This document shows, piece by piece, positions 1 through 38,826 of a stretch of 38,826 nucleotides of DNA. The position numbers and the translations under genes were made by a program. This DNA is from Acidimicrobiales bacterium (GTDB taxonomy: Bacteria; Actinomycetota; Acidimicrobiia; Acidimicrobiales; SZUA-35): contig JAHDFH010000010.1 in NCBI GenBank assembly GCA_020628305.1, forward strand, positions 10,362 through 49,187, in the 5' to 3' direction. Each line of letters opens with the position of its first letter. The first letter of the stretch is position 1. The notes under the pieces are model-generated. The model had not been told where the DNA came from, made no database searches, and was given only the letters and a program-made list of their open reading frames with translations.

Positions 1-315
1 AGACTTTAAGATACTGAATTGTACAGCTCCCCCGGTAGCAGCACCGCCTGGGATAACGCGACTTCCAGCATTAGACACCAGCTGGCTCTTAATGATCGCA
101 CGCCAAGAAGCACCTGGCAGAACCAGTTTGAACATGTACCAAATGCAAGAAAAACTTAGGGCTTCAAACCCTGCCATCAGTAGATACGCCCACACTGGCA
201 GCTGAGACAAGCGATCATAGGATGAAAGCACACGCCAAATCCGATCACGGAGCAGAAAAACTACTAACGCTAGAAGCAAAACATATGCAGCAGATCTGAT
301 AAGCCGGCGGTTCAC
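1..315 (-). CDS. Lysylphosphatidylglycerol synthase TM-region / YbhN (UPF0104)-like membrane protein, N-terminal part, runs off the window
   Basis: Manual reverse-complement translation from GTG at 315: VNRRLIRSAAYVLLLALVVFLLRDRIWRVLSSYDRLSQLPVWAYLLMAGFEALSFSCIWYMFKLVLPGASWRAIIKSQLVSNAGSRVIPGGAATGGAVQFSILKS. Multiple TM segments and the SRVIPGGAATGGA motif typical of the family. Overlaps the maf stop (GTGA). Not in the ORF track. Confidence 0.7.
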   Translation of the reverse strand, partial: MNRRLIRSAAYVLLLALVVFLLRDRIWRVLSSYDRLSQLPVWAYLLMAGFEALSFSCIWYMFKLVLPGASWRAIIKSQLVSNAGSRVIPGGAATGGAVQFSILKS

Positions 316-917
316 GACTCAACCTTGCGCCAAGAACTGTGGTAAGCGTAGCCAAGGCCGGTCAAGACCTTTCCGAGCCAACCTAGTGAGAGTCCAACGA
401 CGTTTGAATAACTACCATAGATACCTTCTACAAAGCTCTCACCAAAGCCCTGGATCGAGCATGCGCCTGCTTTGTTCCTCCACTCACCTGTTTGAAGATA
501 GGAATCTATCTCAGTGCTGTGAAGCTCTCGAAAGCTTACCCTGGTGATCTCAACAGAGCTCTGTAGTGATTCTGGGGAGATTAGACAATGACCTGTCATG
601 ACGATGTGAGTTGTGGCAGAAAGCGAAGTAATCATCTCTCTAGCATGTGTTTCATTCTTGGGTTTGCTTAGGATCTGTTCGCCCAGGGCGACTAAAGAGT
701 CGGCCCCAAGAACCAAACCAACTTCTCCACGTCGCCTAAATACGGTCTCAGCTTTTGAGCGAGCCAAACGGGCGACTAGATCCGAAACCTTCTCCCCCGT
801 CAACGGCGCCTCATCGATATCAGCTGGATCCACGAGTGGTTCCAGGCCAAGTTGCCGCATCAGAGCTAAACGTTGCGGAGAACCTGAAGCTAAAACGATT
901 TGTTCTAAATCAGCCAC
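312..917 (-). CDS. maf: Maf family nucleoside triphosphate pyrophosphatase
   Basis: LASGSPQRLALMRQLGL, VLGADSLV, SKPKN, GSYSNVVGLSL motifs. Confidence 0.9.
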   Translation of the reverse strand: MADLEQIVLASGSPQRLALMRQLGLEPLVDPADIDEAPLTGEKVSDLVARLARSKAETVFRRRGEVGLVLGADSLVALGEQILSKPKNETHAREMITSLSATTHIVMTGHCLISPESLQSSVEITRVSFRELHSTEIDSYLQTGEWRNKAGACSIQGFGESFVEGIYGSYSNVVGLSLGWLGKVLTGLGYAYHSSWRKVES

Positions 918-1501
918 TTGTTCACCAGTTCAGACCCCAACAGCTGCCAATCTTCAGAGGTCCAAGCAAATCTGATGTGATCTTCCCACACGCCATTGAT
1001 CTCCAAAAACTTCTTAGCAAGACCTTCGTTTCGCAGGCCTAGTTTTTCAACAACTCGCAGAGACGCATCGTTTCGAGGAACGATAGCTATTTCTAGTCGA
1101 TGAAGCTCTAGATCTTCAAAGGCATACTGCATCAAGAGCACGAGACCTTCGGGTACGTATCCGTTACCGGCAAACCCCTCGGCAATCCAATAGCCAACTT
1201 GCCCACTTTGGAACGGGCCGCGTTGCACAGAGTTTAGATTTATCTCGCCGGCCAACACTCCGTTGACAAATAGGCCAAAGCCGTAACCAACACCAAACTG
1301 GATGTCTCTATCACGTGACGAGCAACGAAGCGCAAAGGCAGACTTATCAGCCGCAGGATCGGCGCTATGGTTTTGTAGAGGCTCCCATTTTGTTAACCAA
1401 GCTTGATTTTCGTTGCGAACCTTGGACCAGGCAGCAAAGTCAGACAGCTCCAGTGGCCTCAACGTGACACGGGCGCCAACTAGCTGTTTAGCTGAGCTCA
1501 T
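905..1501 (-). CDS. GNAT family (RimJ/RimL-like) acetyltransferase
   Basis: RVTLRPLELSDF start, VGYWIAEGFAGNGYVPEGL acetyl-CoA binding region, LEIAIVPRNDASLRVVEKLGLRNEG. Confidence 0.88.
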   Translation of the reverse strand: MSSAKQLVGARVTLRPLELSDFAAWSKVRNENQAWLTKWEPLQNHSADPAADKSAFALRCSSRDRDIQFGVGYGFGLFVNGVLAGEINLNSVQRGPFQSGQVGYWIAEGFAGNGYVPEGLVLLMQYAFEDLELHRLEIAIVPRNDASLRVVEKLGLRNEGLAKKFLEINGVWEDHIRFAWTSEDWQLLGSELVNKWLI

Positions 1502-1982
1502 CTCCCAAGCCTACAACAATATTCGGGTAGTTAAGCTGACGCAAAGTTTCAACCAGGATGAGAGTTGCTCCTAACAATCGGGATTCACCCCCAGCAGTTA
1601 CCCCAGGATTGGTCGCTCTCGAAGCATTTGATTCAGTTGCAATCCATCGAAATAGCTCTTCTATCGCTTCAGATGTCATTGCATGCCCACCCATGTTGGC
1701 TGCGACAGACCCATCGCCAAGCTCTACTGCCGCAATTTCAGCAACACAGCCTGAACCTTTAATAGATGCAACTGCTGGGATCTGGAGCTCAGCCACGAGT
1801 TCATCAACATACAGCTCGGCCACTGAAAGCGCAGCTGAAAGTTCTTCTGGCTTAGGCGGGTCGCTCTCTATGTACATATCACAAACATTCAAGGCTCCCA
1901 AGGGGAAAGAAACGACGCGTTCTCCCACCTTGAGTGAAGTCTGGGCATCAGAAATTTCGATCTCTAGTTCAGGATTCATCAA
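1488..1982 (-). CDS. Ppx/GppA phosphatase-family remnant (C-terminal half only)
   Basis: SDPPKPEEL..A, IKGSGCVAEIAAVELG, MTSEAIEELF and NPGVTAGGESRLLGATLILVETLRQL align by eye with the second half of Ppx/GppA. Sits next to DUF501-ftsB-eno, where ppx/gppA is usually found in Actinobacteria. Only 164 aa. Confidence 0.65.
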   Translation of the reverse strand: MMNPELEIEISDAQTSLKVGERVVSFPLGALNVCDMYIESDPPKPEELSAALSVAELYVDELVAELQIPAVASIKGSGCVAEIAAVELGDGSVAANMGGHAMTSEAIEELFRWIATESNASRATNPGVTAGGESRLLGATLILVETLRQLNYPNIVVGLGDELS

Positions 1983-2475
1983 GGTCTTCTAACTGAATCA
2001 AGCCTGGTTTATCTGGATCATAGGCTTCCCCAGTTGAAACCAGTTTGTCGTGCACCCAAGAACCTACCGGGTCCTGGGCGGCTATCAGGTAGTTTGCATA
2101 ATGGGCATGCAAACACTTAACACCGCGCCTTGTACCCCCCACCCCACCACTCGGGAGGTACTGCGCATCTAGACCGGCTAAGTGCTCGTTCCGGAGATCT
2201 TCGTAGAGTGTGTGGGCATTGGCAATCTCGTCATCTGAAAGGTCTAGCTGGACCTGCTTAACAGCCCCTGTGGATTCGAGCCTTCCGATTACCTTAACGA
2301 GATATGGATCAACCAGCCAATACAAGGTAGGCATTGGCCTTCCCGAGTACTGAATCGGCGCATTTCTAATGACCACTGGAGACTCGTCGGTTCTTCGAAC
2401 CTCCACCCAATAGTCGCCCTGAGGCTTCCTGCCTAGCAGTGCCGTCATCAAAGGGATATCAGTATTCTTCTGCAT
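1969..2475 (-). CDS. DUF501 domain-containing protein
   Basis: LGRKPQGDYWVEVRR, PTLYWLVDP, LPSGGVGGTRRGVKCLHAHYANYLIAAQDPVG are characteristic; located next to ftsB/eno. Confidence 0.9.
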   Translation of the reverse strand: MQKNTDIPLMTALLGRKPQGDYWVEVRRTDESPVVIRNAPIQYSGRPMPTLYWLVDPYLVKVIGRLESTGAVKQVQLDLSDDEIANAHTLYEDLRNEHLAGLDAQYLPSGGVGGTRRGVKCLHAHYANYLIAAQDPVGSWVHDKLVSTGEAYDPDKPGLIQLEDLDES

Positions 2476-2482
2476 TAGCCGC

Positions 2483-2781
2483 CTACTCGTTTAGATCGAT
2501 AACTCGATAGCTTTCTTCACCCGGCCGAACTAACCCAAAATCTTCACGTGCCCTACGCTCTATCTCGGCGTCACTTTGCAAAAGCTCAAGCTCTGCGGTG
2601 AGCCTCTCAATATCATCTGTCAACTGTACAATTTCTTGCTGAGCAGCTTCTTTTCGACCTGACTGAGCACTCCACGTGCGTGCCGGCAACGCAATAAACC
2701 CAACGACAACACTCAGGCCAAGGAATGCTCCAGCACCCCAAACTAGTGCGGTTTTTGGATTAATGGAGCGTAAACGTTGCA

Positions 2782-2782
<1 letters not shown>
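2483..2782 (-). CDS. FtsB/DivIC family septum formation initiator
   Basis: 99 aa, single TM then coiled coil, ERRAREDFGLVRPGEESYRV motif, adjacent to eno. Confidence 0.88.
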
Positions 2783-4116
<1,334 letters not shown>

Positions 4117-4167
4117 CTAGCAAATTTACTCAGGAGCGCCAGGCATCATACGATAAATTGTGATGCA

Positions 4168-5937
4168 CTATTCACCAGCGTTATCAGCCCTGCGCTGAAC
4201 TCTGGTGAGCTCACGCAAATTGGCGATAAATAAGACAATAGCTGCTCCGACAATGGTTAAACCAATCACATATAGAGAGATTGTGATCACACCACTTAGC
4301 AAGGCATTCAAAGTTATCCACAGCAACAAGGTACCGGCGTAAACAATTAATAGTCTCCAAACGGCCTGAAATAGTCTTCTAGCCAAAAGCTCGAGAAGAT
4401 AGAAAAAGGCCGACAATCCAACGACGAAGCCGGCAACGCCATAACCGTCGTAGACAAACGTTCGCCCGAAGAGTTCTAGCCGCAAATCAAGTGAGTTAAA
4501 CAAAAAGATAGACGCCAAAGCCATCAAAAGAAGCGGAACACTCAAAGCAGCCCATATTGAGAGAACCCAACCAGACTCTTGAGGAGGGGGAATTGCTACA
4601 GCTGGCCTATTAAGGTGAGCTCGATAGTCATCCACGATCGTTTCACCACCGAGTAGCCGAGACTTTAAGTCTTCTAACTGAGTGCGATAGCGAAGAAGCG
4701 TACTTATTTTGTCAGATTCAAGCTCCGTCTTTTTCTCATCCACTGCCTTTGTTGTGAGAGGAATTCCTCGAGAAGTCAACTCCACTTCGGATTCAATCTT
4801 AACAAGCTCGGTCTCGATCTGTTCAAGTGTGAGACTGCTGGCGGATCTGGACGGGGGGACAGTTCCGTGGAGCCCCACAAATCCAACAGGATCTGACCAA
4901 GAGAACCTAACCTGTCCTCCACGTCCATACTTGGGCCCGCCGGGCCCACGTTCAGAAGAGGTTGGATCTTTAGTGTCTAGCCCCCACAGACCTCGAAAAT
5001 CACCAAAACAGTTGTTGGAATCATCTAAATGCCTAATGTTCCAATCCGAAATCTGTTCACCATCTCCAACTGCGATGTCAACAAACGGCACACCCAACGC
5101 TGGACCAAGCCCGCGCTGTGCAGCTTCATCGGGTATCCGCAGTGCCGCTCGTGCCCATCTTTGTAAACGTAATAGCCAACTCATTCCGGGGACTTCTAGA
5201 CGGGTCACATAGTCACCAGGTTTAAAATAGTGGGCGTGCGAACCCGCACCAGCATAGAGAACCGGGCGTTCGCCTTCTTTGACCAATTCATCATCGAGCC
5301 AGTGACGACGCAAGTCTGGACCTCGATAGTCATGGTTCGACGCCGCCACCCAGACAGGACTCTTATCCTCAGGGTCACAATAGACCCAGATCTGCTCCCA
5401 ATCGCCTTCATGGTCGTTTAGCCCTCTGTAGGTGCTGCGCCAGTCGTTCATAACGTAGAAGTACGCATAGTGAAGAACTGTCCAACCAGCGATGTTTACA
5501 ACTCGTCCGTACACCACAGGGTCTGCTTGCAGATTCAGCTCATCAACCTTGATTGCCGCTGCGGGAGTAGTCATACGAGGCGTAGTTGGACGCAAGAAGA
5601 CACTTAGCTGAAAAAGTGCGTCTAGAATTCGGCCAAAGATTCCAACTCTGCCCAATCTGTTTCCCAGAAGACCCCTGGCCAGCCTTTTGGCTTGCTCTCC
5701 CACAACCTTACGGCGGTCTTGTTCGGTTACCAGCTGTAGATAAGCATTGCTTCCTAACGAACGCGTTAGCTTATGAGTCTTCGCTTCTCCCTGGACAGCG
5801 ACAATTTCGCCATCGACTACAAGACAGCTTGCTTGAATGAAGCTCTCAATATCTGTTGGAAAGAAAATTTCTCGTGAGTCGAACTTGAGAATTGGTGCGT
5901 GCTTGCCTAACAGTTCGAGCTGGTCTGCATTACTCAT
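4168..5937 (-). CDS. Vps62-like domain protein with C-terminal multi-TM region
   Basis: NDHEGDWEQIWVYCD, WVAASNHDYRGPDLRRHW and VLYAGAGSHAHYF resemble the conserved core of VPS62-type proteins (HEGDWE, GSHA). Coiled-coil stretch, then about four hydrophobic segments at the C-terminus. Confidence 0.6.
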   Translation of the reverse strand: MSNADQLELLGKHAPILKFDSREIFFPTDIESFIQASCLVVDGEIVAVQGEAKTHKLTRSLGSNAYLQLVTEQDRRKVVGEQAKRLARGLLGNRLGRVGIFGRILDALFQLSVFLRPTTPRMTTPAAAIKVDELNLQADPVVYGRVVNIAGWTVLHYAYFYVMNDWRSTYRGLNDHEGDWEQIWVYCDPEDKSPVWVAASNHDYRGPDLRRHWLDDELVKEGERPVLYAGAGSHAHYFKPGDYVTRLEVPGMSWLLRLQRWARAALRIPDEAAQRGLGPALGVPFVDIAVGDGEQISDWNIRHLDDSNNCFGDFRGLWGLDTKDPTSSERGPGGPKYGRGGQVRFSWSDPVGFVGLHGTVPPSRSASSLTLEQIETELVKIESEVELTSRGIPLTTKAVDEKKTELESDKISTLLRYRTQLEDLKSRLLGGETIVDDYRAHLNRPAVAIPPPQESGWVLSIWAALSVPLLLMALASIFLFNSLDLRLELFGRTFVYDGYGVAGFVVGLSAFFYLLELLARRLFQAVWRLLIVYAGTLLLWITLNALLSGVITISLYVIGLTIVGAAIVLFIANLRELTRVQRRADNAGE

Positions 5938-5949
5938 ATAACGATGCTA

Positions 5950-6303
5950 CTAAGTTTCCTGCTGAGGAATACTAAGCATCGTACCTACTTTAAGAGTTTC
6001 ATCTAACGGCATTAAGTTCGCAGCTGCTATCTCGACACCCAAAGCAGCATCACCAAAAAAATCGTGAGCGATCGACTGAAACGTCTCCCCAACCCGAACC
6101 GTATGAAGCAGAGGGTGACTGGGGTTGCGTAAATCTATGAGTTCTTGAGTTTTAGACACAGCAGCTAAGTAGCCAGCGATAATCTCAGGATCATCAGGTT
6201 CGACATCTAGCGGACTTGAAGGTTTTTGTAGCTCAACCCAGTTTGGATGCAGAGGTCTTGGTTTTCGCCGATTGGCTGCTTTTACAAACGCTCGAATTCC
6301 CAC
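5950..6303 (-). CDS. LysM-like domain protein with no apparent signal peptide
   Basis: C-terminal HTVRVGETFQSIAHDFFGDAALGVEIAAANLM...LKVGTMLSIPQ matches a LysM pattern; the basic N-terminus lacks a hydrophobic segment. Confidence 0.65.
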   Translation of the reverse strand: MGIRAFVKAANRRKPRPLHPNWVELQKPSSPLDVEPDDPEIIAGYLAAVSKTQELIDLRNPSHPLLHTVRVGETFQSIAHDFFGDAALGVEIAAANLMPLDETLKVGTMLSIPQQET

Positions 6304-6438
6304 AGTGAACCTCCTCTCAAGCTCTATCCTCCAGTTTAGTCCTATCCTCCGACATCTTGCCTGTAGAAGCCTATTTCGCCTTAAAATCCCAAGCTGGGAG
6401 CCGTAAATTTTCCCCTATACTTGGATACGGGTGAACAA

Positions 6439-7260
6439 ATGGATGAAATAGCTGGTTACAGGATAAACGAACAGCTCGGGAGCGATAGCTCTTATGAGTA
6501 CTACTTAGCTGCTCCAGCAGATCGGCTGAGACTAGAGGTTGAACAAGTTGTTATTAAAACCCAGCAACGAACGCTGAATGAACTGTTGTTCTCGAAGGTG
6601 TGCAAGCACTTTGCAGCGGTGCACCAAGCGGATCATACGTATCTTTGCGAGCACTACGAAGTTGGACAGACTGACACACACTTCTACGTCGCCAGTGAAC
6701 ACATCGAAGGTGGCACCCTAGCTGATCCAGCCCGTGAGATCGATCGTCAGGACGTACTAGAAATCATTTCTGAAGCAAGCTTGGGAGCTCACACTCTTCA
6801 CGAAAGCGGCGTAGCCCATAACGACATAACTCCACGCAACATCTTTCTTGGGGCGCTCACCAAATTGTCACAAGTGGGAATTCTGTCGGTCATGAACCCA
6901 GGCCAGACTTTAGCCGGAGCTCAAAGCGCAACACCTGTTGAGTATCGCTCACCAGCATTAATCCAGGGGGAAGCCCCAGGCCGAGCGAGCGACATCTGGG
7001 CACTAGGCGTAACCCTGCATAAGGCGCTGACTGGAACAACCGTCTATCCTGAAATGCCGACAGACTCGCTACTTACCTCTGTACGTCATGTAATCGCCAA
7101 TGCCCCAGCTTTGTCAGATGCGCTCCGTAACGGAGAAAGACACATCATTGAACGAGCTCTTGGAACAAGTTCAGAAGAGCCCTACGAAACAGCGTTTGAG
7201 CTGAATCAAGCACTTGAAGCCGAAGCTAAACGACAGTTGGAGATGTTAGATGAGCAGTAA
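6439..7260 (+). CDS. Serine/threonine protein kinase-like protein, probable pseudokinase
   Basis: Kinase fold motifs VVIKT, ASEHIEGGTLAD, SGVAHNDITPRNIFLG, YRSPALIQGEAPGRASDIWALGVTLHKALTG. HRD is HND, DFG is QVG, and the glycine loop is degenerate. ORF is open from TTG 6421; ATG at 6439 (MDEIAGYRINEQLG) is the likelier start. Confidence 0.75.
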   Translation: MDEIAGYRINEQLGSDSSYEYYLAAPADRLRLEVEQVVIKTQQRTLNELLFSKVCKHFAAVHQADHTYLCEHYEVGQTDTHFYVASEHIEGGTLADPAREIDRQDVLEIISEASLGAHTLHESGVAHNDITPRNIFLGALTKLSQVGILSVMNPGQTLAGAQSATPVEYRSPALIQGEAPGRASDIWALGVTLHKALTGTTVYPEMPTDSLLTSVRHVIANAPALSDALRNGERHIIERALGTSSEEPYETAFELNQALEAEAKRQLEMLDEQ

Positions 7261-8401
7261 CTTCCACAGCTACTCAGGTGGGATTCATCGTGGCCCTGGT
7301 GCAGTAGCAAGATTTGCCAACGTTTGCCTTGTAACCCCTGGTTTCAGCGACAACTTTGATGCCATAGACGAGTTTTACGAAAGACTAGGCGACGACCCAA
7401 CTTTCGAAGAAGTACTACAGCTAGCCGAAGTGTTGATAGCCGAACTCGAGTCCTTTGTTGCGGTGGGCCACAACGGTGAGAGCTTCGAGGCTGCAGGATT
7501 TGGCGAAATGGAAGTCGTTCTAAACGGTGAAGTTGTTCTTAAACAAGAGCCAGGTTTTCACTCCGCACTACTCTCACTAGATGAAAGCTCTGTTGTTACG
7601 CTCCGCGCTGTTTCTGATGAAGGCCAAGTTCCAATTGAGCCATACGATTTGCGCTTAGGTGTAGCTCCTGGCGGGGGAATCACCCTTGCTCCCATCTCTG
7701 TCACCGAACCGCCAGAGCAAGAACTGCCTGTATCTGAAGAGGATAAAGAAGTCGATCAGGAAGAATCTGCTCTCTCTGTTGGTGATGAAATGGCCGACCC
7801 TGGTGCAGACCACGATGATGAAACTTTTGAAGAGCCTGATTTCATCCTCGAAGAGGGCAAAGAGATCTACCAAATATCTGACCTTCCAGAAGTTCGTTTC
7901 CAGCCGCTGCCTTCAACTTCACAGGCAAAGATCAAGAGTCAAGAAAGTGATCTAGTAGTTGGCAAGTACTGTTCACGTGAGCATTTCAATCCAGTCGATG
8001 AACAGTTCTGCAGAATCTGCAAGGTGAGCCTGGAACATATTGAAGAGATTAGCAACGCTCCTCGGCCTACCCTCGGATTCATCATTTTCGACGATGGTTC
8101 CACCTATGGACTGGACCGATCTTACACCGTGGGAAGAAACCCTGATGGCGATGAGACCTTCGAAGCGCTGCGCATCTACTCAGATGCTGAGACCATTTCT
8201 AGAAATCATGCAGAAATAAGACTCACGGATTGGGATGTCCACGTAAAGGATCTCGGATCAACCAACGGAACTTTCATCTGGGACAACAAGAACGAAAGCT
8301 GGTCTCAAATAGCTGAGGGAAGCGACGAGAAGCTTAAAGCTGGAACGACCGTTGCCCTTGGGCGCAGGGCCTTTGTCTATGAGAGCATCGGGCAGCGCTA
8401 G
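7250..8401 (+). CDS. FHA domain protein with putative zinc-ribbon and acidic linker
   Basis: C-terminal FHA: YTVGRNPDGDE...ISRNHAEIRLTDWDVHVKDLGSTNGTFI. Cys motif YCSREHFNPVDEQFCRICKVSL. Acidic linker. Overlaps the upstream kinase-like gene. Confidence 0.85.
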   Translation: MSSNFHSYSGGIHRGPGAVARFANVCLVTPGFSDNFDAIDEFYERLGDDPTFEEVLQLAEVLIAELESFVAVGHNGESFEAAGFGEMEVVLNGEVVLKQEPGFHSALLSLDESSVVTLRAVSDEGQVPIEPYDLRLGVAPGGGITLAPISVTEPPEQELPVSEEDKEVDQEESALSVGDEMADPGADHDDETFEEPDFILEEGKEIYQISDLPEVRFQPLPSTSQAKIKSQESDLVVGKYCSREHFNPVDEQFCRICKVSLEHIEEISNAPRPTLGFIIFDDGSTYGLDRSYTVGRNPDGDETFEALRIYSDAETISRNHAEIRLTDWDVHVKDLGSTNGTFIWDNKNESWSQIAEGSDEKLKAGTTVALGRRAFVYESIGQR

Positions 8402-8409
8402 GGCTAGCC

Positions 8410-11400
8410 TTAAGCACGTTCTAGATCGGCAACCAGACTCTTAAGCAATTCGTAGGTCTTGCTCGCCACGTCAGAGCCCCTTATTGCCAGCTGAACATGC
8501 TGTCGCTCAGATTCCCTGGCATTTGACATAACTGACCCTTTGTAGAGTCTGCTAATTCTTAGTTGTTGTGACACCTTTAAATCGATCTCTGGGATAGTAA
8601 CAAACCAGTCAGGACCCCCAAAGCCCGACCCCTTCTTATGGGTCATTTCCTTAATACCAAGACGATCGGCTAGAACACGAATCTTTGCCAACATAATCAG
8701 AGCTTCAGCCGACGAATCAGGTTCACCATACTGGTCAAGCCATGCGTTTCTGAGATCATCGACATCAGCAGTGGATTTAGCGTCGGCCAAGTCACGGTAA
8801 GCAGCGATCCGAGCCCTCTCATCTGCAATGTATGCTTTATCAAGATAGGCATCAAGAGGCAGATCAATTTTTATCGGCTCCGGGGTTGAAATATCTTCAC
8901 CCTTAAGCTGCGCAACAGCCTCGGTAACCATCTGACAGTAGAGGTCATAGCCCACAGCTGAGATATGACCAGACTGCCCTGTACCGAGAAGGTTGCCGGC
9001 GCCTCGGATCTCTAGGTCACGCATTGCGATCTTGAAGCCCGAGCCAAGTTCAGTAGATTCACCAATAGTTTTGAGTCTCTCGTATGCATCAGCGCTCAGA
9101 GATGCATCTGGCCTGTTGAACAGATAGGCGTAAGCTCGCTTAGTTGATCTGCCGACTCTGCCTCGCAGCTGATGCAACTGTCCAAGACCCAATAGCTCTG
9201 CTCTATCAACTACAAGAGTATTCACACTGGGCATGTCGATGCCAGACTCAATAATTGTGGTGCAAACCAGAACATCGTATTTATAGTCCCAAAAATCCAC
9301 TACGATCTCTTCGAGAATCGCTTCGTCCATTTGCCCATGAGCAACTGCTATTCGGGCCTCAGGAACTAAATTGCGAAGATCTTGAGCTACTTTTTCAATA
9401 CTGGCTACCCTGTTGTGCACAAAGAACACTTGACCTTCTCGTAACAGCTCACGCCTGATCGCTTCAGCAACCGGCCGCTCGTCGTACTCGCCGACATAGG
9501 TCAGAATAGGTTGACGCTCTGCCGGCGGGGTGTTCAACAATGATAAGTCTCGTATTCCTGTCAGGCTCATTTCCAAAGTTCTTGGAATTGGTGTCGCCGA
9601 TAGCGTGAGGACGTCGACCCCCGTCTGAAACTCTTTGATTTTCTCTTTATGTGAGACCCCAAATCTTTGCTCTTCGTCAACGACTAGTAGTCCAAGTGAA
9701 GCGAAGGTTACATCCTGCGACAGTAGCCGATGAGTACCGACGAGAACATCGACTTCCCCACTCTTTACTCCATTCAGGATCTGCTTGTTCTGAGCGGCAG
9801 TGTTGAAGCGTGAAACCACCTCAACACGCACAGGATACTGGGAGAAGCGATCGCTGAAAGTTTGGAAGTGTTGTTGGGCAAGTAACGTTGTTGGCACAAG
9901 AATCGCTACCTGTTTCTGGTCTTGAACAGCCTTAAACACGGCACGTAAAGCAACCTCAGTCTTCCCAAACCCAACATCACCAACCACCAGGCGATCCATT
10001 GGCTGTACGGCTTCCATGTCAGACTTGATGGCTTCGACAGCTTTCTGCTGGTCAGGGGTCAACTCAAAAGGAAAAGCATCTTCAATCTCTTTTTGCCATG
10101 GAGTATCTGGCGAGTAAGCAAACCCGCTAGCCGTAACGCGCTTCTGATAAAGAACTACCAATTCCTGGGCAATCTTCGATACTTCAGAGGCCACTCTCGC
10201 TTTGGCTTTGGCAAACTCTGCTCCGCCAAGCTTGTTTAGCTTGGGAGTGTCCCCCGTTGTGAAGCGCCGAATCGAATCAATCTGGTCTGTTGGCAGGTAC
10301 AGCTTGTCATCACCCCGGTACTCGATAAGGAGGTAATCACTTTCGACACCTCCGATCGCCCTGGTTACCATCCCAGCGTAACGGCCCACTCCATGCTGAT
10401 GGTGAACTACTAAATCACCCTTGCTTAAACCATCGAAATGTTCTTTTGATTGCGTTCTGCTAACTCGTTTCGGCCGAACGCTCCGACGGCCAGAAAGATC
10501 ACTGTCGCTCAAGATCGCAAGGTTGGCGGCGGAGAAAAATAGCCCTTTGCCAATTGAGCCTTGAGCAACCGCATTCGCAGCTTCGACGTCTCGCAACTCT
10601 TCTACTAAGTCGACATCGATCCCCCAGCCAGAAAGCGTTTGTGCCATACGCTTGGCAGATGTTGCGCCAGCACAGGAGACAACGAGTTGATTTTTATCAG
10701 CTACCCTACGTTGTAAATGCTGTACAAGCTTCTCTCCAGGGGGTTCCCAACTAAGTTCTGCCAGTTTCGCTGTATCAGGACCCTGTGCTACAGAGGCAAC
10801 GTTAATTACTCGAGCTTTGCAATTGGCTAACATCCGCTCGAAACCAACATGCTGAGTTGGGAACGACTCACGTTTATCGTCTTCACCAAGCCACGTTGTG
10901 GCTAAGCTCTTAGCCAAGTCAGCTTCTTCTTCACGGACATCTCGGGCACGGTCTCGGCAACGTCCCGGTTCCACCAGGACTACGAGAGAATCATCGCCAA
11001 ACGCATCAGCGATAAGCTCTTCAGACTCCACGAGCCAGGGCAACCATGACTCCATACCATCGAACAGCTCTTCATCAGCTAGTCGGGTCCATTGCTCAAC
11101 TCCCCACGGCTCCGTGGCTTTTAGTTGTGCGGCTCGCTGTACCAATGAAGCATTCGGCCTCATTTCGCGACAAGGGAAAATGGCTACATCCTCTAGATCA
11201 TTCTCTGATCTCTGAGATGAGATAGAAAAACTTGCGAGCCTTTCGACCGAATCTCCCCATAGGTCCAGGCGAACTGGACTGTCGAAGGTCGATGGGTAGA
11301 TATCAACAATCGAACCTCGAACAGCGAACTCACCCTTAGATTCAACCTTGGGTTCTCTGCGATAACCAAATTCGACAAGTTGAGAAATGAGTTCTGGCTG

Positions 11401-11835
11401 GTCAATCGAACCTTGGTTGACTATTCTGATAGGGACTAGTTCTGAGTTGTTAGCTTGCCGTTGTATGGCAGCCTTGATAGAAGTTACACAAATAAGCTCT
11501 TCGCCAGCCGCAATACGGTAGAGAATCTCAAGGCGTTTGCCCATCGTGGCAACCGTTGGGCTCATCCGCTCAAATGGGAGGGTCTCCCAATCTGGAAGAT
11601 ACTCCACTTGACCAGGTAAAAACAGGCTCTCTAGTTGTGCAGCTAGTTCACTAGCTTGTCTGGCGGTAGGTGTCACAACCAGAACAGGACTTCGGTCGAC
11701 TTCACCTACGGTTGCTGAAACTACGAAAGGCCAGGCAGCTTCGCTCGCCGCCAGAGCCGAGGACTTTCTGCCCACTAAACTTTGTATTGCCGGATCTGAA
11801 GCCAGCGCCGCGACAAATTTGGCAGGTCTTAGCAT
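8410..11835 (-). CDS. mfd: Transcription-repair coupling factor
   Basis: 1141 aa; HHQHGVGRYAGM, VGDVGFGKTEVALRA, LVPTTLLAQQHF, DEEQRFGV, LSATPIPRTLEMSLTGIRDLS, LRGRVGRS. Confidence 0.97.
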   Translation of the reverse strand: MLRPAKFVAALASDPAIQSLVGRKSSALAASEAAWPFVVSATVGEVDRSPVLVVTPTARQASELAAQLESLFLPGQVEYLPDWETLPFERMSPTVATMGKRLEILYRIAAGEELICVTSIKAAIQRQANNSELVPIRIVNQGSIDQPELISQLVEFGYRREPKVESKGEFAVRGSIVDIYPSTFDSPVRLDLWGDSVERLASFSISSQRSENDLEDVAIFPCREMRPNASLVQRAAQLKATEPWGVEQWTRLADEELFDGMESWLPWLVESEELIADAFGDDSLVVLVEPGRCRDRARDVREEEADLAKSLATTWLGEDDKRESFPTQHVGFERMLANCKARVINVASVAQGPDTAKLAELSWEPPGEKLVQHLQRRVADKNQLVVSCAGATSAKRMAQTLSGWGIDVDLVEELRDVEAANAVAQGSIGKGLFFSAANLAILSDSDLSGRRSVRPKRVSRTQSKEHFDGLSKGDLVVHHQHGVGRYAGMVTRAIGGVESDYLLIEYRGDDKLYLPTDQIDSIRRFTTGDTPKLNKLGGAEFAKAKARVASEVSKIAQELVVLYQKRVTASGFAYSPDTPWQKEIEDAFPFELTPDQQKAVEAIKSDMEAVQPMDRLVVGDVGFGKTEVALRAVFKAVQDQKQVAILVPTTLLAQQHFQTFSDRFSQYPVRVEVVSRFNTAAQNKQILNGVKSGEVDVLVGTHRLLSQDVTFASLGLLVVDEEQRFGVSHKEKIKEFQTGVDVLTLSATPIPRTLEMSLTGIRDLSLLNTPPAERQPILTYVGEYDERPVAEAIRRELLREGQVFFVHNRVASIEKVAQDLRNLVPEARIAVAHGQMDEAILEEIVVDFWDYKYDVLVCTTIIESGIDMPSVNTLVVDRAELLGLGQLHQLRGRVGRSTKRAYAYLFNRPDASLSADAYERLKTIGESTELGSGFKIAMRDLEIRGAGNLLGTGQSGHISAVGYDLYCQMVTEAVAQLKGEDISTPEPIKIDLPLDAYLDKAYIADERARIAAYRDLADAKSTADVDDLRNAWLDQYGEPDSSAEALIMLAKIRVLADRLGIKEMTHKKGSGFGGPDWFVTIPEIDLKVSQQLRISRLYKGSVMSNARESERQHVQLAIRGSDVASKTYELLKSLVADLERA

Positions 11836-11841
11836 GCCAAC

Positions 11842-12486
11842 CTACTTTCGAGAATTCGTTTGCTGCATGGCTTGTTCAAAACCCTGAGTTGCAATCAGCT
11901 CTATTGCAGAGACCGCTTCAACCAAGCCGACTTGAAGATCTCTCTTCTCTTTACTCCCCGGCTTAGACAAAACATACTTAGATACCGCTCCTGGGTGCTC
12001 TGGTCTGTCAATGCCAACTCGGACTCTCAGAAACTCTGGAGACTTCAGATGCTGGTTTATCGATTTGAGACCGTTGTGGCCAGCAAAGCCCCCTCCGAGT
12101 TTAATTCTCACCGCTCCTACCGGAAGATCGAGCTCATCGTGGATGATCACAATTTTGAATGGATCAGTAATTCCGAACCAACGTGCTAGCTCGCCAACTG
12201 CAATGCCAGACTCGTTCATATAGGTTGTCGGAACTGCCAATGCAATTTTTGTTTGACCTATAGCTATTCCAGCGGTGACGGCCTTAGCTTTTGCCTTGCC
12301 CAAAGTAACGTTATTGGCTTCACAGATAGCACGAACAACATCAGCTCCGATATTGTGACGCGTGCCATCGTACTTACTACCGGGATTTCCCAGCCCCACC
12401 ACTAAATAGTCAGCAGAAGATGCCTTCGGCGATTTCTTGTTAGAGAACTTCGCTTTAATCGAAGCCACGACCTTGTTAAGATTCAC
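11842..12486 (-). CDS. pth: Peptidyl-tRNA hydrolase
   Basis: VVGLGNPGSKYDGTRHNIGADVV, PTTYMNESG, IIHDELDLPVGAVRIKLGGGFAGHNGLKSI. ORF is open from 12627, but the upstream part overlaps rplY in another frame; GTG at 12486 (VNLNKVVASIKAKF) is a plausible start that overlaps the rplY stop. Confidence 0.93.
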   Translation of the reverse strand: MNLNKVVASIKAKFSNKKSPKASSADYLVVGLGNPGSKYDGTRHNIGADVVRAICEANNVTLGKAKAKAVTAGIAIGQTKIALAVPTTYMNESGIAVGELARWFGITDPFKIVIIHDELDLPVGAVRIKLGGGFAGHNGLKSINQHLKSPEFLRVRVGIDRPEHPGAVSKYVLSKPGSKEKRDLQVGLVEAVSAIELIATQGFEQAMQQTNSRK

Positions 12487-13162
12487 CTTCACCGGCGTCT
12501 GAGGCTTCACCATCTTCAGCTGGCGATCCTGCTGAAGCTTCAGCTGCTTCGTCGCCGTCCTCAGCTGGCTTAGCTTCTTCAGCTGCTCGAGGCATGTATG
12601 AAGCTGCCACTGAGATTTCGTCTTCAATCAGAGAAGTAACACCCTCTGGAAGATTCAGATCAGCAACGCTCAAAGAACGCTCCAAAGTCATAATAGAAAT
12701 ATCTGCAAGGATCTCATTTGGAACAGCTGCTGGGAGTGCTTCGATCTCGAGCTCAAATAGATTCTGTTCAATCAAACCACCGTTGTTTGTAACACCAGAC
12801 TCATCGCCAGTTAGGTGAACAGGAACCTTCACGTTCACTGTTTGTGTCGGATCGATGCGCAAGAAGTCCGCATGCGTTACTACTCGCTTGATCTCATCTC
12901 GCTGAACTGTTCGAACAATAACTGTCTCAGAAACGTCACCATCTAGTTCTAGCTCGAGCACTGTATTCATGCCGCGAGGCCCTTTAAGAGCATCACGCAA
13001 ATCGGTGTAAGCAACTGAAACCGGTACTGGATCCTTGTCTAGGCCATAGAGGACACCTGGTAGTTGACCCGCTGCTCGTAGCCTGCGAGACTCACCAGAT
13101 CCAATTTTTCGTGTAGTTGAACCTTTTACGGTCATTCTTTGTGGAGCTTGAGTTGCAGCCAT
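12476..13162 (-). CDS. rplY: 50S ribosomal protein L25/general stress protein Ctc
   Basis: GSGESRRLRAAGQLPGVLYG, VTHADFLRID, TVNVKVPVHLTG; acidic C-terminal tail. Confidence 0.95.
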   Translation of the reverse strand: MAATQAPQRMTVKGSTTRKIGSGESRRLRAAGQLPGVLYGLDKDPVPVSVAYTDLRDALKGPRGMNTVLELELDGDVSETVIVRTVQRDEIKRVVTHADFLRIDPTQTVNVKVPVHLTGDESGVTNNGGLIEQNLFELEIEALPAAVPNEILADISIMTLERSLSVADLNLPEGVTSLIEDEISVAASYMPRAAEEAKPAEDGDEAAEASAGSPAEDGEASDAGEGES

Positions 13163-13274
13163 TGTTACATCCTTCGAAACGTTGCAGTTCAGAGGTTAAC
13201 TAAATCCGAACCGACCTCTAATGATAGCTGGCATTTGCCGCCTAACACACCTCAGATCTGACAAAACCAGGGGT

Positions 13275-14255
13275 TTAGCTCTGATTCATGCCATCAAAAA
13301 TATGACTAACCGAAGTGTCTTCAAACACTGCTCTAATAGCGTTTGCAAGCACATCTGCGATCGTCAGTACCTCAAGTTTGTCAAAAATCTTTTCCGATGG
13401 CAGGGGTAACGTGTCGGTGATGATGACTTTTTCAAACTCGGAGTTCTTCAGACGATCAACCGCTGGACCGGAGAACAAACCGTGGGTCGCTGCTCCAATA
13501 ACTGATGAAGCCCCTTTACTCATCAGCAGGTCAGCACCTTGGCAGATTGTTCCAGCAGTGTCGATCATGTCATCAATCATGACGCAACGTTTGCCTTTGA
13601 CTTTACCCACGATTGTCTTAGCCTCTGTTGCGTTTTTCTTACCCTTGACTCGGCGTTTGTGAATAATTGCGAGCGAGGCATCCAGCTGTTGGGCATAACG
13701 TTCTGCAACCTTCACACGCCCAGCATCTGGGGATACCACAACTAGGTCTTCCTTGTATTCTCTGAGCCGTTCTACCAGAATTGGCATGGCAGTCAAATGG
13801 TCGACAGGTCCATCAAAGAAACCTTGGATCTGGCCAGTGTGCAAATCAACAGACACTAGACGGGTTGCGCCTGCAACTTTGAACATATCAGCTAGCAATC
13901 GAGCTGTGATGGGTTCCCGGCCTTCAGATTTGCGGTCTTGGCGACAGTAGCCATAGAACGGCGCAACAGCGGTGATTCTCTTTGCAGAGGCCCGCCTTGC
14001 CGCATCCACCATAATAAGGTGTTCCATTATCGCATCGTTTACGCTTCGCCCATCTAACTCGCCGTGGGCTTGCACGATAAAGACATCTGAGCCACGAACT
14101 GATTCAGAGAACTGACAGTGAGTTTCTCCGCTCAAGAACTGACTAACCTTAGCTTCAGTAACTTCAATGCCTAGACTGTCGGCAATTTTCTGGGTCAGAT
14201 GCTCACTTTGACGTCCGGAAAAGAGATGAAGCTTCTTAGTTGTTACGACTTTCAT
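13275..14255 (-). CDS. prs: Ribose-phosphate pyrophosphokinase
   Basis: LFSGRQSEHLTQKIADSLG, PFYGYCRQDRK, VSVDLHTGQIQGFFDGPVDHL, VVVSPDAGRVKVAERYA, MIDDMIDTAGTI. Confidence 0.97.
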   Translation of the reverse strand: MKVVTTKKLHLFSGRQSEHLTQKIADSLGIEVTEAKVSQFLSGETHCQFSESVRGSDVFIVQAHGELDGRSVNDAIMEHLIMVDAARRASAKRITAVAPFYGYCRQDRKSEGREPITARLLADMFKVAGATRLVSVDLHTGQIQGFFDGPVDHLTAMPILVERLREYKEDLVVVSPDAGRVKVAERYAQQLDASLAIIHKRRVKGKKNATEAKTIVGKVKGKRCVMIDDMIDTAGTICQGADLLMSKGASSVIGAATHGLFSGPAVDRLKNSEFEKVIITDTLPLPSEKIFDKLEVLTIADVLANAIRAVFEDTSVSHIFDGMNQS

Positions 14256-14303
14256 AGGTGTTCCAGTCAGTTATGAGGTTGTGCTGACTTAATAGTACCT
14301 GAT

Positions 14304-15347
14304 TCAGACCCGTGAGCCGCTTTGCAATATCGAATATGGTTGCGCTCTACTTCCTTCAGTAAACACAGAAGCCTCTGCAGAGACAAACTCTAAGACCGCA
14401 TCTTGTTCAACCGAGCAATCCACCAACTTTACATTAGGCCCAATCTGACAGTCAGCTGCTATGGCTGTTGAGCCTCGCAGGTAAGTATTAGGGTGAATAA
14501 CCGTTCCCGGGGCGATGGCAACAGTTACATCAATGTAGGTAGCATTTGGATCAACGATATGCACACCATTTTCCATGTGCGCCCTATTGATAACTTGCCT
14601 TTTTCTGTGAGCCGCTTGAGCCAGTTTGGCCAAATCAGTCACTGGAGAAATTTCTTCAGCGAATGTCTCAACAGTATCGCAGCAAACCTTGTTGCCAGTA
14701 GCTGCCACTGTCGGTACAAGGTCAGAGAACTGAACAGCAACGCTTAACGGAGTACTTCTACGAGCACATGGTCCGAGAATGTCGGCGGAGATAGCAAAAA
14801 CATTGTGCGAAATTTCGACCTGGTCAAGTTCATCAAGCATGCCAAGAGACTCGCCTAGATCTTGATCAACAATTTCAGCAACGCCACCTTTTTCATTGTG
14901 AAGCACAATCCCAGGGAGGCCCTCAATCGAATCTTTTGAACCAAAAAAGCAGAGCCCTGCATTTGAGCTTTCTTTGAATGTAAATAGCGAGGCAAAATAC
15001 TCGGCCGTTAGGAAAGGTTGAGCAGCAGACACCAAAACCAAGTCCGTCGCAAACTTATCAGAGTCTAAGAATGCCAAACAATCAGCTAGCGGGACTCCTC
15101 GAAAGTCACTGTCAATATCTAAAAAATTCAATCCAGCTTTGAATTCATAATCAGCCACCGCTCCTTGAGCTATGTTAATTCGATCTGTTGAGCCAAGCAC
15201 AAGAATTTGTTCCACGTTCGCTGCAATCAGGGCTTCGATCAAATGAACAAGCAGCGGCAGGCCAGCAACCACTCTAGAGACTGGGTGTTGGATGGTTTGC
15301 GAGGGTTCCGACAGAGAAACAATGGCTGCTCTTGATCTTGTAGTCAT
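14304..15347 (-). CDS. GlmU-like (degenerate N-acetylglucosamine-1-phosphate uridyltransferase homologue), truncated, probably inactive
   Basis: AGLPLLVHLIEAL, VAEIVDQD, RRQ-type hinge AQAAHRKRQVINRAHMENGVHIVDPNATYIDVTVAIAPGTVIHPNTYLRG and GPNVKLVDCSVEQ match GlmU. Position next to prs matches glmU-prs synteny. ORF is open to ATG 15371; ATG 15347 (MTTRSRAAIV) is the likelier start. Confidence 0.75.
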   Translation of the reverse strand: MTTRSRAAIVSLSEPSQTIQHPVSRVVAGLPLLVHLIEALIAANVEQILVLGSTDRINIAQGAVADYEFKAGLNFLDIDSDFRGVPLADCLAFLDSDKFATDLVLVSAAQPFLTAEYFASLFTFKESSNAGLCFFGSKDSIEGLPGIVLHNEKGGVAEIVDQDLGESLGMLDELDQVEISHNVFAISADILGPCARRSTPLSVAVQFSDLVPTVAATGNKVCCDTVETFAEEISPVTDLAKLAQAAHRKRQVINRAHMENGVHIVDPNATYIDVTVAIAPGTVIHPNTYLRGSTAIAADCQIGPNVKLVDCSVEQDAVLEFVSAEASVFTEGSRAQPYSILQSGSRV

Positions 15348-15397
15348 TACACTCCTTTCGGTCAGACGCATCCCAACTTAAATCTCAGCTCAGAACT

Positions 15398-16885
15398 ATG
15401 CTGAAGAGGGTGAGCGCAGCTGAGGACAAAACCGCTAACACCCCAGGAGCCAACGGCCATCCAAAGATCCACTCAGGCCCTGTGAGATGGATGCATTGGC
15501 TGAACTTTCCTCTAATTGCGCTGATGGTATGGAGCGGCCTACGAATCTACTGGGCTGATCGCCAGGGTCTTTACAGCTTGGGAATCGGCGACAAGGACTT
15601 CGAACTATTTCCCATGTGGTTTGACGATGCCTTCAATTTAAGGCAGCGCCTGGCTAGAGGCATGGCCTACCATTTCACCTTCGGTTGGTTCCTCGTTCTA
15701 AATGGGGCACTGTTTCTGATATACACTGCACGGAGTGGCCACTGGCGAGAGATTTTCCCGGCCAAAGGTGCTCTCAAAAACGCTCTTCAGGTGGTGGCCC
15801 ACGACCTTAAGCTTTCCAAGAAGCCCCTTCCTGAACAGAGCAAGTACAACGCAGCCCAACAATTTGCATACACCGGGATTCTGGTGATCACCACCATCAC
15901 CGTCTTGACTGGTTTCGCTATTTACAAACCGACTCAGCTCAGTTGGCTGACCTCGATATTTGGCGGATACGAAGCCGCAAGATGGATTCATTTCACCACA
16001 ACAATAATGATCGCTGGATTCTTCGCAATTCACATTGCCCAGGTCATCAAACAAGGCTTGCCAGGATTTCTGGCAATGGTGACCGGCTTCTATCGAGGCA
16101 AAGACGAAGACCATGTAAATTATGATGCTGTTACCCAGACGGCATCTACAGCGGACATAAAAGGCAGAGAGAGAAGAAACCTTATTGTTGGTGCCGCCGG
16201 GACATTGGCGACTCTCGGCACATTAAAATGGCTCGGCGAATCAATTCGGACGGGAGATCGAATTCCAGCGGTCCTAAGGAGCGGCCATCGCTTCAACGAA
16301 GCCATTTGGAAAAGGCTTCATCGCGATTCGGCCAAGGCACCGGAGTTCTCTTTCGAAGAAAGCTCCATGATGCGCGTCAATGGACGCCACGGACTGCGCA
16401 CAGATGTGCCAAATGATTGGGCTGTTGAAGTATTCGGACCAGATGGCCAGTTAATCAAGACCGTCTCTTTGGACCAGATAAAAAGCCTCCCAAAGGTCGA
16501 ACATACTGTCGAACACAAGTGTGTAGAAGGCTGGAGCCATGTCGTTACTTGGGGCGGCACCACCTTTGCTGACTTTGTTAAATGGCTAGTACCTGAGATT
16601 GAGGAGCTTCCGCAATATGTCAATCTCGAGTGCCCTACTGAGCCTGATGACGATCACTACTACGTCAGTCTCGATATCGAATCAATGATGCATCCGCAGA
16701 CGCTCTTAAGCTATGAGATGCAACGAGCTGATCTCCTCCCAGAGCACGGCGCTCCACTGCGCCTTACCACTCCCCTAAAGTACGGCATCAAACAGATAAA
16801 GCGAATCGGCTCGATAAGTTTTTCTAACGAGCGTGGGAGAGACTATTGGGAAGAGCGAGGCTACGATTGGTACTCTCACCTATAG
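15398..16885 (+). CDS. Fusion of di-heme cytochrome b561-type membrane domain with molybdopterin-dependent oxidoreductase (sulfite oxidase/MsrP fold)
   Basis: N-terminal TM region with heme-ligand-like His (RWMHW, MAYHFTFGW, RWIHFTTTIMIAGFFAIHIAQ). C-terminal NDWAVEVFGPDGQLIKTVSLDQIKSLPKVEHTVEHKCVEGWSHVVTWGGTTFADF...LRLTTPLKYGIKQIKRI is typical of the oxidoreductase Mo-binding domain. Confidence 0.85.
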   Translation: MLKRVSAAEDKTANTPGANGHPKIHSGPVRWMHWLNFPLIALMVWSGLRIYWADRQGLYSLGIGDKDFELFPMWFDDAFNLRQRLARGMAYHFTFGWFLVLNGALFLIYTARSGHWREIFPAKGALKNALQVVAHDLKLSKKPLPEQSKYNAAQQFAYTGILVITTITVLTGFAIYKPTQLSWLTSIFGGYEAARWIHFTTTIMIAGFFAIHIAQVIKQGLPGFLAMVTGFYRGKDEDHVNYDAVTQTASTADIKGRERRNLIVGAAGTLATLGTLKWLGESIRTGDRIPAVLRSGHRFNEAIWKRLHRDSAKAPEFSFEESSMMRVNGRHGLRTDVPNDWAVEVFGPDGQLIKTVSLDQIKSLPKVEHTVEHKCVEGWSHVVTWGGTTFADFVKWLVPEIEELPQYVNLECPTEPDDDHYYVSLDIESMMHPQTLLSYEMQRADLLPEHGAPLRLTTPLKYGIKQIKRIGSISFSNERGRDYWEERGYDWYSHL

Positions 16886-16897
16886 CTAGGCGGTAAT

Positions 16898-17602
16898 GTG
16901 GATACGATTCTGGCTCCGGCCAAGCTCACCCTGTCTCTTAAAATTACTGGTGTCAGACCTGACGGTTTTCACCTTCTAGCTGCTGAGATGGTCACGGTCG
17001 ACCTGTGTGACGAACTAACCATCAGTCCAGGCCCAAGAGTAGTTGATCTTGTTGGGCCTCACGCAAACGTAGTAGATCCCAAGAGTAACTCTATCCTCGA
17101 CGCCCTGGAGCTTGTAAATGCCACGCGCAGCGTGCGCCTCACAAAAAACATCCCGGCTCAAGCTGGGCTTGGTGGAGGGTCCGCAGATGCCGCAGCGATC
17201 TTGCGTTGGGCTGGATTTAAAGATTTACGAACCGCAGCAAAGCTTGGGGCAGATGTCCCCTTCTGTGTTGTTGGGGGACAAGCTAATGTAACGGGAATCG
17301 GTGAAATTGTTGATCCTGTGGAGCTGACACCTGCGAACTTTACGCTCTATTGCCCAAACATTGCTTGTTCAACTCCTGCGGTGTACCAGCATTGGGACAA
17401 ACTCGGAGGACCCAGCGGACAGAACGGCAACGATCTTGAGCCTGCAGTCCTAGACCTGTTTCCAGAGATGCAACAGGCCAAAGAATACCTAGGGAATCTA
17501 ACTGGACTTTCCCCAAGGTTGGCTGGCAGTGGCTCTACATGGTTCGTCGAAGGACACCATGAACAGGCAGACCTGATACTTTGCAGTAGCGTGAAGCTTT
17601 AG
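16898..17602 (+). CDS. ispE: 4-diphosphocytidyl-2-C-methyl-D-erythritol kinase, short form
   Basis: GHMP kinase motifs: APAKLTLSLKITGVRPDGFHLL, IPAQAGLGGGSADAAAILR, RLAGSGSTWFV. GTG start. Confidence 0.88.
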   Translation: MDTILAPAKLTLSLKITGVRPDGFHLLAAEMVTVDLCDELTISPGPRVVDLVGPHANVVDPKSNSILDALELVNATRSVRLTKNIPAQAGLGGGSADAAAILRWAGFKDLRTAAKLGADVPFCVVGGQANVTGIGEIVDPVELTPANFTLYCPNIACSTPAVYQHWDKLGGPSGQNGNDLEPAVLDLFPEMQQAKEYLGNLTGLSPRLAGSGSTWFVEGHHEQADLILCSSVKL

Positions 17603-17611
17603 TATCTGAAT

Positions 17612-17710
17612 TTACTTTTTGTTTCTACGCTGCACACGGGTGCGCTTAAGAAGCTTGCGGTGTTTCTTTTTGCGCATTCGTTTACGACGTTTTTTAATAA
17701 GCGATCCCAT
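17612..17710 (-). CDS. bS22-like small ribosomal protein (AURKAIP1/COX24 domain)
   Basis: Manual translation of the minus strand: [32 protein letters not shown], 32 aa; closely resembles actinobacterial bS22 ([29 protein letters not shown]...). Confidence 0.92.
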
Positions 17711-17810
17711 GACTTTGCAAAGACTAGCCGAGCATTCAAGTTTTCCACCTAATTCATTCAATTATTTGAACCTTTCATGCGGCAGATCCGTTAGAGTATT
17801 GGGGACACCT

Positions 17811-17883
17811 TCGCGGGTAGTTCAACTGGCAGAACACCAGACTTTGAATCTGGGGGTTGGAGGTTCGAGCCCTCCCCCGCGAG
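17811..17883 (+). tRNA. tRNA-Gln (anticodon UUG)
   Basis: TCGCGGG...CCCGCGA acceptor pairs perfectly. Anticodon arm CCAGACTTTGAATCTGG with loop anticodon TTG. T arm GGAGG-TTCGAGC-CCTCC. D arm GTTC...GAAC. Confidence 0.96.
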
Positions 17884-17935
17884 CTTAACCCACATAAATG
17901 CACGCTGATGAAGAGCTTGCTTGCTAGGCTTCTGA

Positions 17936-17958
17936 TGTGTCACTGAACCAGTGACACA
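17936..17958. promoter_or_regulatory. Perfect 10-bp inverted repeat, putative repressor operator for the MFS gene
   Basis: TGTGTCACTG-AAC-CAGTGACACA, 21 bp upstream of the MFS start codon. Confidence 0.7.
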
Positions 17959-17979
17959 CACATTTCAGGAGGGAACTGA

Positions 17980-19557
17980 ATGTCTACTTCAGCAATCGCT
18001 GACAAAACCCAGCAGCGCAATATACTAATCGCTGTTTGCGCCGCTTTAATGGCCGTTATTGCTTCGGTTTCGAGCCTTAACGTTGCTCAACAACAGCTAG
18101 CCGAGGACCTGGGAGCAGACGGGGGTCAAATTCTCTGGATTATTAATGCATACACCCTCGCTTTGGCTGCACTACTACTACCAATAGGAGCCATTGGTGA
18201 CCGCTGGGGCCGCAAGCCCGTGCTACTAGCTGGTCTAGTTATCTTCATTGCAGCAAGCATTGTCGCTGCAATATCGGGAGACGTCTCGCTGACAATTGCT
18301 GCTCGTGCAGCAACCGGTCTTGGTGCTGCAATGATTATGCCGGTAACCCTCTCTGTTATAACTTCCAGCTTTCCAGAAGATCAAAAAACTCAAGCGATTG
18401 GAATCTGGACGGGTGTTGCAGGCAGCGGTGGCATCGTCGGTCTTTTCTTCTCATCTTGGATGGTTGACTCATTCGACTGGCGCTGGGCTTTCGCTATGCC
18501 AATCGCACTGGCAGCGCTCTCAATATTGTTCACTCAAATTTTCGTGCCGAACTCCAAAGAGAACTCCGAGGGTGGGTTTGACACTGGAGGGTCGGTTCTT
18601 TCTTTCCTAGCTATCGGTGGGATTGTCTTAGGAATCCATGAAGGGCCGGAGAAAGGCTGGGACGACCCACTCACGATTGCTGGTCTTGTTGTTGGTGTCG
18701 TCGCATTAGTTGCCTTCTTTTTCTGGGAGCTTCGACAAACCTCTCCTCTGCTAGATGTTCGCCTTTTCAAGAACAAGGCTCTGGCTACCTCAACCGTTAC
18801 ATTGCTATGTATCTTTGCAGTTATGTTTGCGATCTTCTTAGTTATCTTCCCCTTCTTAACAGGAGTTGTGGGCTGGACTGCTTTACGCTCGGCTGTAGGG
18901 CTTATGCCAATGGCTGTTGCCATGATGCCTACATCTGCTGTTGTTGCACCACAAATGGCAAAGAAGTTTGGATCGACAGAAACTATGATCGCAGGGATGA
19001 CGATCGCTGCAGTTGGCTTAGCCACAATGGCAATCTTTGCTTCCGTAGATGGTGGCTACATGTCAGTTCTGCCTGGGCTCATCATTATGGGCTTCGGAAC
19101 GGGTCTAACGATGACTCCTGGAACAGAAGCAATAACCGACTCTCTTCCTTTGGAAAAACAAGGCGTTGCTTCGGCTCTGAATGACACCTCTCGCGAAGTG
19201 GGTGGGGCAATCGGCGTGGCCCTCTTAGGTTCGCTACTTAATGCCGGGTATCGTTCCAACTTTGAAGACAATATTGGTGAGGTGCCTGAGGTTGTCAAGG
19301 AACGTTCGCTGGAAGGCTATCAGTCTGCTCTAACACAGTTCATGGGTGGCGAGAACCTAGAGTTTGCGGCACAAGTGCAAACCGTGGCCAACGAAGCCTT
19401 TATACAAGGCTGGACACAATCTATGTGGGCTGCGGTAGTGGTCATAGGTTCAGCCACCGCCTACCTTATCTTCGCTGGCCCAAAACGGTCAGCTGAAACT
19501 TTGGTCGACGTAACCGATTCGGCAAATGACAAAATCGAAGAAGAGAGTCAAAGCTAA
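17980..19557 (+). CDS. MFS transporter, DHA2 (drug:H+ antiporter-2)-like
   Basis: 525 aa, many TM segments; LWIINAYTLALAALLLPIGAIGDRWGRKPVLLAGLVIF, ASALNDTSREVGGAIGVALLGS. Confidence 0.93.
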   Translation: MSTSAIADKTQQRNILIAVCAALMAVIASVSSLNVAQQQLAEDLGADGGQILWIINAYTLALAALLLPIGAIGDRWGRKPVLLAGLVIFIAASIVAAISGDVSLTIAARAATGLGAAMIMPVTLSVITSSFPEDQKTQAIGIWTGVAGSGGIVGLFFSSWMVDSFDWRWAFAMPIALAALSILFTQIFVPNSKENSEGGFDTGGSVLSFLAIGGIVLGIHEGPEKGWDDPLTIAGLVVGVVALVAFFFWELRQTSPLLDVRLFKNKALATSTVTLLCIFAVMFAIFLVIFPFLTGVVGWTALRSAVGLMPMAVAMMPTSAVVAPQMAKKFGSTETMIAGMTIAAVGLATMAIFASVDGGYMSVLPGLIIMGFGTGLTMTPGTEAITDSLPLEKQGVASALNDTSREVGGAIGVALLGSLLNAGYRSNFEDNIGEVPEVVKERSLEGYQSALTQFMGGENLEFAAQVQTVANEAFIQGWTQSMWAAVVVIGSATAYLIFAGPKRSAETLVDVTDSANDKIEEESQS

Positions 19558-20399
19558 AGCGAGCTTGAAGCGAGGCGAGCTAAGGACATCCACTCTTCAA
19601 GCTCAAGCTGTTCGGGGCGCTTAGTCGTATCTACGCCAGCTTGAGTGAACGTCTCGCTAGTAATATGCCCAGCTAGTCCGCTACGGAGCATCTTGCGACG
19701 TTTCTGAAAAGCTGCCTTTACTAACGCCGTCATAGTCCTATATTCGTCAAGACCCAGTGCAGTGACGTCATGACGCTTGATCTCGACAAGTGCCGATTCA
19801 ACTTTTGGTTTTGGGAAGAACACGTCGGGCGGGACGGTAGCAGCCACCGTCACTTCGCCCCAATAGCTAGCGATTACTGAAGGGACACCAAAGGTTTTGC
19901 TCCCTGGACCAGCAGCTAGGCGAAGAGCCGGTTCTTTTTGCATCATCACAAATAGTGTGGTTATCGCAGGCTGTGTCTCAAGGAGATCTAGCACCAAAGG
20001 AGTAGCTATGTTGTACGGCAAGTTTGCTATGAGCTTGTAGGAGGAAGTTGGATCAATTACTTCTGCCCAATTGAACTGCATAACATCGGCGTTATGAATA
20101 TCTACTTTTTCAGCCAGACCAGCCGTAGTGATGTTTTCTTCGAGAAGCGCCAGAATATGTTTATCAAGCTCCACCACGCTGACCTGCGATGCAATCTCTG
20201 CCAAAGCAAGAGTTAATGACCCTAAACCTGGACCCACCTCAATCACGTGATCATCACTACCTGCCTTACTCAACCGGACAATCTTGTCGATCATTGACGG
20301 GTCGCAAAGGAAGTTCTGTCCTAACGCTCGACTTGGGGCAACTTCGTGAGAGTCCAACTGGTTTGTTATCTGGGTTCTCGTGAGACGGTTACGGGACAT
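19554..20399 (-). CDS. rsmA: 16S rRNA dimethyladenosine transferase
   Basis: ALGQNFLCDPSMIDKIV, VIEVGPGLGSLTLALAE, LIANLPYNIATPLV. Confidence 0.96.
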   Translation of the reverse strand: MSRNRLTRTQITNQLDSHEVAPSRALGQNFLCDPSMIDKIVRLSKAGSDDHVIEVGPGLGSLTLALAEIASQVSVVELDKHILALLEENITTAGLAEKVDIHNADVMQFNWAEVIDPTSSYKLIANLPYNIATPLVLDLLETQPAITTLFVMMQKEPALRLAAGPGSKTFGVPSVIASYWGEVTVAATVPPDVFFPKPKVESALVEIKRHDVTALGLDEYRTMTALVKAAFQKRRKMLRSGLAGHITSETFTQAGVDTTKRPEQLELEEWMSLARLASSSL

Positions 20400-20404
20400 A
20401 GGGG

Positions 20405-21151
20405 CTAGATACCAAAAAATATTTCGGCGTTCTTCGTTGTTGTAGAGGCAATGTGTTCCACAGCCACCCCTCGAAGATTCGCTATGAAAGCACCCGTAAC
20501 CGGAACGTTATGGGGAAGATTGGTTTGACCTCGCAAAGGCACTGGAGCCAAGTAAGGCGCATCAGTTTCCAACACAAAGCGGTCTTCTGGCACTACTTTT
20601 GCAGCTACAGCAACATCATTCGCAGCGGATGGAAATGTCACAATTCCTGAGAACGATAAAAAGGCTCCTAACTCGAGACACAGTTCAGCTTCTTTTACTC
20701 CCCCACTGAAACAGTGAAAGACCAGTCTTGGTGGAACGCCCTCTGAGCGTAGAATCTCGAAAGTTTCGTCCCAGGCATCGCGAGTATGGATGACAAGTGG
20801 CAGTTCTAGCTCATGGGCTAAAACAATTTGCTTGGCGAATGCTTCTCGTTGAACTGATCGATCCGAATGATCGTAGTAATAGTCAAGTCCGCATTCTCCA
20901 ACAGCCACTACACGGTCGTGATCAAGAACTTCTTTGAGCCCTCCAATACCATCCTTAGCTTCATGTGGATGCACCCCAAGCGCTGCCCACATATTTTGAT
21001 GGCCCTCAGTCAGCTCTATCGCTGATTGCCACTCGTCTTTAGCACAGCCAATGGTGACCATTTTTGCCACGCCCGCTTGTTCAGCACCAGCTGCTGCTTC
21101 GGCAATGTCAACTTTGTCATCATCTAGATGGCAATGAGTATCTACCCACAT
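20405..21151 (-). CDS. tatD: TatD family deoxyribonuclease
   Basis: MWVDTHCHLD, GECGLDYYYDHS, PLVIHTRDAWDE, LVFHCFSGG, LETDAPYLAP. Confidence 0.94.
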   Translation of the reverse strand: MWVDTHCHLDDDKVDIAEAAAGAEQAGVAKMVTIGCAKDEWQSAIELTEGHQNMWAALGVHPHEAKDGIGGLKEVLDHDRVVAVGECGLDYYYDHSDRSVQREAFAKQIVLAHELELPLVIHTRDAWDETFEILRSEGVPPRLVFHCFSGGVKEAELCLELGAFLSFSGIVTFPSAANDVAVAAKVVPEDRFVLETDAPYLAPVPLRGQTNLPHNVPVTGAFIANLRGVAVEHIASTTTKNAEIFFGI

Positions 21152-22659
21152 TATGCTTGAGGCTTAATTCTCGGGAAGAGCGGCTCAATAGCTGTGAGTT
21201 GTGCTCCTCCTTGGTATTGACCCCACTTGTAGTCGAGGTCGAGCACATTATCAGTTGGTGAGCCTTCCAAGCCAATAGCTTGCCAAATCTGTGGTGCGGT
21301 GTTTACAAGAGCTGGACTTGCCAATATCGCGGCAAGCCGCAACACTTCGAGCGCTGTGCCGAGCACGGCGCTGACCTCAGCTGACCCCTCTTCCATCTTC
21401 CAAGGTTCAGACTCCCCAAGGTAGGCATTGGTTTCTCTTATTAGGTGCCAGGTCGCATCAAGTGCTACCGATGGAGCAGTTGAGTTCCAAGCTTCAGCAG
21501 CGATATTGACCGTCTTTTCAGCCAGTTCAGCAAGTGGACTATCTGCCTGAGACCCAGGAGCCACGCCATTACATTTCTTGCCCACCACAGTTATAACCCT
21601 AGACAATAGGTTGCCAAGCGTGTTTGCGAGGTCTGTATTGTAGCGCTCTACCATCTGCTCGTATGAGAAATCCGAGTCGGGACCAAATGAAACGTCCCTT
21701 AGGAAGTGGTAGCGGAAACCATCAATTCCAAACTCACCAATCAGATCTTCGGGGTGGATCTGGGTTAGCCCGCTCTTGGACAGTTTCTTGCCACCAAGCA
21801 ATAGGAAACCGTGCACATCAACATGTTTAGGTGGCTCTAACCCCGCTGCCATAAGCATTGCTGGCCAGTAGACGCAATGGAACCTCAGAATGTCTTTACC
21901 AATAAGGTGATGACTGTTAGCCCACCAGTCAGCAAACTCAGGTGAGTCCTGCCCATACCCAATTGCAGTCACATAGTTAATTAGTGCGTCGTACCAAACG
22001 TAAAAGACATGGTCTTCATCCCAAGGCACTTGGACACCCCAGTCAATAGATGTTCTCGTTATTGAAACATCATCTAAACCTAGTTCAACAATTCCAAGTG
22101 CTTCACTTGCTTTGCCTGCTGGGCGAATAGCGCCAGAGTTAATCCATTCCCGCAATCGATCTTCAAAGGCAGAAAGTTTAAAGAAGTAGTTGTCCTCCTC
22201 GAGCCATTCGACAGGGCGCTCGTGAATTGGACAGTTGCCTTCAACTAAATCTGCGTCAGTGTAGTAGGCTTCGCAGCCCACACAGTAGTTGCCGGCGTAA
22301 GAGCCTTTTTCGATATAGCCGTTCTCTTTAATCTTGGAAAGAAGCTTGCCCACGGCTTCGTGGTGACGTGGTTCTGTCGTTCTGATGAACTGGTCAGGTT
22401 CAATAGACAACGCTGTCCAAGTCTGTGAGAACCGCTTGGAGGTATTGTCTGCTTGCTGTTGCGGAGTCAGGCCATTCTCTTCAGCCGATCTCTGAACTTT
22501 AAGGCCGTGCTCATCAGTTCCAGTAAGGAACATCACCTCATCACCGACCAGACGGTGCCAACGAGCAAGCGCATCAGCTGTAGTGGTGGTATAGCTGTGG
22601 CCGATGTGCGGAACGTCATTGACGTAGTAAATCGGTGTTGTGACGTAGAATTTTGCCAT
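21151..22659 (-). CDS. metG: Methionyl-tRNA synthetase
   Basis: TTPIYYVNDVPHIGHSYTTTTADALARW, CVGCEAYYTDADL, GKKLSKSG. Confidence 0.97.
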   Translation of the reverse strand: MAKFYVTTPIYYVNDVPHIGHSYTTTTADALARWHRLVGDEVMFLTGTDEHGLKVQRSAEENGLTPQQQADNTSKRFSQTWTALSIEPDQFIRTTEPRHHEAVGKLLSKIKENGYIEKGSYAGNYCVGCEAYYTDADLVEGNCPIHERPVEWLEEDNYFFKLSAFEDRLREWINSGAIRPAGKASEALGIVELGLDDVSITRTSIDWGVQVPWDEDHVFYVWYDALINYVTAIGYGQDSPEFADWWANSHHLIGKDILRFHCVYWPAMLMAAGLEPPKHVDVHGFLLLGGKKLSKSGLTQIHPEDLIGEFGIDGFRYHFLRDVSFGPDSDFSYEQMVERYNTDLANTLGNLLSRVITVVGKKCNGVAPGSQADSPLAELAEKTVNIAAEAWNSTAPSVALDATWHLIRETNAYLGESEPWKMEEGSAEVSAVLGTALEVLRLAAILASPALVNTAPQIWQAIGLEGSPTDNVLDLDYKWGQYQGGAQLTAIEPLFPRIKPQA

Positions 22660-22672
22660 GACTCAATGATAC

Positions 22673-23644
22673 TCAATCCCCTCGAGAAGATGGACTTAGC
22701 TCCTCTATCTGCTTCGAGAAATTTCGGACATGAGTCTCGGTTAGATCAAGGTATGCGCGGCGAGCGCTTTCAATGCCACGCCCCATCTTAGCGATTGGCT
22801 CAGTTAGTTTTTCCCAATCTGTTGCGAGGTTCTCCACAGCCACAAGAAGCTCATGGGTCCGTTGAGTGAAGAGAAAGTTATCGACCCCTTGCCGTATCAC
22901 TGCCAGCATTGCGAACAAACTCATAGGAGAACACAAAACCACCCGTCTTGTGAGCGCAAAGTTGATGAGGTCTGGATCTATCTGATGTATCGCTGCGTAC
23001 ACACCCTCATTGGGCACAAACAGCAGCACATGGTTCAAGGTGCGGCCGGGCTCAACATATCCACGGTCCACTAGCTCAGCAACACGGTTTCGCACATCCA
23101 CTCTGAATCGCTTTAAATATCTGTCCGATTCAGCTTCGGTGCCACTTTCGAGAGACTTGACGTAGTTGTCTATCGGAAACTTTACATCCATAGCAAGCTC
23201 TTGCTCTTTGGGTAAGACGAATACAAAATCCGGGATGTTGCCATTGGCTATACGCTTCTGACGGTGATAGTTGACTCCTTCTACAAACCCGGCAGCTCGG
23301 AGGACATCCTCGGCTAAACGCTCACCCCATTGACCCCGTTTCGTTGGTGAAGCCAGCGCTGCACTCAGACGATCTGTTGTGTTGGTGAGCCTCTGGTTGA
23401 GATCAAAGACATGATCTAGAGCTGAGTTAAATGCTGTGGTTTGTTGCGCTCTGTCGACCCGCATTCGTTCGAGTTGGGTGCTCAGCTTCTCAAGCTGATT
23501 AGAGACTGATTGGACAGCCATATCGGAGTTGTCAGTTTCTGCCACTTTGACTTCGCTTTGCCGTCTCAGACCAAGCAAAAACCAGACCAGGGCCGCAAGT
23601 AGCAACCCTGACCCAAAGTACATAACGGACTCTAAATTACCCAT
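22673..23644 (-). CDS. rmuC: DNA recombination protein RmuC
   Basis: N-terminal TM, coiled coil, KRGQWGERLAEDVLRAAGFVEGVNYHRQK, PDFVFVLPKEQELAMDVKFPIDNY. Confidence 0.93.
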   Translation of the reverse strand: MGNLESVMYFGSGLLLAALVWFLLGLRRQSEVKVAETDNSDMAVQSVSNQLEKLSTQLERMRVDRAQQTTAFNSALDHVFDLNQRLTNTTDRLSAALASPTKRGQWGERLAEDVLRAAGFVEGVNYHRQKRIANGNIPDFVFVLPKEQELAMDVKFPIDNYVKSLESGTEAESDRYLKRFRVDVRNRVAELVDRGYVEPGRTLNHVLLFVPNEGVYAAIHQIDPDLINFALTRRVVLCSPMSLFAMLAVIRQGVDNFLFTQRTHELLVAVENLATDWEKLTEPIAKMGRGIESARRAYLDLTETHVRNFSKQIEELSPSSRGD

Positions 23645-23662
23645 ACCTAGACAATAATCTAG

Positions 23663-23679
23663 GGGTCCGACATTTTGCT
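23663..23679 (-). promoter_or_regulatory. Candidate SOS-like operator copy 3, upstream of rmuC
   Basis: Minus-strand AGCAAAATGTCGGACCC; 16/17 identical to copy 1 and at the same distance from the start codon (18 nt between site and start). Confidence 0.4.
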
Positions 23680-23689
23680 GTTTAAATAT

Positions 23690-25078
23690 CTACAGGACGA
23701 TCAAATCAACGCGACGGTTAGCTTCCGTAGCACCAGCTTCTCCGTGTGGAACTAGCGGGTCTGAAGATCCATAACCCTTAGCAACCAACCGCTCAGACTC
23801 AATACCTTCGGCAATCAGAGCTTGGACAACTGCTTCAGCTCTAAGTTGACTAAGACGAGCATTACGCTCACCGTTATCTCTAGCTTCGCCAATGTTATTT
23901 GTATGACCCTGAACTTCTAGGCGGGCTTCAGGGCTAGCTTCCAAGAACTCCACTACAACGCCTATTGGCCGAACGCTGGAATTAAGCAACACATCTGAAT
24001 TCTCTCCAAAACGGATTGGATCGAGTCCTAGAATGTCATTCAAAGACTCACCCTGAGACTTAGTAGGAGCAGCTACCTGAGACTCGCTCTCGGTTTCGGC
24101 AATCTCGAGGCTATTGATGACCTCATCAGCTCCGCTAACATCACTTGCCAGCGACAATGCAAGATCTTTGGTTGCCTCATTGGGAACTTGACCGCTCAAC
24201 TCAATTGACCCAACGCTGACCTCAGTCACCGAAATCTCAGAATCTGCTAGGGAATCCGCAACCTCAAGAGCGGACTCTACGCGCTGCGCTAGATTCTCTT
24301 CGGTTGCATCTTCTGTCTGTTCAGATCCGCCATCCAAATCCTTAACAACCTTACCTAGGCGGTCATCATAGTCTTTAGCATCATCCGAATCTTTGTCTTT
24401 CGAATCGTCATCTTCTCCAACAGCCTGTTCGGTTTCATCGGACTCAGAAGAATCATCCCCGCCCCAAACTGTAAGTGCCACCGCAGCGAGAGCTATGAGA
24501 GCTGCAATGACCCACCAGACCCAGGAAAAGCTAGGCTCTTCAGAACCAACAACTGCAACAGGGGTAATGGCATCTTTGGTTGGATCCTCATCAGACTCAA
24601 AAGCCACGATGTCTGACTTCTCTCCGGCTAACATCGCTGCTAGTCCACCAGCGTCTAAGTCTTGACCGGAGGATTCAGCGGCGATTGCAGAAGCTACAAC
24701 TGGCATTGCAAGGTGAACGATACGCTTGACCTTTGCCTTAGAAAGCTCTGACTGTCCCGCAACATCATCAACGATCTCATTGGTTTTGCCGGGCAGGATC
24801 TTTTTAAGTAAAGAGATGCCCTTGCTTGAGTCGTTCTCTTTCACATAGTCGGGCAGATTGTCAACCAAGCTCGCATCAGCATCCTGTACTACTTCGTAGA
24901 CCACATCTCCGCCGCCTGGCTTAGCTGACTTAGTGGAAAAGCCTTCAACTAGAACTGGGACAATCTTTGCTATTGCATCCGAAACTGGAGCTGCATCTGC
25001 GGGTAGAGTTTCAGAAAACTCTTCTAGCACATCTTGACTTGTGAGCTTCTCAACTATCCCGCTTGTGAGTGATGACAT
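23690..25078 (-). CDS. DUF937-TM-BON-OmpA multidomain envelope protein
   Basis: C-terminal OmpA-like (EVQGHTNNIGEARDNGERNARLSQLRAEAVVQALIAEGI..VAKGYGSSDPLVPHGEAGATEANRRVDL), BON-like VSVGSIELSGQVPNEATKDLALSLA, central TM (WVWWVIAALIALAAVALTVW), DUF937-like N-terminus. Confidence 0.8.
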   Translation of the reverse strand: MSSLTSGIVEKLTSQDVLEEFSETLPADAAPVSDAIAKIVPVLVEGFSTKSAKPGGGDVVYEVVQDADASLVDNLPDYVKENDSSKGISLLKKILPGKTNEIVDDVAGQSELSKAKVKRIVHLAMPVVASAIAAESSGQDLDAGGLAAMLAGEKSDIVAFESDEDPTKDAITPVAVVGSEEPSFSWVWWVIAALIALAAVALTVWGGDDSSESDETEQAVGEDDDSKDKDSDDAKDYDDRLGKVVKDLDGGSEQTEDATEENLAQRVESALEVADSLADSEISVTEVSVGSIELSGQVPNEATKDLALSLASDVSGADEVINSLEIAETESESQVAAPTKSQGESLNDILGLDPIRFGENSDVLLNSSVRPIGVVVEFLEASPEARLEVQGHTNNIGEARDNGERNARLSQLRAEAVVQALIAEGIESERLVAKGYGSSDPLVPHGEAGATEANRRVDLIVL

Positions 25079-25214
25079 CTGTTTGTCGCCAACCTTTCAT
25101 GTGAACCTTTTGGACACCCCGTCCAATGTTGGCCGCCGTAGACCACTACTTACGATAGCCGACATTCACTAAAAGTTCTCCAAAACTGAACTGAGTTGAG
25201 TCAAATATCCCTTG

Positions 25215-26039
25215 TTAAAGACTCTTATAAAGGTCATAGACAAGATTTTTGCCAACTTGAAGGCTTTCACTAACTTCATTAACTGCATCTTTTCCAGATT
25301 GGTTTGAAGCCAGTGCAAGCTTTAAGGCCCGAACGATCGACTCCTCATCAACTTCTGATGGGATGATATGTTCATCCAGCACAAGCACAATCTCCCCCTT
25401 TATTGGCTCTGGTAGCTTGTCTAGAAGTTCTGGTGCGGTGCCTCTAAGAACCTGTTGATGAAGCTTTGTAATCTCCCTTATCAAAGCAATCTGGCGATCG
25501 TCAGTTCCCACATCAGCTAAATCGCTGAGAGTTCGCTCAACTCGATTTGGTGCTTCAAAGATAACAACACGACAGTCAAGGGTCGTCAAAAATTTGAGCT
25601 TTGCTCGACGCAGTTTGCCCTTTCTAGGCAAGAAACCTGCGAAGTAGAATTCGGATCCAGCGAATCCGCACAAAGCTAGCGCCGCCGAAGCCGACGAGGG
25701 TCCAGGCACCACATCAACTTCAAATCCAGCTTCTAGCGCTATATTTACAAGCTGCGCTCCCGGGTCGCTCATCACAGGCATCCCAGCATCGGAAACAAAT
25801 CCAACGGATAGGCCTTTGCCCAGGAACTCAACTAGCTTGTCTGCAAAACTGGCTTCAGTATGTTGGTGGACGGCAATAAGTCGTGGGGTGTCAACGCCGA
25901 TCAACCCAAGGAGTTTGCGGGTCTGGCGAGTGTCCTCACATAACAGAACATCGATTTCCTTGAACGTCTGCCTAGCACGATCCGTGATATCCCCAAGATT
26001 GCCGATGGGTGTTCCAATCAAGACAAGTCGACCAGTCAC
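25215..26039 (-). CDS. rsmI: 16S rRNA (cytidine1402-2'-O)-methyltransferase
   Basis: GRLVLIGTPIGNLGDITDRARQTFKEIDVLLCEDTRQTRKLL, DAGMPVMSDPGAQLV, FAGFLPRKGK. Confidence 0.96.
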   Translation of the reverse strand: MTGRLVLIGTPIGNLGDITDRARQTFKEIDVLLCEDTRQTRKLLGLIGVDTPRLIAVHQHTEASFADKLVEFLGKGLSVGFVSDAGMPVMSDPGAQLVNIALEAGFEVDVVPGPSSASAALALCGFAGSEFYFAGFLPRKGKLRRAKLKFLTTLDCRVVIFEAPNRVERTLSDLADVGTDDRQIALIREITKLHQQVLRGTAPELLDKLPEPIKGEIVLVLDEHIIPSEVDEESIVRALKLALASNQSGKDAVNEVSESLQVGKNLVYDLYKSL

Positions 26040-26383
26040 TGTTTAATTTCCAGCTGCTCGCCGACTTGTAGTTCCCAAGTACTGAATGCCCCAGCTTCGG
26101 CTTCGATCATGCCACAGCCCAGCCCACCAAAAAGTACTCGGTTTGGTCGCATACGAGCAATTTTGACTACGGTCAGCTCATCAGTCACAACAGCAACATC
26201 AATATCGAACTTCATGCCAAAGGTGTGCACCGCAAGAGTGTTGTCAAAGTAGTAGGCACCATCTACCGAGTCTTTAAACAAAAGACCTTGATATTTAGCC
26301 TTTGTCGATACCGGGATATGAAGCGATGCCAACACTTGCCCTTGCTCACGCAGGAGCCAACCTTGCTGATAGTTCTGCTTCAT
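26036..26383 (-). CDS. DUF192 domain-containing protein
   Basis: KYQGLLFKDSVDGAYYFDNTLAVHTFGMKFDIDVAVVT matches the DUF192 pattern. Confidence 0.82.
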   Translation of the reverse strand: MKQNYQQGWLLREQGQVLASLHIPVSTKAKYQGLLFKDSVDGAYYFDNTLAVHTFGMKFDIDVAVVTDELTVVKIARMRPNRVLFGGLGCGMIEAEAGAFSTWELQVGEQLEIKQ

Positions 26384-26395
26384 GGCATTAGATCA

Positions 26396-27472
26396 TCACA
26401 CATTGAAGCGAAACTCAAGGACATCGCCGTCTTTGACAATGTAGTCTTTGCCCTCTTGTCTGACGTTTCCAGCTTCTCTGGCTTTGCCCCAAGATCCGGC
26501 TTCGACGAGTTCATCCCAGTGGACAGTTTCAGCCCGGATGAAGCCCCGTTGCATATCGGTATGAATGCGCCCTGCACAAACTGGTGCAGGCGAACCTTCC
26601 CTAAAGGTCCAGGCTCGGCTTTCTTTTTCTCCGGTAGTTAGGAAGGTTCTTAAACCAAGCGTGTAGTAAGCCTCCCTCAAAAAGGTTGGCAACACGCCCT
26701 CACCTAAGCCAAGGGCGTCAAGCATTTCGGTGCGATCATCAGCGTCTAGCTGTGCTGCTTCTGCTTCGAGCTGCACACAGGTGCCAAACACGGGAGCAAG
26801 TTCTCCAAGTTCAGCCTGTACCGGAGCGATCACTTCTTGTACCGAGCCAAGTTGGTCTTCAGCGATGTTCACCAAGGCCAATACAGGCTTATTCGTAAGT
26901 AACTGCCACGGAGCGATCGTCTCAGAGCAGCTCTCCGAAAGGGTGACCCGGTAGAGCGGGGTACCCGCCTCAAGGTGTTCAAGAACTTCCCTTGCAGCAT
27001 CGACTTCGTTTTGTAAGGAACTATCGCCTTTGGCAGCTCGCTCTTTTTTATCCAACCCTGCCGTAACCATTTCTAAATCGGCCAGGGTTAACTCAGTTTC
27101 AACTGTGCTCAGGTGTTCCAACGGGTCTGAGGGCCCAGGAATGTCGTCGTCAACAAAAGCTCGGAGTACAAAAACAATCGCATCAACCTGGCGAATCCCA
27201 GCTAAGAACTTGTTACCTAGTCCCTCTCCTTGACTGGCACCTTTCACAAGCCCACCTATGTCGTTAAATTCCACACTTGCTGGAACCACTTTCTTAGATT
27301 GGCTCATTTTGGCCAACGCATCGAGTCTGTGGTCTGTAACTTTTGCCACCCCTACATTAGGATCAGTTGTCGCAAAGGCGTATGGTGCTGCCAGAGCGCT
27401 GCCCCCTGTGAGAGCGTTATAAAGGGAAGACTTCCCAGCGTTAGGTAGGCCCACGAATCCAAACTTTTCCAT
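26396..27472 (-). CDS. ychF: Redox-regulated ATPase YchF (Obg family)
   Basis: GFVGLPNAGKSSLYNALTGG, FNDIGGLVKGASQGEGLGNKFLAGIRQVDAI, GRIHTDMQRGFIRAETV. Confidence 0.97.
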   Translation of the reverse strand: MEKFGFVGLPNAGKSSLYNALTGGSALAAPYAFATTDPNVGVAKVTDHRLDALAKMSQSKKVVPASVEFNDIGGLVKGASQGEGLGNKFLAGIRQVDAIVFVLRAFVDDDIPGPSDPLEHLSTVETELTLADLEMVTAGLDKKERAAKGDSSLQNEVDAAREVLEHLEAGTPLYRVTLSESCSETIAPWQLLTNKPVLALVNIAEDQLGSVQEVIAPVQAELGELAPVFGTCVQLEAEAAQLDADDRTEMLDALGLGEGVLPTFLREAYYTLGLRTFLTTGEKESRAWTFREGSPAPVCAGRIHTDMQRGFIRAETVHWDELVEAGSWGKAREAGNVRQEGKDYIVKDGDVLEFRFNV

Positions 27473-27609
27473 TCATAAGAGGCTAACTGTCGATAAGCGG
27501 AGAAACTCGCTCTCTATCAATCTTGAAGCCAAGACTCAGAACTAAAAACCATCATTTCTGTCGGGTTACAAAGGGTGAAACCGTTGTGATTTAGGATAAG
27601 ATCATAGTC

Positions 27610-27696
27610 ATGTCTAAGCGAAGAAGAAAAAAACGATTGCTCGCTAGAAGGAAGAAAGCCAACCACGGCAGAAAACCTACCGTTGGCAGAAACTAG
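27610..27696 (+). CDS. bL37-like mini ribosomal protein
   Basis: Manual translation: MSKRRRKKRLLARRKKANHGRKPTVGRN*, 28 aa. Resembles mycobacterial bL37 (about 24 aa, ...KANHGKRPN). Missing from the ORF track because of size. Confidence 0.75.
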   Translation: MSKRRRKKRLLARRKKANHGRKPTVGRN

Positions 27697-28048
27697 CCCC
27701 GTACTTGTTTACGACGGCGACTGCGGTTTCTGCACTCACTGGGCTAAGAGACTAAAGCAAGTTGGCAACGGCTTTGCTATTTCATCTTGGCAAACTTTCG
27801 ACCTTGAATCCATAGGATTGTCCGAAGCGCAAGCTTCTACTTCGGTGTACTTCCATGACGGAACATCTAACTTTGCCGGCACGCAGGCTTTCGCCAAGTG
27901 TTTACTACACACCAACTCTAAGCTGCTCAGGTTTTGTGGCAGAGCCCTAGGTGTGCCACCACTGTCCACGCTTGGAAAGCTTCTTTATCCGGTTGTAGTG
28001 AAATACCGGCACAAACTTCCACCACGTTCTAGCAGCTGTAAGCTCTAA
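27683..28048 (+). CDS. DCC (DUF393) family thiol-disulfide oxidoreductase
   Basis: VLVYDGDCGFCTHWAKRL signature; TTG start overlapping the preceding mini-ORF. Confidence 0.88.
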   Translation: MAETSPVLVYDGDCGFCTHWAKRLKQVGNGFAISSWQTFDLESIGLSEAQASTSVYFHDGTSNFAGTQAFAKCLLHTNSKLLRFCGRALGVPPLSTLGKLLYPVVVKYRHKLPPRSSSCKL

Positions 28049-28076
28049 TCAGCTCTAGTCTCGATACGCTTAAGCA

Positions 28077-29078
28077 ATGCACGAGCCGCCACTCGACAAA
28101 CATGCTCTCATTCTCATAGGAGCCAATAATGATGCTCAACTTGCTGAGATCGACTTTGATTCTGCTGAAGAGGTAGAGACAGCAACATTAGGTAACGGCA
28201 CCGCCTGGATCCACACCACCAATTACCCTGTTACATTAAGCCGAATTGTTGCTGAAGGCCCAGCCGAAGCCACAGCAGCTCTTTGCGAACCGGATGCAAC
28301 AACCGAAGAAATTGTGGCAGCAGCCCTCAGATCAAAGCCGGTCTCTCACTTTATTACCCTTGACCGGACCGCCAGATCCGATTTATCATTCGAAGTCGCA
28401 TTTCAACCGATCATCAACCTTCAGAACAAACAGATCATTGGATATGAGGCGCTACTGCGAGCTCACTCAGCCACAGCTGTTCTCGATGGTGAGCAACTCG
28501 TGGCTAAAGCTCTCCACGAAGGCTGGATTAGCGAGTTAGACGAAATGGGAAGAGATCTGGCTCTCAAAGCGCTTGGAGATTGGCTGGGCGAGGGCCTACT
28601 TTTTCTAAATATATTGGCACCTGAAGGTATCTTCGACCTGACCGCTGCCCGCAAAAGCGTCACACGGGCCCAAGATATTGGTCTGGAACCAGATCAACTT
28701 GTATTTGAAACCGCTGAACGCAATCAATACACCAATATGAATCTTGTTTCTGCCCAGTTAAACAAACTCAGGGATATGGGGATTCGCTTGGCTGTGGACG
28801 ATCTTGGTGAGGGCTATTCTTCGTTGTTCGCAGCGGCATCTTTCAAACCAGATGTTCTGAAGATTTCTGGCGAACTTGTGCAGCAGCTCCCTTCAGATGA
28901 AGCTATTGCTACGATCAGTGCTGTGGTGGGATTAGCCCATCAAACTGGAGCGTGGGTTATAGCAGAAAAAGTAGAAACGTCACGCCAAGAACAGGTCCTG
29001 ACGGAGCTGGAAGTGGACTGGGCTCAAGGACATAAGTACGGTGCTGCAGTGTCACCGGACCTAATTGCTAATCAATAG
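28077..29078 (+). CDS. EAL domain protein (putative c-di-GMP phosphodiesterase)
   Basis: FQPIINLQNKQIIGYEALLRA, FETAER, AVDDLGEGYSSL, DVLKIS, WVIAEKVET, QGHKYG. Confidence 0.9.
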   Translation: MHEPPLDKHALILIGANNDAQLAEIDFDSAEEVETATLGNGTAWIHTTNYPVTLSRIVAEGPAEATAALCEPDATTEEIVAAALRSKPVSHFITLDRTARSDLSFEVAFQPIINLQNKQIIGYEALLRAHSATAVLDGEQLVAKALHEGWISELDEMGRDLALKALGDWLGEGLLFLNILAPEGIFDLTAARKSVTRAQDIGLEPDQLVFETAERNQYTNMNLVSAQLNKLRDMGIRLAVDDLGEGYSSLFAAASFKPDVLKISGELVQQLPSDEAIATISAVVGLAHQTGAWVIAEKVETSRQEQVLTELEVDWAQGHKYGAAVSPDLIANQ

Positions 29079-30024
29079 TTGAACTAAGTCTTGATCCATA
29101 GTGGCTGATTACCTCGGCTGCAGCTTTGATAGCTAGCTCTAAACAAGCTTCTAGCTCCCATTCTTGGATCAAACCATGCAAGAATCCGGCTGCGAACTGA
29201 TCCCCCGCTCCCGTTGAATCAACTAGCTGCTCAGGGACTATCGCCGAAACTGTGACAGATGTTCCCTGAGTAAATGCTGTTGCCCCTTGAGCCCCCGCAG
29301 TCCTAATCACGAGTTTCCCAGCCGCTGTGAGTTCTTGAATTTTTTGCTCAACATGTTCAGCTCCGTAGAGCTGCACAAACTCAGCCGTATTGCCAAAGAC
29401 CGCATCGATGGAGTTATCAATTAGGTCAGCTACTTCAAGCTCGTGACGTTCAATACAAAAAGTATCCGATAGGGACAACGCAATCGTGCAATCTTTCTTA
29501 ACTGAGTTCATTGCTGTGTTAATAGCGTCTTTAGCACTTGCTTTGTCCCAGAGATAAAGTTCCCAAAATAGGTAGTCCGCACTTGCCAGAGCTTGGAGTT
29601 GCAAGTCAGTGACGCTAAGGTTGCTTGCTTCGCCCAAGAAAGTGTTCATTGTTCGTTGGCCATCGGGTGAAACCAAAATCATAGAAGTGCCCGTGGCTGT
29701 TTGACTCAGGACAGGTCTAGAGAGAAAATTTACTCCAGCCTGCTTTGTCGACTCTTGATAAATATCTCCGAGCTGATCATCGGCTATCCGCCCAATAAAA
29801 CTAGCCGAAGAGCCAAGCATGGCCAGACCAGCCGCTGTGTTCGCTGCAGAGCCTCCGGCAGTGTAATTTGGGTCAGTTGCAAGAGCCAGCAGTTGGTCTC
29901 TGCGAGTCTGGTCTATAAGGTTCATCGATCCCGGAACAAGCTCGAGCTCGGCAATTACACTTTGCTCAACTGGAAAGATTACATCGACGATGGCGTTACC
30001 GATGCAGACAATTGATTTGGTCAC
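29068..30024 (-). CDS. PfkB family carbohydrate/adenosine kinase
   Basis: VCIGNAIVDVIFPV, TAGGSAANTAAGLAMLG, DSTGAGDQFAAGFLHGL. Confidence 0.92.
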   Translation of the reverse strand: MTKSIVCIGNAIVDVIFPVEQSVIAELELVPGSMNLIDQTRRDQLLALATDPNYTAGGSAANTAAGLAMLGSSASFIGRIADDQLGDIYQESTKQAGVNFLSRPVLSQTATGTSMILVSPDGQRTMNTFLGEASNLSVTDLQLQALASADYLFWELYLWDKASAKDAINTAMNSVKKDCTIALSLSDTFCIERHELEVADLIDNSIDAVFGNTAEFVQLYGAEHVEQKIQELTAAGKLVIRTAGAQGATAFTQGTSVTVSAIVPEQLVDSTGAGDQFAAGFLHGLIQEWELEACLELAIKAAAEVISHYGSRLSSTID

Positions 30025-30043
30025 GGTTTCCTCAGGATAATTT

Positions 30044-30061
30044 AATTACATCGTTGTAATT
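30044..30061. promoter_or_regulatory. Inverted repeat AATTACA-TCGT-TGTAATT, putative operator
   Basis: Perfect 7-bp arms, 20 bp upstream of the PfkB start, in a divergent intergenic region. Confidence 0.4.
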
Positions 30062-30088
30062 TGTAGCTGCGATTACTACCATCAGTTA

Positions 30089-30250
30089 GGTCCTATTTTG
30101 AGTGTGACGAAGGCGGGTTCCAACTTAAACAGGTCGAGGTTTGAATGATGAAAGACTTATGCGCTGGCTTTCTAAAATCTCACCCAAGGGTCCCGCCGAC
30201 CCAGTCATACTGTCTGAAACCTACCTCCGTCACGACCTAAAATACAGGCC
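30089..30250 (+). ncRNA. Candidate structured RNA, 6S-like architecture (strand tentative)
   Basis: Ends pair over about 25 nt: 30089-30113 with 30224-30250, including ATTTT/TAAAA and GTGACG/CGTCAC. Inner GGCGGG/CCCGCC (30112-30117/30192-30197). Small hairpin CAGT-CAT-ACTG (30202-30212) on the 3' side of a bubble. Possible promoter TTGTAA-N18-TACCAT just upstream. Confidence 0.45.
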
Positions 30251-30351
30251 AGCGGCCAAGGGTAGACTCGTTAGGCTGTGGATTAAAACTTGACAACCTG
30301 TGGATTTCGTTGTTTTCCATTTTGACCTATGCAGACGAGTAAGCTAGCTGA

Positions 30352-31002
30352 ATGAATCTGGCGCTGCTTACAAACGAGGCTGAAGTTGCCGAGTTTCTGC
30401 AGACCCACAACCCTATTCCCAAGGTCGGGTTGTTCACCAACATGGTTATGTCTATAAACGGCTCCTATTCACAATCCAGCACTTCACAGCTTTTGAGTGA
30501 TCCAATAGATCGGATAATGCTTAAATATCTGCGGGAACAGGCTGATCTTCTACTTGTTGGAGCAGCGACTATAAGGTCAGAAAACTACCAACCACCACAG
30601 AAACTCGATGGCACTCCCCTGCCTCTGGCCATCATAAGCAAGTCTAAGTATCCGCCAACAAACTTCTCATTGACTAGTGCAAATCCAATGATGCTATCCC
30701 CTAAGACTGGCAGCCAAGTCGACCTAGTTGCGGCAATAGCTAAACTTCGCGAGGCGGGTTATGAAAAAATTCTGTCTGAAGGAGGGCCATCGATAATCTC
30801 GCAACTACACAGACTTGACCTAGTAGATGTGAGCTATCGCACGATAAGCCCGGTCCTAGCATCCGATCCAACTCCATCAATCCAGGGCGCACACCCAGAT
30901 CACCTTGTACCACAACAGCTACGTTATATTGCTCAAAGTGAGGAAGGTTTGCTTTTCACACGCTGGGACAAAGGCTATACACCTGGTATCAAGACAACCT
31001 GA
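30352..31002 (+). CDS. RibD C-terminal-domain (pyrimidine/dihydrofolate reductase-like) protein
   Basis: MVMSINGSYS, LREQADLLLVGAATIRSENYQP, ILSEGGPSIISQL. Confidence 0.88.
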   Translation: MNLALLTNEAEVAEFLQTHNPIPKVGLFTNMVMSINGSYSQSSTSQLLSDPIDRIMLKYLREQADLLLVGAATIRSENYQPPQKLDGTPLPLAIISKSKYPPTNFSLTSANPMMLSPKTGSQVDLVAAIAKLREAGYEKILSEGGPSIISQLHRLDLVDVSYRTISPVLASDPTPSIQGAHPDHLVPQQLRYIAQSEEGLLFTRWDKGYTPGIKTT

Positions 31003-31370
31003 CCAACTTCAATCTCAGCTGAACCATTGAGAGCTATGAGCTGTGCAACCATCTCACGGGGGTCACCTTCGACATGATTACTTGCTATCGACCATAGAGA
31101 ATCACCCTCTTGAACTAGATAGCTTTGTGAAATCTGTGCGCTCACAACCCCGAGTGTTGGCTGGGAAACCTGCGGAGGGTTAAATTGTGCGCTACGAAGG
31201 CTGATAAAGGCTACCGAAACTGCAACCAACCCTATAAACCCAAACACAATGGCTCGAACGAACTGCACTTGCGATTCGGTTCGATGTGGCGCCACCGGAG
31301 GCACAAGCTGCAAATGAGTTGAGCGATTTCTGATACTTGTTTGTTGGGGATTTATGAAAGTTGCTACCAT
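30975..31370 (-). CDS. LysM protein with one TM; candidate YneA/DivS/ChiZ-type SOS division inhibitor
   Basis: TM segment (FVRAIVFGFIGLVAVSVAFISL) then LysM (SYLVQEGDSLWSIASNHVEGDPREMVAQLIALNGSAEIEVGQVVLIPG). Divergent from lexA, as in Bacillus and Actinobacteria. Confidence 0.75.
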   Translation of the reverse strand: MVATFINPQQTSIRNRSTHLQLVPPVAPHRTESQVQFVRAIVFGFIGLVAVSVAFISLRSAQFNPPQVSQPTLGVVSAQISQSYLVQEGDSLWSIASNHVEGDPREMVAQLIALNGSAEIEVGQVVLIPGV

Positions 31371-31388
31371 GCTCAGATCATTGCACGA

Positions 31389-31405
31389 GGGTCTGACATT
31401 TTGCT
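31389..31405 (-). promoter_or_regulatory. Candidate SOS-like operator copy 1, upstream of the LysM gene
   Basis: Minus-strand AGCAAAATGTCAGACCC; matches the rmuC upstream copy with one difference. Confidence 0.4.
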
Positions 31406-31441
31406 CCGCAAAGCCTATTATCAGCTATTTAAGTAGGATTT

Positions 31442-31458
31442 AGCAGGCTGACGGACCC
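31442..31458 (+). promoter_or_regulatory. Candidate SOS-like operator copy 2, upstream of lexA
   Basis: AGCAGGCTGACGGACCC, same orientation relative to its gene; 12/17 identical to copy 1. Confidence 0.35.
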
Positions 31459-31542
31459 TAGGGCTATGCTAAGGTAACTCGGCCATTGGCCCACTTTATG
31501 CCGCTTGAACGTTGAACGGCTAACAAGGCAAGGTATTTCCAC

Positions 31543-32178
31543 ATGGAACATCCAGAACTTTCAAATAGACAAACAAAAATTCTTGAATTCATTCAGGAAC
31601 AGATCAAACAGCGAGGGTTTCCCCCTTCAGTGAGAGAGATCGCAGCAAGCATTGGAGTCAGCTCCTCCTCGACGGTTCACTCGTATTTGAACAAGCTTAT
31701 TGAAATGGGCTATCTCGAGAAAGATCCCTCTACTCCCCGGGCCCTACGGCTATCGTGGGATCCTCTTAGCGGCGCGTCAGAAGTTGAGCGTCGTCCAGTT
31801 TCATTCGTTCCTTTAGTTGGAGAGGTTGCTGCTGGTACAGATGTCATCGCTCAGGAGAACATCGAGCAGACATTGCCTATCCCAACAGATCTGGCTAGTG
31901 ACGGAGATCTTTTTATGCTTAAGGTCAAAGGCGATTCCATGATCGAAGACGGCATCTTCGACGGAGATTTTATTGTTGCACAAGTAAGCCAGGAGTTTAA
32001 GAATGGCGACGTTGTCATTGCAGGTATTCCTGGCGAAGAGGCAACTATTAAACGATTAAGGAAGACTAAGTCAGCCATCCACTTAATCCCGGCCAATAAG
32101 AAGTTAGAGATTATGAAGTTCGATCCATCCGAGGTCACCCTTTACGGTAAGGCAGTGACTGTCATAAGGCAGCTCTAG
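31543..32178 (+). CDS. lexA: LexA repressor
   Basis: LSNRQTKILEFIQEQIKQRGFPPSVREIAASIGVSSSSTVHSYLNKLIEMGYL, cleavage region VGEVAAGTDV, KGDSMIEDGIFDGDFIVAQ, EATIKRL. Confidence 0.97.
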   Translation: MEHPELSNRQTKILEFIQEQIKQRGFPPSVREIAASIGVSSSSTVHSYLNKLIEMGYLEKDPSTPRALRLSWDPLSGASEVERRPVSFVPLVGEVAAGTDVIAQENIEQTLPIPTDLASDGDLFMLKVKGDSMIEDGIFDGDFIVAQVSQEFKNGDVVIAGIPGEEATIKRLRKTKSAIHLIPANKKLEIMKFDPSEVTLYGKAVTVIRQL

Positions 32179-33233
32179 GAAGTTAACAAATTTTCTAGCG
32201 TCCTGTATGTCTTGTCTAAAAAGTCTGCAGAACAGTTTTCATCAGGAGCGTGAGAAACTAGTGGGTCTCCTGGGCCGAGGTTTATTGCTGGAATACCCAG
32301 GCCTGTGAATCTGGCAACATCTGTCCATCCCAACTTAGCCTTGGCTTCGATATCGTTTTCTTTAACAAGCTTTTGGAAAATCGGGTAGTCCATGTATGGC
32401 AGACAAGCTGGAGAGTTATCAACCACTACCATTTTGTCTGACGACTCAAGATATGGACCAAGCAGCTCTCTAACGAACGCTTCTGCCTGACCGGGGGTGC
32501 GATCCGGTGCGTACCGGTAATGGATTTCAAGCACAACCGAGTCTGGAACAACGTTGCCAGCAACTCCGCCTTCTACTTTGACCGCCTGAATAGCCTCACA
32601 AAAGGTGCAGCCATCTATAGTTGGAGTTCTCACTTTGAACGCTTCAAGTTCGAACAGTATCGGAGCGAGTCGGTGGACGGCGTTGCGGCCCATCCAAGGC
32701 CTGGCGGTGTGGGCACGGACGCCTTCTAGCGTTAATCTAAACCTCATAGTGCCTTGGCAGCCTGCTTCAATCGCAGCAGCAGTGGGCTCGCCCAAGATGG
32801 CGCAATCAGCTTCGAGCAGGTCAGGACGATGTTGGATGAGTTCGTTGAGCCCACTGTGTACCTCAGCTACCTCTTCACGAGCATAGAACACATAGGTAAC
32901 ATCCATTGCTGGTTCAGCCAGGTTCCGAGCAAGCTCTAAAAACACAGCCAATCCGCTTTTCATATCAGAGGCACCAATTCCCCAGACGCTACCATTCTTT
33001 ATAACTGCTTTTTCGTTGTTATTCGGAACGACGGTGTCGGTGTGTCCTGCGAGAATAATCCGCTTATCTCTACCAAGGGATGTTCTTGCTACAAGGTTGT
33101 CACCGACTCTGATGACTTCTAGATGATCAAGTTTGTTAAGTTCAGCCTCTAGCCAAGTCACAAACTCAGCTTCTTCAAACGAAACTGATGGACGGTTTAT
33201 CAAATCTGCTGTAACTTCTAGCAACCTACTCAC
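32175..33233 (-). CDS. dapE: Succinyl-diaminopimelate desuccinylase (M20 peptidase family)
   Basis: ILAGHTDTVVPNN, WGIGASDMKSGLAVFLELA, YAREEVAEVHSGL, LGEPTAAAIEAGCQGTMRFRLTLEGVRAHTARPWMGRNAVHR. Confidence 0.92.
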   Translation of the reverse strand: MSRLLEVTADLINRPSVSFEEAEFVTWLEAELNKLDHLEVIRVGDNLVARTSLGRDKRIILAGHTDTVVPNNNEKAVIKNGSVWGIGASDMKSGLAVFLELARNLAEPAMDVTYVFYAREEVAEVHSGLNELIQHRPDLLEADCAILGEPTAAAIEAGCQGTMRFRLTLEGVRAHTARPWMGRNAVHRLAPILFELEAFKVRTPTIDGCTFCEAIQAVKVEGGVAGNVVPDSVVLEIHYRYAPDRTPGQAEAFVRELLGPYLESSDKMVVVDNSPACLPYMDYPIFQKLVKENDIEAKAKLGWTDVARFTGLGIPAINLGPGDPLVSHAPDENCSADFLDKTYRTLENLLTS

Positions 33234-33403
33234 TAATGACTGATCCTACACGATGGGACGAGCCACAAACTACACAAGTCAAATTTCACCTTCGGAATTT
33301 CTCTCATGTAACCCACACGAGCAAAAAATCAATTTCAAACCTAGACTGAGCAACGCAGCTCAGACTCATGGTCTGAACCAAGATCTAACCCCGTAGGCAA
33401 ATA

Positions 33404-33847
33404 GTGAAAAGTAAAGCAACAAGCGTCAACGAGTATCTAAGTGAACTAGCTCCAGACAGGCGTAAAGAACTGTCAACTGTACGAGCGCAGATCATCAAAC
33501 ACTTAAACAAGGGATACGTCGAGACAATCAACTGGGGCATGATCACTTATGAAGTGCCACTCAAGACTTTTGCTGAGACCTATAACGGCAAGCCCTTGAT
33601 GTTTGCAGCCCTTGCAAATAACAAAGGCCACATGTCCTTGTATCTCACAACAATCTACGCAGATCCAGATATGAAGAACTGGCTAGTTCACTCCTTCGAA
33701 GAAGCTGGATTGAAACTAGATATGGGCGAGTCGTGCATTCGCTTCAAGACTGCTGCTGATTTGCCCCTTGAAGCGATTGGCGAATTGATCTCCAAAACGA
33801 CAGTTGATGAGTTTGTTGCATATTTCAAACGCAAACGAGGCAAGTGA
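33404..33847 (+). CDS. DUF1801 (YdhG-like) domain protein
   Basis: VNEYLSELAPDRRKELSTVRAQI...ETINWGMITYEVP; GTG start. Confidence 0.82.
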   Translation: MKSKATSVNEYLSELAPDRRKELSTVRAQIIKHLNKGYVETINWGMITYEVPLKTFAETYNGKPLMFAALANNKGHMSLYLTTIYADPDMKNWLVHSFEEAGLKLDMGESCIRFKTAADLPLEAIGELISKTTVDEFVAYFKRKRGK

Positions 33848-33849
33848 AC

Positions 33850-34437
33850 TCACATTCCGTGAGCGTACTCCTCTACGTTTAGTGCTTCAATATCTCGTAG
33901 CGGTTTCATAGCCTGGGCATACTCAAGTAAGGCGTTGAGAGAAAAATCAGTTCTTCTAGAATCGTAGGCATCAGCGGAGATATCCCCTTTAAACAGTGTG
34001 TTAACCTTCCGCAAAATCAGATGATCAGGAATGTAGACAACTTTAGTGTTTTTGTACGAGCTACTTCGCAGATCGGTCACCGGATAAGAACCACTCCGGC
34101 CCGCCGACACCGAGACTATGAGAGCTGGTTTGTGAGCCAGTCCAGAGACTGAAGTCAGCATTACTTTCAGCGCTGGAGATGCCATACCTCCCCACTCCGG
34201 AGTAACAAAGATAAATCCATCAGCGCTTTCTGCCTCGGCAGACACAGACTTTACTAATTCACCAGCTCCATCAACATTGCCCCAAACGTCATCCAAAATG
34301 GTTGTGAACGGTGTTTCAAACAAATCAACAATCACTGTTTCGATCTTACGCCCATGTAGCCGGCGCTCTAATTCGTCAGTTATTCGTCGGCTTTCAGAAC
34401 CGCTGCGAGTACTGCTCGAGACGAGAAGAATTTTCAT
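33850..34437 (-). CDS. NADPH-dependent FMN reductase family protein
   Basis: LLVSSSTRSGSESRRI, DGFIFVTPEWGGMASPALKVMLT, PALIVSVSAGRSGSY. Confidence 0.86.
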   Translation of the reverse strand: MKILLVSSSTRSGSESRRITDELERRLHGRKIETVIVDLFETPFTTILDDVWGNVDGAGELVKSVSAEAESADGFIFVTPEWGGMASPALKVMLTSVSGLAHKPALIVSVSAGRSGSYPVTDLRSSSYKNTKVVYIPDHLILRKVNTLFKGDISADAYDSRRTDFSLNALLEYAQAMKPLRDIEALNVEEYAHGM

Positions 34438-34464
34438 GAGCCAAACTATAGCTCACGCAATGAA

Positions 34465-35904
34465 TCAATATGCTCCATCGCTCTTCAGCACAGCTGGTAT
34501 GGTCTTCAACAATATTGAAATATCAATAAACAATGACCAGTTATCGACGTAGTAGAGATCTAAGCGTGTGTACTGTTCAAAAGTGGTTGTACTGCGACCA
34601 GACACTTGCCACATGCCCGTAATGCCAGGTTTAACACGAAGACGAGCATATAGATCAAAGCTCCACTCTGACATTTCTGCACGCAATGCAGGCCTCGGCC
34701 CCACGAGGCTCATTTCGTTCTTGACAACATTGATCAGCTGTGGAAGCTCATCTAGCGAGGTCTTACGTAGAAAGTTTCCAATTTTGGTCACTCGAGGGTC
34801 GTTCTTCATCTTAAACAACGGGCCTGAGCCTTCATTGTGTTCTTCGAGCCGTTTGAGAATCTCCTCAGCGTCTGTAACCATGGTTCTAAATTTGAGAACT
34901 TGGAACGGCTCTCCATTCTGCCCAACACGCTCTTGCTTGAACAGGATTGGGCCTTTGGATGTGAATTTGACAGCCAAACCAATGCCGATCATGATCGGGC
35001 TAGCTAAGGTGAGTGCTGTTGATGCAATAGCAAGATCAAACAAACGCTTGGCAAACTGTCGCCAGCCATGACGATGACGGGGTTCAATATAAACAATTGG
35101 GAACTTACCCAGTGTTCGTACAGTTAAGCGATCTGGAGAAATGTCCGCAAGCGTTGAAGACAACTCCACGTGAAGGCCAGCTTCGACTAGGTCGCGCACT
35201 AGGCGATTAGAAAACCTCATGTCGATGCCTGAAGCCGCTACCACAACGCTACTGGCATCATTAGAACGAGCTTCTGAAAGCACAATAGTTGTCAAGGCGT
35301 TGGGGTCGATTACTTGGGTTGGATCGATCGTAGTAACAACGTTGTAGCCCAAGTACTTGTGACTCGAGAGCATGTCGGCGATACTTTCGCCTTCTTCGTT
35401 ACCACCGACCAGCACGACTCGTCTTTGAATATTTCCGGAGCGACGCTTACTAGCAAACCAACGGCGAACAGCTTCTCGTTCGAGCCAGATCAAGAAATAG
35501 CCTGCCGCAATCGAGATCAGCGCCGCTGAACGGTTGAGTTCTAGGTTGAAAAAGTAAAGAACTAGAACTACTGAAACTGCAGACTTTGTGTAGGCATTGG
35601 TAAGGCGGCGAATTTCATCAGCCCGTCTCGAGATAAATCTCGCCGAATAGAGCTTGTCTTTTACAAACCATACGGTTACAGCGCACGCAAATCCTAAGGC
35701 GATAACGCTTTGAGTCCAGTCAGCAGATGACGCCACCAAACCTGCCATCAAAACAAAGGCGAGGGCGACCATGTCAAAAATCCAGAATCGGGCTCTAGTT
35801 AAGTGAACCGCTGGTAACTTCTTGCGATTCTCGGCACGAGTGGTGGCCAGCTGTTCAGTTATTAGATGCTCAGGAATCTGAGTGGCGCTGCTTACCTCGG
35901 TCAC
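34465..35904 (-). CDS. Exopolysaccharide biosynthesis polyprenyl glycosylphosphotransferase (bacterial sugar transferase)
   Basis: N-terminal TM segments; KRLFDLAIASTALTLASPIM, GPILFKQERVGQNGEPFQVLKFRTMVTDAEE, LRKTSLDELPQLINVVKNEMSLVGPRPALRAE, RLRVKPGITGMWQVSGRS. Confidence 0.95.
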   Translation of the reverse strand: MTEVSSATQIPEHLITEQLATTRAENRKKLPAVHLTRARFWIFDMVALAFVLMAGLVASSADWTQSVIALGFACAVTVWFVKDKLYSARFISRRADEIRRLTNAYTKSAVSVVLVLYFFNLELNRSAALISIAAGYFLIWLEREAVRRWFASKRRSGNIQRRVVLVGGNEEGESIADMLSSHKYLGYNVVTTIDPTQVIDPNALTTIVLSEARSNDASSVVVAASGIDMRFSNRLVRDLVEAGLHVELSSTLADISPDRLTVRTLGKFPIVYIEPRHRHGWRQFAKRLFDLAIASTALTLASPIMIGIGLAVKFTSKGPILFKQERVGQNGEPFQVLKFRTMVTDAEEILKRLEEHNEGSGPLFKMKNDPRVTKIGNFLRKTSLDELPQLINVVKNEMSLVGPRPALRAEMSEWSFDLYARLRVKPGITGMWQVSGRSTTTFEQYTRLDLYYVDNWSLFIDISILLKTIPAVLKSDGAY

Positions 35905-35999
35905 GTAAATCTAGACGGCGGCTAGCTCCTAAAAGTTACATAAAAAGGGAACTATCTGGCAATTTCAAGGGCTTTTAGCAGAAATTTGGTTCTTTATGC

Positions 36000-37109
36000 C
36001 TAGATACGATCTTCTGCTTGTTGCATCAGCGCCAGCGGTTGAACCGCGGCAAGTCGGACATGGTCAGAACCTTGAGAGCCATAAAGTTCACCCGGGATAC
36101 CAACGATTCCTAGCTCCTCAGCAAGAAATTGTGCAAGCTCCCAGCCATTTCCTGTTGGAGCTTTAACCCAGAGATAAAACGCACCTGCCGGGACTGTTGC
36201 TTCAATGTCAATCTTTGCCAGAAGCTCAACTAAGTAAGTCATGTTTGACAGGTAGGTTGTGCGTTGTTGGCCGACGTGCCCTTCATCACGCAGAGCTGCG
36301 GTAGCAGCTGCAAGCACGGGGCCTGGCTGCATCAATCCGGCGTGCTTGCGAACCTCACCTAAGTAGTCGATAAGCTCAGCATCTCCTGCATAGAAACCGG
36401 AACGCAAGCCAGCAAAGTTAGAGCGTTTGGAAAGAGAATGAACGCTGATAACGCCCGTCGCCCCTGATTGCAGAGCGGAAACAGGCGGGGTGTTCCAAAA
36501 GAACTCTATGTAGCACTCATCTGAAACCACCAGGACTCCATGTTCTCGTCCCCAAGCAACTACACCGGCAACATCATCTAGCCGTCCTGTTGGATTAGCT
36601 GGAGAGTTGACCCAAATCATGAGAGCGTCTTCGACGTCCTGAGGATCGATTGCTTCGAGATCCATTCGACCGTCTTCCAGCATTGGCACCGGGACAGCTC
36701 GACAGCCACCAAGCTTGGCCCCCATCGCATATGTTGGATAGCTGATGCCGGGGTAAAGAACAGTCTGTTTTGATGGGTTACGAAGTCGTAGGTATCCGGG
36801 TAGAGATGCTACGAACTCCTTTGAGCCCACTGTGGCTCTAAACTGCTCTGCGGCGAGGTCGACTCCAACAAGTTCTCGTAGCCAATGCGAAGCAGCAGCA
36901 CGAAATGTTGGTGTTCCAAACGACGGAGGATAAGACTTTGCTAGGTCTGGGTCTGCAAGCATGTTGACGGCAAGCATCGGTGGCCTATCTGTAGGAGCAC
37001 CAATTGTCAGATCAATTGCCCCGCCGGCGTGACGGGAAGCGATTGAAATTAGCTCCTTAATCTGATCCTGAGGATAGGGCGGTGGAACAAAACCCGTGTG
37101 TGGCGTCAT
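36000..37109 (-). CDS. dapC: Succinyldiaminopimelate transaminase-like aminotransferase (class I/II)
   Basis: IDLTIGAPTDRPP, VNSPANPTGRLDDV, VVSDECYIEF, SVHSLSKRSNFAGLRSGFYAGD. Confidence 0.85.
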   Translation of the reverse strand: MTPHTGFVPPPYPQDQIKELISIASRHAGGAIDLTIGAPTDRPPMLAVNMLADPDLAKSYPPSFGTPTFRAAASHWLRELVGVDLAAEQFRATVGSKEFVASLPGYLRLRNPSKQTVLYPGISYPTYAMGAKLGGCRAVPVPMLEDGRMDLEAIDPQDVEDALMIWVNSPANPTGRLDDVAGVVAWGREHGVLVVSDECYIEFFWNTPPVSALQSGATGVISVHSLSKRSNFAGLRSGFYAGDAELIDYLGEVRKHAGLMQPGPVLAAATAALRDEGHVGQQRTTYLSNMTYLVELLAKIDIEATVPAGAFYLWVKAPTGNGWELAQFLAEELGIVGIPGELYGSQGSDHVRLAAVQPLALMQQAEDRI

Positions 37110-37152
37110 GTGTTTAGTTTACCGCTTTAAATGGGCTCAGAATCAGCGACTC

Positions 37153-38541
37153 TTAAGCATCTTCTCCAACTATAAATTCGTTGAGCTGGCCCGCCAATAC
37201 TGTATCCATCCGAGCAACAACCTGCATTGCATCAACTGTCTCACGGGTAGATTCCACTCGACCTTCCCGATGGATCTGCGCTAGCACATCACCCCGAGAC
37301 CAGGGGATTTCGAGTTCATAAGCCTGAGAAGTCAGCTGGACTGCGTCTGCCAGGACTGTAACCAGGTGCTCAATTCCGTCGCCTGTAATTGCCGACACCC
37401 CTATCGCATCAGAGTATGAGGCAAGCACTCCTCGGTCGGCTTTGTCCATCTTGTTGAACACTAGAATAGTTGGCACTTGATCGGCCCCAATTTGTTCTAA
37501 CACTTCAACTACTGCTTTGATGTTGGAAGCGGGATCAACCGCTGAAGCATCTACAACATGCACAAGCAAGTCTGCAGCTGCCGCAACTTCGAGGGTGGAC
37601 TGAAATGCTTCAATCAGCTGATGTGGAAGTTTACGGACGAATCCGACAGTATCGGTAAGAAGAATCTTCTCACCACCTGGCAATCCAAATTGTCTAGTGG
37701 TGGCATCTAGCGTAGCGAAGAGCTTATCTTCTACCAAAACATCAGCGCTAGTTAACCGAGACAGCAACGATGACTTGCCGGCGTTTGTGTAACCAACGAT
37801 TGAAACCTTTTTGGTTCTAGAGCTTTGCCTGGCTTTGCGCTGCGAATCCCGCTTTATCTTGATCTGGCGAAGCTCAGCTTCTAGTTTGTGAATTCGCTTA
37901 ACCAAACGGCGACGGTCGACCTCTAGCTGGGTTTCACCCGGGCCCCTAGTTCCAATTCCACCGGCCTGTTGCGAGAAATTCTTCTTACCCCGCAAGCGAG
38001 GCAAGTTGTAACGCAGCTGAGCAAGCTCGACCTGAGCTTTGCCTTCTGCTGAAGTCGCATGTTGAGCGAAAATGTCTAAGATCACCGCTGTGCGATCAAG
38101 TGCAGTTCGTTTCAAAACCTTCTCTAGGTTAGCTTGCTGCGATGGGGCCAGCTCGTTGTCAAACACAACAGTGTCGCAGTCGTAGCTAAGCGCTAGTTCA
38201 AGAATTTCTTCTACTTTGCCCTTACCGATGTACATGGCAGGATCTGGGCTGTTGCGTTTCTGAATAACTCGATCAACAACATCTGCGCCGGCTGTATCGA
38301 TTAGTAGTTCAAGTTCGTCTAATGATTCTTCGATCTCCTCGACAGTTTCACCATCTAACACCACCCCAACGATCAGGATCTTTTCTCTAAACGCTCGATC
38401 TAGAAACCCTTTGGAGATCTCACCACCGAATTCTCCAAACGCTCCACGGTGATCAGAAATTATCTCTTTGGCCCCGAGATCCTCACCTACATCGACGAAC
38501 TCAAATTCTTCGGTATTCGGCTCTGAGTTGGATTCATCCAT
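37153..38541 (-). CDS. hflX: GTPase HflX
   Basis: DTVVFDNELAPSQQANLEKVL, ILDIFAQHATSAEGKAQVELAQLRYNLPRL, GPGETQLEVDRRRL, VSIVGYTNAGKSSLLSRLT, DTVGFVRKLPHQLIEAFQSTLEVA. Confidence 0.97.
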   Translation of the reverse strand: MDESNSEPNTEEFEFVDVGEDLGAKEIISDHRGAFGEFGGEISKGFLDRAFREKILIVGVVLDGETVEEIEESLDELELLIDTAGADVVDRVIQKRNSPDPAMYIGKGKVEEILELALSYDCDTVVFDNELAPSQQANLEKVLKRTALDRTAVILDIFAQHATSAEGKAQVELAQLRYNLPRLRGKKNFSQQAGGIGTRGPGETQLEVDRRRLVKRIHKLEAELRQIKIKRDSQRKARQSSRTKKVSIVGYTNAGKSSLLSRLTSADVLVEDKLFATLDATTRQFGLPGGEKILLTDTVGFVRKLPHQLIEAFQSTLEVAAAADLLVHVVDASAVDPASNIKAVVEVLEQIGADQVPTILVFNKMDKADRGVLASYSDAIGVSAITGDGIEHLVTVLADAVQLTSQAYELEIPWSRGDVLAQIHREGRVESTRETVDAMQVVARMDTVLAGQLNEFIVGEDA

Positions 38542-38572
38542 AGCTGGCTATAACCCTAGCTATTGAAGCCAC

Positions 38573-38826
38573 TCAAGTGTCGAGTCGAGCATGTTTTGTA
38601 ACATCCTCGACTAACGTCTCTGAATCGTGCGCAAACCAAGTGATACGAGGATCTCTTCTAAACCAGCGTTGCTGGCGGCGGGCAAAGCGTTTCGTCCGCA
38701 GTTTGGCCGTTTCTAGAGCTTCATCAAGGCTTACTTCGCCATCTAAATGAGAGAAGATCTCTTTGTAACCCAGGGCCTGCAATGCCGTGCTGGAAAGATT
38801 AAGTTTAAGCTCTCGTAATTCTTTGG
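38573..38826 (-). CDS. miaA: tRNA dimethylallyltransferase, C-terminal part, runs off the window
   Basis: KELRELKLNLSSTALQALGYKEI...LDEALETAKLRTKRFARRQQRWFRRDPRITW is typical of the MiaA C-terminus; the frame stays open to 38826 and the listed start is an internal TTG. Confidence 0.92.
   Translation of the reverse strand, partial: KELRELKLNLSSTALQALGYKEIFSHLDGEVSLDEALETAKLRTKRFARRQQRWFRRDPRITWFAHDSETLVEDVTKHARLDT

Follow-up and report, generated by a model that had tools for sequence, protein, structure and literature searches.

The window, a stretch of 38,826 nucleotides, belongs to an Acidimicrobiales genome of 2.36 Mb in 132 contigs (G000, 95% complete). On its minus strand, beside prs, it carries an open reading frame (ORF) related to glmU, the gene for the bifunctional GlcNAc-1-P uridyltransferase/GlcN-1-P N-acetyltransferase. 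The gene and its neighbors are located as follows:

13275 to 14255, minus strand: prs, the conserved downstream neighbor, 88% identical to its counterpart in G002, a genome of the same genus
14304 to 15347, minus strand: most likely translated part of the GlmU-like gene, 347 amino acids (longer annotated frame to 15371, 355 amino acids)
16898 to 17602, plus strand: ispE, the conserved upstream neighbor, on the opposite strand in the window

The ORF at 14304 to 15371 is open throughout its 355 codons, confirming the long, uninterrupted and coherent frame described in the original prediction, and its base composition by codon position is coding-like. An AAAGGAG Shine-Dalgarno sequence lies just 5′ of the ATG at 15347, making this the preferred start. 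Only 48 bp separate the stop codon from prs, and therefore no lost C-terminal end is hidden downstream; a search for frameshifts in the gene also found none. On the other side (15398 to 17884), the block of ispE and tRNA-Gln runs on the strand opposite to that in relatives. Between it and the GlmU-like gene there is a gene for a cytochrome b561/molybdopterin oxidoreductase fusion, only ∼50 bp from the start of the GlmU-like gene. What used to lie upstream of the GlmU-like gene has thus been rearranged, and the gene keeps its conserved place beside prs.

Pfam gave weak NTP_transf_3 and hexapeptide matches to the ORF and nothing more. NCBIfam GlmU models covered nearly the full protein (PRK14352, E value 4e−35; TIGR01173, 1.4e−23), although the TIGR01173 score of 83.5 bits is far below the equivalog cutoff of 366.85, and Mycobacterium tuberculosis GlmU aligned across residues 31 to 353 (E value, 3.6e−20). 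An AlphaFold model built from a 38-sequence alignment had a pLDDT of 81, and its best 35 PDB matches were all GlmU. Overall TM-scores against GlmU structures were only ∼0.5 to 0.6, with rmsd of 7 to 9 Å, which a different placement of the two domains in the model could explain. Common descent and fold make homology to GlmU certain, and with prs adjoining, the earlier identification of a syntenically placed GlmU homologue stands.

The protein was mapped onto E. coli GlmU numbering, with residue roles that we take from GlmU structures. The places of the catalytic motifs are as follows:

15264 to 15332, minus strand: place of the uridyltransferase signature, residues 14 to 36, SRAAIVSLSEPSQTIQHPVSRVV; equivalents of G14, R18 and K25 missing, low model confidence at residues 25 to 32
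15081 to 15119, minus strand: place of the QxxxxGTGHA motif, residues 85 to 97, DIDSDFRGVPLAD; equivalents of Q76 and T82 missing
15009 to 15029, minus strand: place of the GDxPLL motif, residues 115 to 121, SAAQPFL; the equivalent of the Mg-binding D105 is Ala
14307 to 14345, minus strand: C-terminal end, residues 343 to 355, AQPYSILQSGSRV; the order-wide end point, where other GlmU run on into the acetyltransferase site

The positions of the uridyltransferase active site (R18, K25, Q76, D105, E154, N169 and N227) are occupied by T, R, I, A, D, S and T, respectively. G14, T82 and T199 are replaced by E, V and S, Y197 falls in a gap, and G81 and G140 align with glycines. In the acetyltransferase site R333 is replaced by Q, and K351, H363, Y366, N377, N386 and K392 would lie past the end of the protein. 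No signature residues were found at shifted positions in the alignment; the loop at residues 25 to 32 had a model pLDDT below 50. The predicted loss of both catalytic signatures was thus borne out by the residue comparison, and the ORF is very probably dead for both GlmU reactions.

Distribution of the two GlmU activities across the order

All of the syntenic Acidimicrobiales GlmU proteins examined matched profile positions 2 to 344 of 452 and were ∼360 to 375 amino acids long, whereas most genomes of sister orders in the class had a match extending to ∼450, i.e., full length. Since every examined GlmU of the order stops at ∼344, an ancestor lost the acetyltransferase half, and these alignments place the loss at the base of the order or close to it. 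The short C terminus is therefore the rule for the whole order and no peculiarity of the window gene.

Outside the window's family (f1), the uridyltransferase motifs were intact in the aligned members of the order. The f1 signature resembles IATASGAPMRSERPKPIHLLCGRPM. In the 11 f1 sequences compared, R18, E154, N169 and Y197 are gone and N227 mostly so, whereas K25, Q76 and D105 remain. In the window's genus (G000 and G002) the latter three are lost as well. The original prediction had joined the two losses into a single event in the window gene; this view was not supported, as the loss of the acetyltransferase half is shared by the whole order and that of the uridyltransferase residues by the family, leaving only the loss of the last residues to the genus.

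The GlmU-like gene had a dN/dS of 0.07 to 0.2 across five f1 genera, ∼1 to 4 times the prs value for the same pairs, and the segments PKP.HLLCG, VEQ and PADxPLL were invariant in the f1 proteins. The gene is clearly under purifying selection in f1 and so does something there. Between G000 and G002 the GlmU-like proteins are 31% identical compared with 88% for prs, with dN of 0.81 and 0.08, respectively, and saturated synonymous sites. Identity was 32% in the beta-helix part and 15 to 22% in the N-terminal parts, and the G002 homologue is an independent open frame of 325 amino acids. Constraint within the window's genus is thus weak but not absent.

In other genomes the gene is missing. No GlmU was identified between ispE/tRNA-Gln and prs in G001 (same genus as the window) or in G007, G010 and G018, all within f1, nor in G133, G181 and G098 outside it. 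In G117, where the region is rearranged, there was no GlmU within 16 kb around prs, and the best glmU match elsewhere in the genome had an E value of 1e−20. In a midpoint-rooted tree of one gene, prs, the GlmU-less genomes fell in several separate lineages, and at least three deletions occurred inside f1 (G001, G007 and G010/G018). Such clean deletions at the locus indicate that the GlmU-like gene is dispensable in those lineages.

Supply of UDP-GlcNAc and a candidate uridyltransferase

All 39 near-complete relatives had murA, and glmM was matched in all 61 relatives, so UDP-GlcNAc is still needed, and there was no sign of the changed peptidoglycan synthesis that had been offered as one explanation. 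In the window's genus, murA (G000:C80:26542-27813; G001:C20:52243-53511) scores ∼100 bits below the rest of the family (328 versus ∼430), which makes it a second peptidoglycan precursor gene that is unusually divergent there.

With both GlmU active sites lost and the gene deleted in several relatives, UDP-GlcNAc must arise another way. No second glmU was found in G000 at its 95% completeness. The UAP1/AGX-type family (UDPGP, PF01704) was found in 3 of the 61 relatives and is absent from nearly all of f1; its absence from G000 also removes a UAP1-type enzyme as the replacement there. PF00483 has three members in G000. RmlA, encoded beside RmlD, and a glucose-1-phosphate cytidylyltransferase-like paralogue are each better explained as deoxysugar enzymes and were rejected. 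The third, and by elimination the only one left unexplained by deoxysugar synthesis, is a 273-amino-acid protein related to PDB 3PNN, with an intact signature:

G000:C15:48130-48948: gene for the 273-amino-acid nucleotidyltransferase, the candidate replacement

The protein matched PDB 3PNN with an E value of 3e−49 (3e−66 with a profile), carries the invariant GLGSRFGGxKQ nucleotidyltransferase signature and the NADD motif intact, and is 73% identical between G000 and G002. Its gene was found in 34 of 37 f1 genomes, and the remaining three are 76 to 81% complete; it is patchy in the rest of the order (5/24, one marginal match left out). Among the four other near-complete members of the order without recognizable GlmU, three carry it (G133, G117 and G181), and G098 has neither gene. 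Association of the gene with a missing or degenerate GlmU, with G046 (70% completeness) omitted from the counts, gave P = 2e−9 with f1 counted, over genomes that are not phylogenetically independent, and P = 0.09 with f1 excluded. In the f22 genomes the gene is present and GlmU is kept in most; its occurrence alongside GlmU in several clades suggests that it was acquired first and that GlmU decayed later. An alternative route to UDP-GlcNAc, as originally proposed, is thus most likely, with this nucleotidyltransferase as the one candidate. That it is the replacement GlcNAc-1-P uridyltransferase has close to an even chance of being correct, phyletic association being the evidence for this function.

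The usual f1 neighbors of the gene, a sulfate permease and a menE-like gene, were uninformative. In four genomes of one genus (L217, L220, L223 and L230), a gene of the same type adjoins one for a NamZ-type exo-N-acetylmuramidase, identified by Pfam in one case and by similarity in the other three; this adjacency suggests a link to peptidoglycan amino-sugar recycling. In G117 (L262:3393-7309), a 3PNN-type gene, a two-domain GNAT gene and a GH20 hexosaminidase gene lie in a row on the same strand, and the GNAT protein provides a lead to the missing acetyltransferase.

A further observation concerns glmS. In six genomes the gene beside glmM encodes a GlmS of 1,120 to 1,190 amino acids rather than the normal ∼610:

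L203:3650-7057 (G000:C9), minus strand: long glmS beside glmM; likewise at L205, L208, L210, L211 and L213

Large insertions interrupt the glutaminase part and flank the conserved C-terminal tail (KTVTVG) on either side. The proteins fall far under the glmS cutoff, yet they retain the catalytic Cys and the tail. As a home for the missing acetyltransferase activity, which would act on GlcN-1-P or on an intermediate before it, the long GlmS revealed neither a GNAT nor any further Pfam domain, and no additional catalytic domain could be recognized, although it may be related to the missing enzyme.

Interpretation and comparison with known systems

The best explanation, with a probability of roughly 0.6, is a stepwise dismantling of GlmU in the Acidimicrobiales, in which the window gene represents a late stage, a non-catalytic and dispensable remnant after gene displacement. 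An ancestor of the order lost the acetyltransferase half. In the window's family, the uridyltransferase site was stripped of most residues that bind sugar and phosphate. The window's genus has lost the last signature residues, and the gene has been dropped cleanly in one congener and in several other lineages. The surviving protein would be non-catalytic and dispensable because other enzymes now make UDP-GlcNAc, the uridylyl step most likely being carried out by the 273-amino-acid 3PNN-related nucleotidyltransferase, probably gained before GlmU decayed. The fuller picture, in which the order does without a bifunctional GlmU, using a separate acetyltransferase throughout and a 3PNN-type uridyltransferase in f1, with GlmU a repeatedly lost pseudoenzyme, is tentative and falls somewhat short of an even chance.

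The selection observed in f1 could also reflect a conserved pseudoenzyme that binds a nucleotide, a sugar or a partner (GlmS or GlmM, for example) and so regulates or scaffolds amino-sugar synthesis, the window's genus needing less of the sequence. The low dN/dS in five f1 genera and the three invariant segments argue for such a protein, as do the frame, the Shine-Dalgarno sequence and the beta-helix part retained in the window's genus. However, the gene was deleted at least three times inside f1 and its conservation is very low in the window's genus, making this explanation unlikely. The non-enzymatic scaffold or sensor of the original prediction can accordingly be kept as a possible function in f1, but an indispensable role is contradicted by the repeated clean deletion. 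A continuing nucleotidyltransferase activity of the f1 protein on a changed substrate is very improbable; K25, Q76 and D105 are indeed kept in the 11 f1 sequences compared, but the same sequences have lost R18 in the phosphate loop, E154, N169, Y197 and mostly N227, and all three kept residues are gone from the window protein. A neutral pseudogene or an assembly artifact is scarcely credible. It would account for the dN strongly raised over that of prs, but not for the 355-codon open frame, the open G002 homologue, the coding-like composition or an identity to G002 that persists despite saturated synonymous sites, and the dN/dS in sister genera likewise speaks against a plain pseudogene.

It is rather unlikely that GlmR (YvcK) took over the uridylyl step and that the 273-amino-acid enzyme acts on another substrate, e.g., MurNAc-1-P in recycling. 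GlmR makes UDP-GlcNAc, an activity reported to be conserved in Firmicutes and Actinobacteria (PMC10128056), and the NamZ gene beside the nucleotidyltransferase gene in four genomes would fit a recycling role. However, a phylum-ancestral gene alone would not explain why GlmU was lost in some lineages only, and the 273-amino-acid gene tracks most of the losses. Displacement of GlmU, with the window gene as its remnant, is the preferred reading.

A GlmU that loses one activity, then the other and then the gene, with cell wall genes kept, would mean that GlmU is replaceable. Nearly all bacteria have GlmU, which is usually essential and serves as an antibacterial target. The lineage points to one named candidate for the uridyltransferase and, for the order as a whole, one missing acetyltransferase, and it cautions against annotating these proteins as GlmU. 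Literature searches on GlmU in Acidimicrobiales, on truncated or pseudoenzyme GlmU and on 3PNN, covering open-access sources and hence weak evidence of novelty, found nothing on this case.

The window protein resembles GlmU (TIGR01173) in descent over nearly its whole length, in fold and in its adjacency to prs, and differs in that all uridyltransferase residues but a glycine or two are replaced and the acetyltransferase half is missing. With the truncated GlmU of other Acidimicrobiales (e.g., L031, L032 and L124) it shares the end point at ∼344 of the profile and the neighbors. Unlike the window protein, these have intact uridyltransferase motifs and are presumably uridyltransferases without acetyltransferase activity, comparable to PDB 1FWY, an artificially shortened E. 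coli GlmU. The candidate replacement is a clear relative of PDB 3PNN, an entry whose title ('Conserved domain protein') gives no function, so that a link to UDP-GlcNAc would be by inference. A precedent for a second, unrelated GlcNAc-1-P uridyltransferase exists in GlmR/YvcK, although in that system it backs up an intact GlmU that is essential for its acetyltransferase (PMC10128056).
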